64,000 bases of DNA from positions 1 through 64,000 of the forward strand of contig PUHN01000011.1 of NCBI GenBank assembly GCA_002967695.1, given 5' to 3'. The stretch is from Rhodobacteraceae bacterium WD3A24. Lineage in GTDB: Bacteria; Pseudomonadota; Alphaproteobacteria; Rhodobacterales; Rhodobacteraceae. The translations under genes and the position numbers were made by a program. This document shows positions 1 to 64,000 of this stretch, one piece after another. The first letter of the stretch is position 1. Every line of letters starts with the position of its first letter. Below the pieces are notes generated by a model. It made no database searches, was not told the DNA's origin, and worked only from the letters and a program-made list of their open reading frames with translations.

Positions 1-1
1 C

Positions 2-691
2 GTGCTCGCCGCGCGGGAGGCGCTGGCGCTGGCGCGGCTGCGCAGCCTGGGCAGCCTGCGCCGGGCGGCCGACGCCGCGCTTGCCGCGGCCTCGCCGGAC
101 GCGGCGCGGGAGGTGAGCGAGCGGCTGGTCCGGCTCTGCGCCGCCGGGGCGGGGCCGGCACCGGACGCCGCGCGGCTGGCCGAGCGTCAGGCCGAACTTG
201 TCGACGCGCCCGACATCCTCGAACTCGCTGAGGCCGAACTCCTCGCCCCGCGCGACACCGAGGCGCGCCGCGAGGTCGAGGCCGCCGCGCGGCAGGTGGC
301 CACCGTCACCGCCTTCGTGCCGCTGGCGCTGGCGGATGTGGCCGTGGCGTTGCTGGCCAATCTGCGGATGATCCGGCGCATCGCCGAGATTTACGGCGGC
401 CGGTCGGGTGTGGTCGGGGGATGGCGGCTGACACGGGCGGTGCTGACGCATCTGGTGGCCACCGGCGCGGTGTCGGTGGGCGACGACATGATCGGCTCGG
501 TCGCCGGCGGCGGCTTGCTGTCGAAGCTCTCGCGCCGCTTCGGCGAGGGGGTGGTCAACGGGGCGCTGACCGCGCGGGTCGGGGTGGCCGCGATCGAGGT
601 CTGCAGGCCGTTGCCATTCCGCCGGGAGCGCGCGCCGAAGGTCTCCAACCTCGTCCGGCAGGCGCTGACGGGGCTGTTCGACAGGGGCTGA
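2..691 (+). CDS. YcjF/DUF697-family membrane protein (5' partial)
   Basis: This is the C-terminal part of a YcjF-like (UPF0283, TIGR01620) inner-membrane protein; the reading frame is open to the window edge, so the true start lies upstream. The visible part has an alanine-rich helical region (to about residue 95), then a hydrophobic stretch around residues 100-125 (AFVPLALADVAVALLANL) followed by RMIRRIAEIYGG, which is typical of the DUF697 core. The C-terminus is basic and ends in FDRG. In enterobacteria the family is coded beside ycjX, an ATPase; that partner would be outside this window. The biochemical role is unknown. The family call is fairly firm from the LANLRMIRRIAEIYGG block. Confidence 0.75.
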   Translation: MLAAREALALARLRSLGSLRRAADAALAAASPDAAREVSERLVRLCAAGAGPAPDAARLAERQAELVDAPDILELAEAELLAPRDTEARREVEAAARQVATVTAFVPLALADVAVALLANLRMIRRIAEIYGGRSGVVGGWRLTRAVLTHLVATGAVSVGDDMIGSVAGGGLLSKLSRRFGEGVVNGALTARVGVAAIEVCRPLPFRRERAPKVSNLVRQALTGLFDRG

Positions 692-894
692 GGGCGGCGC
701 GCCCCTGCGGCGCCTGCGCTGTCGCGGCCTTTCGTGCCCCCTCTGGACCGTGCCGCGCGCCCGTCCTATAGACGGCCGTATGTTGGACCATCTTCGCCCA
801 ATCGCCCGAATTACCGGCCCGGCGGCCTGACAGACGCGGCCGCCGGGAGCCTTGATCCGCGATACCCGTTTCCCCGACCGCCGAGGACCGCCCG

Positions 895-3885
895 ATGAGC
901 GCCGACACGCCCGACTACAAGGACACGCTGTTCCTGCCGAAAACCGATTTCCCGATGCGCGCGGGGCTGCCCAAGCGCGAACCCGCATGGCTGGAGAAGT
1001 GGGAGCGGATCGGCATCTACGACCGCCTGCGCGAACGGGCGGCGACTGGCGAGCGCGCGCCCTTCATCCTCCATGACGGGCCGCCCTATGCCAACGGGCA
1101 CCTGCATATCGGCCACGCGCTCAACAAGATCCTCAAGGACATGGTCGTCCGGTCCCAGCAGGGGATGGGGCGCGATGCGCGCTACGTGCCCGGCTGGGAC
1201 TGCCACGGCCTGCCCATCGAGTGGAAGATCGAGGAGGCCTACCGCGCCAAGGGGCAGGACAAGGACGCCGTGGACGTGGTCGCCTTCCGGCAGGAATGCC
1301 GGAAATTCGCCGAGGGCTGGATCGACGTGCAGCGCGACGAGTTCAAGCGGCTGGGCGTGACCGGCAAGTGGGACGACCCCTACCTGACGATGGACTTCCA
1401 CGCCGAGGCGGTGATCGCCGAGGAGTTCATGAAGTTCCTCATGAACGGCACGCTCTATCAGGGCTCCAAGCCGGTGATGTGGTCGCCCGTGGAGAAGACC
1501 GCGCTGGCCGAGGCCGAGGTCGAGTATCACGACCGCAAGACCGAGGCGATCTGGGTGAAGTTTCCGGTAAGTGTCTGGGCTGCGTCGGACAAAATGCCGC
1601 CTGCTAAAGGAGACGAGCGAGTTGCTCCGCCGGACACTTCTCTATATCGCGAACTACAACAATCCTCCGTCCTCATCTGGACGACCACGCCTTGGACCAT
1701 CCCGCAGAACCGGGCGGTGTGCTTCAATCCCGATATCGCCTACGGTCTCTACGAGGTCACTGAGGCGCCCGAGGGCAACTGGGCGGCGGTAGGCGACCGA
1801 TTTGTGATTGCCGATCGGCTGGCCGAAGAAGTCTTTACCGCAGCGCGGGTGGAGCGTTTCGAAAAGATTGCCCCGGTTACAGCCCACGAACTCCGTGGTC
1901 TGCGGCTCTTGCACCCCTTCCAATCTCTCGACGGAGCGGATGGCGAGTGGGATTTCGATGTGCCCATGCTGCCGGGCGAGCATGTCACCGACGATGCCGG
2001 CACCGGGTTCGTGCACACCGCGCCCAGCCACGGCGACGATGACTACAACATCTATCTGAAGTTCCGGGATCAGTTTCCCGATCTCAAGATGACCCACAAC
2101 ATCCGCGACGACTCGTCGTTCCGCGACGACATCCCGTTCTTCAATGGCCTGCGCGTGATCGAGGAGAACGGCAAGCCCGGCGGCGCCAACAAGGCGGTGA
2201 TCGAAAGGCTGAAAGAGGCCGGCGCGCTGATCGCGCAGCGGCGGCTGACGATCTCGGACGCGCATTCGTGGCGCTCCAAGGCCCCGGTGATCCGGCTGAA
2301 CCGCCCGCAATGGTTCGCCAGCATCGACCGCGAGCTCGATGACGGGCTCGACGGCCCGACGGGGCAGCGTACCATCCGCGCCCGCGCGCTGGAGTCAATC
2401 AAGGAACTCGTAAGCTGGACGCCGCAATCGGGGCGCAACCGGCTGTATTCGATGATCGAGAACCGCCCCGACTGGGTGCTTTCGCGCCAGCGCGCCTGGG
2501 GCGTGCCGCTGACCGTCTTCACGAAGAAGGGCGCCAGGCCCGGCGATGGGGATTTCCTGCTCAAGGATCCCGAGGTCAATCGTCGCGTTGTGGACGCTTT
2601 TGAGGCCGAGGGCGCCGATGCATGGTATGTGCAAGGGTTCAAGGAAAAGGTGCTCGACGGGCTGCACGATCCGGAGGCCTATGATCAGGTTTTTGATATT
2701 CTCGACGTGTGGTTCGACTCGGGCTCGACCCATGCCTTCGTCCTGCGCGACCGGCCCGACGGCACGCCCGACGGGATCGCCGACCTCTATCTGGAAGGGA
2801 CCGACCAGCACCGCGGGTGGTTCCATTCCTCGATGCTGCAGGGCTGCGCGACGAAGGGGCGCGCGCCCTATCGCGGGGTGCTCACGCACGGCTTCACCCT
2901 CGACGAGAAGGGCATGAAGATGTCCAAATCGCTGGGCAACACCGTGGCCCCCGAGGACGTGCAGAACCAGTACGGCGCCGATATCCTGCGGCTGTGGGTG
3001 GCGCAGTCGGATTACACCGGCGATCTGCGGATCGGGCCGGAGATCCTGAAGGGCGTGGCCGACAGCTACCGCAGGCTGCGCAACACGATGCGCTTCATGC
3101 TGGGCAATCTCGCCGGTTTCGACGAGTCCGAGAAGGTCGCGCCCGAGGACATGCCCGAGCTGGACCGCTGGGTGCTGCACCGGCTGGCCGAGCTCGATGC
3201 CGAGTTGAGCACGGGCTACGACGCCTATGATTTCCAGGGCGTCTTCCAGAAGCTGTTCCAGTTCGCCACGGTGGACCTGTCATCGTTCTATTTCGACGTG
3301 CGAAAGGACGCGCTGTATTGCGACGGCGCCGACAGCCTGCGCCGCCGCTCGGCGCGGACGGTGCTCGACCTGCTGTTCCACCGGCTGGCGACATGGCTGG
3401 CCCCGATCCTGGTCTTCACGATGGAGGATGTCTGGGAATCGCGGTTTGGCGACCCGGAGGACTCGGTCCACCTGCACGACATGCCGGCAACGCCGTCAGA
3501 GTGGCGCGATGAGGCGCTGGCGGCGAAATGGGCCGGCGTGCGCCGCGCGCGGCGGGTGGTCACGGCCGCGCTGGAGGTGCAGCGCCGCGACAAGGTGATC
3601 GGGGCGAGCCTGGAGGCGGCACCGGTGGTCCATGTTCGCGATGCCGACGTGCTCGCGGCCCTGCGGACCGTGGAGTTCCCTGACCTGTGCATCGTCTCGG
3701 ACCTGTGGCTGACGGACGACCCCCTTCCCGCCGAGGCGTTCAGACTGCCCGAGGTGGAGGGCGTAGGCGTCGTTTTCGAGCGGGCCGAGGGCGACAAGTG
3801 CCAGCGTTGCTGGAAGATCGCGCCCGACGTGGGCACCCACCGCCATCCGGACGTCTGCGCCCGCTGCAACGCCGTGCTGGGCTGA
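895..3885 (+). CDS. ileS: Isoleucyl-tRNA synthetase
   Basis: This class I aminoacyl-tRNA synthetase charges tRNA-Ile and proofreads valine. The 996 residues carry the HIGH signature at 71-74 (within DGPPYANGHLHIGH), the editing-domain WTTTPW motif near 262, and KMSKS at about 675-679. A C-terminal zinc ribbon has two CxxC pairs (CQRCWK and CARCN). The ATG at 895 gives the expected N-terminus with the FPMRAGLPKREP block. Residues 224-258, between WVKFP and VLIWTTTPW, form a longer linker than I expect for the family. DNA from about 1560 to 1940 is clearly less GC-rich than its flanks, which suggests a recombined patch in the editing domain. The frame is nevertheless intact and all motifs are present, so the enzyme should work. 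Confidence 0.97.
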   Translation: MSADTPDYKDTLFLPKTDFPMRAGLPKREPAWLEKWERIGIYDRLRERAATGERAPFILHDGPPYANGHLHIGHALNKILKDMVVRSQQGMGRDARYVPGWDCHGLPIEWKIEEAYRAKGQDKDAVDVVAFRQECRKFAEGWIDVQRDEFKRLGVTGKWDDPYLTMDFHAEAVIAEEFMKFLMNGTLYQGSKPVMWSPVEKTALAEAEVEYHDRKTEAIWVKFPVSVWAASDKMPPAKGDERVAPPDTSLYRELQQSSVLIWTTTPWTIPQNRAVCFNPDIAYGLYEVTEAPEGNWAAVGDRFVIADRLAEEVFTAARVERFEKIAPVTAHELRGLRLLHPFQSLDGADGEWDFDVPMLPGEHVTDDAGTGFVHTAPSHGDDDYNIYLKFRDQFPDLKMTHNIRDDSSFRDDIPFFNGLRVIEENGKPGGANKAVIERLKEAGALIAQRRLTISDAHSWRSKAPVIRLNRPQWFASIDRELDDGLDGPTGQRTIRARALESIKELVSWTPQSGRNRLYSMIENRPDWVLSRQRAWGVPLTVFTKKGARPGDGDFLLKDPEVNRRVVDAFEAEGADAWYVQGFKEKVLDGLHDPEAYDQVFDILDVWFDSGSTHAFVLRDRPDGTPDGIADLYLEGTDQHRGWFHSSMLQGCATKGRAPYRGVLTHGFTLDEKGMKMSKSLGNTVAPEDVQNQYGADILRLWVAQSDYTGDLRIGPEILKGVADSYRRLRNTMRFMLGNLAGFDESEKVAPEDMPELDRWVLHRLAELDAELSTGYDAYDFQGVFQKLFQFATVDLSSFYFDVRKDALYCDGADSLRRRSARTVLDLLFHRLATWLAPILVFTMEDVWESRFGDPEDSVHLHDMPATPSEWRDEALAAKWAGVRRARRVVTAALEVQRRDKVIGASLEAAPVVHVRDADVLAALRTVEFPDLCIVSDLWLTDDPLPAEAFRLPEVEGVGVVFERAEGDKCQRCWKIAPDVGTHRHPDVCARCNAVLG

Positions 3886-3912
3886 CATGCGCCCGCCGGA
3901 GCCGTCAGACCT

Positions 3913-4749
3913 GTGAGCGCGGGCGTCTTCCTCGCCGTTCTGGGTGCCGCGTTTCTGCATGCCGGCTGGAACGCGCTTATCAAGCTGGGGGCCGGGCGGG
4001 TCACGGGAATGGCGCTGTTCACCGTGGCGCAGGGCGTGATCGGCGTTGCCGTGATCGCGGCGCGCCCGCTTCCGGTGCCCGAGGCATGGCCGTGGCTGCT
4101 GGCCTCGGGCCTGACGCACGCTGCCTACAAGGGCTTTCTGGTGCTGGCCTACGGGGCGGGCGATCTGAGCCGAGTCTACCCGATCTCGCGCGGGGCGGCA
4201 CCGATGATGGTTCTGGCAGCGACCACGCTGCTGCTTGCCGAACCGATGGAGCCCATGGCGCGCCTGGGTATCATTGTGCTGGGCGCGGGTATCCTGCTGA
4301 TGGCGCGTGGCGCGCTGCGCTCGGGCGAGGCGCGGCGTCTGGTTCCGCTGGCGCTGGGTACCGCGCTGGCCACGGCCTGCTACACCCTGATCGACGGGCT
4401 TGGCGCGCGGGTGTCGGGCGATGCTGTCGGCTATGTCGGCTGGCTCTTCGTGATCGACGCCACGGTGTTTGCGGCCGGCGTGATCGTGCTGCGCGGCCCG
4501 GGCGGTTTTCGTGCCCGCCCGCGTGACTGGGCGCTGGGCGCGGCGGGGGCGTCGGCCTCGTATCTGGCCTACGCGATCGCGGTCTGGGCGATGACGGTGG
4601 CGCCGCTGGCCCTGGTCGCCGCCCTGCGAGAGACGTCGATCCTGTTCGCGGTGGTCATCGGCTGGCTGGCTTTCGGCGAGCGGATGGACCGCAACAAGGC
4701 CGCGGCGGCCACTCTGATCGTGGCGGGGGTGGCGTTGACCCGGCTGTAG
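3913..4749 (+). CDS. EamA/DMT-family membrane transporter
   Basis: A 278-residue inner-membrane protein with about ten hydrophobic segments, arranged as two five-helix halves as in the drug/metabolite transporter superfamily. The first half begins FLAVLGAAFLHAGWNALIKLG, a typical EamA opening. The second half ends with the usual LAFGERMDRNKAAAATLIVAGVAL block, where E is the conserved end-of-EamA position. The start is a GTG 27 bases after the ileS stop, so it is probably co-transcribed with ileS. It converges on pcs. Substrates of this family (amino acids, metabolites, drugs) cannot be read from sequence. The family is firm and the substrate is unknown. Confidence 0.88.
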   Translation: MSAGVFLAVLGAAFLHAGWNALIKLGAGRVTGMALFTVAQGVIGVAVIAARPLPVPEAWPWLLASGLTHAAYKGFLVLAYGAGDLSRVYPISRGAAPMMVLAATTLLLAEPMEPMARLGIIVLGAGILLMARGALRSGEARRLVPLALGTALATACYTLIDGLGARVSGDAVGYVGWLFVIDATVFAAGVIVLRGPGGFRARPRDWALGAAGASASYLAYAIAVWAMTVAPLALVAALRETSILFAVVIGWLAFGERMDRNKAAAATLIVAGVALTRL

Positions 4750-4783
4750 TCCGGGTGCCGACCCCGCGCCGCGCGGCCGGCCG

Positions 4784-5491
4784 CTATTGCCGCGCCGTCG
4801 GGAGGAATTGCTGGGCGATTCCGGCGAGGATCAGGTAGAGGCTGAGCGCGACCAGCGCGCCGGTGGCCCAGTCGGGCTGGGCGAATTCCGTCCATGCCGC
4901 CCAGCCCGCGAAACCCGTCCAGAGCAGCGCGGCGGGCAGGGTGACGGGGCGCCAGCGCGCCGTGCGCACCGGGTGGATGAACTTGAGCGGGGCGAACATC
5001 GTCACCGCGAGCAGAACGACGATGGTCAGCGACAGCCAGAAGGGCGGCGCGGCGGCGAAGATGACCACCGCGACCATGTTCCAGCAGCCCGGAAAGCCCG
5101 AAAACGAGTTGTCGTCGGTCTTCATCCGGCTGTCGGCGAAATAGAGCACGCTGGCGAAAGTGATCACGATGATCGCGACCCAGCCCGTCCAGCCCGGCAG
5201 GAGCGACGACTGGAACAGCGCGAAAGCGGGGATGAAGACATAGGTGAGATAGTCGATGATCAGGTCGAGCATGACCCCGTCGATCCGCCCCGCGCGCGTC
5301 TTGACGTGGTATTTGCGCGCCAGCGGCCCGTCGATCCCGTCGACGATGAAGGCCACGACCAGCCACAGGAACATCAGCGCCCAGTCGGTCTGTGCCGCGG
5401 CGAGCATGGCGAGCATCGCGAAGACCGCGCCGGTTGCGGTGAACATGTGCACGCTGTAGGCGTTGAGGCTGGACTTGAAGCTTTCGCTCAT
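4784..5491 (-). CDS. pcs: Phosphatidylcholine synthase (CDP-alcohol phosphatidyltransferase)
   Basis: An integral membrane enzyme that condenses choline with CDP-diacylglycerol to give phosphatidylcholine, the one-step route found in many alphaproteobacteria. The CDP-alcohol phosphotransferase signature DG-x2-AR-x8-G-x3-D-x3-D reads as DGPLARKYHVKTRAGRIDG followed by VMLDLIID, with all aspartates present. Hydrophobic helices follow to the C-terminus. The frame stays open upstream to 5542, but the ATG at 5491 (MSESFKSSLNAYS) has GGAGAG about 8 bases ahead and avoids overlapping xerC, so I use it (235 residues). It lies 25 bases downstream of xerC on the same strand. Pcs rather than PgsA is supported by the AYSVHMFTATGAV opening and by a separate pgsA later in this window. 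Confidence 0.87.
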   Translation of the reverse strand: MSESFKSSLNAYSVHMFTATGAVFAMLAMLAAAQTDWALMFLWLVVAFIVDGIDGPLARKYHVKTRAGRIDGVMLDLIIDYLTYVFIPAFALFQSSLLPGWTGWVAIIVITFASVLYFADSRMKTDDNSFSGFPGCWNMVAVVIFAAAPPFWLSLTIVVLLAVTMFAPLKFIHPVRTARWRPVTLPAALLWTGFAGWAAWTEFAQPDWATGALVALSLYLILAGIAQQFLPTARQ

Positions 5492-5516
5492 CGGTCGGGC
5501 TCTCCGGGGGCGCGGC

Positions 5517-6440
5517 TCACGCGCGCGGATGCGCTGCGTCATAGACTTCCATCAGCCGGGCGGCGTCAACCTCGGTATAGGCCTGCGTGGTCGACAGCGA
5601 GGCGTGGCCCAGCAGCTCCTGAATCGCGCGCAGGTCGCCGCCGGCGCCGAGAAGATGCGTGGCAAAGGAATGACGCAGCGCATGCGGCGTGGCGGTGGCG
5701 GGCAGGCCGAGCTGGCGGCGGGTGCGCTCCATCACCCGCGCGACATGGCGCTGGCCGAGCCTGCCGCCACGCGCGCCGCGAAAGAGCGGCCCCTCGGGCG
5801 AAAGGGTATAGGGGCACAGCTCGGCATACCGCGCCACGGCCACGCGCGCGACCGGCAGGACGGGTACCATGCGCTCCTTCTCCCCCTTGCCGCGGATGCG
5901 CAGCCCCTCGCCGAGGGGCAGTTCGGCCGCCGCGAGCCCCAGCGCCTCGGAGATGCGCAGGCCGCAGCCATAGAGCAGGGTGACCACGGCGACGTCGCGC
6001 GCCGCGGCCCATGGCGCCGGGGCCTGCAGCGCCACCGTTTCGAGAACCTCGCGCGCAGCGTCCCGCGATAGCGGGCGCGGCAGCTTGCGCCCGAATCTCG
6101 GCCCCCGCGCCGCCAGCACAGGTGTGGGGTCGAAACCGTCGCGCTCGCCCAGCCAGCGGAAAAAGCCGCGCACCGCCGAGAGCGCCCGCGCCAGCGAGCG
6201 CGCCCCGAGACCGCGGGCGCGTTCATGCGCCATCCAGGCGCGCATCTCGGCCTGCGAGACCTCCGCGAGCCCGGCGCGCCCCGGTGCGCCGCCGCGATGG
6301 TCGGCGATAAAGGCGAGAAAACGCGCGACATCGGCGCAATAGGCGCGCAGCGTGCTCTCGGACGTCCCGTCCAGCGCGCGCAGCCGGGCCGTCCAGGCCT
6401 CCAGCGCGTCGCGCACTCCCGGCGTCAGCGCCAGGCTCAC
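5517..6440 (-). CDS. xerC: Tyrosine recombinase XerC
   Basis: A site-specific recombinase that with XerD resolves chromosome dimers at dif. The N-terminal core-binding SAM-like domain (about 10-100) contains LRAYCADVARFLAF. The catalytic domain shows all expected residues: Arg in CGLRISEAL, Lys in RGKGEKERMVP, His-x-x-Arg in PHALRHSFATH, His in LLGHASLSTTQAY, and the nucleophilic Tyr in the same block. The open frame continues to 6650, but the GTG at 6440 overlaps the stop of the DUF484 gene by four bases (GTGA) and gives a normal 307-residue XerC. The longer version has a non-homologous arginine-rich leader. The xerC/DUF484 pairing is conserved in proteobacteria. Confidence 0.93.
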   Translation of the reverse strand: MSLALTPGVRDALEAWTARLRALDGTSESTLRAYCADVARFLAFIADHRGGAPGRAGLAEVSQAEMRAWMAHERARGLGARSLARALSAVRGFFRWLGERDGFDPTPVLAARGPRFGRKLPRPLSRDAAREVLETVALQAPAPWAAARDVAVVTLLYGCGLRISEALGLAAAELPLGEGLRIRGKGEKERMVPVLPVARVAVARYAELCPYTLSPEGPLFRGARGGRLGQRHVARVMERTRRQLGLPATATPHALRHSFATHLLGAGGDLRAIQELLGHASLSTTQAYTEVDAARLMEVYDAAHPRA

Positions 6441-7159
6441 GACAGCCAGCGGCGCATCGTGCGTTCGAACACGCCGGCAAAGAACGACAGCAGGTCGGTG
6501 GCCTGGCTGGGCTGGAACTGGCGGGGATCCTCGGCGCCCAGAACCAGCATGCCCGGCAAGCGGTTCTCGCCGAGGTCGAGGAACATCATCGCCTCGGAGC
6601 CGATCGTGGCGGCACGCGTTCCGTGCACGTTGCCGTCCTCGCCGTGACAATGGCGCAGCATCACCTGCCGGCCCGGACGAAACCGCCGCCCCGTCATGTA
6701 GAGCGCGCAGAAGCCCGGCTCGGCGACCTGCAACACCTCGCCCAGCCGCTCCAGCGCCGGGTCGCGGCCCGAGCGGGCGCTCTCAAGCACCAGCCGCACG
6801 GACTGCACGCGCAGGATCTCGGCGACCTCGGTGTCGAGAATCTGCAGGAACCTCTCGAAACCGTCGGGGTCGAGCATCCGCAGGATCGCGCGATGGATCT
6901 GGCTGGTGCTCGACAGGTTCTCATAGGCTGCGGCGATCACCGCCTTGTGGGTGCTTTCGAGCCGGTCGAGCTTGCTCTCGAGCCGCTCCATCGCCATCCC
7001 GCGCAGATCGACGATATTGGTGCCCATGCTGCGCTCGCTCGCCGCGACGAGGGTGCGCATGAGCTCGTGATCCTCCAGGATCACCTCCGGTTCGGAGAGT
7101 ATCCTGCTGCGCAGATCGTCATCCGTGAAAGCGGTGTCCGCCGGTTCTACCGTCGCCAT
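6437..7159 (-). CDS. DUF484-family (GAF-like) protein
   Basis: A 240-residue soluble protein of the DUF484 family, which folds like a GAF domain. An N-terminal helical segment (MAMERLESKLDRLESTHKAV) probably forms a coiled coil. The C-terminal half contains GSEAMMFLDLGENRLPGMLVLGA and ends with the typical FFAGVFERTMRRWL. The gene directly precedes xerC with a 4-base overlap, the arrangement also seen in enterobacteria (dapF-yigA-xerC), so translation is coupled. The function is unknown; a role linked to chromosome-dimer resolution is only guilt by association. Confidence 0.87.
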   Translation of the reverse strand: MATVEPADTAFTDDDLRSRILSEPEVILEDHELMRTLVAASERSMGTNIVDLRGMAMERLESKLDRLESTHKAVIAAAYENLSSTSQIHRAILRMLDPDGFERFLQILDTEVAEILRVQSVRLVLESARSGRDPALERLGEVLQVAEPGFCALYMTGRRFRPGRQVMLRHCHGEDGNVHGTRAATIGSEAMMFLDLGENRLPGMLVLGAEDPRQFQPSQATDLLSFFAGVFERTMRRWLS

Positions 7160-7204
7160 GCCTGCCTCTGGAACCTCGATGCTTTTTCGCCACTATACAT
7201 GGTT

Positions 7205-7858
7205 TCACAGGATTTTCTGCCCCGTTTTTTCCCAGTCCTTGAGGAAGGCGTCGAGCCCCTTGTCGGTCAGCGGATGGCTGGCGAGCTTGCGGATGACATC
7301 GGGCGGGGCGGTCATCACGTCGGCGCCGATGCGCGCGACCTCGGTGACGTGGTTGACGCTGCGAATCGAGGCGGCGAGGATTTCGGTCTCGAAGCCGTAG
7401 TTGTCGTAGATCGTGCGGATGTCCTGGATCAGTTCGCAGCCATCGAGATTGATGTCGTCGAGCCGGCCGATGAAGGGCGAGATGAACGACGCCCCGGCCT
7501 TGGCCGCCAGAAGCGCCTGGTTGGCCGAAAAGCACAGCGTGACATTGATCATGTAGCCTTCCGACGCCAGCGCCTTGCAGGCCTTCAGCCCGTCCCATGT
7601 CAGGGGCAGCTTGATGGCGATGTTGGGCGCGATGCGAGCGAGCTTGCGCCCCTCCTCGATCATCGCCGGCGCATCGAGTGCAACCACCTCGGCAGAGACG
7701 GGGCCGTCGACGATCTCGCAGATCTCGCGGGTCACCTCGGTGATGTCGCGACCGGCCTTGAGGATCAGCGAGGGGTTGGTGGTCACGCCGTCCACGACGC
7801 CGAGTTCGGCCAGATCGCGGATGGCATCGACATCGGCGGTATCGACAAAGAATTTCAT
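7205..7858 (-). CDS. fsa: Fructose-6-phosphate aldolase / transaldolase-like (TalC/Fsa)
   Basis: A short transaldolase-family TIM-barrel enzyme of 217 residues, the length of FSA/TalC rather than of the approximately 320-residue TalB. The opening [16 protein letters not shown] and [16 protein letters not shown] are diagnostic. The Schiff-base lysine is K83 in [13 protein letters not shown]. It either transfers dihydroxyacetone units as transaldolase in the pentose phosphate pathway or cleaves fructose 6-phosphate; the sequence alone does not separate these. It lies upstream of the DUF484-xerC-pcs run on the same strand (45-base gap) and is divergent from priA, with about 88 bases between the two starts that must hold both promoters. 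Confidence 0.9.
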
Positions 7859-7946
7859 CGCTCAGTGTCCTCGGGCTGGAGCCTGTTGCTGGGCCGCGTC
7901 ATAACGCAAGGAGGCGGGGGCCGGAACCCCCGCGGCAGAGGCGTGA

Positions 7947-10142
7947 ATGGACGAGGCGACGTTTTTCGACGAAGGCGCGCGGCTGGCGGTGCTGACCACG
8001 CAGCCGCTGGACGGGGCGCTCGACTACCGCGCGCCCGAGGGCGGCTGCTGGCAGGGCGCCCTTGTCGAGGTGCCGCTGGGCCCGCGGCGGGTGCTGGGCG
8101 TCGTCTGGGGGGCGGGGCAGAGCGATCTGCCGCGGGCCAGGTTGCGCCCGGTCACCCGCGTGCTGGACGTCGCGCCGATGACACCTGCGATGCGCGCCTT
8201 CCTCACCCGTGCCGCCGATTACACGCTGACCCCGCTGCCAGCGATGCTGCGGCTGGCCACCCGCGCGCCGGGGCTGATGGAGGGGCCGGCGACGCGGCGC
8301 CTGTTCCGGCTCACGGGCGAAGTGCCCGAGCGGATGACCGATGCGCGCGCCCGTGTTCTGGAGGTCTTTCGTGACTACGGCGGTGCCGGGCTCGCGCTGG
8401 GCGAGGTCGCGCGGCTGGCGGGCGTGGGCACCGGCGTGGTCAAGGGGCTGGTCAAGGCCGGTGCCGTGGCCGATGAGGCCGCCCCGCGCGACGTCCCCTA
8501 TCCCCGACTCGACGCCACAAGGCCCGGCGTCGCGCTCAACCACGACCAGCAGGCAGCCGCCGACCGGCTGCGCGCGGGCGTCGCCGGGGGCGGTTATGCC
8601 ACGACGCTGCTGAAGGGGGTGACGGGCTCGGGCAAGACGGAGGTTTATCTCGAGGCCGTCGCCGAATGCCTGCGGCAGGGGCGGCAGGCGCTGGTCCTGC
8701 TGCCCGAGATCGCGCTGACGGCGGAGTTTCTCACCCGCGTCGAGGCCCGTTTCGGCGCCCGGCCGGCCGAGTGGCATTCGGGCGTCACGCAGGCCGAGCG
8801 GCGCCGCTGCTGGCGCATGGTCGGGCAGGGGGGTGCGCAGCTCGTCGTGGGCGCGCGCTCGGCGCTGTTCCTGCCCTTCCGCGATCTGGGGCTGATCGTG
8901 GTGGATGAGGAACATGACAGCTCCTACAAGCAGGAGGACGGCGTGCTGTATCACGCGCGCGACATGAGCGTGCTGCGCGCCTCGCTGTCTTCGGCGCAGG
9001 TGGTGCTGGCCTCGGCCACGCCGTCGCTCGAGACCTGGGTGAACGCCGAAACCGGCAAGTATGCCCGGCTCGATCTGGGCGCGCGCTACGGCCCCTCCGA
9101 CCTGCCCGAGATGGCCGCGATCGACATGCGCCGCGAGCGGCTGCCGTCCGAGCGCTGGATTTCACCCAGCCTGCAGGGCGCGGTCGAGGCCCGGCTGGCG
9201 CGCGGCGAACAGGCGATGCTGTTCATCAATCGGCGCGGCTATGCGCCGGTGACGATCTGCCGCGCCTGCGGCCACCAGATCGGCTGCACGGATTGCGATG
9301 CGCGGATGGTCGAGCACCGCTTTCAACGCCGGCTGGTGTGCCATCAATGCGGCGCGACGCGGCCCATCCCCTCCGCCTGCCCATCATGCGGCGCCGAGGA
9401 CCGCCTCGCCGCCGTGGGGCCGGGGGTCGAGCGGCTGGCCGAGGAAGCCGCCGCGGTGTTTCCGCAGGCCCGGCTGGCCGTGCTGTCGTCGGATCTTTTC
9501 GGCTCCGCCCGCGCGCTTAAGGAGCAGATCGCCGATATCGCCGCCGGCGGGGCCGACATCATCATCGGCACGCAGCTTGTCGCCAAGGGGCACAATTTCC
9601 CCCTTCTCACGCTGGTGGGCGTGATCGACGCCGATCTGGGGCTTCAGGGCGGCGATCTGCGTGCCGCCGAGCGCAGCTTTCAGCTGATGCGGCAGGTCGC
9701 CGGCCGTGCGGGCAGGGCCGAGCGCGCCGGACAGGCCCTGCTTCAGACCTTTCAACCCGAGCATCCGGTGATCCGCGCGATCCTCGCCGGTGACGAGGAG
9801 GGCTTCTGGCGCGCCGAGGCGGCCGAGCGCGAGGCGGCCGGGATGCCGCCTTTCGGCCGCCTGGCGGGCGTGATCCTGTCATCGCCCGATCTGCAGGAGG
9901 CTTTCGATTTCGGGGCCGAACTCGCCCGGCGCGACGCGCCCCTGCGCGCCGTCGGGGCCGAGCTGTTCGGCCCGGCCCCCGCGCCGATCGCGCGTATCCG
10001 CGGGCGCCACCGGGTGCGGCTGCTGGTCAAGGCGGGGCGCGGCGCGGCGCTGCAATCCGCCCTGTCGGCCTGGGCGGGTCAGCTCAGGCCCCCGTCCCGC
10101 CTGCGCATGACCATCGACATCGACCCGCAGAGCTTTCTTTGA
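7947..10142 (+). CDS. priA: Primosomal protein N' (replication restart helicase)
   Basis: A superfamily 2 3'-to-5' DNA helicase that reloads the replisome at stalled forks. The 731 residues show an N-terminal DNA-binding region, Walker A ([11 protein letters not shown]), the DEEH box ([12 protein letters not shown]) and SATPSLE. An insertion carries four pairs of zinc-binding cysteines ([13 protein letters not shown] and CHQCG ... CPSCG). Helicase motifs V and VI are in [18 protein letters not shown] and [13 protein letters not shown]. The ATG at 7947 matches the family start. It overlaps the following reading frame by four bases, although the real msrA start is further downstream. Confidence 0.95.
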
Positions 10143-10228
10143 GCGCTCCGATGCTGGCGCCGCCGGCCACGGCAGCCTATCTTGGAGCACAGCGGGCGCC
10201 CCGCCCGCCAGACGACAGGAGCACGCGC

Positions 10229-10879
10229 ATGTTCGGACTGAGCCGCAAACCCATGACCATTCCCGGCCCCGACGAGGCGCTGCCCGGCCGGGCCGAGCCG
10301 ATTCCCACCGCCGAGACGCATTTCGTCACCGGCCGCCCGCTCAAGGCCGAGGTGCCCGAAGGCATGGCCGAGGCGATGTTCGGCATGGGCTGTTTCTGGG
10401 GCGCCGAGCGGATATTCTGGCAGCTTCCCGGCGTGTGGCTGACGATGGCGGGCTATGCCGGAGGCCAGACGCCCAACCCGACCTACCGCGAGGTCTGCAC
10501 CGGCCGGACGGGCCACAACGAGGTCGTCCGGCTGATCTTTGACCCCGCCGAGATCGGCTACGAGGAACTCCTGCGCCGGTTCTGGGAAGGTCATGATCCG
10601 ACCCAGGGCATGCGGCAGGGCAATGACGTAGGCACGCAATACCGCTCGGGCATCTACACCTATGACGCCGCACAGCAAGCCGCTGCCGAGGCCAGGCGCG
10701 ACGCCTATGGCACGCGGCTGCGTGCCGCGGGCTTCGGCGCGCCCACCACCGAGATCCTGCCCGCGCCGGCCTTCTACTATGCCGAGGACTACCACCAGCA
10801 GTATCTGGCCCGAAACCCGGCCGGCTATTGCGGGATCGGCGGCACCGGCGTGTCCTGCCCGGCCGGTGTCTTTGCCTGA
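10229..10879 (+). CDS. msrA: Peptide methionine (S)-S-oxide reductase
   Basis: It reduces methionine-S-sulfoxide in proteins, using a catalytic cysteine and resolving cysteines recycled by thioredoxin. The catalytic site is C55 in [20 protein letters not shown] and the C-terminal [12 protein letters not shown] are also typical, with C-terminal cysteines to act as resolvers. The frame is open from 10139, but the ATG at 10229 is preceded by ACAGGAG, and the upstream translation is not MsrA-like, so I start here (216 residues). The stop TGA shares its final A with the ATG of a truncated flavoprotein frame that follows. Confidence 0.94.
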
Positions 10880-11060
10880 TGGGCGGCGCCGCCCCGCCGA
10901 CGCATGACGTGATCGTCATCGGCGCGGGGCCTGCAGGCAGCGCCGCTATTTCGGGCTCATCGCGGGCGAATTCGGCTATGCCGATCTCGGCACAGGCGCG
11001 GTCTTGCGGCTGCTCGCCGGGATGGCGCACACCGGCCGTCCGTGGGGGCGGCGCGCTTGA
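10879..11060 (+). pseudogene. Fragment of an FAD/NAD-binding oxidoreductase gene
   Basis: An ATG overlapping the msrA stop opens a frame with a clean Rossmann start, [16 protein letters not shown] (GxGxxG). It then loses any flavoprotein character after about 24 codons. In a neighbouring frame the following DNA reads [19 protein letters not shown] and continues to a stop at about 11060, which I cannot assign to a family. The simplest reading is an internally deleted gene whose first 25 codons now abut foreign or C-terminal sequence. The region sits between two intact housekeeping genes. The GxGxxG head is seen directly; the deletion is inferred. Confidence 0.45.
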
Positions 11061-11115
11061 CGCGGTGTGCGGCGGCGGTCTATCCGGCGCGTCATCCATT
11101 GAAAAGGGCAGAGCC

Positions 11116-11988
11116 ATGACCACCTTCACCGCCTTCACGACCCTGCCCGACGGGGCGCGCGCCGAGGCGCTGGGCGAAGCGATGGAGGCGATGGACCCCG
11201 CGCCCACGGGGATCGGCGTCTTCGAGATGGAGGACGGCTCGGGCCTGTGGGAGGTCGGCGGCTATTTCGAGGAGCGCCCCGACACCGCCGCGCTGGCGTT
11301 GCTTTCGGCGCTCCATGATGCAAGCGACTTCGCCGTCTCTGAACTGCCCGAGATCGACTGGGTGGCCAAGGTGCGCCGCGAGCTCTCACCCGTCGTCGCG
11401 GGCCGCTTCTTCGTCTATGGCAGCCACGACGCCGACAAGGTGCCCGAGGGAATGGAGGCGTTGCTGATCGAGGCGGCGATGGCGTTCGGCACCGGCCATC
11501 ACGGCACGACGCTGGGCTGTCTGCGCGCGCTCGACCGGCTCGACGAGGAAGGCGTCGTCGGACGCAACGTGGCCGATATCGGCGCCGGAACGGCGGTGCT
11601 GGCGATGGCCGCCGCCCGGATCTGGCCCAACCCCGTGATCGCCAGCGATATCGACGCGGTCGCGGTGGAGGTGGCCCAGGCCAATGTCGTCGCGAACGAT
11701 CTGGCCGAGCGCGTCATCTGCATCGAGGCGGTCGGGTTCGATCATCCGCGGCTGGCCGCGGCGGCGCCCTTCGACGTGGTCTTCGCCAATATCCTCAAGG
11801 CGCCGCTGATCGAGCTGGCGCCGGATATGGGCCGCCATGTCGCGCCGGGCGGCTACGCCATCCTGTCGGGGTTGCTCAACGAGCAGGCCGGCGAAGTGAT
11901 GGCCGCCTACCGTGCCGCCGGTTTTTCGCAGCATCTGACCGAGGAGGTCGGAGATTGGACGACCCTGACGCTCAAGCGCGAGGGGTAG
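11116..11988 (+). CDS. prmA: Ribosomal protein L11 methyltransferase
   Basis: An S-adenosylmethionine-dependent enzyme that trimethylates ribosomal protein L11. The 290 residues contain the PrmA hallmark [10 protein letters not shown], the SAM-binding motif [15 protein letters not shown], the acidic ASDID loop and the FANILKAPL motif in place of the usual NPPY-type motif. An AAAGGGCAGA Shine-Dalgarno-like stretch precedes the ATG at 11116. The open frame extends upstream into the flavoprotein fragment, but that part has no homology to PrmA. It ends just before a strong hairpin shared with the converging DUF1127 gene. Confidence 0.93.
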
Positions 11989-12007
11989 GACGGCCCCGCA
12001 GACGCGA

Positions 12008-12039
12008 AAGGCCGCGCCCGGATGCCCCGGCGCGGCCTT
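12008..12039. terminator. Hairpin between prmA and the DUF1127 gene
   Basis: A perfect 11-base inverted repeat (AAGGCCGCGCC / GGCGCGGCCTT) with a 10-base loop lies 20 bases past the prmA stop and 26 bases before the DUF1127 stop. Its position between convergent genes suggests a bidirectional terminator. A T-run is lacking on the plus side, so efficiency is uncertain. Confidence 0.65.
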
Positions 12040-12064
12040 CACAAGCCGTCAGGTCTCATGGGGC

Positions 12065-12277
12065 TTATCCCAGACGGGCCGCGACGGTCTCGATATCGGC
12101 GCGGCACAGGCCGATATCCTCGAGTTCGCGGTCCGAGAGCTTCGACAGGGCGGCGCGGGTGGCGCGCTGATCGCGCCAGCGGCCAAGGGTCTCGGCCGCG
12201 TTGTAGAAGATCTGCACGACCTGCAGCGTGGCAATGGCGCCGAAAGGCGCCGGGCGGATGGGGGCGGTTGCGGCCAT
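12065..12277 (-). CDS. DUF1127-domain small protein
   Basis: A 70-residue protein with a C-terminal DUF1127 (YjiS-like) motif: LSKLSDRELEDIGLCRADIETV. Arginine-rich small proteins of this family are abundant in alphaproteobacteria; some have been linked to phosphate and carbon metabolism and RNA turnover, but a specific role cannot be read here. I choose the ATG at 12277 because CGGAG lies 8 bases ahead; an in-frame GTG at 12286 overlaps that site. It converges on prmA. The 315-base region between this gene and ruvC holds the promoters of both divergent genes. Confidence 0.85.
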   Translation of the reverse strand: MAATAPIRPAPFGAIATLQVVQIFYNAAETLGRWRDQRATRAALSKLSDRELEDIGLCRADIETVAARLG

Positions 12278-12531
12278 TTTCAGCACTCCGGTTTTCGAGG
12301 GTGGCGGACAGGGAAGCGCCTGCTTCCGACCGCTCAGTTAGCCAGCGAGCAGCCCCCGCGCAAGGGGCGAAAAATGCATGACTTCAATGCGAAAAACGCA
12401 TGGGTTCCCAGCAGGTTGTCAGATTCCGTCCGATGACCCTCGCGCTCTCCGAAAACGACCTGTTCGAGCGCCGCGATGTCGCTTTCGTGCCATTCGGCGG
12501 TCCGGGCGCAGGGGGATCGCGCTTGGCAGGT

Positions 12532-12546
12532 GTTCGCTTTTCGTGC
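12532..12546 (+). promoter_or_regulatory. Candidate LexA (SOS) box upstream of ruvC
   Basis: The sequence GTTC-GCTTTTC-GTGC matches the alphaproteobacterial LexA direct repeat GTTC-N7-GTTC at all but one position. It sits 47 bases ahead of the ruvC start, where an operator would be expected. ruvCAB is an SOS operon in many bacteria, which is the main reason to take a one-mismatch site seriously. No binding is shown by sequence alone. Confidence 0.4.
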
Positions 12547-12592
12547 TAGTGGCTTGCGAGAGGTGACAGGACACGCACAGGTAAGGGCTGGC

Positions 12593-13099
12593 ATGCGGGT
12601 ATTGGGCATCGACCCCGGCTTGCGCAACCTCGGCTGGGGGGTGATCGAGGCGCGCGACGGCCGAATCACCCATGTCGCCAACGGGGTCTGCCACTCCGAG
12701 GGCGCGTCGCTTGCCGCCCGGCTGCTGAGTCTGCATAGCCAGCTCCGCGAGGTGCTGGAACGCTGGGCGCCCGACTGTGCGGCGGTCGAGCAGACCTTTG
12801 TCAACAAGGATGGTGTGGCCACGCTCAAGCTGGGCCACGCCCGCGCCATCGCGCTTCTGGTTCCCGCGCAGGCGGGCCTCGAGGTGGGCGAATATGCGCC
12901 CAACGCGGTCAAGAAGACGGTGGTCGGCGTGGGCCATGCGGCGAAGCGGCAAATCGACCACATGGTGCGGCTGCAACTGCCCGGCGTCGAGATCGCCGGC
13001 CCCGACGCCGCCGACGCGCTGGCCGTCGCGCTGTGTCATGCCCATCAGGGGCGGGCGTCCGGGCGGCTCGCGCGAGCGATCGCGGGGGCGGGGCGATGA
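12593..13099 (+). CDS. ruvC: Crossover junction endodeoxyribonuclease RuvC
   Basis: The Holliday-junction resolvase, which cuts junctions as a dimer with RuvAB. In the 168-residue product the four acidic metal ligands are visible: D7 ([12 protein letters not shown]), E66 (VEQTFVNKD), and D138 and D141 in [21 protein letters not shown] precedes the ATG at 12593, and the upstream in-frame extension has no homology. Its stop overlaps the ruvA start as ATGA, so the operon is translationally coupled. A possible LexA site lies just upstream. Confidence 0.95.
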
Positions 13100-13782
13100 T
13101 CGGCAAGATTTCGGGGCGGCTGGACTACCGGGCCGAGGATCACGTGCTCATCGACGTGCGCGGGGTGGGCTATGTCGTTCATGTCTCCGAGCGCACGCTC
13201 GCCGAGCTTCCCGGGCCGGGCGGGGCCGTGGCCTTGTTCACCGAACTGGTCGTGCGCGAGGATCTGATGCAGCTTTTCGGCTTCTCCACGCTGGCCGAAA
13301 AGGAATGGCACCGCCTGCTGACCTCGGTGCAGGGGGTCGGCTCCAAGGCGGCGATGGCAATTCTCGGCACGCTGGGCGCCGAGGGGGTCAGCCGCGCGAT
13401 CGCGCTGGGCGACTGGGCCGCGCTACGTGCCGCGCCCGGTGTCGGGCCCAAGATCGCGCAACGCATTGTCAACGAGCTCAAGGACAAGGCGCCGGGCGTG
13501 ATGGCGATGGGTGCGAGCATCGGTGCCGCGATGGGCGAGGCGCCCGCGAGCCCGGCCGTGACGGCGGACGAGGCCGGCCCCGCAACCGATGCGCAACCGC
13601 CCGCCGCGGCCGCGCAGGCGGGCGCGGGAGCCAGTGCAGAGGCGCTTTCAGCGCTGGTCAATCTGGGTTACGGGCAGGGCGAGGCCGCAGCGGCCGTCGC
13701 CGAGGCCGGCAGGGAAGCCGGCGAGGCCGGCACCGCCGGTCTGATCCGCGCCGCGCTGCGCCTGCTCGCGCCGAAGGGCTGA
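13096..13782 (+). CDS. ruvA: Holliday junction helicase subunit RuvA
   Basis: The tetrameric junction-binding subunit that targets RuvB. The N-terminal OB fold begins [12 protein letters not shown]. Two helix-hairpin-helix elements follow ([21 protein letters not shown] and [22 protein letters not shown]). A long alanine-rich linker (about 135-175) then connects to the C-terminal RuvB-contact domain ([19 protein letters not shown]). The linker makes it longer (228 residues) than the roughly 200-residue E. coli protein. The start overlaps ruvC by four bases. Confidence 0.95.
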
Positions 13783-13786
13783 CGCC

Positions 13787-14842
13787 ATGACCGATCCGGC
13801 CGCCACCCCGCCCGATCCGACGCTGCGGCCCGAGGGGTTGCCCGAGGATACCGACGCCGCCGACAAGGCGCTGCGCCCGCAGACGCTCGACGCCTTCATC
13901 GGCCAGGCCGAGGCGCGCGCCAATCTCGCGGTGTTCATCCAGTCGGCCCGGATGCGCGGCGAGGCGATGGATCACACGCTGTTTCACGGCCCCCCCGGCC
14001 TAGGCAAGACGACGCTGGCGCAGATCATGGCGCGCGAACTGGGCGTGGGCTTTCGGATGACCTCGGGGCCGGTGCTGGCGAAGGCGGGCGATCTGGCCGC
14101 CATCCTGACCAATCTGGAGCCGCGCGACGTTCTGTTTATCGACGAGATTCACCGGCTCAGCCCGGCGGTGGAGGAGGTGCTCTATCCCGCGCTGGAGGAT
14201 TTCCAGCTCGATCTCGTGATCGGCGAGGGGCCGGCGGCGCGCACCGTGCGCATCGAGCTTCAGCCCTTCACGCTGGTGGGCGCGACGACCCGGCTGGGGC
14301 TGCTGACCACGCCCCTGCGCGACCGGTTCGGCATCCCGACACGGCTGCAATTCTACACCGAGGCCGAACTCGACGAGATCGTCACCCGCGGCGCCCGCCT
14401 GATGGGGGTGGAGGCCGAGCCCGACGGCGCGCGCGAGATTGCGCGGCGCGCCCGTGGCACCCCCCGGATCGCCGGGCGGCTGCTGCGCCGCGTCGTCGAT
14501 TTCGCGCTCGTCGAGGGCGACGGGCGGCTCACCCGCGCCATCGCCGACAGCGCGCTCACGCGGCTGGGTGTCGATGCGATCGGCCTTGATGGCGCCGACC
14601 GTCGCTATCTGAGCCTTCTGGCCGAAAGCTATGGCGGCGGGCCGGTCGGGATCGAGACCATCGCCGCCGCGCTGTCGGAGGCGCGCGACGCCATCGAGGA
14701 GGTCATCGAGCCCTTTCTGCTCCAACGGGGGCTCATCCAGCGCACGCCGCGCGGTCGGATGCTGGCGGCCGGCGCGTGGCGTCATCTCGGCATCGCGCCG
14801 CCGCGTGGCGGGCAGGGGCAGGACGACTTGTTCGAGGGATAG
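13787..14842 (+). CDS. ruvB: Holliday junction helicase subunit RuvB
   Basis: The hexameric AAA+ motor that drives branch migration. Of its 351 residues, 68-76 form Walker A (GPPGLGKTT), DEIHRL is Walker B, and [18 protein letters not shown] contains sensor 1 and the arginine-finger region. The winged-helix C-terminal domain ends with [12 protein letters not shown]. It starts four bases after the ruvA stop. Its stop lies only five bases from the convergent engB stop, so no terminator separates them. Confidence 0.96.
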
Positions 14843-14847
14843 ATCCG

Positions 14848-15501
14848 CTATCGCAGCCCGGCAATCGCCGCGCGCAGGGTGGCGATCCCCTCGCCCTTCT
14901 GCGAGGAAGTGACGATCAGTTCGGGAAACGCCGCCGGATGGGTGGCGAGCCGGGCGCGCACTTGGTCGAGCACCTCGCCGCGCGCCCCGGCTGCGACCTT
15001 GTCGGCCTTGGTGAGCACCACCTCGAAGGTCACGGCCGCGCGGTCGAGCAGTTCCATGATCTCGGTGTCCACGGGCTTGATCCCGTGGCGCATGTCGATC
15101 AGCACGAAGGCCCGGCGCAGCGTTGCCCGCCCGGAGAGATACGACTTGAGCAGCCGCTGCCATTTTTCCACCTTGGCCAGCGGCGCCTTGGCAAAGCCGT
15201 AGCCGGGCAGATCGACCATGTAGAAACGATCACCCAGCGCGAAATAGTTGATCTCCTGCGTCCGGCCCGGCGTGTTGGAGGTTCGCGCTATGGCCTTGCG
15301 CCCGGTCAGCGCATTGATCAGGCTCGACTTTCCTGCGTTCGAGCGCCCGGCAAAACAGAATTCGGGCCGGTCGGCCGGCGGCAGGCCATCCATCGCCACC
15401 ACCCCCTTGACGAAATCCACCGGCCCGGCGAACAGCTTGCGCCCGGCCTCAATGCGTTCGGGCTCGGGCTCGGGGGCGAGCGGGAAGGGCAGCGGGGTCA
15501 T
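14848..15501 (-). CDS. engB: Ribosome-biogenesis GTPase YsxC/EngB
   Basis: A TrmE-Era-EngA-YihA-family GTPase involved in 50S assembly and division. The 217-residue protein has G1 AGRSNAGKSS (51-60), the G2 region TSNTPGRTQEINYF, G3 DLPGYGFAK and G4 TKADK. The ATG at 15501 overlaps the stop of the MOSC gene by four bases, fixing the start. It is the last gene of the rpmH-yidC run on the minus strand. Confidence 0.94.
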   Translation of the reverse strand: MTPLPFPLAPEPEPERIEAGRKLFAGPVDFVKGVVAMDGLPPADRPEFCFAGRSNAGKSSLINALTGRKAIARTSNTPGRTQEINYFALGDRFYMVDLPGYGFAKAPLAKVEKWQRLLKSYLSGRATLRRAFVLIDMRHGIKPVDTEIMELLDRAAVTFEVVLTKADKVAAGARGEVLDQVRARLATHPAAFPELIVTSSQKGEGIATLRAAIAGLR

Positions 15502-16271
15502 GGCCGCACCGTGTCGCCCGGACGGATCGTCCCGCCACGGGTCACCACCGCATAGACACCGAAATCCTGATCGCCCCGCGCGGCAGCGAGTGCGCCCAGC
15601 GTGTCGGCGTTGCGCATCCCGGTTTCGGGATCGACGGTCGTGGCGCGGCAGCGGGTGATGCGCCGCTTGATGCGCAGCCGCGCCTCGCCCACCGCGATCT
15701 CGCGGCCGATCAGGTCGAATTCCTCCCACGGGGCGAGCCCGTCGATCCAGAGATTGCCGCGCCAGCGGTGGATCGAAAGCGACTGGCCCATGACATCCTC
15801 CAGCGCGCGGTTGGAGGCGTGGCTCATCAGGGCGATGTGGGGTTCGGGCGTGTCGGCCAACGCGCCGCCCTCGGGGGCGCGCACCAGCCGGACGGGGGCG
15901 GGCCGGCCCGCGGGCCAGAGCGGGCGGAGCCAGGCGATCAGCCGGGCGCGGTCGACCTCGGCTTCGGGGTCGATGCTCAGCTCTCCGGCGCCGGGGTGGT
16001 GGAGGCTGATGCGCCCCGTCCCGGCATCGCTTTCGGCGCTTATCGCCATCAACCCGGGGCCCGCCACTCCGCGCAGGAATCCGTGCTTGGGCGCCCACCC
16101 GGCGAGGCTGTCCGCATCGGCCGGGCCGGCGGCGTGGGCGACGGCCCAGACCCGGTCCATCGGCAGCGGGGCGCCCGCCGCAAGCGTGGCCTCGGTCACC
16201 TGCTCGCGGCCCACCGCCTTGATCGGGTGGCGGCAGATGCCGGCGAGGGTGGCGGGCGCATCGGGGGTCAC
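15498..16271 (-). CDS. MOSC-domain protein
   Basis: A 257-residue protein with an N-terminal MOSC beta-barrel domain (GICRHPIKAVGREQV ... MDRVWAV) and a C-terminal MOSC domain (RRITRCRATTVDPETGMRN). The conserved cysteine of the sulfur-carrier site is in ITRCRATTVDP. MOSC proteins carry or transfer sulfur, often towards molybdenum cofactor; the molybdenum hydroxylase and moaDE elsewhere in this window are compatible clients but there is no direct link. The GTG start overlaps the yidC stop (GTGA) and its stop overlaps engB (ATGA), so it is embedded in a coupled operon. Confidence 0.88.
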   Translation of the reverse strand: MTPDAPATLAGICRHPIKAVGREQVTEATLAAGAPLPMDRVWAVAHAAGPADADSLAGWAPKHGFLRGVAGPGLMAISAESDAGTGRISLHHPGAGELSIDPEAEVDRARLIAWLRPLWPAGRPAPVRLVRAPEGGALADTPEPHIALMSHASNRALEDVMGQSLSIHRWRGNLWIDGLAPWEEFDLIGREIAVGEARLRIKRRITRCRATTVDPETGMRNADTLGALAAARGDQDFGVYAVVTRGGTIRPGDTVRP

Positions 16272-18118
16272 TTCGCCTTGCCGCCCTTCCTGCCCAGGCC
16301 CAGCGAATCGCGGATATTGGCCAGAAGATCGGGTGACTGGCCATTCATCCGCATGATCGCGTATTGCTGGGAGAAGGTGATCACGTTGTTGGCGATCCAG
16401 TAGAGCACCAGCCCGCTGGCGAACCGGCCCAGCACGAACATGAACACCCACGGCATCCAGTTGAAGATCATCGCCTGGGTCTTGTCGGGCGGCGACGGGT
16501 TGAGCCGCATCTGCAGGAACATCGACACGCCCAGCAGGATCGGCAGCACGCCGATGAAGATGACCGAGAGGAACCCCTCTGGGTCGGGCGCGGCCCAGGG
16601 CAGAAGCCCGAACAGGTTGTAGAGCGATGACGGGTCCGGCGCGGAGAGGTCGCGTATCCAGCCGATCCAGGGGGCGTGGCGCAGCTCGATCGTGACGAAG
16701 ATCACCTTGTAGAGCGAGAAGAAGATCGGGATCTGCAGCAGGATCGGCAGGCAGCCCGCGGCCGGGTTGACCTTTTTCTCCTTGTAGAGCCGCATCATCT
16801 CCTGCTGGAGCTTCTGCCGGTCGTCGCCGGCGCGCTCCTTGATCTTCTCCATCTCGGGCTGGAGTTCCTTCATCTTGGCCATCGACACGTAGGACTTGTA
16901 GGCCAGCGGCAGCAGGATCGCCTTGATCAACAGCGTCAGCCCGATGATCGCCCAGCCCATCGAGCCGGGCACGCCCATCGCCGCCAGGGTGGTGTTGACC
17001 CAGTGCAGAACTGCGAAGATCGGCTTGGTCAGAAAGAAGAACCAGCCCCAGTCGATCGAGTCCAGAAAGCCCGCGATGCCCAGCTCGGTCTCGTAGCCGC
17101 GGATCGTCTCCCATTCCTTGGCGCCGGCAAACAGCAGGGTGCGCGACTCGCTGGTCGCGCCCGGCTCGACGGTGACGGCGGGGTGGCGCGTCTCGGCCTG
17201 ATAGATGTCCGCGCCGGGCACATGGCGCGCCACCGCGTCAAAGCTCTGTCCCGGCTCCGGCACCAGCGTCGTCATCCAGTACTTGTCGGTAAAGCCGATC
17301 CAGCCGTTTTCGGAGACCTCCTGCGTGGCGGTCGGCACCCGCTGGGCGTCGCTGCGCGGGTATTCGGTCAGCGCGTCGTAGTCGTCCTCGGTCAACTCGC
17401 CGTCGGACATCTGCACGAGCCCTTCGTGCAGGATAAAGAAGTTGACGGTGTCGGGCCGGCCGTGCCGGGCGATGACGCCATAGGGCGCGAGCCGCACGGC
17501 GCCGTCGCCGGTGTTTTCAACCCGCTGGGTGACCGTGAACATGTAGTCGTCGTCGATGGCGATCTCGCGGGTGAAGACAAGGCCGGCCGGGCTTTCCCAG
17601 CGCAGGTTCACCGGGCTGCCGGGGGACAACGTGTTGTCGCCGACCTGCTGCCAGACGGTGTTGGCGCCGGGGACATCGGCATATTCCAGCGCCCCGCCCG
17701 GCGCCCAGCCATACAGCGCGTAATAGGGCTCGTCGGCGCCGACCGGGGCGAGGAGGCGGACGATTTCCTCCGAGTCGAGCTCGACAGCGTAGTCGCTCAG
17801 TGACAGATCGTCGATCCGCCCGCCGAGAAGCGAGATGGAGCCGGTCACACGCGGGGATTCGATCGCCACGCGCGCGACATCCTCGGTCGGCGCCTCGGGC
17901 GATTGTGTCTGCGCTGTGGAAGGTTGTGCCCCCGCGCCGGCATCGGGCGGTGTGAGCGCCACGTCGGTATCCGTCGTGCCCTGGCCGCCGGCGTCCTCGG
18001 TCGTCTCGGTCGGTGCCTCCGGGGCGGGCTCGGGCGGCGGAAACAGCACGAACCACGCCAGGATCACGAGGAAGCTGAGCGCCGTCGCAAGAATGAGATT
18101 GCGGTTCTGATCGTCCAT
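16268..18118 (-). CDS. yidC: Membrane protein insertase YidC
   Basis: It inserts and folds inner-membrane proteins alone or with SecYEG. The 616 residues show an N-terminal transmembrane helix (NLILATALSFLVILAWFVLF), an acidic Thr/Pro-rich linker (28-80), a large periplasmic beta domain, and a C-terminal helical core. The core includes GWAIIGLTLLIKAILLPL, a cytoplasmic coiled coil with KMKELQPEMEKIKERAGDD, and CLPILLQIPIFFSLYKVIF. The start is the ATG giving MDDQNRNL, which matches the family; the frame runs upstream to 18367 without homology. It is part of the rpmH operon run, downstream of an EAL protein. Confidence 0.95.
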   Translation of the reverse strand: MDDQNRNLILATALSFLVILAWFVLFPPPEPAPEAPTETTEDAGGQGTTDTDVALTPPDAGAGAQPSTAQTQSPEAPTEDVARVAIESPRVTGSISLLGGRIDDLSLSDYAVELDSEEIVRLLAPVGADEPYYALYGWAPGGALEYADVPGANTVWQQVGDNTLSPGSPVNLRWESPAGLVFTREIAIDDDYMFTVTQRVENTGDGAVRLAPYGVIARHGRPDTVNFFILHEGLVQMSDGELTEDDYDALTEYPRSDAQRVPTATQEVSENGWIGFTDKYWMTTLVPEPGQSFDAVARHVPGADIYQAETRHPAVTVEPGATSESRTLLFAGAKEWETIRGYETELGIAGFLDSIDWGWFFFLTKPIFAVLHWVNTTLAAMGVPGSMGWAIIGLTLLIKAILLPLAYKSYVSMAKMKELQPEMEKIKERAGDDRQKLQQEMMRLYKEKKVNPAAGCLPILLQIPIFFSLYKVIFVTIELRHAPWIGWIRDLSAPDPSSLYNLFGLLPWAAPDPEGFLSVIFIGVLPILLGVSMFLQMRLNPSPPDKTQAMIFNWMPWVFMFVLGRFASGLVLYWIANNVITFSQQYAIMRMNGQSPDLLANIRDSLGLGRKGGKAK

Positions 18119-18299
18119 GCCCGGCCACCGACTGTCCGTGAAACTGCTGGGGCGGTTCAACAGACTGCGTTGGCAAAGGTCAAGCGCTTTTCCCCGCCGG
18201 TTCAGGGCCTCCGGGGCGGGCCGCCGTGTCCCCTTCGCCTGCGTGTCGGGCGTGGGACGCGCAGCGGGTCGGGCCCGTGGCCAGGGCGCTCGGGCGGTG

Positions 18300-19829
18300 T
18301 CAGCTGAAGCGGCGGTGAAGCGCGGCCGGCGCGGCCATTCGCGCGTGGTGCCGCGCGATCCAGTCATGGGTGTCGCGCAGGGGCATCGGCCGGGCGATCC
18401 CGAAGCCCTGGACGTGGCCGCAGCCGAGCTGGGCGAGGATGGCGTGCTCGCCGGGCGTTTCGACGCCCTCCCCTATGGTCTCGAGGCCCAGCTCCTCGGC
18501 CATCGACAGGATCGCCGCGACGAGACGCTGCTGTTCGCGGTCCTCGTGCAGATTGGCGACGAAGGAGCGGTCGATCTTGAGCCGGCGCACGGCGAACCGG
18601 CGGATATTGGCGATCGAGGCATGGCCGGTTCCGAAATCGTCGAGGTCGATCAGGCAGCCCATACGCGCGATGCGGGCGATGTTCTGGACGATGGTGTCGT
18701 CATCGGTGCCCGCCGCCACGCTTTCGAGGATTTCGACGGCCAGGCGTTCGGGCGCGAGGTCGAAGCGATCGAGCTCCCATTCGAGCATTTCGGGAAGGCG
18801 CGGGTCGCGCAGTTCCTCGGTCGATGCGTTGACCGAGACCCGCCCTATGCCGCAGCCGGCATCGTCCCACGCGCGCAGGGCGCGAAACGCCTCGGCGCGC
18901 ATCGCCTCGCCCAGCCGGGCGGACAGGCCGGCGTCATCGACCAGCGGCAGAAAATCGGCCGGGGGGATCAGGCCGCGCTCGGGGTGGACCCAGCGCGCCA
19001 GCGCCTCGAAGCCGCTGATGCGCCCGGTGTCGGTGCAGATCTGCGGCTGGAACCAGGCGCGGATCTCGCCCGACTCGAGCCCCTCGGCGAGGCGTTCGTC
19101 GAGCGCGGCGCGGCCGGCACGGGCGGTGCGCATCTCGGGGGTGAAGGCGCGCAGCGCGGCCGGGCCGTGGCGGCGGGCCTCGTCATGGGCGATCTCGGAC
19201 GCGCCGAGCAGGGCGGCGCCGCCGGGCGCAGGTGCGCGGCTCGACAGGCACAGCCCGACCGACACGGTCAGATAGACGGTCATCGCGTCGACCGAGACCG
19301 GCGCCTCGGCGACGTTCTGCAGCCGGCGGGCGATCTGGAGCGCGGCTTCGAGGTCGATCCGCGGATCGGGGGCGAGCGCGACGGCGAAACGGTCCCCCTC
19401 GAGCCGGGCGAGCCGGTCATGGTCGCGCAGCGCGCCACCGAGCCGCTCGCCGGTGCGGGTGAGAAGTGTCTCCCATGCGGTCTGGCCGTGGCGTTCGCGC
19501 AGGGCCGCGGCATCGTCGATTCCGATGACCAGGCAGGCGGTGCGCCGGCCGTCTCCGGCGATGCCGTCGAGGATGGCCTCCAGCCGCGCCACGAGTTCGT
19601 CGCGCATGGCCGGGTGATCGCGCGATCGCGCCGGGGCATCGCCGGCGGTGTCCCCCCGCAGGCCGGCCAGCAGATAGATGACGGGGACGGTGAGCGCGAC
19701 GATCACGAGCCATCCCTCCCCGCCCAGCCAGAAGGCCATGAGCGTCGCGCCGGGAAGGAAGGCGAGCAGTTCGGGCCGGCGTGCGAAATCCAGCAGACGG
19801 CGCGTAAAGCCGGTAACGAAGGGGCCCAT
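18300..19829 (-). CDS. EAL-domain c-di-GMP phosphodiesterase with degenerate GGDEF
   Basis: A membrane-anchored signalling protein of 509 residues. A hydrophobic pair of helices (22-56) is followed by a GGDEF-like domain whose active-site loop reads LEGDR (143-147), so it cannot be a diguanylate cyclase. An intact EAL domain occupies about 240-500, with FEALARW (274-280), VEILES, DDFGTGHASIA, KIDRSFV and EGVET; the metal- and base-coordinating residues are all there. It should hydrolyse cyclic di-GMP at the membrane, with the degenerate domain as a possible GTP sensor. It lies between ttcA and yidC on the same strand, with about 180 bases before yidC. Confidence 0.9.
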   Translation of the reverse strand: MGPFVTGFTRRLLDFARRPELLAFLPGATLMAFWLGGEGWLVIVALTVPVIYLLAGLRGDTAGDAPARSRDHPAMRDELVARLEAILDGIAGDGRRTACLVIGIDDAAALRERHGQTAWETLLTRTGERLGGALRDHDRLARLEGDRFAVALAPDPRIDLEAALQIARRLQNVAEAPVSVDAMTVYLTVSVGLCLSSRAPAPGGAALLGASEIAHDEARRHGPAALRAFTPEMRTARAGRAALDERLAEGLESGEIRAWFQPQICTDTGRISGFEALARWVHPERGLIPPADFLPLVDDAGLSARLGEAMRAEAFRALRAWDDAGCGIGRVSVNASTEELRDPRLPEMLEWELDRFDLAPERLAVEILESVAAGTDDDTIVQNIARIARMGCLIDLDDFGTGHASIANIRRFAVRRLKIDRSFVANLHEDREQQRLVAAILSMAEELGLETIGEGVETPGEHAILAQLGCGHVQGFGIARPMPLRDTHDWIARHHARMAAPAALHRRFS

Positions 19830-19926
19830 GGCGAAACCTTTCCTGGCCGGGGCGGCGGGCGTGCCACCGAACCTGACGCGAGGCTAGGAAAGGAGGTTGA
19901 TCGCGGCGTTAATGCGCCCTGTTCGT

Positions 19927-20781
19927 TTATGTCGAATTGTTCGCATCCGCGTTCGCCGGCGCGGCCAGTGCGGCGAAGTCGAACAGCTCGGTGTCCAGCA
20001 GATGCGACGGCCGCGCATTGGTCAGCGCGCGGAACATCACCTGGCGGCGGCCGGGGGTGCGGGCCTCCCACTCGTCGAGCAGCTTCTTGACCTGCATTCT
20101 CTGCAGGCCGTCCTGACTGCCGCACAGATCGCAGGGGATGATGGGAAAGCGCATCGCCCGCGCGAAGCGGGCGCAGTCCTCCTCGGCCACGAAGGCGAGC
20201 GGGCGGTGAACGTAGAGGTCGCCCTCCTCGTTGATCAGCCGCGGGGGCATGGTGGCCAGCCGTCCGCCATGGAAGAGGTTCATGAAGAATGTTTCGAGAA
20301 TATCGTCGCGGTGATGGCCGAGCACCACCGCCGTGCAGCCCTCCTCGCGCGCAACGCGGTAGAGGATGCCCCGGCGCAGCCGCGAACACAGCGCGCAATA
20401 GGTTCTGCCCTCGGGTACCTTGTCGGTGACGATCGAATAGGTGTCCTGATACTCGATGCGATGGGCGATGCCGTGGTCGGCCAGAAACTCCGGCAGGACC
20501 GTGGCCGGAAAGCCCGGCTGGCCCTGATCGAGGTTGCAGGCCAGCAGCTCCACCGGAAGCAGGCCGCGCCATTTCAGTTCCACAAGCGCGGCGAGCAGGG
20601 TGTAGCTGTCCTTTCCGCCCGACAGGCAGACCAGCCAGCGCTCGCCCCGCCGGGCCATGCCGTACTGCTCGATCGCGGTGCGCGTCTCGCGGATGATGCG
20701 CTTGCGCAGCTTTCGGAACTCGGTCGTCTCGGGTGCACCGCGCAGGAGGGGCGGCAGATCTTCCTGGGCGGATTCGAGCAT
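19927..20781 (-). CDS. ttcA: tRNA 2-thiocytidine(32) synthetase TtcA
   Basis: A PP-loop ATPase that thiolates cytidine 32 of tRNAs using an iron-sulfur cluster. The PP-loop SGGKDS is at 54-59, and the cluster/sulfur CxxC is C129-x-x-C132 ([12 protein letters not shown]) with a third cysteine in [28 protein letters not shown] is also characteristic. The ATG at 20781 has GGAGG 8 bases ahead; an in-frame GTG one codon earlier is possible. Downstream of yidD on the same strand (64-base gap). Confidence 0.93.
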
Positions 20782-20845
20782 CACGGGCCTCCGCTGATTC
20801 CAGACCGGGCCTTACGCCGCGGCGCGGGCAGGGGTCAAGCGCGGC

Positions 20846-21109
20846 TCAGCCGTCGCGGTGGTCGGGCGCCGGGCGGGCGCGGTCCTTCGGCTCGGGCACC
20901 GGGTCATAGCCCGAACTGCCCAGCGGGTGACAACGCCCAAGCCGGCGCAGCGTCAGCCAGCTTCCCCTGATACCGCCGTGCTTCTCGAGCGCCTCCAGCG
21001 CATAGGCTGAACAGGTCGGCTGAAACCGGCAGCCATGGCCCACCCAGGGCGAGAAGGTCAGGCGGTAGGCGCGTACGGGCAGCGACAGAATCCAGGCGAG
21101 CGGCGTCAT
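20846..21109 (-). CDS. yidD: Membrane protein insertion efficiency factor YidD
   Basis: A short amphipathic membrane-associated protein that helps YidC insertion. The 87 residues contain the three conserved cysteines in GHGCRFQPTCSAYALEAL and in LGRCHPLGSSGYDPVP. The start overlaps the rnpA stop by four bases. In this genome yidC itself is displaced about 2.7 kb downstream by ttcA and the EAL gene. Confidence 0.94.
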   Translation of the reverse strand: MTPLAWILSLPVRAYRLTFSPWVGHGCRFQPTCSAYALEALEKHGGIRGSWLTLRRLGRCHPLGSSGYDPVPEPKDRARPAPDHRDG

Positions 21110-21546
21110 TGCGGCCTGTCCTGCGATTTTTGGCGCGGGCCGTGCACGGCCTCCAGCGCCCGGAGCAGATCGGCGCGCAGCGCGGCGAAGTCGCGCGTCA
21201 CGGTCGCGCCGGGGCGGCCGACAAGCACGTAGTCCCAGCCCGGATGACCGGCCTCGGGCAGGATCTCGCGTGCCAGCGCACGCAGGCGGCGCTTGCAGCG
21301 GTTGCGGGTGACGGCGTTGCCGATCTTTTTCGAGCAGGTCAGCCCCACGCGGATGCCTTCGCCCGGCTCGTCGGCGTCGCGCCGACGCGCCTGGAGCAGA
21401 AAACCGGGCGTTCCCTGCCGACGTGCCCTGGCTGCGCGCAGGAAATCCGCCCGCCGCCGAAGCGGCGCGATGGACCGCCCCGATGCCCGCGCGGCGCTAC
21501 CAGAGCCGGTAGTCTCGAGGGTGCGGCAGGTTGCGGGCCGTGTCAT
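21106..21546 (-). CDS. rnpA: Ribonuclease P protein component
   Basis: The protein subunit of RNase P, which matures tRNA 5' ends. Within 146 residues, RRRADFLRAARARRQGTPGF and the signature NAVTRNRCKRRLRA are present. The frame is open to 21633, overlapping rpmH; the ATG at 21546 leaves a normal 50-base spacer to rpmH and I use it, although it still has a 25-residue leader of low homology. It overlaps yidD. Confidence 0.93.
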   Translation of the reverse strand: MTRPATCRTLETTGSGSAARASGRSIAPLRRRADFLRAARARRQGTPGFLLQARRRDADEPGEGIRVGLTCSKKIGNAVTRNRCKRRLRALAREILPEAGHPGWDYVLVGRPGATVTRDFAALRADLLRALEAVHGPRQKSQDRPQ

Positions 21547-21592
21547 GACGGGCCGGGCGCGGACGCCGCGCGCGGATGGCCGGTGCGTGTGC

Positions 21593-21727
21593 TCAGGCCG
21601 ACAGCTTCGCCCGGCCGCGCTTGCGACGCGCATTGAGAATCTTGCGGCCCGCCTTGGTCGCCATGCGCGAGCGGAAGCCGTGACGGCGCTTGCGGACCAG
21701 ATTCGACGGCTGAAAGGTGCGCTTCAT
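21593..21727 (-). CDS. rpmH: Ribosomal protein L34
   Basis: The 44-residue large-subunit protein [17 protein letters not shown]... with the invariant basic pattern [20 protein letters not shown]. The ATG at 21727 is the family start; the frame continues upstream without homology. First gene of the run to engB, with a recognisable sigma-70-type promoter about 80 bases upstream. dnaA, which neighbours rpmH in many bacteria, is not present. Confidence 0.97.
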
Positions 21728-21808
21728 CTTCGGAGTTCCTCGTTCCTGACGTCCTGCAGCGCCGCGCCGCCGATGCGGGCGCGACCGTGTAAAAATCCTT
21801 GGACCCGG

Positions 21809-21837
21809 CTCATAGGCGAGCAAGCCGGACAAGTCAA
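21809..21837 (-). promoter_or_regulatory. Sigma-70-type promoter of rpmH
   Basis: On the minus strand TTGACT (21837-21832) and TATGAG (21814-21809) are separated by exactly 17 bases. The -10 lies about 80 bases before the rpmH ATG. This is the best promoter-like pair I found in the window and fits the strong expression expected of L34. Confidence 0.65.
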
Positions 21838-21968
21838 TTCACCCGCCGCCGCAGTCGGCAATTCGCGGCCCGTGGCGATCACCCTGTGTCACTCCCGCGT
21901 GAAGCCTCTGTCACGGCGGTGCCGGAATGTGCATCTTCGGCTTCGAGGCAACCGGCAAGGATTCCGAC

Positions 21969-22703
21969 GTGACCGAGCGAAGCACCAATCTGGCCCGACA
22001 TGCGGCGTTCCTGCGCGCCATCCCGCTGGTGGCGATCGTGGCGACCGCGACAACCGGCGCGATTCTGCTGCACGACATGATGACATTCGAGACCCTGCGC
22101 GAGAATCGCGCCGCGCTGCTGGAGTTCCGCGACGCGAATTACCTGCTGACTGCCGCGGCGTTTCTGGCGATTTACGTCGTGATCGTCAGTCTGTCGCTGC
22201 CCGGTGCGACGCTGGCCTCGCTGACCGGCGGGTTTCTTTTCGGGCTGATGCCGGGGGCGTTGTTCAACGTCGCGGCCGCAACCACCGGCGCGGCGGGTAT
22301 CTTTCTGGCCGCCTATTGGGGCCTCGGCGACCGGCTTGCCGCCAGGATCGACGCCTCTGACGGGCGGGTGCGGCGCATTCGCGAGGGGCTGCGGGTCAAT
22401 CAGGTGCCCGTGCTGCTGCTCATGCGGCTCGCGCCGATGGTCCCGTTCTTCGTGGCGAATCTGATTCCGGCCTTCATGGGCGTGCGCCTGCGGGTCTTCG
22501 TGGCGACGACGGCGATCGGCATCCTGCCCGGCACGGTCATCTACACATGGGTAGGCGCCGGGATGGGCGAGGTCTTCGCCCGTGGCGAGCGCCCCGATCT
22601 GGGCATCATCTTCGATCCCTACATCCTTGGGCCAATCCTCGGGGCGGCGGCTCTGGCGGCGTTGCCGCTGGGAATCCGCGCCTGGCGGGGGCGGCTGATA
22701 TGA
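21969..22703 (+). CDS. TVP38/TMEM64-family membrane protein
   Basis: A multi-span inner-membrane protein with the SNARE-associated (VTT/DedA-like) core: SLPGATLASLTGGFLFGL and LLMRLAPMVPFFVANLIPAF, the two half-repeats typical of the family. Known relatives act as lipid scramblases or carriers; the substrate here is unknown. I prefer the GTG at 21969 (AAGGA 7 bases ahead); an ATG at 21927 would add 14 residues. The stop overlaps the next gene's ATG, so it is translationally coupled to a disulfide oxidoreductase and probably to the sensor kinase after it. Confidence 0.88.
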   Translation: MTERSTNLARHAAFLRAIPLVAIVATATTGAILLHDMMTFETLRENRAALLEFRDANYLLTAAAFLAIYVVIVSLSLPGATLASLTGGFLFGLMPGALFNVAAATTGAAGIFLAAYWGLGDRLAARIDASDGRVRRIREGLRVNQVPVLLLMRLAPMVPFFVANLIPAFMGVRLRVFVATTAIGILPGTVIYTWVGAGMGEVFARGERPDLGIIFDPYILGPILGAAALAALPLGIRAWRGRLI

Positions 22704-24121
22704 GCGGCGAGCGCATCGACACCGATCTTTGCGTGATCGGCGGCGGCTCGGGCGGGCTGGCGCTCGCGGCGGGGGCGGTCCAGATGGGCGCGCGCGTGGT
22801 GCTCGTCGAGGGCCACAAGATGGGCGGCGATTGCCTGAACTACGGCTGCGTGCCCTCCAAGGCGCTGCTGGCCGCGGGCAAGGCGGCGCATGCGATGGAG
22901 GGCGGTTTCGGCGTGGCCGGCGTTGCCGCCCAGGTCGATTTCGCCGCCGCGAAGGATCATGTCGACTCGGTCATCGCCGCGATCGCGCCGCATGACAGCG
23001 TCGAGCGGTTCGAGGGGCTGGGCGTGCGGGTCATTCAGGACTGGGCGCGGTTCACCTCGCCGCGCGAAGTAACGGCGGGCGGGCATGTCATCCGGGCGCG
23101 CCGTTTCGTCGTCGCCACGGGATCGAGTCCGTTCGTTCCGCCGATTCCGGGGCTGAATGAGACCCCTTATCTGACCAACGAGACGGTTTTCGGCCTGCGC
23201 GAGCGGCCCGACCACCTGATCGTCATCGGCGGCGGGCCGATCGGAATGGAGATGGCGCAGGCGCACCGGCGGCTCGGCTGCCGGGTGAGCGTTGTCGAGG
23301 GCGCGCATGCGCTGGGCCGCGACGACCCCGAGCTTGCCGGGATCGTCGTCGCGCGCCTGCGCGCGGAAGGCATCGACATTCACGAACAGACCCCCGCCGA
23401 AAGCGTGCGCGCGTGCGAAGACGGCGGCGTGGAGGTCGCGCTGCCGGATGGGCGCGCGCTGCAGGGGTCACATCTACTGGTGGCGGTGGGACGCAAGCCC
23501 AATACCGACCGGCTCGATCTCGACACGGCCGGCGTCGCCAGCGACCGGGGCGGTGTGCGTGTCGATGCCCGCCTGCGCAGCACCAATCGGCGTGTTTACG
23601 CCATCGGCGATGTCGCGGGGCAGGGGCAGTTCACCCATCTGGCCGGCTATCAGGCGGGGGTGGTCATCCGCTCCATCCTGCTGGGCCTCCCGGCGAAGGC
23701 GCGCGGCGCCCACATCCCGCGCGCGACCTACACCGATCCTGAACTCGCCCAGGTCGGGCTGACCGAGGCCGAGGCCCGCGAGGCGTTCGGCGACAAGCTC
23801 ACGGTGGTCCGCTTCCCCTATGCCGACAATGACCGTGCCCAGGCCGAGGGCCGGACGGAGGGCATGGTCAAGGTGATGGTCGCGCGCGGACGTCCGGTCG
23901 GGGCGGGCATCGCCGGTGCCCAGGCGGGAGATCTGATCGGCCCGTGGGCGATGGCGATGGCCAACGGACTCAAGATGAGCGCGCTGGCCAACACCGTGTT
24001 GCCCTATCCGGTGCTCGGCGAAATCAACAAACGCGCCGCGGGTGCCTATTTTTCGCCGAAGCTGTTTGATAATCCTGTGCTCAAACGGGTCGTGCGGGCG
24101 GTGCAAGCGGTGGTGCCCTGA
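22700..24121 (+). CDS. Dihydrolipoamide dehydrogenase/mercuric-reductase-like flavoprotein
   Basis: A class I pyridine nucleotide-disulfide oxidoreductase of 473 residues. The FAD site is VIGGGSGGLALAAGA; the redox-active cysteines are C45 and C50 in GGDCLNYGCVPSK; the NAD(P) site is VIGGGPIGMEMAQ; the second FAD motif is VYAIGDVAG. The C-terminal interface, where lipoamide dehydrogenases have HPTLSE with a catalytic His, reads YPVLGE, so the His is a Tyr. This speaks against a true lipoamide dehydrogenase. No paired C-terminal cysteines of MerA are present. It is coupled to the TVP38 gene and followed 20 bases later by a sensor kinase. The natural substrate is not identifiable. Confidence 0.88.
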   Translation: MSGERIDTDLCVIGGGSGGLALAAGAVQMGARVVLVEGHKMGGDCLNYGCVPSKALLAAGKAAHAMEGGFGVAGVAAQVDFAAAKDHVDSVIAAIAPHDSVERFEGLGVRVIQDWARFTSPREVTAGGHVIRARRFVVATGSSPFVPPIPGLNETPYLTNETVFGLRERPDHLIVIGGGPIGMEMAQAHRRLGCRVSVVEGAHALGRDDPELAGIVVARLRAEGIDIHEQTPAESVRACEDGGVEVALPDGRALQGSHLLVAVGRKPNTDRLDLDTAGVASDRGGVRVDARLRSTNRRVYAIGDVAGQGQFTHLAGYQAGVVIRSILLGLPAKARGAHIPRATYTDPELAQVGLTEAEAREAFGDKLTVVRFPYADNDRAQAEGRTEGMVKVMVARGRPVGAGIAGAQAGDLIGPWAMAMANGLKMSALANTVLPYPVLGEINKRAAGAYFSPKLFDNPVLKRVVRAVQAVVP

Positions 24122-24141
24122 GACCTGAAAGGGAGAGGGCC

Positions 24142-25578
24142 ATGGGACTGAACTCGCTGTCGGGCAGATTCCTCATGCTCACGGTGATCTTCGTGATGCT
24201 GGCCGAAGTCTTCATCTTCGTGCCGTCCATCGCGCGGTTCCGCGAGGAATATCTGCTCGCCCGGCTCGAACGTGCGCAGATCGCCTCGCTCGCCCAGATC
24301 GCGGGCGACGGCATGATCTCGTCCGAACTCGAGAGCGAACTGCTCGCCAATGCCGGGGTCTATAACGTGGTGCTGCGCCGCGACGAGGTGCGCGAGTTGG
24401 TGCTTTCCTCGCCGCTGCCGCAATCCGTATCCGCGACCTTTGACTTGCGCGAGCGCAGCCCGGCAATGCTCATTCTCAACGCCTTCGACGTTCTGCTGAC
24501 GCCGGAGAATCAGGTCATCCGCGTGATGGGAGATCCGGTGCGCGGCGCCGGCTCGCTGATCGAGGTGACCCTCGACACCGCGCCGCTGCGCGCGGCGATG
24601 CTCGATTACGGCGGGCGCATCTTCATGCTGTCGGGCGTGATCGCGGTGATCACCGCGCTATTGCTCTTCGGCGCCGTCCAGCGGTTGATCGTCAGGCCGA
24701 TCTGCCGGGTGGCTCATCACATCGGTTCCTATGCCGAGGCGCCCGAGGACGCGCGGCGCATCATCACGCCCACCGCCCGCGTGACCGAGCTGCGCGAGGC
24801 CGAAGAGGCTCTGGCGGCGATGCAGACGCAGATGACCAACCTGCTCCGGCAGAAGGAGCGCCTCGCCCAGCTCGGCGGGGCGGTGGCCCGGGTGAGCCAC
24901 GATCTGCGCAACATCCTCTCGACGGCCACATTGTTCGCCGACCGTATGGAGGGCAGCGACGACCCTGCCGTGGCCCGCGCCGCGCCGAAGCTCGTCGGCG
25001 CGCTATCGCGCGCGGTCAATCTGTGCGAGGGCACGCTGGCCTTCGGCAAGGCCGAAGAGCCCCCGCCCCGCCTTGCCAGGATATCGCTGTGCGAGCTTGT
25101 CGAGGACGTGCTCGAAAGCGAGCGCCTCGCCGCCGAAGGCGGCGCTGTGGAGTTCGATGTCGATGTCCCCGCCGGGCTTGTGCTGCGCGCCGATTCCGAA
25201 CAGCTCTTCCGCGTGCTCGCCAATCTCGTGCGCAACGCCCGCCAGGCGATCGAGGCGTCGGGCGAGCCGGGCCGGATCGCGATCGCGGCCGGCGAGGGCG
25301 ATCAGGAATGGTGGATTCTTGTCAGCGACACCGGGCCCGGCCTGCCCGAGAAGGCACGCGATCATCTCTTCACCGCCTTCCAGGGCGGCGTGCGCAAGGG
25401 CGGCATCGGGCTGGGCCTGGCGATCGCGGCCGAGCTGGTGCGTGGCCATGGCGGCCGGCTCGAACTGCAGCGCAGCAGCGAGGCGGGCACCGTCTTCGTG
25501 ATCCGGCTGCCCAAGAGCGCCGACAGCCCGCCGAGGCCCGAGGAGGCGCCGGCCGACGCCGAGCGCAGCGCCGCCTGA
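24142..25578 (+). CDS. Membrane sensor histidine kinase
   Basis: A 478-residue kinase with a transmembrane helix at about 10-30, a periplasmic sensor region (32-157), a second helix (160-180), a HAMP linker (181-235) and a HisKA domain. The phospho-acceptor is H253 in RVSHDLRNILS. The ATPase domain has N and G boxes (LANLVRNARQAIE, SDTGPGLPE, GGIGLGLAIAAELVRGHGG). No response regulator gene is adjacent. It follows the TVP38-oxidoreductase pair in the same direction with a 20-base gap, so it may sense a membrane or redox signal related to them. AAAGGGAGAGGGCC provides the ribosome site. Confidence 0.9.
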   Translation: MGLNSLSGRFLMLTVIFVMLAEVFIFVPSIARFREEYLLARLERAQIASLAQIAGDGMISSELESELLANAGVYNVVLRRDEVRELVLSSPLPQSVSATFDLRERSPAMLILNAFDVLLTPENQVIRVMGDPVRGAGSLIEVTLDTAPLRAAMLDYGGRIFMLSGVIAVITALLLFGAVQRLIVRPICRVAHHIGSYAEAPEDARRIITPTARVTELREAEEALAAMQTQMTNLLRQKERLAQLGGAVARVSHDLRNILSTATLFADRMEGSDDPAVARAAPKLVGALSRAVNLCEGTLAFGKAEEPPPRLARISLCELVEDVLESERLAAEGGAVEFDVDVPAGLVLRADSEQLFRVLANLVRNARQAIEASGEPGRIAIAAGEGDQEWWILVSDTGPGLPEKARDHLFTAFQGGVRKGGIGLGLAIAAELVRGHGGRLELQRSSEAGTVFVIRLPKSADSPPRPEEAPADAERSAA

Positions 25579-25638
25579 GGCCGGAACAATTTCCGTCTTG
25601 CAATGCCCTGCCACGCCGGTTAAGCCCCGGCTCACGGA

Positions 25639-25715
25639 GCACCGGTAGCTCAGCTGGATAGAGCACGTGACTACGAATCACGGGGTCGGGGGTTCGAATC
25701 CTCCCCGGTGCGCCA
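25639..25715 (+). tRNA. tRNA-Arg (anticodon ACG)
   Basis: A complete 77-base cloverleaf with encoded CCA. The acceptor arm GCACCGG pairs with CCGGTGC; the anticodon loop CTACGAA gives ACG (25673-25675); the T arm is GGGGGTTCGAATCCTCC. The first anticodon base would be deaminated to inosine to read CGN codons. Its 3' half served as the integration target of the recombinase remnant that follows. Confidence 0.97.
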
Positions 25716-26960
25716 TCTCGCTTTTTGGGGTTGATAATCCTGCTAAAGCCTTGAATGGGAAGGCTAAATCAGGTGTTCGAAGTCCTTCTTTCCGGCAGTA
25801 GGGCAGAGGCTGCGAAAATGCCAGTCTCAGCACGGTCTTTCGGCCTGACAGGTCCACGTTTTTCCAAGGACTTGCCAAAAACCGGAGGGCGTGTTCGCAC
25901 GACTCCTCAAAGGTATGCTTCGGCTTGACGGTTTCAGCCAGTTTTTCTTGCGCCAGCACCTTCTCGCGCTCCAGCTTCGCAACTTTCTTCTCGTAGGCCC
26001 TTACCACAGACGTGTTACCTGTCTCGACGATGCGGTCGAGAAGCTGATCAATCTGCTTGTCCAGCGTCCTGACGCTCGCTTTAAGCTCCGCGACTACCTC
26101 AGAAGCCTGAGCAGCGCGCATGTTCCAGGCATCCTTGGACATGGCCCTCACGAGCCTGAAAAGGCCTCCAGAGGGCTCCGGACGGCTCAGAAGCTCTTCG
26201 AACTCACCTTCGAGCGCTTCGCGCTTGATCGACTTGCGATAACTCTCGCAGCCCATGGTCGGGCAGAGACAGTACGGATATTTCTGGTTCTTACCCTTCG
26301 ACTAGCAGGCCGTCAGCGGCTTGCCGCAGTCATTGCAGAGGACGAATCCCCGCAGCGGGAAATCTTCACTGATATCCTTGCGCGCCGGAGCCTTGGCCGT
26401 GCTTTGAAGCCTGTCCTGTATCTTTTCGCAGGTTTCGAGGCCGATCAGCCCGTCATGCTTGCCCTCACGGAGCCCGACGCCCCAATTCGGAACTTCGACA
26501 TAGCCCGCATAGATCACGCGGGTCAGCGTCTCATAGACGCGCTGTTTCCGAATCTCACCGTTGGGCAGGTCTTTCGGCCATGACGGCTGGCGCTCCAGAA
26601 AGCGCTTCACCTCCACCTGCGTTGCAAAGCGGCCCGATGCGTAGCCTTCAAGGGCCTCTTGCAGGATCGAGGCTTTCGGTTCGTCACGGACAAGAATCTT
26701 GCCGTGGCCGCCGGTCCGATCATAGCGGTAGCCGACAGGAACCTGAAACACCCAATAGCCATTCTGCGCCCGTGCGCGCATCCGGTTGATGGTCTGCTCG
26801 CCATTCTTCTGGCGCTGATGCTGCGAAACAGAGGCAAGCAGGTTCTCGACAAGCTGCGAATCCAAATCCTTGCCGAACTCAGTAGACGGGCTGACCAGCA
26901 CGCCGCCCGCGTTCTCAATCTGCGTGTTTCGCGTGATGTCGGGCAGCGATTTCAGAGGGA
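25678..26960 (-). pseudogene. Decayed large serine recombinase
   Basis: Two in-frame halves of one recombinase. The upstream part (translating from about 26960 down to 26302) has KSLPDITRNTQIENAGG, LVENLLASVSQHQRQKN, the recombinase-domain core QNGYWVFQVPVGYRY and the zinc-ribbon start VLCNDCGKPLTAC. A TAG at 26304-26302 follows exactly where relatives have Trp. After it the same frame resumes as SKGKNQKYPYCLCP and runs through a coiled-coil C-terminus to 25678. The N-terminal resolvase domain with its catalytic Ser (about 90 residues) is missing. So the gene is truncated and interrupted. The GC content is lower than in neighbouring genes. The last 13 codons are antisense to tRNA-Arg. Confidence 0.85.
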
Positions 26961-27322
26961 GATGGGCGCGGATTTCGGGTGTTCGTGGGCGGTTCTGGCC
27001 GTCAGTCCGAGGATGGATGGCCCCCTTGTTCAGAACGAGGGGTCAGGATGCCAACGCAGCGATTGTCGATGCGACGGATACGAGATGTGCTGCGGTTGAG
27101 GATATGCCTAGGCCTCCTGGTTCTGGCCCGGGTGTCCGCTTGAAAGTGGGGCCAACTCGTACAGTTGCATGCCGTTCCATGGTCGGATTGCGCTTTACAG
27201 GCTTTCCAATCAGGCACGCCATATGTAGTATGGCTGACATAGGCTATATGCCGCACTTCGCATGACACCCAGTTTCTTGTGGGCTGCGGCTCACCTGAGG
27301 CTACAGCAGAAGAGGCCGGGCA
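26961..27322. other. Gene-free stretch, probable residue of the integrated element
   Basis: About 360 bases between the truncated recombinase and the YbjN gene. It is less GC-rich than the core genes, has only short open frames without recognisable domains, and contains no second copy of the tRNA-Arg 3' end that would mark the other attachment site. I read it as leftover DNA of the integrated element. Confidence 0.5.
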
Positions 27323-27826
27323 ATGTCGCTATCCGAAGATCTGCTTGCCGGCGAGAGCATGCACCCGATCGACATCGTCGAGACTCTGGCCGAACATCGT
27401 GCCTGGGAGTTCGACCGTGTCACTGATGACCAGATCGCCATGGCGGTCGAGGGGCAGTGGCGGACCTACTCGCTCACGCTCGCCTGGACGGCCAGCGACG
27501 AGACGTTGAGGCTGATCTGCACCTTCGAGATGGAGCCGCCGGAAGAGCGGCTCGAGGCGCTCTACGAGACGCTCAACCGCACCAATGACATCTCTTGGGC
27601 CGGGGCATTTACCTTCTGGCACGAGCAGCGGCTGATGGTCTGGCGTTACGGGCTGATGCTCGCCGGCGGGCAATTGGCCTCGCCCGAGCAGATCGACCGC
27701 ATGATCGCGGCCGCCGTGCAGGGCGCCGAGCGGTTCTACCCCGCATTCCAGCTTGTCGCATGGTCGGACAGCAGCCCCGAGGCGGCGTTGCAGGTCGCCA
27801 TTGCGGAGGCTTACGGCCGGGCCTAG
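27323..27826 (+). CDS. YbjN-domain protein
   Basis: A 167-residue acidic protein of the YbjN/DUF1790 family: an alpha-beta fold related to type III secretion chaperones. Typical blocks are EFDRVTDDQIAMAVEGQW, LTLAWTASDETLRLICTFEM and LNRTNDISWAGAFTF. In alphaproteobacteria this gene commonly precedes proC, as here (35-base gap). In E. coli YbjN affects stress and motility; the role here is unknown. AGAGGCCGGGCA lies ahead of the ATG. Confidence 0.85.
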   Translation: MSLSEDLLAGESMHPIDIVETLAEHRAWEFDRVTDDQIAMAVEGQWRTYSLTLAWTASDETLRLICTFEMEPPEERLEALYETLNRTNDISWAGAFTFWHEQRLMVWRYGLMLAGGQLASPEQIDRMIAAAVQGAERFYPAFQLVAWSDSSPEAALQVAIAEAYGRA

Positions 27827-27861
27827 TCTGCGCGCTGTCTAACCTTGGGGGAGGAGGCGCG

Positions 27862-28677
27862 ATGATACCCGATGATGTGGTCCGCAGGGGACTCGTGCTC
27901 CTGGGTTGCGGCAAGATGGGGTCGGCCATGCTGGCCGGCTGGCTTGAGCGTGGCCTGGCGCCCGGATCGGTCTGGGTCATCGAGCCCCGGCCGTCGGACT
28001 GGCTGTCGGCGCAGGGAGTCATTCTCAATGAGGGGCTGCCCGACTCCTCGCCCGCCGTGGTCATCATCGCGGTAAAGCCGCAGATGATGCGCGAGGCGCT
28101 GCCGCGGATCGAGGCGCTGGGCGGAGGAAAGACGGCCTTCGTCTCGGTCGCCGCGGGCACGCCGATCCGGTTGTTCGAGACGCTGCTGGGCGCCGACACG
28201 CCCATCGTGCGGGCGATGCCCAACACGCCGGCAGCGGTGGGGCGTGGCGTGACCGCGCTGGTCGGCAACGCCGTCGCCGGTGAGGCGGCGCTGGAGATGG
28301 CCGAGTCGCTGCTCTCGGCGGTGGGGCAGACCGTGCGGCTGGAGTCCGAGGAGCAGATGGACGCGGTCACGGCCGTCTCCGGCTCGGGGCCGGCCTATGT
28401 GTTCCATCTGATCGAGGCGATGGCCGCCGCCGGCGAGGCGGAAGGGCTCTCGCCCGCACTCGCGCTTCAGCTCGCACGGGCCACCGTGGCCGGGGCCGGG
28501 GCGCTGGCCGAAAAGGCGGACGAGGCGCCGGGTCAGCTGCGCGCCAACGTCACCAGCCCCGGCGGCACCACCGCCGCCGCGCTCGAGGTGCTGATGGACG
28601 AGGGCAGCGGCCTTCGCCCGCTCCTGCGCCGCGCCGTAGCCGCCGCCGCGGCCCGATCGCGGGAGCTCGGACAATGA
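27862..28677 (+). CDS. proC: Pyrroline-5-carboxylate reductase
   Basis: The last step of proline synthesis, NAD(P)H-dependent reduction of pyrroline-5-carboxylate. The 271 residues have the Rossmann start LVLLGCGKMGSAMLAGW, VIIAVKPQMM, VRAMPNTPAAVG, and the C-terminal catalytic region VSGSGPAYVFHLIEAM and NVTSPGGTTAAALEVL. The ATG at 27862 has GGGGGAGGAGG ahead. Its stop overlaps the next ATG. Confidence 0.95.
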   Translation: MIPDDVVRRGLVLLGCGKMGSAMLAGWLERGLAPGSVWVIEPRPSDWLSAQGVILNEGLPDSSPAVVIIAVKPQMMREALPRIEALGGGKTAFVSVAAGTPIRLFETLLGADTPIVRAMPNTPAAVGRGVTALVGNAVAGEAALEMAESLLSAVGQTVRLESEEQMDAVTAVSGSGPAYVFHLIEAMAAAGEAEGLSPALALQLARATVAGAGALAEKADEAPGQLRANVTSPGGTTAAALEVLMDEGSGLRPLLRRAVAAAAARSRELGQ

Positions 28678-29018
28678 GCGGCGACGAGATCGGCATGGAC
28701 GATTTCCTCAAGGTCGACATCCGCGTGGGCCGCGTCACCCGTGCCGAGCCGTTCCCCGAGGCGCGCAGGCCCGCCTACAAGCTGTGGGTGGATTTCGGCG
28801 CCGAGCTGGGCGAGCGACGCAGCTCGGCCCAGATCACTGCGCATTATGCGCCCGAGGATCTCGTCGGCCGGCAGGTTCTGGCCGTCGTCAACTTCCCGCC
28901 GCGCCAGATCGGGCCGATGCGCTCCGAGGTACTGGTGCTGGGGCTGCCCGATGCAGAGGGGGAAATCGTGCTGATCGGCCCCGACAGCGACGTGCCCGAA
29001 GGGGGGAGGCTCCATTGA
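28674..29018 (+). CDS. CsaA-like tRNA-binding-domain protein
   Basis: A 114-residue homodimeric OB-fold protein of the EMAP-II/tRNA-binding type: FLKVDIRVGRVTRAEPFPEARRP at the N-terminus, SSAQITAHY, and GRQVLAVVNFPPRQIG, the CsaA pattern. Bacillus CsaA has export-chaperone and tRNA-binding activity. It is coupled to proC by an ATGA overlap and followed by a dehydrogenase with an overlapping TTG start. Confidence 0.88.
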   Translation: MSGDEIGMDDFLKVDIRVGRVTRAEPFPEARRPAYKLWVDFGAELGERRSSAQITAHYAPEDLVGRQVLAVVNFPPRQIGPMRSEVLVLGLPDAEGEIVLIGPDSDVPEGGRLH

Positions 29019-29974
29019 CGAAAACCATGCTGATCACCCGCCCGCTGCCCGAGCGCGTTCTCGCCGAGGCGCGCCGCCGTTTCGACGTCACCCTGCGCGA
29101 AAACACGCTGCCGATGTCGCGCGACGAGATGGTCGCGAGCCTGCGCGACCATGATCTGGTGCTGCCCACCATCGGCGACCGCTACAGCGCCGAGATATTC
29201 GCCGCGGTGCCCGATCCGCGGGCGCGGTTGCTGGCGAATTTCGGCGTGGGTTACAACCATATCGACGCCGCCGCCGCGAAGGCCGCGGGGATCGTGGTGA
29301 CGAACACCCCCGGCGCGGTCACCGAGGCCACCGCCGATATCGGGCTGATGCTGATCCTGATGAGCGCGCGCCGCGCCGGCGAGGGCGAACGCCTCGTGCG
29401 CGCGGGTCGGTGGGAGGGCTGGCACCCCACGCAGATGCTGGGGCTGCACCTGGGCGGCAAGACGCTGGGCGTGATCGGCATGGGCCGCATCGGCAAGGCC
29501 GTCGCGCGCCGTGCCCATCTGGGGCTGGGAATGGAGGTGGTGTTCCACAACCGCTCGGCGGTCGAGGATGCCGGCGTGCCCGCCCGCCAGCTGGGCAGCC
29601 TGGCCGAGGTGATGGCCGCCGCCGACGTGGTGGTGCTGACCGTGCCGGCCTCGCCCGAGACCCGTCACCTGATCGGCGCCGACGAGATCGCGGCGATGCA
29701 GCCGCATGCGCGGCTGGTCAATATCTCGCGCGGGGATGTCATCGACGAGGCCGCGCTGATCGAGGCGCTGGAGGCCGGCCGCATCGGCGGCGCCGGGCTC
29801 GATGTCTACGAGCACGAGCCCGAGGTGCCCGCACGGCTGCGCGCGCTCGACAACGCGGTGCTGCTGCCCCATCTGGGCACCGCGGCGCTGGAGGTGCGCG
29901 AGGCGATGGGCTTCATGGCCGTCGAGAACGCCGTGGCCTTCGCCGAGGGGCGCGAGCCGCCGAACGCGGTCTGA
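29015..29974 (+). CDS. D-isomer-specific 2-hydroxyacid dehydrogenase (glycerate/glyoxylate type)
   Basis: An NAD(P)-dependent reductase/dehydrogenase of 319 residues. The Rossmann motif is GMGRIGKAVARRA; the catalytic triad is visible as Arg in NISRGDVID, Glu in YEHEPEVP and His in LLPHLGTA. The substrate-loop block NFGVGYNHID is typical of glyoxylate/hydroxypyruvate reductase and D-glycerate dehydrogenases. I take the TTG at 29015 because GGGGGGAGG lies just ahead and it overlaps the preceding stop; the ATG at 29027 is an alternative four codons later. Exact substrate uncertain. Confidence 0.88.
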   Translation: MTKTMLITRPLPERVLAEARRRFDVTLRENTLPMSRDEMVASLRDHDLVLPTIGDRYSAEIFAAVPDPRARLLANFGVGYNHIDAAAAKAAGIVVTNTPGAVTEATADIGLMLILMSARRAGEGERLVRAGRWEGWHPTQMLGLHLGGKTLGVIGMGRIGKAVARRAHLGLGMEVVFHNRSAVEDAGVPARQLGSLAEVMAAADVVVLTVPASPETRHLIGADEIAAMQPHARLVNISRGDVIDEAALIEALEAGRIGGAGLDVYEHEPEVPARLRALDNAVLLPHLGTAALEVREAMGFMAVENAVAFAEGREPPNAV

Positions 29975-30043
29975 CGTCAGCGCCGGCGGGGCCGAGGGCG
30001 GGCGAAACCTCTGTCGCCTTAAGGGCCGCAGCGGGGTGTCGCC

Positions 30044-30565
30044 TCACTGCGGGCTCTCTTCCAGTTGCCCCTGCGCCCAGCGGGCCAAAAGCCGGTGCCG
30101 GTCGGCGCAGTTTCTGAGCGCTGTGCGGTCTCGGCCCCACAAGATTTCGACCTCGGCCTGTGTGGCATCCTGCCCGCGTTGCCAAGTCTGCGGGTCAGCG
30201 CAGGGCTCGAGAAGTGCTGAAGGCACAGGCACTCTTCCCTCATCAAGGATCATCCGGGAAATCACCTCTGATCCTAGCGAAACATCGCCATCAATCCATG
30301 CCACATATTCGTCGGTCGAAAGCTCTATGCCGGTGGATTGGACGAGCAGGTCTACGCCAAATTTCCTAGCCATGGCCCCTTCTTGTCCCGACGGCTGACT
30401 TGATATTATTGCGAGCGCAAGTTCAGCCGCCTCAACATCCGCCTGCCGATCTGCCTCTGCGAATGAGAAATAGGCGGCGCCGGCCGCTCCTATTGCGGAA
30501 AACAACAACGATAGAGGGATGAGCAGCCACGAGAACCGACCTTTTGCCACCGAAATCTCTTCCAC
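30044..30565 (-). CDS. Membrane-anchored protein with an Rz1-like C-terminal motif
   Basis: A 173-residue protein not recognised as a named family. An N-terminal membrane helix (about 12-36, WLLIPLSLLFSAIGAAGAAY) suggests the rest is periplasmic. The tail from C122 to H157 repeats the arrangement of the neighbouring Rz1-like lipoprotein: Cys-Ala, TQAE, W-x2-DR-x-AL, Cys, then RH, with cysteines 31 residues apart (30 in the lipoprotein). It looks like an o-spanin-type domain placed on an inner-membrane anchor. The start is a GTG with GGGAAGGG 8 bases ahead. It is 69 bases downstream of the Rz1-like gene on the same strand, so probably the last gene of the lysis cassette. GC is lower than in core genes. 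Confidence 0.65.
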   Translation of the reverse strand: MEEISVAKGRFSWLLIPLSLLFSAIGAAGAAYFSFAEADRQADVEAAELALAIISSQPSGQEGAMARKFGVDLLVQSTGIELSTDEYVAWIDGDVSLGSEVISRMILDEGRVPVPSALLEPCADPQTWQRGQDATQAEVEILWGRDRTALRNCADRHRLLARWAQGQLEESPQ

Positions 30566-30634
30566 TGGATTTACCCTTCCCTTCGGTCTAGTGACGACGC
30601 CTCGATCATCGTCAGAGGCTACACGCCCACTGAG

Positions 30635-30925
30635 CTATGTGCTACCGGGCAACCGAAACGCTTGCACTACATCTCGTATCCATGTCGCCGCCAGAGCGTG
30701 CCTTGAACGACACTCGGCCAAGGCGAGTCGATCACTCACCCACGCCCGCTCAGCCTCCGCTTGGGTGAGAGGGCGCTCGGGCAGCGCGGTCGCTTGGGCG
30801 CAGGACTGCATCACCTCCGCATCGGGCGGGCGCAGGTTGACGCGCTCAACGGATGGAGTCGATGCGGCGCACGCTGTCAGCGCCGAAAGAACGGCGATCA
30901 GCGTTGCTATCCTCGCTTGCTTCAT
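30635..30925 (-). CDS. Rz1-like outer-membrane spanin lipoprotein
   Basis: A 96-residue lipoprotein with signal peptide and lipobox LTAC (Cys19). The mature part contains two cysteines (C42, C72) and the block LTQAEAERAWVSDRLALAEC, a pattern I associate with Rz1-type proteins of rhodobacterial phages. AGGAGG lies 7 bases ahead of the ATG at 30925. The gene begins inside the 3' end of the Rz-like gene (80-base overlap, different frame), the nested arrangement characteristic of phage spanin pairs. It would bridge the envelope with the inner-membrane spanin to disrupt the outer membrane during lysis. Confidence 0.72.
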   Translation of the reverse strand: MKQARIATLIAVLSALTACAASTPSVERVNLRPPDAEVMQSCAQATALPERPLTQAEAERAWVSDRLALAECRSRHALAATWIRDVVQAFRLPGST

Positions 30926-31163
30926 CCGAAAGCCTCCTTTCGATCTCGGCGCGCTCACGCTGGGCACGCAGAAACGCCTCGGTGGCTTCCCTTCGTGCCG
31001 CCTCCGCGCGCCGCAGTTGTTCGTTAAGACGCTCCGTTGCCTCCTGAACGCGCTCAGCCTCGGCCTCGACGCCAGCCTTATAAGCGGTGTGGTAGAGCCA
31101 GAGCCCGCCTGCCACCAGCAAGCCCACGGCGCCGGCGGCGAGGTAGGCGCGTAGGCCGAACAT
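30846..31163 (-). CDS. Rz-like inner-membrane spanin
   Basis: A 105-residue protein with one N-terminal membrane helix (5-25, RAYLAAGAVGLLVAGGLWLY) and a long, highly charged coiled coil (30-85, rich in Glu/Arg/Ala: AERVQEATERLNEQLRRAEA). This is the standard i-spanin layout. The ATG overlaps the stop of the upstream muramidase gene (ATGA), and its 3' end overlaps the Rz1-like gene. It acts in the periplasm with the lipoprotein partner at the last step of lysis. The assignment rests on architecture and gene order, not on close sequence identity. Confidence 0.7.
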   Translation of the reverse strand: MFGLRAYLAAGAVGLLVAGGLWLYHTAYKAGVEAEAERVQEATERLNEQLRRAEAARREATEAFLRAQRERAEIERRLSDEASEDSNADRRSFGADSVRRIDSIR

Positions 31164-32164
31164 CACGTCCTCCACCACTTCATCAGCGCCGCGCCGCCGG
31201 CGAGCCCGGCCAGCAGGATCGCCACGCCCCAGGCGAAGGAGGCGATCTCGGGCGGCATGGCCTCGGTGAGTGCCGTCGCCGCCGCGCCCACGGCCGAGGC
31301 CGCCCCGGCGCCGTCCCGAACGCGGCCGATCAGATCGTCTGAAGGTGTTTCCTGCGATGGCGGCTCCGGTGTGTCCTCGCCGCCCGCCTCGCGCAGCGCG
31401 GCCCATGTCCGGGCGCCGGCCACGCCGTCCACCGCCATCCCGTGGCGGTCCTGAAAGCGCCGCAGCGCGGCTTCCGTGCCCGGCCCGAATGCTCCGTCGA
31501 CCTCGATACCCAACGCCTCCTGCAGCCGCCGCACCGCCCGGCCCCGGTCGCCCGTGCGCAGCACCTGGGGCGAGCGCGCGCCGGTCTCGCGCCGATAGGC
31601 CGCCTCCATCCGCCGGGCATAGACCTCGGGCTGGCCCGATCCGTTGTAACGGCGCGCGAACGCCAGCCAGTCGCGGGCGCGCAGGGCGCTGTCGAGGCCC
31701 CATGCCCGGATCAGCGCGACGAAGGCGTCGAGCTGGGCATCGGCGCCGTCGGCCATCGCCCGGACCATGCCGGCCGCGTCCATGTGGCCGGTATCGCGTG
31801 CGTTGAAGCCCATGATCTGCGGCGCGCCCCAGCTCGCGGCGCGAAGCGCGGCCTCGGCGTCGATGCGGTAGGCGGCCATGAACATCCGCTCGCGCGCGGC
31901 CTCGGACAACGCAAGGCTCGCCCGCCACGGCGCCTGCCCGCCGCGCGGCTCGAAGCCGATGCGCGGCCACGCCTCGCGCGGCATGTGGTGCGGCTCGAAA
32001 CGGCGGATCACGTGGCCCCCGTCGTCAAACTTCCGCCCGGCGGCCTCGACCGCCCACACCGCCCGAAGCGCGGCGGGCTCGCAACCCAGCCGGCGGGCAG
32101 CGTCATCGAAGGCGGTCTCGGAGAGGGGGCGGGCCTCGCCCTGCCATGGGGGAATCATCGGCAT
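31163..32164 (-). CDS. N-acetylmuramidase endolysin with peptidoglycan-binding domain and membrane tail
   Basis: A 333-residue cell-wall lysin. Residues about 12-180 form an N-acetylmuramidase (DUF3380-type) domain: LRAVWAVEAAGRKFDDGG, with E40 the likely catalytic Glu, FEPHHM, and SWGAPQIMGFNARDTGH. Residues about 190-250 form a PG_binding_1 domain (GDRGRAVRRLQEALG and VDGAFGPGTEAALRRFQD). A C-terminal hydrophobic helix (about 305-328, FAWGVAILLAGLAGGAALM) precedes KWWRT. No signal peptide is visible. AAGGAG lies 4 bases ahead of the ATG at 32164; a second ATG two codons on is also possible. It leads a spanin pair, so this is a phage or gene-transfer-agent lysis module. Confidence 0.82.
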   Translation of the reverse strand: MPMIPPWQGEARPLSETAFDDAARRLGCEPAALRAVWAVEAAGRKFDDGGHVIRRFEPHHMPREAWPRIGFEPRGGQAPWRASLALSEAARERMFMAAYRIDAEAALRAASWGAPQIMGFNARDTGHMDAAGMVRAMADGADAQLDAFVALIRAWGLDSALRARDWLAFARRYNGSGQPEVYARRMEAAYRRETGARSPQVLRTGDRGRAVRRLQEALGIEVDGAFGPGTEAALRRFQDRHGMAVDGVAGARTWAALREAGGEDTPEPPSQETPSDDLIGRVRDGAGAASAVGAAATALTEAMPPEIASFAWGVAILLAGLAGGAALMKWWRT

Positions 32165-32317
32165 GTCGCTCCTTAGCCATGGGTGGCGCCGCGCCGCCGT
32201 CACGGGGGCGGCTGGCCGACGAGCCTGGCCACGGGGGAGCGAAATCGTCGTTAACCATGCGGTCGCACGCCATTGCGGTTAACCCGATCTTAACCACTGG
32301 TCGGGCAGGCGACGCGC

Positions 32318-32626
32318 ATGAGACGTGCGCTTTCCCCCGTCCTTGCCGCGGCGCTGCTCCTCGCCGGCTGCGCCTCGCCCTCGCCGCGCTTTTTCGGCGC
32401 CGAGCCCGTGCGGGTGACACAGGACGGATTTCGCGTGGCGGTCTATCGCCGGGGGAATGCGGCGCAGGCGATCCGGCTGGATTATGCGCGGCGCGGCAAA
32501 CACGCCAGCGCCCGCGCGGCCCTGCGCGGTGCGATCATCGCCGTGACGGGCTGCGCGCTCGACGAGGGCGGCGCGGAGGGGGACAGCGGCGTGCTCGTCG
32601 CCGAGCTCGATTGCAGCCCGGGCTAG
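32318..32626 (+). CDS. Small lipoprotein of unknown function
   Basis: A 102-residue exported protein with a lipoprotein signal (LAAALLLAGC, lipobox Cys18). The mature part has FRVAVYRRGNAAQAIRLDYARRG and two further cysteines (ITAV-type strand then VTGC, and ELDC near the end) that could form a disulfide. No family recognised. It is divergent from the lysis cassette (154 bases between starts) and converges on a small gene with a 4-base overlap of stops. Confidence 0.7.
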   Translation: MRRALSPVLAAALLLAGCASPSPRFFGAEPVRVTQDGFRVAVYRRGNAAQAIRLDYARRGKHASARAALRGAIIAVTGCALDEGGAEGDSGVLVAELDCSPG

Positions 32627-32898
32627 CCGGAGCCGCGAATCGCCTCGGGATGCGCCTCGATGAAGGCGCGTAGCGTGGTGAAGAGTGCCCGCGCGCGGTC
32701 GGGATCGTCGCGATGGAGAGCATCGCGGATGTCGTCGCAGATGATTTTCTGCACCTGTTGCGGCCCCTTGTGGAGCAGCATGAGATACTCGCCCAAGAGC
32801 GACGCGTCGAATTCGGGCAGGTGCTCGTGCTCGGCGATGGCGGCGATTTCGTCGCGTGTCAGGCAGGTCATGTCCTCGATATCGTCCAGACTGATCAT
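32623..32898 (-). CDS. Conserved small alpha-helical protein
   Basis: A 91-residue, acidic, probably all-helical soluble protein (IEDMTCLTRDEIAAIAEHEHLPEF, LLHKGPQQVQKIICDDIRDAL). It has no membrane segment or known catalytic motif. I recognise it only as a typical short rhodobacterial hypothetical. GGGGAGGCGGC is ahead of the ATG. Its stop overlaps that of the convergent lipoprotein gene. Confidence 0.7.
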   Translation of the reverse strand: MISLDDIEDMTCLTRDEIAAIAEHEHLPEFDASLLGEYLMLLHKGPQQVQKIICDDIRDALHRDDPDRARALFTTLRAFIEAHPEAIRGSG

Positions 32899-33043
32899 TG
32901 CCGCCTCCCCTTATGCCGATTGATGATCATATCATGTTCCACGGGGTGCACTGCGCGAAATCCGGCCGCCTTGCGCCAGATCAAGGCGCGCGGTGGTCGT
33001 GTTGCAGTGTTGTCGGCCAACAAGGATTGAACGGGGTTCGCGA

Positions 33044-33226
33044 ATGATCCGTCTGGCGCTTTTGATCTTCACCATCGCGGCGACCACCCTGATGGGCATG
33101 TTCGTGATCGCGACGCTGTCGATGGGGTATTACGATCTGATTGCAATCATCGCCGCGGCGGCGGCGGGTTTTGCGCTGGCGGTTCCGGTCAGCTATGTGG
33201 TTGCGCGGATGATCGCGCGGCGATGA
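33044..33226 (+). CDS. Small two-helix membrane protein
   Basis: A 60-residue protein made of two hydrophobic helices (about 3-25 and 29-53) with a basic end (ARMIARR). Similar short proteins in roseobacters are often mislabelled CTP synthetase; there is no such domain here. The function is unknown. It converges on the alpha/beta hydrolase gene with a 4-base spacer. Confidence 0.7.
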   Translation: MIRLALLIFTIAATTLMGMFVIATLSMGYYDLIAIIAAAAAGFALAVPVSYVVARMIARR

Positions 33227-33230
33227 CCGC

Positions 33231-34007
33231 TCACCTCTCGTCGCCGGCATCGAGGAAAGTGCGCACGGTTGTCGCGAAATCGGCCGGCTTTTCGGCATGC
33301 AGCCAGTGCCCCGCGCCGAGCAGCTTCGCGAAGCGGGCATTGGGAAACAGCGCCTTGATCGCAGGGCGATGCTTATCGCGGAGGTAGTCCGATTCCGCGC
33401 CTGAAAGAAACAGCAAGGGGCCGTCGAAACGCCCCTCGACCTCGGGCCAGCCGGTAATCTTGTCCATCTGCCGCGCCAGCGCTTCGAGATTGATCCGCCA
33501 GTGCGGAGGGTCGGCCTGCAGGTCGAGCGATTGCAGCAGGAAAGACCGGATCTCGGGGGAGTCGATATGAGCGGCGAGTGCTTCGTCAGCCTGCGCGCGT
33601 GTCCTGAGCCCGTCGAGCCGGAGCGCGCGCATCGCCTCGATGTGGCCCTCGTGGCTGTGGGTATAGGGCACGGGGGCGATATCGGCCACGATCAGCCGGC
33701 GCACCGCGTCGGGGTGGGTGAGCGCGAGCATCATGGCCGCCTTGCCGCCCATGGAATGGCCCAGGACATCGGCCTGCCCGCCCTCTGCATCGATCACCTC
33801 GGCGAGATCCCCGGCCATGGCGGGGTAGTCGTGGCGCTCCGAGCGGAAGCTGAGGCCGTGATTGCGCATGTCCACCGCCAGCACCTGCCGCCCCGTGGCG
33901 AGCCGCTTGGCGATAGCGCCCCAGTTGCGCGCCGAACCGAATAGGCCGTGCGCGATGACGAGCGGCGGGTGCCGGCCCGTGGTGCCGGTGCGGACGAGAT
34001 TGAGCAT
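33231..34007 (-). CDS. Alpha/beta hydrolase (YbfF-like esterase)
   Basis: A 258-residue soluble hydrolase. The oxyanion block is VIAHGLFGSARNW, the nucleophile elbow GHSMGGKAAM, a likely acid in LFLSGAESDYL, and the catalytic His in GAGHWLHAEKP. This is the YbfF/esterase pattern of short-chain acyl esterases. The frame is open to 34085, but the ATG at 34007 (MLNLVRTG) matches the family and I use it. The substrate is not defined. Confidence 0.87.
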   Translation of the reverse strand: MLNLVRTGTTGRHPPLVIAHGLFGSARNWGAIAKRLATGRQVLAVDMRNHGLSFRSERHDYPAMAGDLAEVIDAEGGQADVLGHSMGGKAAMMLALTHPDAVRRLIVADIAPVPYTHSHEGHIEAMRALRLDGLRTRAQADEALAAHIDSPEIRSFLLQSLDLQADPPHWRINLEALARQMDKITGWPEVEGRFDGPLLFLSGAESDYLRDKHRPAIKALFPNARFAKLLGAGHWLHAEKPADFATTVRTFLDAGDER

Positions 34008-34155
34008 GACGGCGGTGATAACGCGCCCGGTCGTCGCGGACCAGCGTAAACTGACGGTCCCCGAGGGCGCCGGCGCATACGTCAAGTGCGCCTGCGCAAA
34101 CGGCTCGACCGGGCCCGCCCCGTCGAGCGCGTCCGCTCGCAGATAGCCGAGCGCG

Positions 34156-34950
34156 TCAGCAGCCCAGCTCGCCGCCCACCTCCAGCGGTTCGAGGATCAT
34201 GGTGCGCGCGCCCTCATACGGCGTCGGCTGCCACTGGCCGCTGGAGCCTTCCCCGACCCAGCCCCAATGGCCGCCGCGGATCGTGCCGGTCCGCGACAGC
34301 ACGTCGAACTCGAACCAGCCGGTGCGCGCGCCGTTGGTGAAGCGGCCGACAAAGCGATTGTCGTCCCACATGCCCGCGATCACGCCCTTGTCGGCGTATT
34401 CGCCCAGCAGGAACAGATCGCGCGAGGTCACATCGAGCATCCCGTGGCGGCTCTCGTAAAGCCCCTCCAGGATCGCCCTGTCCTGCGGCTGTGTGGTCGT
34501 CACGACCCCGCCGCGGGCGAAATTGCGCAGCGTGTCCGGCGCGGGGCCCGCGCGGCGACCGGTCCATTCGCCCGAGGGCGGCTCGCCGTGCCAGGCCCAG
34601 AGCCCGTTGAAGCGCTCGGGGTCGTCGTCGCCGAGGACGAACTGGAAGCTTCCGTTGCGCTGGCCGTTGGTGAAGACGCCCGAGGCGCAACGGCCGTCCT
34701 CGGCCAGACGGCCGACGAGGATGCCACGATCGGCATAGTCGCCGATGACGTAAGTGTAGGGATCGCGGTAGATCTGGTGGAGACGCAACTCGCCGTGGTT
34801 GCTGTCCCACCGGCCCTCGAAGAGCTCGATGACGGGGGGCGGGGCCGGGATGTTGTCGGCTTGCGACGTCGCCGCGGTCGGGCCGAGGGCGCAGAGCGCG
34901 AGCGCGGCGGCGCAGAGGCTTTGTATCGTCGAATGGCTGAAGGGTTGCAT
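34156..34950 (-). CDS. Exported protein with an internal duplication
   Basis: A 264-residue secreted protein with a signal peptide (1 to about 31, ending ATSQA). The mature part holds two copies of one unit: A at about 43-130 (FEGRWDSNHGELRL, IGDYADRGILVGRL, FTNGQRNGSFQF, GLWAWHGEPPSGEW) and B at about 161-240 (LEGLYESRHGMLDV, LGEYADKGVIAGMW, FTNGARTGWFEF, GGHWGWVGEGSSGQW). Each unit is rich in Gly, Trp and aromatic residues and looks like a beta-barrel or beta-sandwich. No family recognised. Start at 34950 (MQPFSHST) has AGAGAG ahead; upstream frame has no signal peptide. Confidence 0.8.
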   Translation of the reverse strand: MQPFSHSTIQSLCAAALALCALGPTAATSQADNIPAPPPVIELFEGRWDSNHGELRLHQIYRDPYTYVIGDYADRGILVGRLAEDGRCASGVFTNGQRNGSFQFVLGDDDPERFNGLWAWHGEPPSGEWTGRRAGPAPDTLRNFARGGVVTTTQPQDRAILEGLYESRHGMLDVTSRDLFLLGEYADKGVIAGMWDDNRFVGRFTNGARTGWFEFDVLSRTGTIRGGHWGWVGEGSSGQWQPTPYEGARTMILEPLEVGGELGC

Positions 34951-35261
34951 CGGCACTCTCTCTGTGACGGGTCGGTTGGGCTCGCAGGCCCTAGCGTGCC
35001 ACACCGGCTTTGGGTGATCCAATAGCGTCGCGGTGTCAGCCGATGTCGCGGACGCGCCGCCATTGTCGCCCGGACCGATGGCGCAACAACGGCGTGCTCC
35101 CGATGGCCGTGGTGGCCGTGGCGCTCAACACCGACGGGCGCTGCAGCGCGGGCGGCGGGCGGTGCCGAGAACGAAAACGGGATCGAAACTCTGCAAACCC
35201 AACCGGCCCGACTGCAGAATCGAGCGAGTGTTGGCACAATATCAGAGTGTTGCGAAAATGG
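34951..35261. other. 311-base intergenic stretch
   Basis: Between the repeat-containing exported protein and tRNA-Arg(TCT). Apart from the expected promoter region of the exported protein I see no coding sequence, repeat or strong hairpin here. Confidence 0.5.
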
Positions 35262-35338
35262 TGGCGACCCCGGCAGGACTCGAACCTGCAGCCATCGACT
35301 TAGAAGGTCGGTGCTCTATCCAGTTGAGCTACGGGGCC
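35262..35338 (-). tRNA. tRNA-Arg (anticodon TCT)
   Basis: A complete 77-base tRNA on the minus strand with encoded CCA. The acceptor GGCCCCG pairs with CGGGGTC (one G-U pair), the D arm is AGCTCAACTGGATAGAGC, the anticodon loop is CTTCTAA (TCT), and the T arm is GCAGGTTCGAGTCCTGC. It reads AGA/AGG codons, which are rare in this GC-rich genome. Confidence 0.97.
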
Positions 35339-35484
35339 GTGACGACGTCCGCCATGCGGCTGGCGAGGTGGTTACGGGAACCGGGATCAGTCTCCTATCC
35401 ATATTGGTCGTCGCCCGAGGCTTGTCGAAAGGGGCCGACACCACGTCGCGGGCCGCGGGCGTGCGAGGCCACGCGAGCGCGGGG

Positions 35485-35796
35485 CTAATGGGTCCAGGTC
35501 GTGCGGCGGTTCGGTGCAAAATTCTCCCCGTAACCGCCGGGGCGGATGTTGGGTGCGCGGCGATGGGGCTTGAGCACGACATGGTCGATGCCGTGCTCGC
35601 GGGCATAGTCTTCGGCGGCCTCGCGCGACTCGAAATGCAGCCTCACCTGGCTGTTCATGTCCGCCGAGCTGGTCCAGCCCATCAGCGGATCCTTCTCGCG
35701 CGGCTGCTCGGGCGAGAACTCGAGAACCCAGTGGCGGGTCTTGCCAATCCCGGACTGCATCGCGTTGCGGGCCGGTTTGTAAATGCGCGCGCGCAT
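35485..35796 (-). CDS. NDUFS4-like complex I accessory subunit
   Basis: A 103-residue protein of the ETC complex I / NDUFS4 (18 kDa) family found in alphaproteobacteria and mitochondria. [38 protein letters not shown] and [14 protein letters not shown] are the characteristic blocks, and it ends with [14 protein letters not shown]. It stabilises the peripheral arm of NADH dehydrogenase in the cytoplasm. The ATG at 35796 fits the family start; the frame is open further upstream. It stands alone, away from any nuo operon in this window. Confidence 0.92.
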
Positions 35797-35977
35797 GGGA
35801 ATCCTCCGGTCTGCCTCTGGGCCCGTTATCGGTGAGCGCCGGGCCGAACGCAAGGGCCGCTCCGGCCGGCCGCTCCGGCCGCCGCTCCGCGCGCGGACCG
35901 GCGCTTACGAAGGCTGTCGGGAACTTCATTTGCCGATCGGCTGGCGCGGCGGTCGTTCGCCCATGTGGCGTGCGCAG

Positions 35978-36256
35978 CTATCCAACCACCCGGAACACCG
36001 GCGTGCCTTCGGGCGCCGTCTCCTCGACCTCGATGCGCTCGACCACCGCTGCAGTGGGCCCCTCATGCATCTGCGATATCAGAGCGTCGATGGCGGCCTC
36101 GGCGCCCTCCAGATGGGCGGTGACCGTCCCGTCGGGCTCGTTCTTGACCCAGCCGGCCACGCCGCCTCGCCGCGCGGCCTCTTCCGTCCAGGCGCGGTAG
36201 GCCACGCCCTGCACCCGGCCCGAGATGCTCACCCGTTTCGCCACCCGCTCGTTCAT
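35978..36256 (-). CDS. acyP: Acylphosphatase
   Basis: It hydrolyses acyl phosphates. In the 92-residue product the phosphate-binding loop is GRVQGVAYRAW, with the catalytic Arg, and the catalytic Asn is in GWVKNEPDGTV. Length and fold are standard. It is divergent from the YjbQ gene, with 93 bases between the starts. Confidence 0.93.
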   Translation of the reverse strand: MNERVAKRVSISGRVQGVAYRAWTEEAARRGGVAGWVKNEPDGTVTAHLEGAEAAIDALISQMHEGPTAAVVERIEVEETAPEGTPVFRVVG

Positions 36257-36349
36257 CGGCGCCTCCTCGGGGGCACTTCACCACGTCCGCGAGGGGCGGC
36301 GCAAGACGGGGCGTGATCGCCGCGCCCGTTTGCAGTATCACGTCGCCCC

Positions 36350-36766
36350 ATGCAGACGGAGTTCATCATCGAGACCCGTGGCTCCGGCCTTTACGAGATC
36401 ACCGGCCGGCTGTGCGACTGGCTCGAGACGCGCGGCGACGGGGTGGTGACGCTGTTCATCCGCCACAGCTCGGCCTCACTTCTGATCCAGGAGAACGCCG
36501 ATCCGGATGTGCAGGCCGACCTCGCCGACTATTTCGCGCGCCTTGTCCCGCCGGCCGACACGCCGCAAATGCGCTGGCTGCGCCATACCGCCGAGGGGCC
36601 CGACGACATGCCCGCTCACATCAAGGCGGCGATGCTGCCGGTGAGCCTTTCCATCCCCGTGGCGGGCGGGCGGCCCTTGCTGGGAACATGGCAGGGCGTG
36701 TTCGTCTTCGAACACCGCGCCCGGCCCCAGCACCGGCGGGTCGCCATAAGGATGCTGGGGGGATGA
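36350..36766 (+). CDS. YjbQ/UPF0047-family protein
   Basis: A 138-residue protein of the YjbQ family. The signature is IRHSSASLLIQENADPDVQAD, with conserved HSSASL and ENAD, followed by RWLRHTAEGPDDMPAHIK and the C-terminal LGTWQGVFVFEHR. Family members bind metal through conserved His/Asp/Glu residues, and some have thiamin phosphate synthase activity in vitro. The physiological role is unclear. Confidence 0.9.
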   Translation: MQTEFIIETRGSGLYEITGRLCDWLETRGDGVVTLFIRHSSASLLIQENADPDVQADLADYFARLVPPADTPQMRWLRHTAEGPDDMPAHIKAAMLPVSLSIPVAGGRPLLGTWQGVFVFEHRARPQHRRVAIRMLGG

Positions 36767-36915
36767 TGGTGCGGCGCCCCGCGGTCAAAGCCATTGCGTC
36801 GCGTCGCGCGGCGCGTCATGGTATTTTACGTGTTGATCGGCGTGGGCCGAGGCGGCGCGCACCGCATGCCCACCGGACCGGCCGGACACCGTGAGAGGGA
36901 GGTGGAAGACGCAGA

Positions 36916-37365
36916 ATGGTTACACTCAATGTCAACGGTCGCGAAGTCGATGTCGAGGCGGATGACGACACGCCGCTCCTGTGGGTTCTGCGCGATGAGC
37001 TCGGCCTGACCGGCACGAAGTTCGGCTGCGGAATCGCGCAGTGCGGGGCCTGCACCGTGCATGTGGACGGCACCGCGCGGCGCAGCTGCGTCACCCCGAT
37101 CAGCGCTGTCGCGGGGGCCGAGGTGGTCACGATCGAGGCGCTGGCCGAGCAGGATCATCCGCTCATCCGCGCCTGGCAGGCCGAGCAGGTGCCGCAATGC
37201 GGATACTGCCAGTCCGGGCAGATCATGCAGGCCGCCGATCTTCTGGCGCGCATCCCCGATCCGGGCCGCGACGACATTCGCAACGCCATGACCGGCAATA
37301 TCTGCCGCTGCGGAACCTATACCCGCATTTCGCGCGCCATCGAGCGGGCCGCAAGGGAGGGCTGA
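36916..37365 (+). CDS. Molybdenum hydroxylase small subunit, two [2Fe-2S] clusters
   Basis: The electron-transfer subunit of a xanthine-oxidase-family aldehyde/isoquinoline-type oxidoreductase (IorA-like), 149 residues. The plant-type cluster is held by C38, C43, C46 and C58 ([10 protein letters not shown]); the second cluster by C94, C97, C129 and C131 ([17 protein letters not shown]). It is translated just ahead of the large subunit (3-base gap). GAGAGGGAGG is upstream of the ATG. No FAD-binding medium subunit is nearby, which fits the two-subunit IorAB type rather than XdhABC. Confidence 0.92.
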
Positions 37366-37368
37366 GCC

Positions 37369-39564
37369 ATGAAGGACGACACCACGAACCGGCCGACCGA
37401 CCTCAGCCGCCGCGGCTTTCTCGCGACGACCGGCGGCGCGACCTTTGCGCTGACCTTCCTGCCCGGCCCGGGCGCCATCGCGCGCGCCGAGGGCCATGCC
37501 GGCCGGGTCAATGCCTGGGTGCATGTCGCCACCGATGGCAGGATAACGATCCATGCGCCCGCCGCCGAGATGGGGCAGGGCGTCCAGACGGTCGTGCCGA
37601 TGATCGTCGCCGAGGAGCTCGACGCCGACTGGGACGACGTGTCTGTCGAGACCGCGCCCGTCGATCCGGCCTTCAACCATCCGATCTTCCGCGGCCAGTA
37701 TACCGTGGCCAGCCTGACGGTGCGCGGCTACTGGATGCCGGCGCGTCTGGCCGGCGCGCAGGTGCGCCGCGCGCTGATGATGGCGGCGGCCGAACACTGG
37801 GGCGTGGCGCTCGACGATCTGGCGACCGAACCCGGTGCGGTCATCGGGCCGGATGGCCGCCGGATGGGGTATGGCGAGATCGTCGCGACCGCCGCCATCC
37901 CCGGCACGCCGCCGGAGGTCGCGCCCGAGGAACTCAAGCCCGTCTCCGAATTCCGGCTGCTGGGCCATGACCGCGCCCGCGTGGACGTCGCCGACAAGTC
38001 GTCGGGGGCGGCGACCTATGCCGCCGATATCCGCCAAGAGGGGATGCTTTACGCCACCGTCGCGCGCGCGCCCGTCACCGGGCAGAGCGTGGGCGCCCAT
38101 AACGGCGATGAAATCGCCGCGATGGACGGGATCGAGGCGGTCGTCGATCTGGGCCACGGTGTCGCCGTCGTGGGGGCGAGCACCGCGCAGGTCTTCGCTG
38201 CGCGCCGCGCGCTCGACATCACCTGGAGCGGCACGCCCGACGGCACGCGCATCGATTCCGAGCGCGACCAGGGCGAATATCTCGCCCGCCTGCGCGACGA
38301 GGGGCAGGCCGCCGACAAGCTGTTCTCCAGCAGCGGCGAGGCCGAGGCTGCCCTGGAGGCGGCCCACGAGGTGGTCAGCCGGGAGTTCGTCACGGAATAC
38401 TGCTATCACGCCCAGATGGAGCCGATGGGCGGCGTTGCGCTGGTCAATGACGACTCCGCCGAGGTCTGGACCGGGACGCAATGGCAGACCATGGCGCTCA
38501 ACAAGACCGTCGCGGCGACCGGGCTCGACCCCGCGCAGGTCACGGTGCATCAGTTGTTCATGGGGGGCGGTTTCGGGCGGCGGGCCCATACCGAATACAT
38601 CGATGACGTGGTCGCCATCGCCAGCGAGCTGCGCGGCCGGCCGGTCAAGCTGTTGCTCAGCCGCGAGGATGACGTGGCCTCCGCGCGCCTGCGGCCGCTG
38701 ACCGCGCAGCGGGTGCAGATGGGCCTCGACGAGGCGGGGCGCATCGTGGCGCTGCGTCACGCCGTCGCCTGCCAGCCGGTCGCCCCCTACATGTACGGGC
38801 AGGCCCGGTGGGAAGCCGACGAGGGCGCCGACATCATCACCATGCGCGGCTCGTCGATGCCGCATTACGCGGTTCCCGACCAAATGGCCGAGCACTACTA
38901 CGAAATGCGCGGCGCCCGTGTCGCCGCCTGGCGCGGGATCGGGGCGGGCTATACCAAGTTCGCCCACGAAACCATGATCGACGAGATCGCGCGCATGCGC
39001 GGGGTCGACCCGCTCGACTACCGCCGGCAGATGGCCAGCTCGGACCGGGTGCGCGAGCTCCTCGACCATGTCGCCGGAATGGCTGACTGGGGCGAGGCAC
39101 GCGCGGAGGGGCGCGCGCTCGGGCTGGCCTTTGCCGAATACGGCGCGAGCCTCGCGGCGGCGGTGGCCGAGATTTCGCTCGACCGGGAAAGTGGCCGGAT
39201 TTCGGCACACAACATCTGGGCGGCAGCGGATGCCGGGCTGGCGCTTCAGCCCGACAACATCCGCGCGCAGATGGAGGGCGGAATGACCTTTGGCCTGAGC
39301 GCCGCGCTCAAGGAGGAGGTCACGCTGCGCGCAGGCCGGATCGAGCAGTCGAATTTCAGCGACTACCAGGTGATGCGCATGGCCGAGATGCCCGAGATCG
39401 TCGTCGATGTCCTGCAGGGCGACGACAGCCCCACCGAAGTCGGCGAGCTCGGCCTGCCCGTCGTCGCGCCGGCGATCGCCAACGCCTTTCTTGCGCTGAC
39501 CGGCAGGACGGTTAATCACCTGCCCATGACGCCGGAGCGGATTCGCGCGGTTCTCGAAGCCTGA
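37369..39564 (+). CDS. Molybdopterin hydroxylase large subunit, Tat-exported (IorB-like)
   Basis: The catalytic subunit, 731 residues, binding molybdopterin cytosine dinucleotide in relatives. A twin-arginine signal (LSRRGFLATTGGATFALTFL) indicates export of the folded enzyme to the periplasm, probably with the small subunit hitchhiking. The mature part has AEMGQGVQTVVPMIVAEEL, the GRRAHTEY region, FMGGGFGRR and the final ELGLPVVAPAIANAFLALTG. The fused two-domain layout is that of IorB/isoquinoline-1-oxidoreductase rather than aldehyde dehydrogenase CoxL. The substrate could be an aldehyde or N-heterocycle. No XdhC-type maturation factor or cytochrome partner is adjacent. Confidence 0.9.
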   Translation: MKDDTTNRPTDLSRRGFLATTGGATFALTFLPGPGAIARAEGHAGRVNAWVHVATDGRITIHAPAAEMGQGVQTVVPMIVAEELDADWDDVSVETAPVDPAFNHPIFRGQYTVASLTVRGYWMPARLAGAQVRRALMMAAAEHWGVALDDLATEPGAVIGPDGRRMGYGEIVATAAIPGTPPEVAPEELKPVSEFRLLGHDRARVDVADKSSGAATYAADIRQEGMLYATVARAPVTGQSVGAHNGDEIAAMDGIEAVVDLGHGVAVVGASTAQVFAARRALDITWSGTPDGTRIDSERDQGEYLARLRDEGQAADKLFSSSGEAEAALEAAHEVVSREFVTEYCYHAQMEPMGGVALVNDDSAEVWTGTQWQTMALNKTVAATGLDPAQVTVHQLFMGGGFGRRAHTEYIDDVVAIASELRGRPVKLLLSREDDVASARLRPLTAQRVQMGLDEAGRIVALRHAVACQPVAPYMYGQARWEADEGADIITMRGSSMPHYAVPDQMAEHYYEMRGARVAAWRGIGAGYTKFAHETMIDEIARMRGVDPLDYRRQMASSDRVRELLDHVAGMADWGEARAEGRALGLAFAEYGASLAAAVAEISLDRESGRISAHNIWAAADAGLALQPDNIRAQMEGGMTFGLSAALKEEVTLRAGRIEQSNFSDYQVMRMAEMPEIVVDVLQGDDSPTEVGELGLPVVAPAIANAFLALTGRTVNHLPMTPERIRAVLEA

Positions 39565-39773
39565 CCGTGGAAGGGGGCGCTTGGGGAAAGTGAAGCCGAT
39601 CACCGGGTGGTGGCGCGCGTCGTCGCCCGGCGCCACATGCGCGGTGGCGGCGGGGTGGCCCGCTTTGTGCGGGCTTGCTCGATCCCGCAAGGCGGGTCGC
39701 GACCCTCCGAATGGGCGGATGTGGCGCGATCACCTGTGTCGGGACTTCGCGTGGCAATCGTGAAAGGAGCGCC

Positions 39774-40811
39774 GTGGCCACCTATCTCGTGACTGGCGGG
39801 GCCGGGTTTCTCGGCATCAATCTCGTGCGCCATCTCCTGGGGCAGGGGCACACGGTGCGCAGTTTCGACGTGGCGCCCTTCGATTATCCCGAAGCGGGCG
39901 ACATCTCGATCATTCAGGGCGATATTCGCGACCTCGACCTGCATGCCCGTGCTTTCGAGGGCGTGGATATCGTCGTACACTGCGCCGCCGCGCTGCCGTT
40001 GTGTGCCCCCGACGAAATCATGTCGACCGATGTCGAGGGCACGCGGCGCCTGCTCCGCTCGGCCGCCGCGGCGGGGGTGGCGCGGTTCATTCACATCTCC
40101 TCGACGGCGGTCTATGGCATCCCCGGTCACCATCCGCTGTTCGAGGACGATCCGCTCGTGGGTGTGGGGCCCTACGGCGCCGCGAAGATCGCCGCCGAGG
40201 AGGTCTGCGCCGAGTTCCGCGCCGATGGCATGTGCGTTCCCGTGCTGCGTCCGAAGTCCTTCGTCGGCCCCGAGCGCCTCGGCGCATTCGAATTGCTCTA
40301 CGACTTCGCCCATGACGGGCACAACTTTCCAGTGCTCGGGCGGGGCGACAACCTGTATCAACTGCTCGACGTCGACGATCTGTGCCAGGCGATCACGCAA
40401 TGCGCGACGGGTGCGCCGGCGGACGTCAATGATGTCTTCAACATCGGCGCGGAGCGGTTCGGCACGCTCCGGCAGGGGTTTCAGGCAGTGCTCGACCGTG
40501 CCGGCCACGGCAAGCGGGTAATCGGCCTGCCCGCCGCGCCGGCGATCTGGACGCTGCGCGCGCTGGAGGCGGTGAAGCTTTCCCCCCTCTACAAGTGGAT
40601 ATACGAGACGGCGGCAAGGGACAGCTATGTCAGCATCGACCGCGCCAAGGCGCGGCTGGGCTATGCGCCGCAGTATTCCAACGAGGAGGCGCTGGTGCGC
40701 AATTACGAGTGGTACGTCGCCAACCGAGACCGTATCGGCAAGGCTGCCGGCGTGACCCACCGCGTGCCGTGGAAACGCGGGGCGCTGGCGCTTGCGCGCT
40801 ACATTTTCTAG
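39774..40811 (+). CDS. NAD-dependent epimerase/dehydratase (extended SDR)
   Basis: A nucleotide-sugar-epimerase-like enzyme of 345 residues. The NAD site is YLVTGGAGFLGINLVRHLL; the catalytic block shows the Ser in HISSTAVYG and the YxxxK motif in GPYGAAKIAAEE. The C-terminal substrate domain ends with RVPWKRGALALARYIF. A GTG start is taken at 39774 with AAGGAG 4 bases ahead; the frame is open upstream without homology. The exact sugar or other substrate is unknown. It could belong with the glycosyltransferases at 46.8-48.8 kb, but a LysR-TRAP cluster lies between. Confidence 0.85.
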   Translation: MATYLVTGGAGFLGINLVRHLLGQGHTVRSFDVAPFDYPEAGDISIIQGDIRDLDLHARAFEGVDIVVHCAAALPLCAPDEIMSTDVEGTRRLLRSAAAAGVARFIHISSTAVYGIPGHHPLFEDDPLVGVGPYGAAKIAAEEVCAEFRADGMCVPVLRPKSFVGPERLGAFELLYDFAHDGHNFPVLGRGDNLYQLLDVDDLCQAITQCATGAPADVNDVFNIGAERFGTLRQGFQAVLDRAGHGKRVIGLPAAPAIWTLRALEAVKLSPLYKWIYETAARDSYVSIDRAKARLGYAPQYSNEEALVRNYEWYVANRDRIGKAAGVTHRVPWKRGALALARYIF

Positions 40812-40889
40812 GGTCGGGCGCATGGCCGGCTGACAATCCGCCGCGGCCCCGCCCCCCTAGGCGGCGGAGCGAAGGAAAAGGACATCGCG

Positions 40890-41798
40890 ATGGACCCGCG
40901 CATACGCTTGCGGCATCTGCGGTTCTTCGCGGCGGCCGCCCGGCACCGCAGCATCACCCGTGCGGCCGACCAGCTCAATACGGTTCAGCCATCGGTTTCA
41001 CGCACGCTGGGCGAGCTGGAGGAAATCATCGGCAAGCCTTTGTTCGAGCGCAGTCGTCGCGGGCTGGTCCTGACCGCCGCCGGGGAGACCCTGCTGCATT
41101 TCGTCGACATGGGGCTGGCCCAGCTTTCCGAGGGTGTGGCCCAGAGTGCGGGGCGGGGCGCCGGCCGGGTGGTCGCGCTGGGGATGCTGCCCAACGTGGC
41201 CAGCGCCCTGGTGCCGCAGGTGGTCGAGCGGTTCAAGCAGACTGATCCGCGGACCGTCGTGCGCCTTCACACCGGCACCGGCGACGAGATGCTGCGGATG
41301 CTGCGCGCTGGCGAGATCGACTTCATCATCGGCCGGCTGATGGACGACGAGCGCATTCACGGGCTCAATTTCGACCATCTCTATGACGAACGTCTCGCCT
41401 TTGCCTGCCGGGTGGGGCATCCGCTGGCGGGCGGCGAGGTTCTCACCTTCGATCGGATCGGAGCCTACCCGGTGGTGATCCCGCTTCCCGGCACGATCAT
41501 CCGCATGGAACTCAACCGCTTTCTCACGCAGATCGGCGCGGAGGATTTCGAGGACGCGATCGAGACGATTTCCTTCGAGTTCGCGCGCACCTATGCCTTT
41601 CGCACCGACGCGGTGGTGATCATGCCCTACGGGGCTTTGAAGCCGGATATCGCCGCGGGTATGCTTGCGCTGCTCGATGTGGGGGAGGGCTATCTGGTCG
41701 GACCGGTAGGGATGACGCATGTGCCCGGTCGCGAGCTTTCGATGCCGGCCCGCCGCTTGATGGACCTGTTCCGCGAGGCCGAGAATCCACACTCCTAA
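40890..41798 (+). CDS. LysR-family transcriptional regulator
   Basis: A 302-residue DNA-binding regulator. The winged helix-turn-helix (about 5-65) reads LRHLRFFAAAARHRSITRAA, NTVQPSVSRTLGELEEIIG and LFERSRRGLVLTAAG, closest in feel to PcaQ/GbpR-type LysR proteins. The C-terminal effector domain contains LGMLPNVASALVPQVVERF and FIIGRLMDDERIHGLNF. It precedes the TAXI binding-protein gene by 123 bases in the same direction and probably controls the TRAP-sulfatase cluster. The inducer is unknown. Confidence 0.9.
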   Translation: MDPRIRLRHLRFFAAAARHRSITRAADQLNTVQPSVSRTLGELEEIIGKPLFERSRRGLVLTAAGETLLHFVDMGLAQLSEGVAQSAGRGAGRVVALGMLPNVASALVPQVVERFKQTDPRTVVRLHTGTGDEMLRMLRAGEIDFIIGRLMDDERIHGLNFDHLYDERLAFACRVGHPLAGGEVLTFDRIGAYPVVIPLPGTIIRMELNRFLTQIGAEDFEDAIETISFEFARTYAFRTDAVVIMPYGALKPDIAAGMLALLDVGEGYLVGPVGMTHVPGRELSMPARRLMDLFREAENPHS

Positions 41799-41829
41799 AC
41801 ATAGCGAAATTGGTATGCATAAAGCGGAG

Positions 41830-41861
41830 ATGACATTTTACATGTTTTGCTCTCCTGTCAT
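41830..41861 (+). promoter_or_regulatory. Candidate operator ahead of the TAXI-TRAP genes
   Basis: ATGACA (41830-41835) and TGTCAT (41856-41861) form an interrupted inverted repeat with a 20-base centre in an AT-rich gap between the LysR gene and its likely target. The spacing is wider than the classic LysR T-N11-A box, so this is only a candidate binding site. Confidence 0.3.
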
Positions 41862-41921
41862 CCTTCGTGCATCCCGCCGCCGGGAGGAGCCGGCGCCGGA
41901 ATCGCAGGAAGGGAGGACAGC

Positions 41922-42944
41922 ATGTTTTCGAGGTTTAAGTCGTTCGCGGCTGCGGCCGCACTCGTGGCGCTGGGCGGCGCAGCGGCCAGCGCGCAAGGCT
42001 ACAGCATCGAGGGCGCCGGGTCGGCGTCGCTCACCGGGATCGTACCGCAGACATTGGCCCAATACGCCAGTGACGAGGGAATAGACCTGCAGGTCGTGCT
42101 GGGCCAGACGCTGACCCGCTCGGCGCTCAGGGTCGCGGCCGGCCGGCTCGATTTCGCGGTGGTGCCGCCGCCGGCCTATGGCGCGATGTCGCGCGGCGTG
42201 GGCCCCTATGCCCAGCAGGCCGAGCAGGCGCAGGAGCTTTCGCAGAACATGCGCGCGCTCTTCGGCTTTCCCGGCGGGACGTTCCACGCCATCGTCTGGG
42301 CCGACAGCGGTATCGAGAGTTGGGAAGACGTCGAGGGCCGCCGCATCTATGTCGGCCCGCCGGCCGGTGCGGCCAATGCGCAGATGCGTGGCATGGTCCG
42401 GCTGGCCACCGGCGGCTACGAGGCCGGAGAGGACTATGAGGGCATGCGCGCGCCGTGGAACGCGGCCCAGCAGGCTTTCCAGGACGGCCAGTACGACGTC
42501 TACATCGCCGCCGCCGCTGTGGGCCAGCAGTCGCTCAACGAGCTCAGCCTGCTGCGCCCGATCCGCATTCTGGGCATGCCCGAGGATGTGCTCGGCTCGC
42601 AGGAGTATGCCGACTTCCTCGTCGACTCCGCGCTCACGACGGCCGAGATTCCTGCGGGCACCTATGAAGGCCAGGTCAACAGCGACGAGACGCTGCATAC
42701 CCCGGTGACGACGATGATGATCGCCACCAATGCCGACATGTCCGAGGATGTCGCCTATCGCCTGACGCGCGCCTACTGGGAGAACATCGACGAGATGAAG
42801 GCCAACAACGCGCTGCTGCGCACGATCGACGAATCCCGGCCCTTCATCGGTGTGAACGCGCCGCTCCATCCCGGATCGCTGCGCTATTACCGCGAGGCCG
42901 GCGTCGAGGTGCCCGAGCGGCTGATTCCCGAAGGCGCCGAATAG
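41922..42944 (+). CDS. TAXI-family TRAP transporter solute-binding protein
   Basis: A 340-residue periplasmic binding protein. The signal peptide (1 to about 24) ends ASAQ. The mature part opens YSIEGAGSASLTGIVPQTLAQYA, the TAXI pattern, with FPGGTFHAIVWADSGIESWEDVEGRRIYVGP shortened here to its key element GRRIYVGPPAGA, and a typical interdomain hinge. It delivers an unknown anionic substrate to the membrane permease coded next. GGGAGG precedes the ATG at 41922. A 14-bp stem-loop follows the stop, likely setting a higher level for this protein than for the permease. Confidence 0.88.
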   Translation: MFSRFKSFAAAAALVALGGAAASAQGYSIEGAGSASLTGIVPQTLAQYASDEGIDLQVVLGQTLTRSALRVAAGRLDFAVVPPPAYGAMSRGVGPYAQQAEQAQELSQNMRALFGFPGGTFHAIVWADSGIESWEDVEGRRIYVGPPAGAANAQMRGMVRLATGGYEAGEDYEGMRAPWNAAQQAFQDGQYDVYIAAAAVGQQSLNELSLLRPIRILGMPEDVLGSQEYADFLVDSALTTAEIPAGTYEGQVNSDETLHTPVTTMMIATNADMSEDVAYRLTRAYWENIDEMKANNALLRTIDESRPFIGVNAPLHPGSLRYYREAGVEVPERLIPEGAE

Positions 42945-42952
42945 ACGCCGCG

Positions 42953-42992
42953 CCGCGGCGCCCCGGCGGAGGGTTTCCCCGGGGCGCCGCGG
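42953..42992 (+). terminator. Strong intercistronic stem-loop after the binding-protein gene
   Basis: A perfect 14-base inverted repeat (CCGCGGCGCCCCGG / CCGGGGCGCCGCGG) with a 12-base loop begins 8 bases after the TAXI gene stop and lies 50 bases before the permease ATG. There is no T-run, so it is more likely an mRNA-stabilising or partial-termination element, as is common after binding-protein genes in transport operons. Confidence 0.65.
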
Positions 42993-43041
42993 GGTGTTCC
43001 CGCCGGCTCGGCCGTCAGCCCGACTACGCACAGGTGATGCC

Positions 43042-44964
43042 ATGACCATGACCGTCAGAGCCCTCAGGACGGCCGCGTTCCTGTTCGGCCTGTTCATCGC
43101 GGTGATCGGCGTGATCAACGTGATGCCGTCCTGGGGAATCCTGCCGCGGCTGGGCCCTTTCCCGGTGGAGTGGTACCGGCCGCTGTTCTTTTTCGCCAGC
43201 ATGGGCGCCATCATTCTGGTGCAGGCGCAGAAATGGGCCGAGCAGCCGGCCTGGGGCCCCCTGCCGCCCCTGTTTCACGCCGCGCTCTTCGCTCTGACGG
43301 CGTGGTTCTGCTGGGACTATTTCATCGTCAGCCGGATCATGGCCGACTCGATCCTGTTCTTCACCGAGCGCGAAGCCTGGATCGCCACGGCGATGACCGT
43401 CATCGTCCTGTGGGCCTGCTGGCGCGCCTGGGGGCTGCCCATTGCCGTGCTCGGCGCGCTGGCCTTCGTCTATCTCGCCACCGGCCAGTACTGGCCCGGC
43501 GTTCTCGCCACCGTTCCCACCAACATGGCGGAAACCGTGGCGATAAACATCTGGTATCACACCGATCAGGGCATGCTCGGCTCGATCATGGGGATCCTGC
43601 TGTCCACCGTGCTGCCGTTCATCCTCCTGGGTGCCATCCTCGAAGGATGCGGGGCGGGAAACTCCATGATCCGGGTGTCGTTCCGGCTGCTGCGCCGGTT
43701 GCGGGGCGGGCCGGCCTATGCCGCCGTGGCCGCCTCGGCGCTGTTCGGCACCGTCTCGGGCTCGGCGGTGGCCAATGTTGTCGGAACCGGGGTGGTCACC
43801 ATCCCGATGATCAAGCGGCGCGGCTTCAGCGCGAATTTTGCCGGGGCGGTGGAGGCAACGGCGTCGACCGGCGGCCAGATCCTGCCTCCCATCATGGGAG
43901 CGGCCGCGCTGGTGATGGCCGATTATGTGGGGGTGACCTACCTGACGGTGATCACCGCCGTGCTGGTGCCGGCCATCGCCTTTTACGCCAGCCTGTTCCT
44001 GGCCATCTATTTCGAGGCCAACCGGCTGGGCGTGCAGGACAACGAGCCCGAGGAATTCGAGATTTCCAACCAGGACTGGCTCAACCTGATCCTGGTCTTC
44101 GCGCCGATCGGGGTGGTGGTGTGGCTGCTCATCGGGGGGCTGTCGCCGGCGGGCGCCTCGATCGCCGCCATCGGCGTGCTGATCCCGCTGAGCTTCATCA
44201 ACCCCGCGATCCGCCGCCAGCCTTGGCGACTGGTGGTGGCGCTGTCGAATGGCGGGCGCACGGTGGGGCAACTGGCGATCGCCATCGCCATTGTCGGCAT
44301 CGTCGTCTCGACGCTGTCGGCCACCGGCATGCCCACCAAGTTCGCGGTGCTCCTGTCGGACGCCTCCAACAGCTCCCTCATGGCGGCGCTCTCGATCGCG
44401 GCGCTGGGCTGTATCGTGCTGGGGATGGGGATGCCCACCCTGCCGGCCTATATCGCCATCGTCGTCATCATCGGACCGACATTGCAGAGCTTCGGCATGC
44501 AGCCGCTGGCTGCGCACATGTTCGTGTTCTTCTTCGGCGTCGCCTCAGTCATCACCCCGCCGGTGGCAATCGCGGCCTATGCCGCCGCCGCCATCGCCAA
44601 GGGCAAGCCCATCGCCACCTCGGTGCAATGCGTGCGCATCGGGGCGATGATCTTCCTCATCCCCTTCGCCTTTGCCTTCAATCCTGAGCTACTGGTCGGG
44701 ATGCTGCCCGATATCGGTGCGGGCGCGCTCGCTCTCGGGATGGGGCGGCTGGCGCTGGCCCTCTACATGTGCTCGAGCGCGCTGGTCGGGTTCGACCGGG
44801 CGCGGCTCACCCCGCTTGAAAGGCTGGGCCGCCTCGCGGCGACGGTGCTGCTCATTGCTGCCCCGTCCTGGGCCTATCTCGGCGGGGCGGCGCTGGGTGT
44901 CGCGCTGCTGGCCTGGCATCTCGTCCTCGCGCCGCGTCTGGCGCGCGGGGCAATCCGAATCTGA
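43042..44964 (+). CDS. Fused TRAP transporter permease (DctQM type)
   Basis: A 640-residue multi-span membrane protein joining a small four-helix DctQ-like part (to about 180) to the large DctM-like part. Typical DctM motifs are LLSTVLPFILLGAILEGCGA, GTVSGSAVANVVGTGVVTIP, GGQILPPIMGAAALVMADYV and GMGMPTLPAYIAIVVIIGP. TAXI binding proteins normally pair with such fused permeases, as here. It uses the sodium gradient to import the substrate. The ATG at 43042 follows GGTGATGCC. The next gene starts 27 bases after the stop. Confidence 0.93.
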   Translation: MTMTVRALRTAAFLFGLFIAVIGVINVMPSWGILPRLGPFPVEWYRPLFFFASMGAIILVQAQKWAEQPAWGPLPPLFHAALFALTAWFCWDYFIVSRIMADSILFFTEREAWIATAMTVIVLWACWRAWGLPIAVLGALAFVYLATGQYWPGVLATVPTNMAETVAINIWYHTDQGMLGSIMGILLSTVLPFILLGAILEGCGAGNSMIRVSFRLLRRLRGGPAYAAVAASALFGTVSGSAVANVVGTGVVTIPMIKRRGFSANFAGAVEATASTGGQILPPIMGAAALVMADYVGVTYLTVITAVLVPAIAFYASLFLAIYFEANRLGVQDNEPEEFEISNQDWLNLILVFAPIGVVVWLLIGGLSPAGASIAAIGVLIPLSFINPAIRRQPWRLVVALSNGGRTVGQLAIAIAIVGIVVSTLSATGMPTKFAVLLSDASNSSLMAALSIAALGCIVLGMGMPTLPAYIAIVVIIGPTLQSFGMQPLAAHMFVFFFGVASVITPPVAIAAYAAAAIAKGKPIATSVQCVRIGAMIFLIPFAFAFNPELLVGMLPDIGAGALALGMGRLALALYMCSSALVGFDRARLTPLERLGRLAATVLLIAAPSWAYLGGAALGVALLAWHLVLAPRLARGAIRI

Positions 44965-44991
44965 CACCGATTTCCTTTTCGAGGCAGAGCA

Positions 44992-46653
44992 ATGCGCAAG
45001 ACCAAGAATATCCTCTTCGTCATGTTCGACCAGCTGCGCTGGGACTATCTGAGTTGCGCGGGCCACCCGCACCTGCACACGCCGAATATCGACCGCGTGG
45101 CGCAGATGGGCGTGCGGTTCTCGCGCGCCTATGTCCAGTCGCCGATCTGCGGCTCGTCAAGGATGAGCTTCTACACCGGGCGCTATGTCCATTCCCACGG
45201 CGCGCAGCGCAACAACTACCCCCTCAAGGTGGGCGAGCAGACGCTGGGCGATCACCTGCGTGCCAACGGCATGGACGCCTACCTGGTGGGAAAGACCCAC
45301 ATGGAGGCCGACGAGAAGGGGATGGAGCGGCTCGGCATCCAGCCCGACTCGATCATCGGCGCGCGGGTGTCGGAATGCGGCTTCGACGTGGTGGTGCGCG
45401 ATGACGGGCTGTGGCCCGAGGGCCCCGACGGCTTCTATGACGAGCGGCGCTCTCCCTACAACGAGTATCTCAAATCCAAGGGCTATCCTTCCGCAAACCC
45501 CTGGCACGAAAACGCCAATGCCGGGGTCACGGAGGCCGACGACATCGCCTCGGGCTGGCTGATGGAGAACGCGCTGATGCCCGCCAATGTCCGCGAGCAA
45601 GACAGCGAAACGCCCTGGCTGACCCGCGAATGCATCGATTTTCTCAAAGGCAAGGAGGGCGTCGACCGGCCCTGGATGGTCCACCTATCCTATATCAAGC
45701 CGCACTGGCCCTATATCGTGCCCGCACCCTACAACGACATGTATGGCGGCAATCAGGTGCTCCCTCCGGTGCGCAGCGAGGTCGAGCGCGAAAACGCCCA
45801 TCCGATCTATTCCGCCTATATGGACACGGTGATCGCAAAGAGCTTTTCGCGCGACGAGGTCCGGCGCGAGGTCGTGCCGGCCTACATGGCGCTGATCAAG
45901 CAGTGCGACGACCAGATCGGCGTGCTGCTGGACTATCTGGAGGAAAGCGGCCGGCTCGACGACACGATGATCGTTCTGACCTCGGATCACGGCGACTACC
46001 TGGGCGACCACTGGCTGGGCGAGAAGAACTTCTTCCACGAATGCGCCGTGAAGATCCCGATGATCGTCTACGATCCCAGCCCCGAGGCCGACGCCGCGCG
46101 CGGCACCGTCTGCGACGAGCTGGTGGAGGCGATCGACCTGGCCGCGACCTTCGTGGAGGTGACCGGCGCGAAGGTTCCCGACCACGTCATCGAGGGGCGA
46201 TCGCTGCTGCCATTCCTGCGGGGCCAGACGCCTGCGGACTGGCGCGACTACATCATTTCCGAGTTCGACTATACCGCGACGCCGATGATGACCCGGCTGG
46301 GCGTCGCCCCGCGCGATGCGCGGCTGTTCATGGTCGCCGACAAGCGCTGGAAGCTGGTCCATCCCGAGGGTGGCTTCGCACCGATGCTGTTCGACATGCA
46401 GAATGATCCGGAGGAGTTTCACGATCTCGGCCAGAGCCCCGAACACGAGGCGGTTCTCGATCAGATGTATGACCGTCTGGGGCACTGGGCGCGCCGACTT
46501 TCGCAGCGCACTACACTTTCGGATGACGAGGTGCGCGCGATGACGGGCAAATCGGTGCGCAAGGGCATTCTTCTGGGCCTTTATGACGGCTCGGAAGTCG
46601 AGCCCGAGCTGCTCGTCCGGCTCAAGGGGAAGGCGCAGGCACGCTACGTCTGA
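44992..46653 (+). CDS. Sulfatase-family phosphonate monoester hydrolase/phosphodiesterase
   Basis: A cytoplasmic (no signal peptide) 553-residue alkaline-phosphatase-superfamily hydrolase. The formylglycine motif is C53-G-S-S-R57 in SPICGSSRMSFYTGRY (C-x-S/P-x-R). The metal ligands D13-Q14 (FVMFDQLRWD) and D332-H333 (LTSDHGDYLGDHWLGEKN) match the pattern described for phosphonate monoester hydrolases, where Gln replaces the Asp/Asn of most sulfatases. The enzyme should cleave phosphonate or phosphate diesters or sulfate esters. It needs a formylglycine-forming step; no FGE gene is in the window. It is coded directly after the TRAP permease, suggesting that its substrate enters through that transporter. 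Confidence 0.87.
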   Translation: MRKTKNILFVMFDQLRWDYLSCAGHPHLHTPNIDRVAQMGVRFSRAYVQSPICGSSRMSFYTGRYVHSHGAQRNNYPLKVGEQTLGDHLRANGMDAYLVGKTHMEADEKGMERLGIQPDSIIGARVSECGFDVVVRDDGLWPEGPDGFYDERRSPYNEYLKSKGYPSANPWHENANAGVTEADDIASGWLMENALMPANVREQDSETPWLTRECIDFLKGKEGVDRPWMVHLSYIKPHWPYIVPAPYNDMYGGNQVLPPVRSEVERENAHPIYSAYMDTVIAKSFSRDEVRREVVPAYMALIKQCDDQIGVLLDYLEESGRLDDTMIVLTSDHGDYLGDHWLGEKNFFHECAVKIPMIVYDPSPEADAARGTVCDELVEAIDLAATFVEVTGAKVPDHVIEGRSLLPFLRGQTPADWRDYIISEFDYTATPMMTRLGVAPRDARLFMVADKRWKLVHPEGGFAPMLFDMQNDPEEFHDLGQSPEHEAVLDQMYDRLGHWARRLSQRTTLSDDEVRAMTGKSVRKGILLGLYDGSEVEPELLVRLKGKAQARYV

Positions 46654-46804
46654 CGGGGTGCGCGCCGGCTTGCCACGCCCCGGCCCGTGGGGGTAGGAGA
46701 CACGTGCGGTCCACGGGGGCCGTCGGTCTCACCGGGGCGCATCGCATGAACCTTTGGATACCCGTTCGCATCCGCCGCGCCGCCGCCCGCCCCGGAGCGC
46801 GCCG

Positions 46805-47980
46805 ATGAGCGCCGGCGCCCGCCCCGTGCGCCTGGCCATTGCGACGGGGCGCCATCTCCGGCCGGGTGAGACCTTCGTCAATCGCCACATCACCAAGCTC
46901 TTTGACGGCCGAACCGTCGTCATCGCCGGGCGCAGGCAGGAGCCGCCGCCGGCCGGGACGCCGGTTTTCTTTCGTGGCCGCGCGGCACTGAACCCGCGCG
47001 ACATGCTCGCCGCCCCCGTCGCGCTCGCCCGCAGCCGCGCGCGGTATTCCACGTTGCGGGTGCCGTATGGCGTGCACCGGCGCGCGCTGGTGGCGTTTCT
47101 GCGCGAGCACGGTGTGGAGGCGATCCTCGCCGAGTTCGGCTCGCAGGGGCCGCCCGTCGCTCCGGTCGGTGCGGCGCTGGGTCTCCCAGTCTTCTGCTAT
47201 TTTCGCGGCAAGGATGCCACCGAGGCGCTGCGCCGCCCGCGCCGGCTCGCGGCCTACCGTGCCATGTTCCCCCAGCTTTCCGGGGTGTTCGCGGTCTCGC
47301 GGTTTCTGCTCGACACTCTCGCCGCTCGGGGGCTGTCGCACCCCAACAGCCATGTCGTGCCCAGCGGCGTGGACACCGATGCCTTCGCGCCCGGCGCGAA
47401 GCAGCCGCTGATGCTGCTCTCGGTGGGCCGGTTCGTGGCGAAGAAGTCGCCTCGGACGACCGTCGCGGCGTTTCTGCGCATCGCTGAAAGATTTCCCGCC
47501 GCGCGTCTGGAGATGATCGGGCACGGCCCGTTACTGCCGGCCTGCCGCGCGCTGGTGGAACGGGCGGGGATGTCGGATCGGGTCATCTTCCACGGCCGTC
47601 AGCCGCACGATTTCGTCCGCGCGCGAATGGCGGCGGCCGAGGTGTTCGTCCAGCATTCCGTGACCGCCGCCAACGGCGAGGCCGAGGGACTGCCCTCGGC
47701 GATACAGGAGGCGATGGCCTCGGGCGCGGCGGTCGTCTCCACCCGCCATGCGGGGATACCCGAGGCGGTCGAGGACGGGGTGACAGGATATCTGGCCGCC
47801 GAGCACGATCTCGACGGTTTCACCCGGGCGATCGAGCGGGTGCTTGCCGACGACGCCGCGCGCCGCGCGATGGCCGCCCGCGCGCGTGTCTTCGCACTGG
47901 AGCGTTTCGATTATCGCAGGCTCTATGGCCGGGTGGAGCAGGTCATCCGCGAGGCCGTGGCCGGCGACGGCAGCGCCTGA
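46805..47980 (+). CDS. GT4-family glycosyltransferase
   Basis: A 391-residue GT-B glycosyltransferase. The N-terminal acceptor domain starts PVRLAIATGRHLRPGETFVNRH; the C-terminal nucleotide-sugar domain has VPSGVDTDAF, LLSVGRFVAKKSPRTTVAAF and the E-x7-E motif EGLPSAIQEAMASGAAVVST. It probably builds exopolysaccharide or lipopolysaccharide. ATG at 46805 is chosen because the upstream frame is not homologous. It is followed 31 bases on by another glycosyltransferase. Confidence 0.9.
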   Translation: MSAGARPVRLAIATGRHLRPGETFVNRHITKLFDGRTVVIAGRRQEPPPAGTPVFFRGRAALNPRDMLAAPVALARSRARYSTLRVPYGVHRRALVAFLREHGVEAILAEFGSQGPPVAPVGAALGLPVFCYFRGKDATEALRRPRRLAAYRAMFPQLSGVFAVSRFLLDTLAARGLSHPNSHVVPSGVDTDAFAPGAKQPLMLLSVGRFVAKKSPRTTVAAFLRIAERFPAARLEMIGHGPLLPACRALVERAGMSDRVIFHGRQPHDFVRARMAAAEVFVQHSVTAANGEAEGLPSAIQEAMASGAAVVSTRHAGIPEAVEDGVTGYLAAEHDLDGFTRAIERVLADDAARRAMAARARVFALERFDYRRLYGRVEQVIREAVAGDGSA

Positions 47981-48011
47981 TAGCGATCGGTCCGGCGGAA
48001 AGGAAGCCCTT

Positions 48012-48845
48012 ATGACCCGCATCTGCGCCCTGACCACCGTTCGCAACGATAGACTTTTTCTGCCCAAATGGATCACCCATTATGGCGCGGCCTTCGGCGC
48101 GGAGAACCTGTTTGTCCTGCTTGACGGACATGATCAGGAGCCGCCGGCAAATGCAAATCATGTCAACATTATTCGCCTTCCACATATCCCGCTCGAGCGG
48201 GTCGCGGCGATGCGGCGGCGGGCACGGGTGATGTCGCGTTTCGCCGCCGGTCTGTTTCACTATTTCGATATTGCTATCGCGACCGATGTGGATGAGTTCA
48301 TCGTCGTCGACCCGGCCACGGGCAAGGGCCTGGCCGAGTATCTTGCCGGTCTGCAGATCCGTGGTTCCGTCTCCGCGCTGGGGCTCGACGTGGGACAGCA
48401 CCTGCACGAGGAGGCCGCGCTCGACCCCGCGCGGCCCTTCCTGAGCCAGCGCGCCTATGCCCATGTCTCGGCGCGCTACACCAAGCCCGCGATCACCGCG
48501 CGCCCGCTGACCTGGGGGTCGGGGATGCACCGCATCAAGGGCCGTAACTTCCACATCGACCCCAACCTGTATCTGTTTCATTTCGGCATGGTCGATTACC
48601 GGCTCGCCACGGGAAAGACGCTCGACGCCGACCGGCTGGCAACGGGTTGGGGGGCGCATCTTTCGCGCCGCGAGCGGTTGTTCGAGATCATCGCCAACGC
48701 CACCCCCCGCGATGCCGACGCCTTCCTGCCCATTGCGCGGCGGCGACAGACCTGGCGCCGTCCGCTCTATGCCTGGAACAAGCCCGCGATGCTTCCGGGC
48801 GATCCCGTTGTGCGCATTCCCGCGCGTTTCTCCGGGCTTGTGTGA
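48012..48845 (+). CDS. Glycosyl transferase family 2 / DUF4422-like glycosyltransferase
   Basis: A 277-residue GT-A-type transferase. MTRICALTTVRNDRLFLPKWI followed by HYGAAFGAENLFVLLDGHDQ is typical of the Glyco_tranf_2_4 group, and the metal-binding acidic motif is in ATDVDEFIVVDP (D-x-D-E-F). HFGMVDY near 200 is also typical. AAGGAAG precedes the ATG at 48012. It probably works with the preceding GT4 enzyme on a surface glycan; sugar specificity is unknown. Confidence 0.87.
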   Translation: MTRICALTTVRNDRLFLPKWITHYGAAFGAENLFVLLDGHDQEPPANANHVNIIRLPHIPLERVAAMRRRARVMSRFAAGLFHYFDIAIATDVDEFIVVDPATGKGLAEYLAGLQIRGSVSALGLDVGQHLHEEAALDPARPFLSQRAYAHVSARYTKPAITARPLTWGSGMHRIKGRNFHIDPNLYLFHFGMVDYRLATGKTLDADRLATGWGAHLSRRERLFEIIANATPRDADAFLPIARRRQTWRRPLYAWNKPAMLPGDPVVRIPARFSGLV

Positions 48846-48948
48846 CCGCGTTGCCGGAGGCGGCATGGAGGCAACAGCCGCCCACAGATGATGACGGTGC
48901 GTCGGTGCCATCTTGTTGCGCTGTGCGGGGCGGCCTAAATAGCCTGCA

Positions 48949-49752
48949 ATGAAACGCTTCATCCCTTTCGTGAAAACGCCGCCTGTGGTCTCGGTCATCC
49001 GGCTTCAAGGCATGATCGCGGCGAGCGGGCGCGCGGGTGTCGCGCTCAACGATGCCGGCGTGGCGCCGATCATCGAGCGGGCCTTTCGTCGGTGGCGGCC
49101 CAGGGCGGTGGCGTTGGTGATCAACTCGCCGGGAGGCTCGCCGGTGCAGTCATCGCTCATCGCCGCGCGTCTCCGGCGGCTGGCCGACGAGAAGGGCGTG
49201 AAGGTGCACGCTTTCGTCGAGGACGCGGCGGCCTCGGGGGGCTACTGGCTGGCCACGTCCGCCGATGACATATGGGTGGATGCTGGCTCTCTGGTGGGGT
49301 CCATCGGCGTGATATCCGCAGGCTTCGGCTTTCAGGATTTCATCGCCCGCCACGGGGTGGAGCGGCGCCTGCACACCGCCGGGCACTCCAAGAGTTTCCT
49401 CGACCCTTTCCAAGAAGAGCGCGAGGCGGACATCACACGGCTGCGCGCGCTGCTCGACCCGATGCATGCGGTCTTCATCGAGCAGGTGAAGGCGCGTCGG
49501 GGCGCGCGGCTCGACGAGCACTCGGATCTGTTCAACGGCGATATCTGGCTGGGCCGGGACGCGGTGGACAAGGGACTTGCCGATGGCGTCGGTCATGTCG
49601 TGCCCAAGCTGAAGGAACTCTACGGCGACGACGTAAAGCTGATACCCTATGCGCCGCGCCGCTCGATCTTCCAGCGTATCGCCGTGGCGATGGCGGGTGC
49701 GGCCACGGGCGCCGTGGAAGAACATGCCCTCTGGGCACGGCTGGGGCGCTGA
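48949..49752 (+). CDS. S49-family peptidase (SppA/SohB-like)
   Basis: A 267-residue ClpP-fold serine peptidase. The Ser-Lys dyad appears as S96 in DAAASGGYWLATSAD and K148 in TAGHSKSFLDPF. SPGGSPVQS near 61 is the typical oxyanion strand, and GSIGVIS the following helix. It is the short bacterial form, lacking the N-terminal repeat of E. coli SppA, and no strong membrane anchor is seen at the N-terminus. It would degrade cleaved signal peptides or membrane-protein fragments. A tiny zinc-ribbon gene starts two bases after its stop. Confidence 0.9.
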   Translation: MKRFIPFVKTPPVVSVIRLQGMIAASGRAGVALNDAGVAPIIERAFRRWRPRAVALVINSPGGSPVQSSLIAARLRRLADEKGVKVHAFVEDAAASGGYWLATSADDIWVDAGSLVGSIGVISAGFGFQDFIARHGVERRLHTAGHSKSFLDPFQEEREADITRLRALLDPMHAVFIEQVKARRGARLDEHSDLFNGDIWLGRDAVDKGLADGVGHVVPKLKELYGDDVKLIPYAPRRSIFQRIAVAMAGAATGAVEEHALWARLGR

Positions 49753-49754
49753 GC

Positions 49755-49946
49755 ATGATCAATATCGTCATCCTTTTTCTCGTCGCCATGCTGGTCATCG
49801 GCGTGGTCAGCAAGCTGCGCACCGTCTCGGCGCGCCGGATCGGGCGCCGCCGCGGCGGCGGGGCGCTGCCCGGAAAGCCGCGCAAATGCCGGCAATGCGG
49901 GCGCTTCCTGATCGGCTCGGATCGCTGCGACTGCGACAAGAGGTAG
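49755..49946 (+). CDS. Small membrane protein with a zinc-ribbon tail
   Basis: A 63-residue protein: one N-terminal membrane helix (about 2-20, NIVILFLVAMLVIGVV), a basic linker (RTVSARRIGRRRGGG) and a cysteine-rich tail KCRQCGRFLIGSDRCDCDK that could bind one zinc. It resembles short roseobacter proteins coded next to sppA-like genes. The start lies 2 bases after the peptidase stop and the next gene follows 6 bases later, so it is part of a compact operon. The function is unknown. Confidence 0.72.
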   Translation: MINIVILFLVAMLVIGVVSKLRTVSARRIGRRRGGGALPGKPRKCRQCGRFLIGSDRCDCDKR

Positions 49947-49952
49947 GCATTC

Positions 49953-50924
49953 ATGGCGCTCGATGTTCTGTGGGTCGCCCTGGGGCTGGGCCTGCTGCTG
50001 CTGGCGGGCGATGTTCTGGTGCGCGGCGCGGTCAATCTCAGCCTGCGGCTGGGCATCCCGGCGCTGATGGTGGGCCTTACGGTGGTGGCATTTGGCACTT
50101 CGGCGCCCGAGCTTCTCGTTTCGGTCGAGGCGGTGTGGGCAGGGCTGCCGGGGCTCGCGCTGGGCAATGTGGTCGGCTCGAACACCGCCAACATCCTGAT
50201 GGTGCTCGGAGTGCCGGCACTGATCTCGGCCATGGCGATCGGCGATGACGTGGCGCGCAGCTATCTGATCATGCTGGCGGTGAGCGCGATGTTCATTCTT
50301 CTGGCCTTTACCGGCCCGCTGCACTGGCCGCATGCGCTCTTGCTGCTGGGCGGCGGGGCGTGGATGTTGCACGACAACTATGCCCGCGCCCAGGATCATC
50401 GCAAGGATGCGAGCGCTCCGGTGGCCGTGAATGCCGAGGATCTCGAGGGCGCTGATCTTTCGATGCCCTGGCCGCGCATCATCATCTATATCGTGCTGGG
50501 CGTGATAGGGTTGCCCCTGGGCGCCAACCTTCTGGTCGACGGCGCGGCGGGCATCGCGCGGACGCTGGGGGTGAGCGACGCGGTGATCGGGCTGACGCTC
50601 GTGGCGCTGGGCACCTCGCTGCCCGAGCTTTCGACGACCGTCATGGCCGCCCTGCGCCGCGAGGCGGGCGTGGCCCTGGGCAACGTCATCGGCTCGAACA
50701 TGTTCAACCTGCTTTTCATCATCGGCATCGCCGCGCTGGTCGGCGCGATCCCGGTGGAGCCGGAGATGCTGCGCTTCGATCTGTGGGTGATGCTTGCGGC
50801 CTCTCTGCTGATCGGGCCGTTCATCCTGATGCGCACCCCCATCAACCGGGGCTGGGGGGCGGTCTTGACGGTGCTGTATCTGGGCTATCTGGTCGCGGTG
50901 TTCACACTGGGGGCGGCGGTATGA
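49953..50924 (+). CDS. Calcium/sodium antiporter (CaxA/YrbG type)
   Basis: A 323-residue integral membrane protein of the Ca2+/cation antiporter superfamily, with two inverted repeats. The alpha motifs are GTSAPELLVSVEAVW ... GNVVGSNTANILM in the first half and GTSLPELSTTVMAALRREAG ... GNVIGSNMFNLLF in the second, with the ion-binding glutamates in both. It moves calcium outward in exchange for sodium or protons. Its stop overlaps the ATG of the next gene. Confidence 0.93.
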   Translation: MALDVLWVALGLGLLLLAGDVLVRGAVNLSLRLGIPALMVGLTVVAFGTSAPELLVSVEAVWAGLPGLALGNVVGSNTANILMVLGVPALISAMAIGDDVARSYLIMLAVSAMFILLAFTGPLHWPHALLLLGGGAWMLHDNYARAQDHRKDASAPVAVNAEDLEGADLSMPWPRIIIYIVLGVIGLPLGANLLVDGAAGIARTLGVSDAVIGLTLVALGTSLPELSTTVMAALRREAGVALGNVIGSNMFNLLFIIGIAALVGAIPVEPEMLRFDLWVMLAASLLIGPFILMRTPINRGWGAVLTVLYLGYLVAVFTLGAAV

Positions 50925-51709
50925 CCCTTGAGGGCGGCGCGCTCGTGACCGGCGCGGGTAAGCGCCTTGGGCGCGCGATGGCGCTTTACCTCGCCGGGCG
51001 GGGCCACGACGTGGCGATTCACTACGCGACATCGCGCGAAGAGGCCGAGGCCGTAGCCGCCGAGGCCCGCGCCTGTGGCGTGCGCGCCGAGACGCTGCAA
51101 TGCGATCTGCTTGATGAGACGGCGACGCGCGATCTCGTCACACGGGCCGTCGCGGCGCTGGGTGGCCCTTTGGCCGTGTTGATCAACAATGCATCGGTTT
51201 TCGAACATGACGACATTCGCACCGCCACCCGCGACAGCTGGGACCGGCACATGGAATCCAATCTGCGCGCGCCGGTGGTGCTGACCCAGGCGCTGGCCGC
51301 GCAGGCGCCGGCGGCGAGGCCCGACGAGGGCGGAGAGCCGCAGGCCCGGGCGCTGGTGGTCAACATGATCGACCAGCGCGTGCGCAAGCTCACGCCCGAG
51401 TTCATGTCCTACACGCTGGCCAAGATGGGGTTGTGGGCCTTCACCCGGACGGCGGCGCAGGCACTCGCCCCTGACGTGCGTGTGAATGCCATCGGCCCCG
51501 GCCCCACGCTGCGCGGGGGACGCCAGTCCGAGGGGCATTTCGCCCGCCAGCGCGCCAGCACCGTGCTGGGGCGGGGCGCGCATGCCGCCGACATCGTGGC
51601 GGCGCTGGGCTATCTGATGGACGCGCCGGCGGTCACCGGGCAGCTCATATGTGTCGATGGGGGGCAGCATCTGGGCTGGAAAACGCCCGATATTCTGGGC
51701 GTTGAGTGA
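50921..51709 (+). CDS. SDR-family reductase, pteridine-reductase-like
   Basis: A 262-residue short-chain dehydrogenase. The cofactor site is ALVTGAGKRLGRAMA, with Arg after the glycine pattern suggesting NADPH. The active site reads NMIDQRVRKLTPEFMSYTLAK: the usual catalytic Ser is absent and an Asp lies 13 residues before the YxxxK tyrosine, the arrangement known from pteridine reductase PTR1. This points to a dihydrofolate/dihydropterin reductase (FolM-like) rather than a generic SDR. It overlaps the antiporter stop by four bases. uvrC follows 298 bases later. Confidence 0.85.
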   Translation: MTLEGGALVTGAGKRLGRAMALYLAGRGHDVAIHYATSREEAEAVAAEARACGVRAETLQCDLLDETATRDLVTRAVAALGGPLAVLINNASVFEHDDIRTATRDSWDRHMESNLRAPVVLTQALAAQAPAARPDEGGEPQARALVVNMIDQRVRKLTPEFMSYTLAKMGLWAFTRTAAQALAPDVRVNAIGPGPTLRGGRQSEGHFARQRASTVLGRGAHAADIVAALGYLMDAPAVTGQLICVDGGQHLGWKTPDILGVE

Positions 51710-51734
51710 GTGTTCGACGCCTGTTCGTTCGGAG

Positions 51735-51943
51735 TTGTCCACCTTGCGCGGTACTGTCACAAAAGCGTTAGGAATCCTTTAGATATTTCAGGCATTTGCT
51801 TGGCGGCCGAAAAATTTCACTTCAAAAACAGCGACCTGCAGGTTTGCCTATTTTTTAGTCAGTCTGTTCAAATCCCTTCGTCACAAGGCTATATCGCGGT
51901 TCACCAGAAGTTTTCACCAGAGTTGTCCACAAATTCCGTGGAC
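51735..51943. promoter_or_regulatory. AT-rich control region between the SDR gene and uvrC
   Basis: The least GC-rich intergenic of the second half of the window. It holds TTGTCCACC (51735-51743) and TTGTCCACA (51923-51931), both close to the DnaA-box core, a TCCAC-N7-GTGGA inverted repeat (51926-51942), and GTTC-N7-GTTT (51899-51913), one mismatch from the alphaproteobacterial LexA box. It must contain the uvrC promoter. An open frame through it is not convincing as a gene. Confidence 0.4.
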
Positions 51944-52007
51944 TTCTTTCCCCTTGCCATACCCGGTGCGGCAAGGCAGGCGGATCGGGAATCGAAGCGG
52001 GCACGGG

Positions 52008-53894
52008 ATGGCTGACGGCGCACAGGATCATGACGGCGAAGCCGAGGCCGGGACGACCGGCCACGCCCGGATTCACGCCTATCTGAAGACGCTCGACAAC
52101 TCGCCGGGCGTCTACCGGATGCTGGATGCGGAAAACCGGGTGCTTTATGTCGGCAAGGCGCGCAACCTAAGGGCGAGAGTGTCGAGCTATGCGCGCCCCG
52201 CCGGCCACAGCCCGCGGATCGCCCGGATGATCCGCGAGACGGCATCGATGATGTTTCTCACCACGCGTACCGAGACCGAGGCGCTGCTTCTGGAGCAGAA
52301 CCTCATCAAGCAGCTCAAGCCGCGCTACAATGTGCTGCTGCGCGACGACAAGAGCTTTCCCAACATCCTCATCACCAAGGATCATCGCTTTGCGCAGATC
52401 CGCAAGCATCGCGGGCGCAAATCGGTCAAGGGCGCCTATTTCGGCCCCTTCGCCAGCGCGGGGGCCGTCAATCGCACGCTCAATCAGCTCCAGAAGGTGT
52501 TTTTGCTGCGCACTTGCACCGACTCGGTCTTCGAGTCGCGCACCCGGCCCTGCCTGCTTCACCAGATCAAGCGGTGCTCGGCGCCCTGTGTCGGCCGGAT
52601 CAGCGAGGCCGACTACGCCGCGCTCGTAGCCGATGCCGAACGTTTCCTTTCGGGAAAGTCCACCAGGATACAGTCGGACCTGGCCCGCGAGATGGGCGAG
52701 GCCAGCGATGCCATGGAGTTCGAGCGCGCCGCCGCCCTGCGCGACCGCATCCGCGCGCTCACCGAGGTCCAGCAATCCCAGGGAATCAATCCGCGCGGTG
52801 TGGCAGAGGCCGATGTGATCGCGCTGCACATGGAGGGCGGGCAGGCCTGCGTGCAGGTCTTCTTCATCCGTGCCAATCAGAGCTGGGGTAACCGCGACTT
52901 CTATCCCCGCACCGGCGCGGGCGCCGAGGAGGCCGAGGTATTAGAGGCTTTTCTGGGCCAGTTCTATGACGGCAAGACGCCGCCGCGTCTGGTCCTGCTG
53001 TCGCATCCGATCGAGAACACCGACCTGATGGCCGAGTTGCTGGCCGAGCGGGCCGGTCGCAAGGTCGAGATCGCCACCCCGAAGCGCGGCGAGAAGGCCG
53101 AGTTGGTGGAGAACGCCGCGCGCAACGCGCGCGAAAGCCTCGGCCGCAAGCTGGCCGAGAGCGCGGCGCAGGGCAAGCTGCTCTCCGGGCTGGCCGAGGC
53201 CTTTGGCCTGGAGGCGCCGCCGGGGCGCATCGAGATCTTTGACAATTCGCACATCCAGGGCGCCAGCGCGGTGGGTGCGATGGTCGTCGCCGGCCCCGAC
53301 GGCTTTCTCAAGAGCCAGTACCGCAAGTTCAATATTCGCGGCGACAAGCTGGCGCCGGGGGATGATTTCGCCATGATGAGGCAGGTGCTGACGCGCCGCT
53401 TCAAGCGGCTGCTGCGCGAAGACCCCGATCGCGCCGGCGAAACATGGCCCGATCTGCTGCTGATCGACGGCGGTGCGGGGCAGGTCTCGGCGGTGGCGGG
53501 CATCCTTGCCGATCTCGGTGTGGACGACATCCCCGTGGTCGGGGTGTCCAAGGGCGTCGATCGGGATGCGGGCAAGGAGGAATTCCACCGCCCCGGCAAG
53601 CCCGCCTTCGCCCTGCCGCGCAACGATCCGGTTCTCTATTTCGTCCAGCGTCTGCGCGACGAGGCGCACCGCTTCGCCATCGGCGCGCACCGGCAGAAGC
53701 GCAAGAAGGCCATGGGCGCGACCGCGCTCGACGAGATTCCCGGTGTTGGGGCCGCGCGCAAGCGCAAGCTTCTGGCGCATTTCGGCAGTGCCAAGGCGGT
53801 CAGCCGGGCCGGCCTGGCCGATCTGCGCGCCGCGCCCGGAATCTCGGAGGCGCTTGCGCAGTCTATCCACGACTTCTTCCACCCCGGCGGCTGA
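52008..53894 (+). CDS. uvrC: Excinuclease ABC subunit C
   Basis: The double-incision nuclease of nucleotide excision repair, 628 residues. The GIY-YIG domain reads [23 protein letters not shown] (shown here in part: [17 protein letters not shown]). A UVR motif lies at about 200-245 ([16 protein letters not shown]). The RNase-H-like endonuclease domain has [11 protein letters not shown] and [12 protein letters not shown] with catalytic Asp residues. A C-terminal helix-hairpin-helix pair ([30 protein letters not shown]) completes it. I use the ATG at 52008 ([10 protein letters not shown]). It may be SOS-controlled. Confidence 0.96.
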
Positions 53895-53942
53895 GCGCGA
53901 TTGCCCTTTCATCGCCGCGAGATTCTGCATTAGACATTGGCC

Positions 53943-54614
53943 ATGCGCTGGACGCTGCCCAATACACTTACGATATTGCGCCTGCTCGCCGCGCCGGGGC
54001 TGGCGGTGATGTTTCTGTATTTCAACCGTCCCTGGGCCGACTGGCTGGCGCTGGCACTTTTTGTCGGCGCGGCGGTGACCGACTGGTTCGACGGCTATCT
54101 CGCCCGGCTCTGGAAGCAGGAGAGCAAGCTGGGTGCCATGCTCGACCCGATCGCGGACAAGGCCATGGTGGTCATCGCCCTGCTGATCCTGACCGGCTAT
54201 TCGGGCATGAATCCGTGGCTGATCCTGCCGGCCACGGTCATCCTGTTTCGGGAGGTGTTCGTGTCCGGGCTTCGGGAATATCTCGGGGCCAAGGCGGGGC
54301 TGCTGAAGGTGACGAAGCTGGCGAAATGGAAGACCACGCTGCAGATGGTGGCGATCTCGGTGCTGTTTCTGGCCACGGGGATCGATGTCGTCCACCAGAA
54401 CCGGCTCCGGGTGCTGGAGCCGGCGCAGTACGAGCGCCTGCTGGCGAGCGGGGCGCAGGATTTCAATACCGTCTGGCTGGCGGCACAGAGCGGCTGGTAT
54501 GCGGGAATGACAGGGCTTTTCCTGATCTGGATAGCGGCGATCCTCACGCTGTTGACCGGATGGGAATACTTCGTCAAGTCGATGCCGTATCTCAGGGACG
54601 AGGGGGCGGGATGA
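53943..54614 (+). CDS. pgsA: CDP-diacylglycerol-glycerol-3-phosphate 3-phosphatidyltransferase
   Basis: It makes phosphatidylglycerophosphate, the precursor of phosphatidylglycerol and cardiolipin. The 223-residue membrane protein starts MRWTLPNTLTILRLLAAPG, and the CDP-alcohol signature is DWFDGYLARLWKQESKLGA plus MLDPIADK (all three aspartates present). A TTG two codons upstream is an alternative start. This gene following uvrC is a widespread bacterial arrangement. The stop overlaps the moaD ATG. Confidence 0.94.
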   Translation: MRWTLPNTLTILRLLAAPGLAVMFLYFNRPWADWLALALFVGAAVTDWFDGYLARLWKQESKLGAMLDPIADKAMVVIALLILTGYSGMNPWLILPATVILFREVFVSGLREYLGAKAGLLKVTKLAKWKTTLQMVAISVLFLATGIDVVHQNRLRVLEPAQYERLLASGAQDFNTVWLAAQSGWYAGMTGLFLIWIAAILTLLTGWEYFVKSMPYLRDEGAG

Positions 54615-54862
54615 AACTCACAGTGCTCTATTTCGCTTGGGTGCGCGAACGTATCGGCCTGCCGCGCGAAACGATCGAGACCGACGCGGCGACTGTCGCG
54701 GATCTGGTCGAGGAGCTGCGCGGCCGCGAGCCGCGCTATGAGCTCGCCTTCGCGGATCTGTCGGCGCTGCGCGTGGCCGTCGATCAGGAGCTGGCCGATT
54801 TCGACGCGCCGGTCAGAGACGTCACCGAGATCGCTTTTTTCCCGCCGATGACAGGGGGCTGA
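54611..54862 (+). CDS. moaD: Molybdopterin synthase sulfur-carrier subunit
   Basis: An 83-residue ubiquitin-fold protein whose C-terminal Gly-Gly (FFPPMTGG) is thiocarboxylated to deliver sulfur to precursor Z. LYFAWVRERIGLPRETIE is the typical start. It overlaps pgsA by four bases and is followed three bases later by moaE. Products feed molybdenum enzymes such as the hydroxylase at 37-39.6 kb. Confidence 0.95.
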   Translation: MKLTVLYFAWVRERIGLPRETIETDAATVADLVEELRGREPRYELAFADLSALRVAVDQELADFDAPVRDVTEIAFFPPMTGG

Positions 54863-54865
54863 GGC

Positions 54866-55309
54866 ATGGCCGTCAGAGTGCAGCAGGAGGATTTCGATTT
54901 CGGCGCCGAGGCGGATGCCTTTGCCGAGGGCCGCGCCGATGCGGGCGCGGTGGTGACATTCACCGGACTCGTGCGTGACCGCCCTGACGGGGGGCTGCGC
55001 GAGATGGAGATCGAACATTACCCCGCGATGACCGAGCGCGCCATCGCCGCCATCGAGGCCGAGGCCGTCAGCCGCTGGAACCTTGTCGATTCCCTCATCC
55101 TCCATCGGTATGGCCGCCTGCGGCCGGGCGCGCGGATCATGATGGTCGCCACGGCCGCGCCGCATCGCGCCGACGCCTTCGCCGCCGCCGAGTTCCTGAT
55201 GGACTATCTCAAGTCGCGCGCCCCCTTCTGGAAGAAGGAAGTGACCGACGCCGGCGCCGAATGGGTCGCGGCGCAGGCGGAGGACGAGGCCGCGTTGGGC
55301 CGCTGGTAA
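54866..55309 (+). CDS. moaE: Molybdopterin synthase catalytic subunit
   Basis: A 147-residue partner of MoaD that converts precursor Z to molybdopterin. Characteristic blocks are GAVVTFTGLVRDRPDGG, LEIEHYP-like MEIEHYPAMTE, ILHRYGRLRPGARIMMVATAAPHR and the catalytic-lysine motif LKSRAPFWKKE. Ends uvrC-pgsA-moaD-moaE. Confidence 0.95.
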   Translation: MAVRVQQEDFDFGAEADAFAEGRADAGAVVTFTGLVRDRPDGGLREMEIEHYPAMTERAIAAIEAEAVSRWNLVDSLILHRYGRLRPGARIMMVATAAPHRADAFAAAEFLMDYLKSRAPFWKKEVTDAGAEWVAAQAEDEAALGRW

Positions 55310-55373
55310 GCCCGCCCGCGGCGGCGCGCCACGGCCCGGGCGCGCGGCGTCACATCCCGTTCAGATGACGGGC

Positions 55374-55700
55374 TCAGTTTGCGGACTCATGCGTCCTCCA
55401 GCGGCATGCGTCGACCGCGGGAAAGGTCATCACGGCATCCTGCCCGCCGGCGGCGATGAGCCGGGCGCAGCCCTCGAATTCCTCCGGGTCGTCGAAGGCG
55501 TGAACAAAGGCGCGTCCGCCGGCGGGGACGTCGTCGCAAAGCTGGTCGCCCGGATCGAGCCAGCTGCGCAGAAACCCCCCGTCACCGCCATCCATGGTAA
55601 ACAGCAAGGGTTCGTCGGTGGCGTTGGTGGCGCAGGTCTCCGCAGCCAGGGCGGGCATGGCAAGGCAGCTCAGGGCAAGGGTCAGGCTCAGGCGCAGCAT
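55374..55700 (-). CDS. Small exported cysteine-containing protein
   Basis: A 108-residue protein with a signal peptide (1-19, LALSCLAMPALA then AE). The mature part (about 89 residues) has five cysteines (ETCATN, QLCDDV, EGCARL, DACRWR) and conserved aromatic positions, suggesting a compact disulfide-bonded periplasmic domain. I do not recognise the family. It converges on moaE (64-base gap) and is divergent from the cytochrome P460 gene. Confidence 0.7.
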   Translation of the reverse strand: MLRLSLTLALSCLAMPALAAETCATNATDEPLLFTMDGGDGGFLRSWLDPGDQLCDDVPAGGRAFVHAFDDPEEFEGCARLIAAGGQDAVMTFPAVDACRWRTHESAN

Positions 55701-55876
55701 TCCTCAAATCCTTTCATTGACCGACCGTTGCATCGTCGCTCGCCCGCGGCCGCGATGCCAGCGGCGCTCGCGGGATGGTGATGGCACCTCACGCGAGAGA
55801 GAGCGGTCGTGACCCCAGCCCCCGGAAGGATCGCGTTAGGTTGCCTCGGGTAGAACGCAAACGAGGGAGATTCCCC

Positions 55877-56425
55877 ATGAAACACTTTGTCGCAAGTCTT
55901 GCTGCCGCCGCGCTGGCCGTAGGCGCCGGTTCCGCCGTCGCACAGAACGAGATGCCCTTCGGCAGCGAGCATGATGTCGAATACGCCGAGCTTCTGTGGG
56001 ATGCCATGGAATCGCTCAACATCGCCGGCGAGGATCGCGTCACCGGCTTGCCGTATGAAGGCACCCAGCCGCACGGCATGATGCTGGAGACCTTCTACAC
56101 CGAGGCGACGGTCGACGGGCATACCGGCGACCTGATCGTCAAGAACAACTACGGCCCGGAGGGCGTGACGGTCGACGACGTGCTGTCGAACCCCGACAAC
56201 CATCTCGGTGCCGTCACGGTGATGTTCCGCCGCGAAGAAGGCTATGACAGCGAGAACCAGGACTGGTTCTGGGTCCGCTATGCGGCCGACGGGTCGATCG
56301 CGAACAATCCCGACGGCGTGCCGATGGCCGGGCGCGTGGCCGCCGGAATGGACACCGGATGCATCGCCTGCCACCAGGGCGCGGCCGGCGATCTGGTCTT
56401 TACCTCGGATCATCTGGCCGAGTGA
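55877..56425 (+). CDS. Cytochrome P460-like c-type cytochrome
   Basis: A 182-residue periplasmic protein. The signal peptide ends VAQ (about 22). A single haem c motif CIACH lies close to the C-terminus (C162, C165, H166), after a long beta-rich domain with FRREEGYDSENQDWFWVRY and NPDGVPMAGR, matching the cytochrome P460/c'-beta fold. Relatives oxidise hydroxylamine or bind NO, but a cross-linking lysine cannot be assigned by eye. It stands alone; no other nitrogen-cycle gene is close. ACGAGGGAGA is ahead of the ATG at 55877. Confidence 0.8.
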   Translation: MKHFVASLAAAALAVGAGSAVAQNEMPFGSEHDVEYAELLWDAMESLNIAGEDRVTGLPYEGTQPHGMMLETFYTEATVDGHTGDLIVKNNYGPEGVTVDDVLSNPDNHLGAVTVMFRREEGYDSENQDWFWVRYAADGSIANNPDGVPMAGRVAAGMDTGCIACHQGAAGDLVFTSDHLAE

Positions 56426-56759
56426 ACCGACCCTGCGGCCGATGCCGTGCGCGGCGTCGGCCGGGGCGCTATCACCGTCGCGCCCCGGACAGCGGTTCGG
56501 GGCGCTTCATTCTATCGCGCTTTGCAGGGTGAGTGCGCAGGTCCGGGGCGCTCCCCGAATTGCGGCGTTCTGTGCGGGCATCCGCGACAGGTATGCGGCA
56601 GACAGCATTTCGCATGATCCGGATGACGGAATCGTGACCGGTCGCGCCTGCGGGCGCCAGTTCGGTCGCCAGCGACGGACGCGAACTTTGTGCCTGCGCG
56701 CGCCCGGCACTGCGGGCAAGGCAATCTCCGTGCCCCCGGTGAAATCGCCGCGGTGGGTC
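56426..56759. other. 334-base convergent intergenic stretch
   Basis: Between the convergent cytochrome P460 and MFS genes. It contains the hairpin at 56436-56463 and a second overlapping one (CCGGGGCGC at 56461-56469 with GCGCCCCGG at 56480-56488). Nothing else is supported here; short open frames are not gene-like. Confidence 0.5.
56436..56463 (+). terminator. Hairpin after the cytochrome P460 gene
   Basis: CGGCCGATGCCG and CGGCGTCGGCCG pair over 12 bases (one G-T) around a TGCG loop, 11 bases after the P460 stop. A likely intrinsic terminator stem without a T-run. Confidence 0.55.
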
Positions 56760-57971
56760 TCAATGCCCGCCAAGCATGGCGCGCCGTCCCGGCAGGAAGA
56801 TCGCCATGACGCCCAGAACCGGCAGGAACGCACAAAGCTGATAGACATACTGCACGCTTGTCGCGTCCGCCACGACACCGAGCAGGGCGGCCGCGATCCC
56901 ACCCAGTCCGAAAGACAGCCCGAAAAAGACCCCCGCGATCATCCCCACCCGTCCGGGAACGAGCTCTTGGGCGAAGACGACGATCACGGGCGCGGCGGCC
57001 GCCATTACCACGCCGATGACCGCCGAAAGGACCGCCGTCGCGGCCAGGCCCACATGGGGCAGCAACAGCGTGAACGGCAGCGCCCCCAGCGCCGATACCC
57101 ACATGACCGTGAGCGCCCCGAGGCGGTCCGCGAGCGGGCCGCCGATCATCACGCCCGCAGCCATGCCCGCGAGATAGACGAAAAGCAGGATCTGCGACTG
57201 CTGCGTGGCGAGGCCGAACCGCTCGATCAGGAAGAATGTATAATAGCTGGTAAAGCTCGCATTATAGACCTGCTTGACGAAAACCATCACCGCGAGGATG
57301 CAGATCGCGGCGATCACACGCCTGCGCGGCAGGTTGTGCGTGGGCGTCGCGCGCGCCTTGCGGCCATTGGCGCGCGTCCATCGTGCATACCAGCGTCCAA
57401 CATGCCACAGCACCGCCATCCCGGCCAGCGCGGCGAGGGCGAAGGCGGCCACTGACGGCCGACCGAGCGGCACCACGATGAACGCGGCCAGCAGCGGGCC
57501 GATCGCCGTGCCGGTATTGCCGCCGACCTGAAAGAGCGACTGCGCCGTTCCGAACCGCCCACCCGAGGCGAGACGCGCCACGCGCGAGGCCTCGGGGTGG
57601 AACACCGCCGAGCCCAACCCGATGAGCATCGCCCCGGCCAGAAGCCAGGCATAGGCAGGGGCGGCGGCCAGCAGGATCAGACCGCACAGGGTCGCGCCCA
57701 TGCCCAGCGGCAGCGACTGGGGAAAGGGGTGCCGGTCGGTCACCGTCCCGATCGCCGGCTGAAGCAGCGAGGCGGTGACCTGAAACGCGAAGGTCATCAT
57801 CCCGATTTGCCAGAAATCCAGTGCGAACTCGGCGCGCAGGAGCGGATAGATCGCGGCCAGCAGCGACTGCATCACATCGTTGAGCATGTGACACAGGCTC
57901 AGCCCCGCGACCACGAGCCAGCTTGCCTGCGCAGAGCCCATACGGCTCAAGGGGTGTCGGGTATCCTGCAT
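56760..57971 (-). CDS. MFS transporter (Fsr-like)
   Basis: A 403-residue major facilitator protein with 12 hydrophobic segments. The opening WLVVAGLSLCHMLNDVMQSL (H, N, D conserved) is typical of the fosmidomycin-resistance-like group. The loop 2-3 region reads TVTDRHPFPQSLPLGMG, and GLGSAVFHPEASRVAR is the second signature. It might export a drug or move a metabolite. It lies 51 bases downstream of the GcvT-like gene on the same strand and is probably co-transcribed, so it may carry the substrate or product of that enzyme. GAGG is 6 bases ahead of the ATG. Confidence 0.88.
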   Translation of the reverse strand: MQDTRHPLSRMGSAQASWLVVAGLSLCHMLNDVMQSLLAAIYPLLRAEFALDFWQIGMMTFAFQVTASLLQPAIGTVTDRHPFPQSLPLGMGATLCGLILLAAAPAYAWLLAGAMLIGLGSAVFHPEASRVARLASGGRFGTAQSLFQVGGNTGTAIGPLLAAFIVVPLGRPSVAAFALAALAGMAVLWHVGRWYARWTRANGRKARATPTHNLPRRRVIAAICILAVMVFVKQVYNASFTSYYTFFLIERFGLATQQSQILLFVYLAGMAAGVMIGGPLADRLGALTVMWVSALGALPFTLLLPHVGLAATAVLSAVIGVVMAAAAPVIVVFAQELVPGRVGMIAGVFFGLSFGLGGIAAALLGVVADATSVQYVYQLCAFLPVLGVMAIFLPGRRAMLGGH

Positions 57972-58022
57972 TGCCGGCCTCGTATCAGAGCCCCCCGATT
58001 CTGAGCCATGAGGGAGAGCCCT

Positions 58023-59249
58023 TTATGAGGCCGCATCCTGGCCGGCATCGCCGGCCCCCGGAATATCGGGTATATCCACCACCTTGCCGCGGGGAATTTC
58101 GCGGTTCCGGTCGTACATCGGCAACTCGCAGGTCTCCGCAGGGCGGGTCTTGCCATCGTGACACTCGGCGTCGAGTTTTGTCCCCGGCCCGTGGTCGGGA
58201 TCATCGAGCCGGATGATCGCCACGCCGCATTGCTGAAAGGGCGACCACGCCGAGGAGCACACACGGCCGGCCGGACCGCCATCCTTTTGCAGCGCGGGGC
58301 CGATCCGCGCCACGCCGCCGGGCACGCGCAGCCCCCAGGTGCGCGAGCGCCGGTCGCGTTCCTGCAGGGCGGCCTTGCCGATGAAGTCGTCCTTGTCCAG
58401 GTCCACCATGCCGCCCAACCCTGCTTCGAAGGGGGTCACCGCCTCGTCAAAGTCGGTACCGGCATTGAGCAGCCCGGCCTCGATCCGGCGGGCGCCACCT
58501 ATTGCGACGGGTGTCATCCCGAAGGGCCGGCCCGCGTCGAGAATACGCTCGCCGACCGCCCGCGTATCCGTATCCGGCTCGAGATAGACTTCCCATCCCA
58601 GCTCGTTGGTGAAGCCCGAGCGGGTCACGATCACGTCCTGCCCGGCGATGGTCACCCGCGCGGCGTCGAAATAGCGGAACGGCTCGGGATAGGCACCGTC
58701 GACCGCGGCCTCCAGAACCCTGAGCGAGTCGGGCCCCTGCACCTGACTGATCCAGACCTCCGGGTCGAAGACCGCGACATCCATGCCGCGGCCATGCGCC
58801 TTGAGCCAGTCGGTCAGGTCGCCGTCGGCCTGCCCGTACCAGAATCGATCCTGCGCGAGGCGAACGAGGACACCGTCGAGGATCATGCCACCGTCATCGT
58901 AGCAGGCGAACTGATAGCTGCACCGACCGACCCGCGTCTTGGCGACGTCGCGGGTGAAGACGCGATTGAGGAGCTTCTCCGCATCCGGGCCGCGGATTTC
59001 GATCGGCAATTCGCCGGTATGGCGCAGGATCGCCTGGCGACGGAGCCTCCAGTATGCGTCATCCGGCGTTGCGTTGGTCATGCTCATGGCCGTCAGGCGC
59101 CGATTGTAGAGCGTATACTGCGGGTCGTAGGGGATTTCCTGATGGACGAGCGGATGCGGCGCCATCGTGCGGGCGAACTCGGTGGGGCGGGCGCCCTCGC
59201 TGGTCACTGGCAGGACGGCGAAGCGAATGTTGGCGTGAGAATCGGACAT
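58023..59249 (-). CDS. GcvT-family aminomethyltransferase (tetrahydrofolate-linked demethylase-like)
   Basis: A 408-residue folate-binding protein of the glycine-cleavage T / DmdA superfamily. The recognisable parts are LPIEIRGPDAEKLLNRVFTRD, GRCSYQFACYDDGGMILDG, QVQGPDSLRVLEAA, VTRSGFTNELGWEVYL and RIEAGLLNAGTDFDEAVTP. It has no P or H protein beside it, so it is unlikely to be the glycine-cleavage T protein. A tetrahydrofolate-dependent demethylase of an N- or S-methyl compound, as in DMSP demethylase, is the better guess. The ATG at 59249 has GGAGAG 4 bases ahead. It is followed by an MFS carrier. Confidence 0.82.
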   Translation of the reverse strand: MSDSHANIRFAVLPVTSEGARPTEFARTMAPHPLVHQEIPYDPQYTLYNRRLTAMSMTNATPDDAYWRLRRQAILRHTGELPIEIRGPDAEKLLNRVFTRDVAKTRVGRCSYQFACYDDGGMILDGVLVRLAQDRFWYGQADGDLTDWLKAHGRGMDVAVFDPEVWISQVQGPDSLRVLEAAVDGAYPEPFRYFDAARVTIAGQDVIVTRSGFTNELGWEVYLEPDTDTRAVGERILDAGRPFGMTPVAIGGARRIEAGLLNAGTDFDEAVTPFEAGLGGMVDLDKDDFIGKAALQERDRRSRTWGLRVPGGVARIGPALQKDGGPAGRVCSSAWSPFQQCGVAIIRLDDPDHGPGTKLDAECHDGKTRPAETCELPMYDRNREIPRGKVVDIPDIPGAGDAGQDAAS

Positions 59250-59832
59250 GCGTCTCTCCGGTGTTTCCTTCAATATCGGTCATGCCACCGCCGCTACCTC
59301 GCCGACCGGCAAGGACACATCGTGCGGCGGGTTCTGCTTGGGCTCGGGGCCTGAGGAGCCTCACACATCCGAAGTCGCTGCGCCCGCCATCCATGAAATC
59401 GATGCGCCGCAGCCCATGCAAGCCCCAAGCCGCACAAGCCGCGAATTCGCCAAGCTCGCCCGCCCGCTCTGACACGAGGAAAGCCGTGCCGCCGGCGCGC
59501 AAGGCGGGCGGTGGCGCGATGTGAAAGGCAACGGAAAGCCCGCCGGCATCTCTCACCAGGGCAATCCGGGAAGTCGCCACACTGATTCGATTCGTGTGGG
59601 CGCTGCGCGAATCGGGGCGGCAGTCGGCCGCGCGCACACGCATGAGACGGCGGGCACCCGGCACTCCTCAGAACCGCGCAGCCATGCCGCAATGCGACAT
59701 GCCCCCGCAGCATCTGCCAAAGGCTTCCCCGCAAAGGGTGTGGGCATGGCTGTTGCCCCGGATTTTTGCGGGTGCAGCACGGGACGGGCGGCGCCCGCCA
59801 CGGGCCGCGGGGTATGTCATTGGGCGTGCAAA

Positions 59833-59844
59833 ATATGATCAAAT
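59833..59844. repeat. AT-rich palindrome copy 1
   Basis: ATATGATCAAAT differs in one base from the perfect palindrome ATTTGATCAAAT and is preceded by GCAAA. One of three copies in the region upstream of the flavoprotein operon; likely a regulator-binding site. Confidence 0.5.
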
Positions 59845-59885
59845 AAGAAAATGATGGCCGGGGGCACTGAAATGACCGCGGCGCA

Positions 59886-59897
59886 ATTTGATTAAAT
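59886..59897. repeat. AT-rich palindrome copy 2
   Basis: ATTTGATTAAAT, one base from ATTTGATCAAAT, preceded by GCA so that GCAATTTGATTAAAT matches copy 3 (GCAATTTCATCAAAT) at 13 of 15 positions. Confidence 0.5.
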
Positions 59898-60068
59898 CAT
59901 TTCCGCCGCCGGCTTCACTTGGCCGTGATCTCGCCACAGGGCGCGCCTGCATTTTCTGCGCTGCAGTATTCGGCGGCGCCGCTCTGTATCACGGCGCGAA
60001 AACGTGCGGGCGAAAAGCGGTCTCGGTAAAAATAAGCAAAAGCAAGTGGTTATCAATACCACCCTGCA

Positions 60069-60080
60069 ATTTCATCAAAT
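60069..60080. repeat. AT-rich palindrome copy 3
   Basis: ATTTCATCAAAT, one base from ATTTGATCAAAT, preceded by TGCA. It lies about 300 bases ahead of the flavoprotein start, the closest of the three copies. Confidence 0.5.
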
Positions 60081-60377
60081 TGTGATGCTGTGGGATTCGA
60101 GCCGCAAAAAGCGCCGGTATTGCCCGCAGGCAGGGAGCATTCGCAGCCGCAACAAAATTTCGCGTCGAACCAATTCCCTTGATAGGGGCAGACGCCGTTG
60201 CTACGGTCATTCCTGTCGGAGCGGGAATCGAGAAATGGATCCCCTCCGGGGCCCCCTCGGCCGCATGCCGGGGCAACAATAATAGTTTTGTCGAGTTTAC
60301 ACGTTTTGCGGAGGCGGAACGCGGTCGCCCGACCGGTTCCGACGAGCAGTTATGACCGTTGAACGGGAGGAGATGAG

Positions 60378-62486
60378 ATGACCAGAAAACGCAACAAGGA
60401 TCAGGTAACCGGCAGCGAGAGCGATCCGGTCGATCCTGAGGAGAAGGGCCTGAGCCGGCGCGACTTCGTCAAGGGCGGCGCTGCCGTCGGCGCAGGCGCG
60501 GCGGTGATTTCCGAGCCCGGCCGCGTCGAGGCGTCGGAGCACGGCGACGAGATGGAGTGGCACTACGAGGCCGATATCGTCGTCATCGGCGCGGGCTGCA
60601 CGGGCATTCCCGCGGCCATCCGCGCGCATGACCTGGGCGCGTCGGTGCTGGTGCTCGATCAGAACTTCGACGCCGGTGGCCGCATGGCACACAGCGGCTC
60701 CTGGGTCTCGCTCGGCGGCGGTGACGCCGTTCAGGTGCGCGACGCGAACGGCGAAACCGATGCCGAAGGTTTTATCAATGTCGATCCGCTCGTCTCGCCC
60801 GAGGCGCTCGACGACGATGTCGACCTGCTTTTCAAGGACGTGACGGACTGGTCGGTGCTCGATGAGCAGGGCTATGCCTATTACCGGTTCAACAACCCCG
60901 ACCAGCATCGCGGCTGGGCCGAGAACTGCCCGCCGACGCGCGAATTCCTGATGGACAACTACATCCGGTTCGCGCGCATCAACGGCACGCACTTCGGCGG
61001 CGGCGTCTCGCGCGCCCGCGCTGCGTCGTGCTTCCTTATGCTCGGTGAAGTCACCGACATCAAGAACGGGACGATCACGCCCGAGGATGCCGGGGTGGCC
61101 GACCCGGAGCGCTCCAGCGCCTTCTGCCCGCGCCAGCTTTCGATCTCTGCGGACCGCACCAACGTCAATGCCGTGCATGGCGGCGGGGCGATGGCCCGGT
61201 GCCTGGAGTTCTCGGCGCGCGAGAAGGGTGTGCGGTTCATGTTCAATCGTCACATGGACGAGCTCATCCGCGACCATAACGGCCAGATCATCGGGGTGCG
61301 CGCCAGCTACACGCCGCGCCATGATCCCGACACCGGCGAGCAGCTCACCAGCTACTGGTCGGCGGGCAACATCGACGAGACGCGCGAGACGATCAATGTG
61401 CGCGCCCGTCGGGCCGTGGTCGTCGGCGCGGGCGGCCATGCGGGCAACCCGGCTTTCCGCAGCCAGTTCTATCCGCGGATGAACGAGCCGTGGTATCCGA
61501 CGAGCGGCTATGCGCTCCTCGGTTACGGGCGCGGGCAGGATGCCAGCGGCATCATCGCCGGCATCAATGTCGGCGCGAGCCTGGACGGCCTGCATCAGAA
61601 CTTCGGCCGCCGGACCTACCACATCCAGACCCGCATCGGGACGCGCGACGCCTATACGGACATGTATCCGGGGCATCCGACCTTCCCGTTCCGCAAGTCG
61701 GCGGGCTTCGACATCGGTCAGTCCGGCTTCGAGCACCTGATCGCGGTCAACCAGGTCGGCAAGCGTTTCTTCAACGAGATGCGCCTGGCTGACGAGCCGA
61801 TCGAGCCGCGCTGGCCCGGCGGGCAGCCGCACGGTGTGCCGAACGAGTGGGACAACCACACGCCCTATGACTGGCGCAACTGCCGCCGGGAGTGGGTGCG
61901 CGAGATGTACCACTTCTCGCACGGCGTCGATGCGGCGGTGCAGATCAACGAAGGCTCCATCGGCCCCGAGTACTACTCCGGCCCGATCTGGGCGATCTTC
62001 GACCAGGCTGCCGTGGACCGGGGGCAGTTCGAACTCCGCGAGCCCTATTTCTCGAGCGAGAACGGCTGCTTCTTCCAGGCCGACACGATCGAGGAGCTGA
62101 TCGAGAAGATCTATGCCGGCAACGAGTATCAGCGGATGCGGCCGAACTACCTCGTCGACACGGTCAACCAGTGGAACAGCTATGTTGACCAGGGCGAGGA
62201 CCCGGACTTCGAGCGTGGTCAGAGCGATGCGCCGATGCACCGGATCGACCAGCCGCCCTACTATGCGGCCTCGATCATGGTCGTGTGGCACGACTCCTAT
62301 GGCGGCCTGCGCATCAACCGCAACTGCCAGGTGCTCGACATGCAGGGCAACCCGATTCCGGGCCTCTATGCCGGCGGCGAATCGAGCGGTGGCGGCCAGA
62401 TGCACGGGCTCGGCCGGGCCACGGTCCACGGCTACATCGCCGGGACGCACGCCGTGAATGGCGGCGTGGTGGGCGAATCGCGCTGA
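60378..62486 (+). CDS. Tat-exported FAD-dependent oxidoreductase (fumarate-reductase-flavoprotein family)
   Basis: A 702-residue periplasmic flavoprotein. A twin-arginine signal (LSRRDFVKGGAAVGAGAAVI, RR at 27-28) is followed by a Rossmann FAD site IVVIGAGCTGIPAAIRA (GxGxxG at 71-76) and the FAD_binding_2 C-terminal block GLYAGGESSGGGQMHGLGRA. In between, VVVGAGGHAGNPAFRSQFY and AGFDIGQSGFEHLIAVNQVG are less typical, so it is a divergent member: not fumarate reductase itself, more like a 3-ketosteroid- or urocanate-type dehydrogenase. The usual N-terminal multihaem domain is missing. A beta-domain protein and a cytochrome c are coded next, giving a plausible complex and electron acceptor. Substrate unknown. 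Confidence 0.87.
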   Translation: MTRKRNKDQVTGSESDPVDPEEKGLSRRDFVKGGAAVGAGAAVISEPGRVEASEHGDEMEWHYEADIVVIGAGCTGIPAAIRAHDLGASVLVLDQNFDAGGRMAHSGSWVSLGGGDAVQVRDANGETDAEGFINVDPLVSPEALDDDVDLLFKDVTDWSVLDEQGYAYYRFNNPDQHRGWAENCPPTREFLMDNYIRFARINGTHFGGGVSRARAASCFLMLGEVTDIKNGTITPEDAGVADPERSSAFCPRQLSISADRTNVNAVHGGGAMARCLEFSAREKGVRFMFNRHMDELIRDHNGQIIGVRASYTPRHDPDTGEQLTSYWSAGNIDETRETINVRARRAVVVGAGGHAGNPAFRSQFYPRMNEPWYPTSGYALLGYGRGQDASGIIAGINVGASLDGLHQNFGRRTYHIQTRIGTRDAYTDMYPGHPTFPFRKSAGFDIGQSGFEHLIAVNQVGKRFFNEMRLADEPIEPRWPGGQPHGVPNEWDNHTPYDWRNCRREWVREMYHFSHGVDAAVQINEGSIGPEYYSGPIWAIFDQAAVDRGQFELREPYFSSENGCFFQADTIEELIEKIYAGNEYQRMRPNYLVDTVNQWNSYVDQGEDPDFERGQSDAPMHRIDQPPYYAASIMVVWHDSYGGLRINRNCQVLDMQGNPIPGLYAGGESSGGGQMHGLGRATVHGYIAGTHAVNGGVVGESR

Positions 62487-62505
62487 CGCGGCCCATGTGA
62501 AACTG

Positions 62506-62553
62506 ACGGACGCCGCCCGGGTAAGCCTTCCGGGCTCCTGCGGCGGCGTCCGT
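62506..62553 (+). terminator. Hairpin after the Tat flavoprotein gene
   Basis: ACGGACGCCGCC and GGCGGCGTCCGT pair perfectly over 12 bases, with an inner CCCGG/CCGGG pair within the loop, 20 bases after the stop. It may end or attenuate transcription before the beta-domain gene, which would lower expression of that gene and the cytochrome. Confidence 0.6.
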
Positions 62554-62608
62554 TGCATGCTGTGATATTCGCAGTATTCTACAGCCTTTCAACAGGAGTG
62601 CTCGACAG

Positions 62609-63520
62609 ATGGAAATCACGCTCGGTTCCTGTGACGTCGTGGTTCTGCCGGAGGAGGTCGATGCCGGCGGCGAGACGACGCTCAATATCGAGGTGACCGG
62701 CCCGGAGGGCGAGGATTTGCGCGGCCTGCCGATCCGGATCACGGATCACGCCGGCGCATTGGTCGAAACGATCTCGATCGACAGGTTCGATGGCCAGGTC
62801 AACCGGGCCACCAATATCACCGTCCGCGTGCCCGACGCGCCGGGCAGTTACACATGGCAGGCGACGCCCGGCGAGGAAGGCGACGACTCCGCGCCCGTGG
62901 AGCCGGTGTCATTCACGGTTACCGCCAAGGCGCATGCGACGCGTCTGCTTGTTTGGGACGTGCCCACCGCGATCGAGGCGGGCCGCCGCTTCGGCGCCAA
63001 GGTCGGTGTCAAATGTTCCAGCGGTTGCGACATGACCGGCCGGGGCATCGAGATAGTCGATGCCGGGGGCGCCGTGCAGGCGTCCGACACCCTGAGCGGC
63101 GATCTCTGGCCCGGCAGCGACGGCCTCTACCGCGCCGAATTCGATCTGCCCGCCCCGGACAAGGCAGAACAGCAACAGTGGCAGGCCCGGGTAGTGCCCG
63201 CCGAGGGGCGGTATCACCACGAGGCCACGACGTCGGCCTTCAATGTGCGCACGGTGCCGCCTGCGGAATACACGGTGCGAATCGAGGCGGTGGACCGGGA
63301 AACCGAGGCGCCGCTGCCGAACATGAGTGTGGTCATGCACCCCTACCGGGCCATGACCGATGCCGAGGGCGTGGCCACGCTCGCCGTCGCGGGAGGCAGC
63401 TACACCGCCTTCGTGTCGGGGCGCGGCTACTACCCGGCGCGCCGGGAGATGGATGTCGAGGAAGACATCACGACGCGCGCGCCCCTGGATGCCGAGCCGC
63501 CGCCCTCCAAGGATTTGTGA
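62609..63520 (+). CDS. Three-part beta-domain (Ig-like / CarboxypepD_reg-like) protein
   Basis: A 303-residue protein without signal peptide, starting MEITLGSCDVVVLPEEVDAG. It reads as three beta-sandwich units: about 1-108 (to FTVTAK), 110-218 (RLLVWDVPTAIEAGRR, with a CSSGC pair) and 220-295, the last like a carboxypeptidase regulatory domain (YTVRIEAVDRETEAPLPN, DAEGVATLAVAGGSY, SGRGYYPARREMDVEED). Because the flavoprotein upstream is Tat-exported and the cytochrome downstream is periplasmic, it may be carried out with the folded flavoprotein as a subunit. Family not recognised. AACAGGAG precedes the ATG. Confidence 0.72.
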   Translation: MEITLGSCDVVVLPEEVDAGGETTLNIEVTGPEGEDLRGLPIRITDHAGALVETISIDRFDGQVNRATNITVRVPDAPGSYTWQATPGEEGDDSAPVEPVSFTVTAKAHATRLLVWDVPTAIEAGRRFGAKVGVKCSSGCDMTGRGIEIVDAGGAVQASDTLSGDLWPGSDGLYRAEFDLPAPDKAEQQQWQARVVPAEGRYHHEATTSAFNVRTVPPAEYTVRIEAVDRETEAPLPNMSVVMHPYRAMTDAEGVATLAVAGGSYTAFVSGRGYYPARREMDVEEDITTRAPLDAEPPPSKDL

Positions 63521-63567
63521 GCGCGCCGGTTCGCAACCGAGAAACTTCCGTCGAGTTGGAGAAGATG

Positions 63568-64000
63568 ATGAACAGGACAGGTTTCAGCGTCGCCGGTGCC
63601 GCCGGCGTGATTCTCGCCGTCACGGCCTTCGGGGCGCGTGCCCAGGATGACGGGGCGGCCTTCGATCAGGGCCGGACCATCTATGAGCAGAACTGCGCGC
63701 AGTGTCACCAACCCTCGGGCGAGGGCATTCCGCCCAGCTTCCCGGCGCTGGCGGGCAACGACAACCTCGAAGACCCGGCGCTGATCGTCAACAATGTGCG
63801 TAACGGCAGGCAGGCGATGCCGGCTTTCCCCGACCTCGGCGCGGAAGAGATCGCCGCCGTCGCAACCTATGTGCGCAGTGCCTGGTCGAACGATTACGGC
63901 GCGGTTTCCGCCGACGAGGTCTCGGAGATTCTCCAGACGCTCGACGGCGAGGGAGAAGACGGCGATCAGGCCGCGCAGACCACGATCTGGGATGGCGTCT
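63568..64000 (+). CDS. Class I cytochrome c, periplasmic (3' partial)
   Basis: The gene runs off the window. The signal peptide ends RAQ (about 26). The haem motif is C43-A-Q-C46-H47 (QNCAQCHQPSGEG), with the likely axial Met at M84 (RQAMPAFPDL) and the C-terminal helix IAAVATYVRSAW: a normal mono-haem class I cytochrome domain, followed by an acidic extension that continues beyond 64000. GGAG lies 6 bases ahead of the ATG at 63568 (a second ATG is one codon upstream). It is the obvious electron acceptor for the flavoprotein coded two genes before. Confidence 0.88.
   Translation, partial: MNRTGFSVAGAAGVILAVTAFGARAQDDGAAFDQGRTIYEQNCAQCHQPSGEGIPPSFPALAGNDNLEDPALIVNNVRNGRQAMPAFPDLGAEEIAAVATYVRSAWSNDYGAVSADEVSEILQTLDGEGEDGDQAAQTTIWDGV

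What the first reader, a model, noticed from the sequence alone, without database searches (positions are those of the whole stretch)
30044..32164. Stand-alone lysis cassette without phage structural genes
Endolysin, Rz-like and Rz1-like genes and a fourth spanin-like gene are packed on one strand, flanked by ordinary chromosomal genes. No capsid, tail, terminase or integrase is near. In Rhodobacterales, gene transfer agents keep lysis genes apart from their structural cluster, so this may be such a module; a prophage remnant is the alternative.
Basis: partly seen in the sequence, partly recalled or inferred. Interest (0 to 1): 0.55.

Follow-up and report, generated by a model that had tools for sequence, protein, structure and literature searches.

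The report
Captured phage lysis genes, probably for GTA
This alphaproteobacterium carries a small set of phage cell-bursting genes outside any phage, next to a cell-cycle regulator site, and it probably uses them to release its gene-transfer particles in place of the lysis genes most of its relatives use.

Summary
Four minus-strand genes at 30044-32164 encode a PF11860 muramidase endolysin with a C-terminal membrane segment, an Rz-like i-spanin, a nested Rz1-like lipoprotein, and a fourth protein joining an inner-membrane anchor to a second o-spanin domain. No holin was recognised. Neighbouring genes look chromosomal.

The genome (genus of Alkalilacustris brevis) has a gene transfer agent (GTA) head-tail cluster on contigs C77 and C115. 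The usual GTA lysis pair was not found: no GTA_holin_3TM (PF11351; found in 250 of 295 family genomes) and no GH108 hit. PF11860 is over-represented in genomes lacking that holin (10 of 16 PF11860 genomes, against 35 of the other 279). All 10 have the GTA_TIM marker; in 7 a muramidase lies outside any visible prophage.

A perfect CtrA box (TTAA-N7-TTAA), one of 8 in the genome, lies about 115 bp upstream of the endolysin; three others lie at cckA, chpT and a DivL-like gene.

Best reading: a captured phage lysis cassette under CtrA control that replaced the standard GTA lysis pair. GTA release is inferred. Against it: sister cassettes sit elsewhere, without TTAA upstream. Prophage remnant is the main rival.

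The parts
31163..32164 (-). Endolysin: N-acetylmuramidase (PF11860) + peptidoglycan-binding domain (PF01471) + C-terminal transmembrane segment
30846..31163 (-). Rz-like i-spanin: N-terminal membrane segment and charged periplasmic part; start overlaps the endolysin stop by 1 nt
   Evidence: (weak PHROG hits only)
30635..30925 (-). Rz1-like o-spanin lipoprotein (lipobox LTAC), start nested out of frame in the Rz gene
30044..30565 (-). Fourth gene: inner-membrane anchor domain joined to a second o-spanin (LysC-like) C-terminal domain; the N-terminal half is lower in G+C (54%)
32279..32293 (.). Perfect CtrA box TTAA-N7-TTAA, about 115 bp upstream of the endolysin start codon (about 25 bp from the divergent ORF at 32318)
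32251..32254 (.). Extra TTAA half-site in the same intergenic region (3 of the window's 12 TTAA lie in these 153 bp)

Best explanation
A phage lysis cassette was captured by the chromosome, stripped of phage neighbours and placed under the host's CtrA phosphorelay. Its job is most likely to lyse the cells that have made gene transfer agent particles, replacing the GH108 endolysin + 3TM holin pair found in most relatives. Proposed mechanism: phosphorylated CtrA (perhaps with GafA) switches on the operon late in GTA production; the membrane-tailed muramidase reaches and cuts peptidoglycan; the i-spanin/o-spanin pair then opens the outer membrane. Shown here: gene content and topology, low dN/dS of the endolysin, no hit for the usual pair, a GTA structural cluster, a perfect CtrA box, and recurrence of such modules in genomes that have the GTA marker but not the usual holin. 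Inferred: expression, CtrA binding, lysis, GTA release. How the endolysin crosses the inner membrane without a recognised holin is open.
For: GTA cluster in own genome: GTA_TIM 1.3e-148, portal, capsid, protease, terminase, tail completion, tail tube, baseplate hub, NlpC/P60, DUF2460. GTA_holin_3TM not found in own; GH108 no hit in own (where no control genome rang either). Holin found in 250 of 295 family genomes; PF11860 in 16 of 295; 10 of those 16 lack the holin against 35 of the other 279 (Fisher p=1e-5). GTA_TIM found in 10 of 10 of those, against 4 of 12 tested genomes lacking both (p=0.0017). The three genomes behind stand-alone loci L052, L054, L058 lack the holin and have GTA_TIM; the four behind loci I labelled prophage (L053, L055, L062, L063) have both. 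CtrA box: 1 in the window, 0 in 100 shuffles; 8 in 3.36 Mb, three of the other seven at CckA, ChpT and a DivL-like gene. dN/dS of the endolysin 0.25-0.40 in the six pairs of stand-alone copies computed. Published: in R. capsulatus, endolysin expression needs both CtrA and GafA (PMC6363796, passages), and the lysis genes rcc00555/6 have putative CtrA half-sites (PMC9638019, passages).
Against: No TTAA in the 400-560 bp upstream of the nine other stand-alone muramidases examined, including the congener's and L052/L054; L058 has none in its 6.2 kb contig; G229's was not examined. So the CtrA box is seen in this species only, and it could serve the divergent ORF at 32318. The locus is not conserved. 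The N-terminus of the L054 endolysin lies in another frame (2378-2551, then 2523-3467): a broken gene or a MAG error. Low dN/dS may reflect selection in phages before capture, and dS is near 1. Three other genus members, G002-G004 (75-96% complete, 270-480 contigs), lack both the holin and a close endolysin, and two of these have GTA_TIM; four more family genomes have GTA_TIM with neither, so the replacement rule is incomplete. GTA_TIM can also lie in other elements (partial copy on C42; several copies in some genomes), so it is a marker, not proof of a GTA. Genomes are related, so the Fisher values overstate independence. One clade of the five stand-alone endolysins is borderline rejected (AU p=0.047), so several captures or exchange with phages. 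Two of the 10 associated genomes (G154, G198) showed only prophage-like copies in what I viewed, one (G012) is unclear.
Confidence: 0.55

Rival explanations
1. Prophage remnant: an old prophage decayed and only its lysis genes survive by chance, not yet lost, with no function for the host or the GTA.
For: Many close relatives are in phages and prophages (55% L064; up to 67% over part of the protein in L059). G+C drops towards the spanin end (0.586 for the fourth gene against 0.752 for the endolysin and 0.68 for the window). The fourth gene looks chimeric. tRNA-Arg genes at 25639 and 35262, with unconfirmed recombinase-like ORFs at 25678-26901. A truncated GTA-like tail and portal remnant exists elsewhere in the genome on C42. 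The stand-alone endolysin of L054 looks frameshifted.
Against: The window's four frames are open, and dN/dS of the endolysin is 0.25-0.40 between stand-alone copies. Stand-alone copies with spanins recur in other species with no phage genes in view (contigs or stretches of 7-19 kb), two of them beside rsmD. Rare CtrA box upstream. No direct repeat of 15 nt or more brackets the cassette in 29000-36000.
Confidence: 0.24
2. Host-controlled lysis for another purpose (type 10 secretion of large proteins, or release of DNA or vesicles from a few cells), under CtrA but not tied to the GTA.
For: Lysis-cassette-dependent protein release in Yersinia entomophaga is in print (PMC10847048 and PMC10101115, seen as search listing and abstract start only). 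The CtrA box says cell-cycle or phosphorelay control, not GTA as such.
Against: No obvious cargo gene beside the cassette (by eye). Association with loss of the GTA holin while the GTA marker is retained.
Confidence: 0.15
3. The cassette serves another prophage or phage in the same cell (for instance the C42 element) rather than the GTA.
For: C42 holds portal-like, GTA_TIM-like and spanin-like ORFs (by eye except GTA_TIM).
Against: The C42 GTA_TIM match is partial (1-172 of 299) and I saw no capsid or terminase in the 19 kb viewed; the only PF04860 portal match of the genome is in the GTA cluster.
Confidence: 0.05

Closest known systems
RcGTA lysis genes rcc00555/rcc00556 of Rhodobacter capsulatus (endolysin and holin; that they are GH108 and PF11351 is recalled, by analogy with the relatives' loci)
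   Same: Lysis genes kept away from the GTA structural cluster (PMC6209664, PMC8601537, passages); CtrA sites upstream; expected role in particle release
   Different: Different endolysin family (PF11860, not GH108), no PF11351 holin found, spanins present, not beside ccmE
Lambda-type endolysin-Rz-Rz1 phage lysis cassettes
   Same: Endolysin then i-spanin with nested o-spanin lipoprotein; topology as expected
   Different: No recognised holin, no phage neighbours, extra fourth gene with an o-spanin domain on an inner-membrane anchor
Rhodobacteraceae prophage and viral lysis modules (L053, L055-L057, L059, L060, L064)
   Same: Homologous endolysin, 55-67% identity
   Different: Most lie among phage tail genes (by eye; L053 and L055 at contig ends); 12 of 32 such phage or prophage loci have a one-TM ORF directly upstream, 0 of 5 stand-alone cassettes do; the four host genomes tested keep PF11351
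LypABC, the GTA release system of Caulobacter crescentus (PMC13236601)
   Same: A lineage-specific alternative to the classical holin-endolysin GTA lysis route
   Different: LypABC is CARD-NLR-like and not a phage lysis cassette (passages and Discussion read)

Membership tests
RcGTA-type GTA lysis module | GH108 endolysin (PF05838) | tested here: not met
   Cassette endolysin is PF11860; own-genome PF05838 search no hit, no control rang; four relatives' loci have GH108
RcGTA-type GTA lysis module | GTA_holin_3TM (PF11351) beside the endolysin | tested here: not met
   Not found in own genome in two searches; the same search finds it in 250 of 295 relatives
RcGTA-type GTA lysis module | GTA structural cluster in the same genome, at another locus | tested here: met
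   C77 and C115; the join between the two contigs was not seen
RcGTA-type GTA lysis module | CtrA site(s) upstream | tested here: met
   Perfect TTAA-N7-TTAA at 32279-32293; consensus recalled; binding not tested
RcGTA-type GTA lysis module | GafA-dependent transcription | not tested
   No GafA homologue was sought and no usable consensus was found in the passages read
RcGTA-type GTA lysis module | Needed for GTA release | not testable with these tools
   Needs a mutant and a transfer assay
Phage endolysin-spanin lysis cassette | Endolysin, TM i-spanin and lipobox o-spanin nested in it | tested here: met
   profile support for the i-spanin is weak
Phage endolysin-spanin lysis cassette | Holin | tested here: inconclusive
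   None recognised in the cassette; the endolysin's own C-terminal TM segment could act in its place (inference)
Prophage remnant | Other phage genes or attachment repeats beside the lysis genes | tested here: inconclusive
   None seen (by eye), but recombinase-like ORFs at 25678-26901 are unresolved
Type 10 secretion system | Lysis cassette with a large secreted cargo | not tested
   No cargo noted by eye in the window; no search made

The most novel reading that the evidence does not exclude
GTA lysis is a swappable module: in several Rhodobacteraceae lineages the ancestral GH108/3TM-holin pair was lost and replaced, more than once, by stand-alone phage lysis genes (PF11860 muramidase with spanins, or with a PHROG-1544 membrane protein), and in this species the new cassette was wired into the CtrA phosphorelay. 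The fourth gene would be a new, inner-membrane-anchored o-spanin that modulates the spanin step.
Probability: 0.43. Interest if true: 0.68.

Novelty: new variant of a known kind. Interest (0 to 1): 0.55.

Why it matters
If true, the costly final step of GTA production, bursting the producer cell, was not kept from the ancestral phage but re-acquired from other phages and re-wired to host control. That argues that release is under selection in these lineages, which bears on the debate on why GTAs persist despite the cost of lysis (PMC6209664, passages), and it gives a marker (holin lost, GTA kept, captured cassette) for finding other release systems. It parallels the report that Caulobacter uses an unrelated release system (PMC13236601).

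Tried and rejected
Rejected: that this is the RcGTA-type lysis pair itself (different families). Rejected: conservation of one locus. One vertical lineage for all stand-alone cassettes is disfavoured (AU p=0.047, borderline; window + G001 alone p=0.20), though L052, L054 and L058 form a supported clade (99/95). CtrA boxes as a general rule for such cassettes: not found elsewhere. Terminase PF03354 did not ring in own genome; the GTA terminase was found as Terminase_6 instead. Viral scans with the single window proteins found nothing; the two-row alignment worked. The fourth protein had one weak phage hit, to its spanin part, and none in plasmids. Its structure prediction was submitted but had not finished when last asked, so no model is used. 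Shared promoter motifs between the GTA and the cassette were not worked out; I only printed the regions. Promoter/terminator scan: nothing above chance. One query (L044:1300-1830) was placed wrongly and says nothing.

Dropped rows and choices: for the GTA_TIM test I took 12 of the 35 genomes lacking both PF11860 and PF11351 (those named's capped list of genomes without a match, leaving out G037 and G126 at 74% and 76% completeness); the six genomes with both families were not tested for GTA_TIM. That G154, G198, G229 and G279 lack PF11351 is read from their absence's list of 250 positives. The viral matches L091 and L093 and L061 (the same locus as G001) were left out of the tree. L042 was fetched but not viewed; four of the six loci L044-L049 were viewed. 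Contexts 'stand-alone' or 'prophage' were judged by eye from a crude ORF caller, on contigs or stretches as short as 6-7 kb (L054, L058). Gene names not backed by a Pfam/NCBIfam call (tgt, rsmD, pheT, mltG, fabF, SulP, atp, sdh, argG, DivL, RegB and the like) are my reading of the printed sequences; the CtrA consensus is recalled.
Full report
What is there. The first, 31163-32164, is a phage-type endolysin: N-acetylmuramidase PF11860 (1.2e-35) and a peptidoglycan-binding domain, similar in sequence to solved endolysins such as 7rum (5.4e-28), with a hydrophobic C-terminal segment. Its stop codon overlaps the start of an Rz-like i-spanin, 30846-31163, inside which an Rz1-like lipoprotein, 30635-30925, begins out of frame. 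Profile support for the i-spanin is weak (best spanin PHROG 0.0019, after a 'hol-like chemotaxis' PHROG at 0.00098) and rests mainly on topology and position; for the o-spanin it is better (4e-6). The fourth ORF, 30044-30565, has an N-terminal membrane anchor, no lipobox, and a C-terminal domain of the o-spanin type. That domain is 31/52 identical to the o-spanin of the congener G001, while the cassette's own lipoprotein matches the same G001 o-spanin at 26/83. So the cassette holds two o-spanin domains, one on a lipoprotein and one on an inner-membrane anchor. No holin was recognised.

Surroundings. By eye, the ORFs of 13-48 kb are chromosomal; no 15-nt direct repeat brackets the cassette within 29000-36000. 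tRNA-Arg genes lie at 25639 and 35262. Two ORFs at 25678-26901 beside the first look to me like serine recombinase fragments, but the searches made did not confirm it.

GTA in the same genome. G000 has a GTA structural cluster: on contig C77 a terminase, portal, prohead protease, capsid, tail completion and tail tube gene, and on contig C115 baseplate and NlpC/P60 genes plus the GTA TIM-barrel protein (1.3e-148). The join between the contigs was not seen.

The usual GTA lysis pair is missing. In four relatives viewed, GTA_holin_3TM sits beside a GH108 endolysin next to ccmE (GH108 by Pfam in 4 of 4, ccmE by Pfam in 2 of 2 scanned, by eye in the other two). PF11351 is found in 250 of 295 family genomes but not in G000, G001 or the other three genus members held. 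A GH108 search of G000 found nothing, with the caveat that no control genome rang.

Association. PF11860 occurs in 16 of 295 family genomes at E<=1e-8. Ten of the 16 lack PF11351, against 35 of the other 279 (p=1e-5). All 10 have GTA_TIM; of 12 tested genomes with neither PF11860 nor PF11351, 4 have it. In the 10, I saw a muramidase outside a prophage in 7 (G000, G001, G008, G052 twice, G087, G229, G279), only prophage-like copies in 2 (G154, G198; 2 of 6 copies of G154 viewed) and an unclear contig end in 1 (G012). Of the 6 PF11860 genomes that keep PF11351, G157 has one stand-alone and one prophage copy, G096 a prophage copy, and the other four are unclear, IS-rich or on AT-rich contigs that look foreign. 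In G052 (one of its two copies), G229 and G279 the muramidase is followed by a membrane protein; those of G052 and G279 match PHROG 1544, that of G229 is similar by eye, and none of the three matches PF11351. This is a second module type. These genomes are related and GTA_TIM is a marker that other elements can carry, so the p-values are guides only.

Stand-alone relatives of this very cassette. A scan of GTDB genomes with the two Alkalilacustris endolysins gave 12 loci. One, L061, is G001 again; three are stand-alone in Rhodobacteraceae MAGs. L052 and L054 both lie directly upstream of a gene I read as rsmD, with homologous i- and o-spanins; L058 lies elsewhere, and I saw no spanins after it. 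In L054 the start of the endolysin lies in another frame, a broken gene or a MAG error. Their genomes lack PF11351 and have GTA_TIM. The genomes behind L053, L055, L062 and L063, which I labelled prophage, have both. Endolysin dN/dS is 0.25-0.40 in the six stand-alone pairs computed (0.26 L052/L054, 0.40 window/G001; dS near 1). This is purifying selection, though part of it may have acted in phages.

Control. TTAA-N7-TTAA occurs once in the window (0 in 100 shuffles) and 8 times in the 3.36 Mb genome (the pattern read backwards: 3). The window site is about 115 bp upstream of the endolysin and 25 bp from a divergent ORF at 32318. Of the other seven, three lie at CckA (NCBIfam 6.9e-48; the site overlaps the 5' end of the longest ORF), ChpT (6.8e-32; also divergent from an acetyltransferase gene) and a DivL-like multi-PAS protein (name recalled), i.e. 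the CtrA phosphorelay itself; the NCBIfam scores are below the curated cut-offs. The remaining four are near an alcohol dehydrogenase, an outer-membrane protein, an integrase and a resolvase gene. If 8 sites fell at random, the chance of one in these 153 bp is 3.6e-4, optimistic because such sites favour intergenic DNA. Three of the 12 TTAA of the window lie in these 153 bp. In R. capsulatus, CtrA and GafA are both needed for endolysin expression (PMC6363796, passages), and putative CtrA half-sites precede the lysis genes (PMC9638019, passages). Against generality, no TTAA lies upstream of the nine other stand-alone muramidases examined or in the L058 contig.

Evolution. In a tree of 41 endolysins (38 different), the window and G001 branch near Rhodobacteraceae prophages and L052/L054/L058, which form a supported clade. 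One clade of all five is borderline rejected (p=0.047). Several captures, or exchange with phages, fit best.

Verdict. The cassette is best read as a captured, host-regulated lysis module that stands in for the standard GTA lysis pair. The GTA link is circumstantial but comes from four directions: GTA present, standard pair not found, family-wide association, CtrA box. It fails the membership test for the RcGTA-type lysis module by gene family; it may still work like it. I found no report of such a replacement in the listings, which cover open-licence PMC papers only; PMC13236601 reports a different release system in Caulobacter.

Noticed in passing
window 30044-30565: Fourth gene joins an inner-membrane anchor domain (54% G+C) to an o-spanin domain; no full-length relative found in phages, viral contigs or plasmids. 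Function of an inner-membrane-anchored o-spanin domain is unexplained.
   Followed up: partly
window 25678-26901: Two minus-strand ORFs beside tRNA-Arg(acg) look like fragments of a serine recombinase; not confirmed by Pfam, plasmid or PDB searches.
   Followed up: partly
L025 (own genome contig C42, about 66.8-71 kb): A second, truncated GTA-like element with portal-like, spanin-like, baseplate-like and partial GTA_TIM ORFs, close to repeated ORFs (by eye except GTA_TIM).
   Followed up: no
L032, L037 (G157, G052); L034, L035 (G008, G087): Stand-alone PF11860 muramidases lie beside ATP synthase genes in two different genera, and beside or near pheT in two others (gene names by eye): recurrent landing sites.
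   Followed up: no
L044, L045, L046, L048: The standard GTA lysis pair (GH108 + GTA_holin_3TM) sits next to ccmE in all four loci viewed, an address that makes its loss easy to score.
   Followed up: partly
G023, G058, G098, G105: Four family genomes have the GTA TIM-barrel gene but no PF11351 or PF11860 match; their GTA lysis genes are unknown.
   Followed up: no
L054 2378-3467: The endolysin N-terminus is in a different frame from the rest: frameshift or MAG sequencing error.
   Followed up: no

Follow-up and report, generated by a model that had tools for sequence, protein, structure and literature searches.

A probable periplasmic flavoenzyme cassette with a signal-less beta-sandwich partner in Rhodobacteraceae and distant phyla

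Introduction

Three consecutive genes at the end of a 64,000-nucleotide stretch of DNA from Rhodobacteraceae bacterium WD3A24 (PUHN01000011.1:1-64000; hereafter the window) probably encode a periplasmic electron-transfer enzyme that has not been described previously. The genes code for a flavoprotein with a twin-arginine (Tat) signal, an all-beta protein (the beta-protein) without a signal peptide and a diheme cytochrome c. Their grouping is beyond chance, since all three are found side by side again in other phyla. We favour, at slightly better than an even chance for the reading as a whole, a Tat-exported heterodimer in which the beta-protein rides with the flavoprotein and electrons pass to the cytochrome c. 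The flavoprotein would fold and take up FAD in the cytoplasm, bind the beta-sandwich protein before export, and the pair would then cross the Tat pore on the twin-arginine signal of the flavoprotein (hitchhiking). In the periplasm, the beta-protein would stay on as a subunit of the flavoprotein with a structural or docking role. The flavoenzyme would oxidise a small molecule, and the electrons would move to the diheme cytochrome c, exported separately by Sec, and on to the respiratory chain.

Within PF00890, a large superfamily with many members that lack an assigned substrate, the cassette offers a defined, testable handle on a branch that is uncharacterised. The beta-protein is a candidate for a new type of Tat hitchhiker, with a signal-less beta-sandwich core that can be found in distant phyla. 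Because the cultivated Devosia nitrariae NBRC 112416 has two copies of the cassette, the proposal is directly testable.

Gene Content and Properties of the Products

All three genes lie on the plus strand (Table 1), with a gap of 122 bp between the flavoprotein and beta-protein genes and of 44 bp between the beta-protein and cytochrome genes, in agreement with the same-direction, closely spaced genes of the initial annotation. At other loci, the gap between the flavoprotein and beta-protein genes is mostly <100 bp. RNA folding of positions 62487-62608 gave -58.2 kcal/mol vs. a mean of -41.3 for shuffled sequences (z -4.3). The strong hairpin within this gap has no T-run after it and is missing from the terminator-like sites.

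Table 1. Coordinates of the cassette and its features in the window.
Feature	Position	Strand	Basis or remark
Tat-exported FAD_binding_2 (PF00890) flavoprotein, 702 aa	60378..62486	+	ORF; Pfam; homologue identity
Tat signal peptide region, SRRDFVK, R27 R28 at 60456-60461	60378..60536	+	cleavage end approximate
Strong hairpin between flavoprotein and beta-protein genes	62505..62554	+	RNA fold
Signal-less beta-protein of 303 aa with three beta-sandwich domains	62609..63520	+	ORF; AlphaFold
Beta-protein domain 2, near-invariant Cys136-x3-Cys140; conserved core begins here	62930..63256 (approximate)	+	alignment
Beta-protein domain 3, CarboxypepD_reg-like	63257..63496 (approximate)	+	PF13620
Diheme cytochrome c gene, 5' part	63565..64000	+	full 260 aa ends C13:64347

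The RR signal and the FAD_binding_2 fold that had been assigned to the first product both scored above their Pfam cut-offs (PF00890, 104.5 bits, cut-off 20.4; TAT_signal PF10518, 26.0 bits, cut-off 22.7). The twin-arginine motif L-S-R-R-D-F-V-K occupies residues 25-32, and R27 and R28 are invariant across all nine aligned flavoprotein homologues. The flavoprotein shares 56-60% identity with the homologues of other cassettes and has no Pfam match to the GMC family. An AlphaFold model of the flavoprotein, made from a nine-row alignment, reached a pLDDT of 41 and was set aside.

The AlphaFold model of the beta-protein (13 homologues; mean pLDDT 90.7) contains strands only, and three predicted domains can be read from it, the number given in the initial annotation. 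That annotation recognised no family in this protein, which is still the case for the protein as a whole but not for its C-terminal domain. Domain 3 alone passes CarboxypepD_reg PF13620 with 35.2 bits (cut-off 32.3), and the beta-protein of locus L028 scores 35.8 bits against the same family. Domains 2 and 3 form the conserved core, and the gammaproteobacterial and acidobacterial beta-proteins consist of this core only (about 210-225 aa). The Foldseek search that had been proposed for the middle protein returned only unspecific matches, to Ig-like, pilin and complement or macroglobulin folds (TM mostly 0.2-0.3 and at best 0.46), and no functional relative is claimed from such low values. Searching the PDB by sequence with the beta-protein gave only weak matches to transthyretin/CarboxypepD-like domains.

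By inspection, the absence of a signal peptide holds for all 20 beta-proteins, none of which has a signal-like N-terminus, as would be expected of a Tat hitchhiker subunit. A signal was judged by the distance from start to fold; a hydrophobicity score could not tell Tat signals from beta-strands. In the short forms, the first strand lies about 10-20 residues past the start codon. Studies have established that signal-less subunits can leave the cytoplasm with a Tat-tagged partner (PMC10924467), and in FAD-glucose dehydrogenase it is the small subunit that bears the Tat signal and takes the flavoprotein along (PMC6719666). The signal-less beta-protein would fit export with a Tat passenger, and it would fit a cytoplasmic protein equally well. 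The main rival to co-export is a cytoplasmic maturation chaperone, a role which we consider rather unlikely and in which the beta-protein would hold the flavoprotein during folding, until it has received its FAD, and then stay behind. Dedicated chaperones are common among Tat redox enzymes, examples being TorD, DmsD and NapD, which serve molybdoenzymes. The lack of a signal peptide throughout the homologues and the constant position of the beta-gene directly after the flavoprotein gene would suit a chaperone, and the loss of the beta-gene in one acidobacterium (G967, see below) would do less harm if the product were an accessory factor. The cysteines of domain 2 speak for a different location. 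The motif Gx(K/A/T)C-x3-C is present in 19 of 20 homologues, and the lone exception (L026) is missing both cysteines. Being kept or lost as a pair, they behave like a disulfide, which favours a periplasmic site; together with the Ig/transthyretin-like beta-sandwich folds they point to an extracytoplasmic place for the beta-protein. In addition, we know of no Tat chaperone that is a beta-sandwich of this kind, which also counts against a chaperone.

The window ends within the cytochrome gene. Contig C13 extends to 77898, and reading past position 64000, as had been suggested, made the cytochrome c readable whole. The protein has a Sec-type signal and the haem motifs CAQCH and CAACH, and is a fusion of two class I domains. 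The earlier class I assignment was correct as to class, but the protein is not a single domain, and with two CxxCH motifs it is a diheme cytochrome. The cytochromes of homologous cassettes also have Sec-type signals.

Recurrence and Co-occurrence of the Cassette

Homologous cassettes were found in Rhodobacteraceae, Devosia, one gammaproteobacterium and Acidobacteriota. Among 298 genomes of the same family, a full-length beta-protein was present in four (G000, G016, G034, and G068), and a flavoprotein at E <1e-40 was present in exactly the same four. Scanning the GTDB species genomes turned up eleven loci, among them those of Devosia nitrariae, Phaeovulum, Gemmobacter, the gammaproteobacterium, and three Acidobacteria. 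Five of 297 Acidobacteriota genomes contained the full beta-core, each copy adjoining a flavoprotein gene. A search of plasmids gave no beta-protein and no close flavoprotein. Over 20 distinct beta-gene loci, the flavoprotein gene is immediately upstream at 18, which come from Alphaproteobacteria, the gammaproteobacterium and Acidobacteriota and include one (L022) where a contig end cuts the flavoprotein. The remaining two are a locus at a contig end (L032) and one with an 87-aa flavoprotein remnant (L024). The cytochrome is the next gene at 14 of the 20 loci, and none is adjacent at the other six. The view that the three genes form a unit was borne out by this recurrence. The initial annotation had named a beta-gene regularly found alone as evidence against such a unit; with respect to the flavoprotein this was not seen, the exceptions L032 and L024 being a contig end and a flavoprotein remnant, whereas the cytochrome is less constant.

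The flavoprotein tree contains a clade of about 700-aa proteins in which 14 of 15 members have the beta-gene and the phyla are intermixed, which indicates that the unit moves together. Distance matrices were correlated for flavoprotein and beta-protein (r 0.64), flavoprotein and cytochrome (r 0.70), and beta-protein and cytochrome (r 0.72). These correlations are as expected for joint inheritance or transfer, and would also arise if linked genes were simply transferred together. It is very improbable, in our estimate, that an ordinary PF00890 flavoprotein and cytochrome merely carry the beta-gene by linkage, with no role for it in the enzyme. Horizontal movement of the cassette, one loss of the beta-gene and many distant flavoproteins without it would agree with linkage, but adjacency has held at the 18 loci across phyla, even where flavoprotein identity has fallen to about 33%, and no other context of the beta-gene was seen over the genomes scanned.

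The loss concerns the acidobacterium G967, in which the flavoprotein at L084 is 88% identical to that of L066 and the cytochrome gene is 50 bp away, with the beta-gene absent at this locus and elsewhere in the genome. This looks like a recent loss. Since G967 keeps the flavoprotein and cytochrome without the beta-gene, the beta-protein is not strictly required. Among more distant flavoproteins (about 30-42% identity), the beta-gene is present at L056, L057, L068, and L069 and absent at L055, L058, and L085-L089, and no cytochrome gene is next door at any of these loci. Distant loci thus have the pair without an adjoining cytochrome, and the pair of flavoprotein and beta-protein is therefore more ancient or more widespread than the full set of three. 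The cytochrome, earlier called dedicated, deserves that name within one clade only.

Electron Carriers, Direction of the Reaction and Substrate

Further electron carriers are encoded in some cassettes. The second Devosia cassette adds a pseudoazurin (TIGR02375, 172.8 bits, cut-off 109.9), and cassettes of the Phaeovulum type encode two extra small cytochromes, for a total of three, together with a Tat multicopper oxidase, the oxidase being present in two loci and the pseudoazurin in one. We infer that oxidation of the substrate is favoured over reduction because of the class I cytochromes, the pseudoazurin and the Phaeovulum-type cytochromes with multicopper oxidase. With the opposite direction, the cytochrome c would donate electrons and the flavoprotein would be a terminal reductase of an organic acceptor, like the methacrylate reductase Mrd with Mcc, and this we regard as fairly improbable. 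In that system, too, a Tat flavoprotein is paired with a Sec cytochrome, both from one horizontally transferred operon (PMC4427408), a precedent in favour of a reductase. Profile matches also lend it support, the nearest solved structures being fumarate and urocanate reductases. The 3-ketosteroid dehydrogenases are likewise among the nearest profile matches. The flavoprotein is, however, below the cut-off of every NCBIfam family listed for it. It scored 139.6 bits against the flavocytochrome c family TIGR01813 (cut-off 285.45), which places it outside that subfamily and counts against a reductase, 103.9 bits against the 3-ketosteroid-delta-1-dehydrogenase family NF009478 (cut-off 789), a partial profile match, and 99.4 bits against NF005882 (cut-off 788). 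HMMER alignment to 1jrx and 2b7s showed that equivalents of Fcc3 His365 and His504 are present (H433 and H638), but the positions of Arg402 and Arg544 hold other residues, the alignment being weak around 402. In the Fcc3 fumarate reductase, Arg402 is the proton donor and Arg544 takes part in substrate binding, and their absence argues against a reductase. The same is true of the small class I cytochromes and the copper proteins, and the Devosia and Rhodobacteraceae hosts are mostly aerobic.

No substrate-indicating gene common to all neighbourhoods was found. Polyamine-type ABC transporter genes begin about 330 bp after the cytochrome gene, and such genes adjoin the G000 and G016 cassettes. 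A dimethylglycine-dehydrogenase-like gene adjoins the G967 locus, and lysine/arginine/ornithine-type ABC and aminotransferase genes adjoin L024. These neighbours hint at an amine substrate, but the other loci are without such genes, and the hint was discarded as evidence.

Comparison with Known Systems

The fumarate reductase Fcc3 and the urocanate reductase UrdA share the FAD_binding_2 fold and the His365/His504 equivalents with the flavoprotein of the cassette. They differ in having a fused haem or flavin domain and no beta-partner, and their catalytic Arg402 and Arg544 are missing here. The 3-ketosteroid dehydrogenases also have the PF00890 fold, and to our knowledge none of their families has a cytochrome or beta-partner. 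The Mrd/Mcc system of Geobacter sulfurreducens AM-1 likewise combines a Tat PF00890-type flavoprotein (RRDFLK in Mrd) with a Sec cytochrome c, and has likewise moved between phyla as a unit (PMC4427408). It differs in the absence of a beta-protein, in a tetraheme rather than a class I diheme cytochrome, and in the flavoprotein itself, which is a reductase of 526 aa compared with 702 aa here. Fumarate reductase-like clusters with a separate cytochrome have been reported as a broad class of 147 clusters in 108 genomes (PMC8238504); they also have separate flavoprotein and cytochrome genes, and the part of that source considered here notes no beta-partner.

The three-subunit FAD dehydrogenases, which include the FAD-glucose dehydrogenase of Burkholderia cepacia and the fructose, sorbitol and 2-ketogluconate dehydrogenases, are similar in consisting of a flavoprotein, a small partner and a cytochrome c, with one subunit needing the Tat signal of another (PMC6719666). 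They are different in that the flavoprotein is of the GMC fold with a 3Fe-4S cluster and the cytochrome is a triheme membrane protein (PMC6719666). The arrangement of the Tat signal is reversed, since it is on the small subunit in those enzymes and on the flavoprotein here.

A triad with a signal-less beta-sandwich partner was not found described in the literature searched. The initial statement that no described system has this exact composition stands to that extent, although the combination of a Tat PF00890 flavoprotein with a separate cytochrome is known (PMC4427408, PMC8238504); what is new is the beta-partner. Periplasmic flavin enzymes would then have a third architecture, in addition to the three-subunit dehydrogenases of the GMC type and the systems made of a flavoprotein and a cytochrome, a possibility that we put somewhat below an even chance. 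In it, a Tat-tagged PF00890 flavoprotein would carry across the Tat pore an untagged beta-sandwich subunit that stabilises or gates the enzyme and docks the cytochrome.

Variation among the cassettes

Some cassettes have missing or possibly decayed parts. The locus L084 (genome G967) has a flavoprotein and a cytochrome in the absence of the beta-gene, and offers a natural test of the role of the beta-protein. The genes convergent with it encode a fusion protein resembling dimethylglycine dehydrogenase and a further flavoprotein whose N-terminus carries a twin arginine. At L024, an 87-aa C-terminal remnant of the flavoprotein lies upstream of an intact beta-gene, reflecting either a decayed cassette or an assembly join. 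In G034 and G068, a LysR-type regulator divergent from the flavoprotein gene is a possible lead towards inducer and substrate.

Devosia nitrariae (G713:C18) carries a second, diverged cassette encoding flavoprotein, beta-protein, single-haem cytochrome and pseudoazurin in that order, immediately followed, as judged by eye, by methionine sulfoxide reductase-like genes. Phaeovulum-type cassettes have the order small cytochrome, flavoprotein, beta-gene, two small cytochromes and CueO-like Tat multicopper oxidase. In the window, outside its own cassette, an exported protein with a CxxCH-like motif matched Cytochrome_P460 below threshold (25.5 vs 27 bits).

Coordinates of features (local to each locus)
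Feature	Locus	Position
Cassette without beta-gene	L084	5627-8520
Flavoprotein remnant	L024	7647-7910
LysR-type regulator	L006	6170-7123
LysR-type regulator	L015	10587-11567
Devosia cassette	L054	5000-12000
Phaeovulum-type cassette	L025	4923-11455
Phaeovulum-type cassette	L023	588-7068
Exported protein	window	55874-56425
Hairpin	window	62505-62554

Intergenic hairpin

The flavoprotein/beta-protein gap of the window contains a highly stable hairpin (z -4.3, RNA fold against shuffled sequences). This hairpin lacks a T-run. In the Mrd/Mcc methacrylate redox operon of Geobacter sulfurreducens AM-1, a terminator-like element is likewise reported to separate the two genes (PMC4427408).
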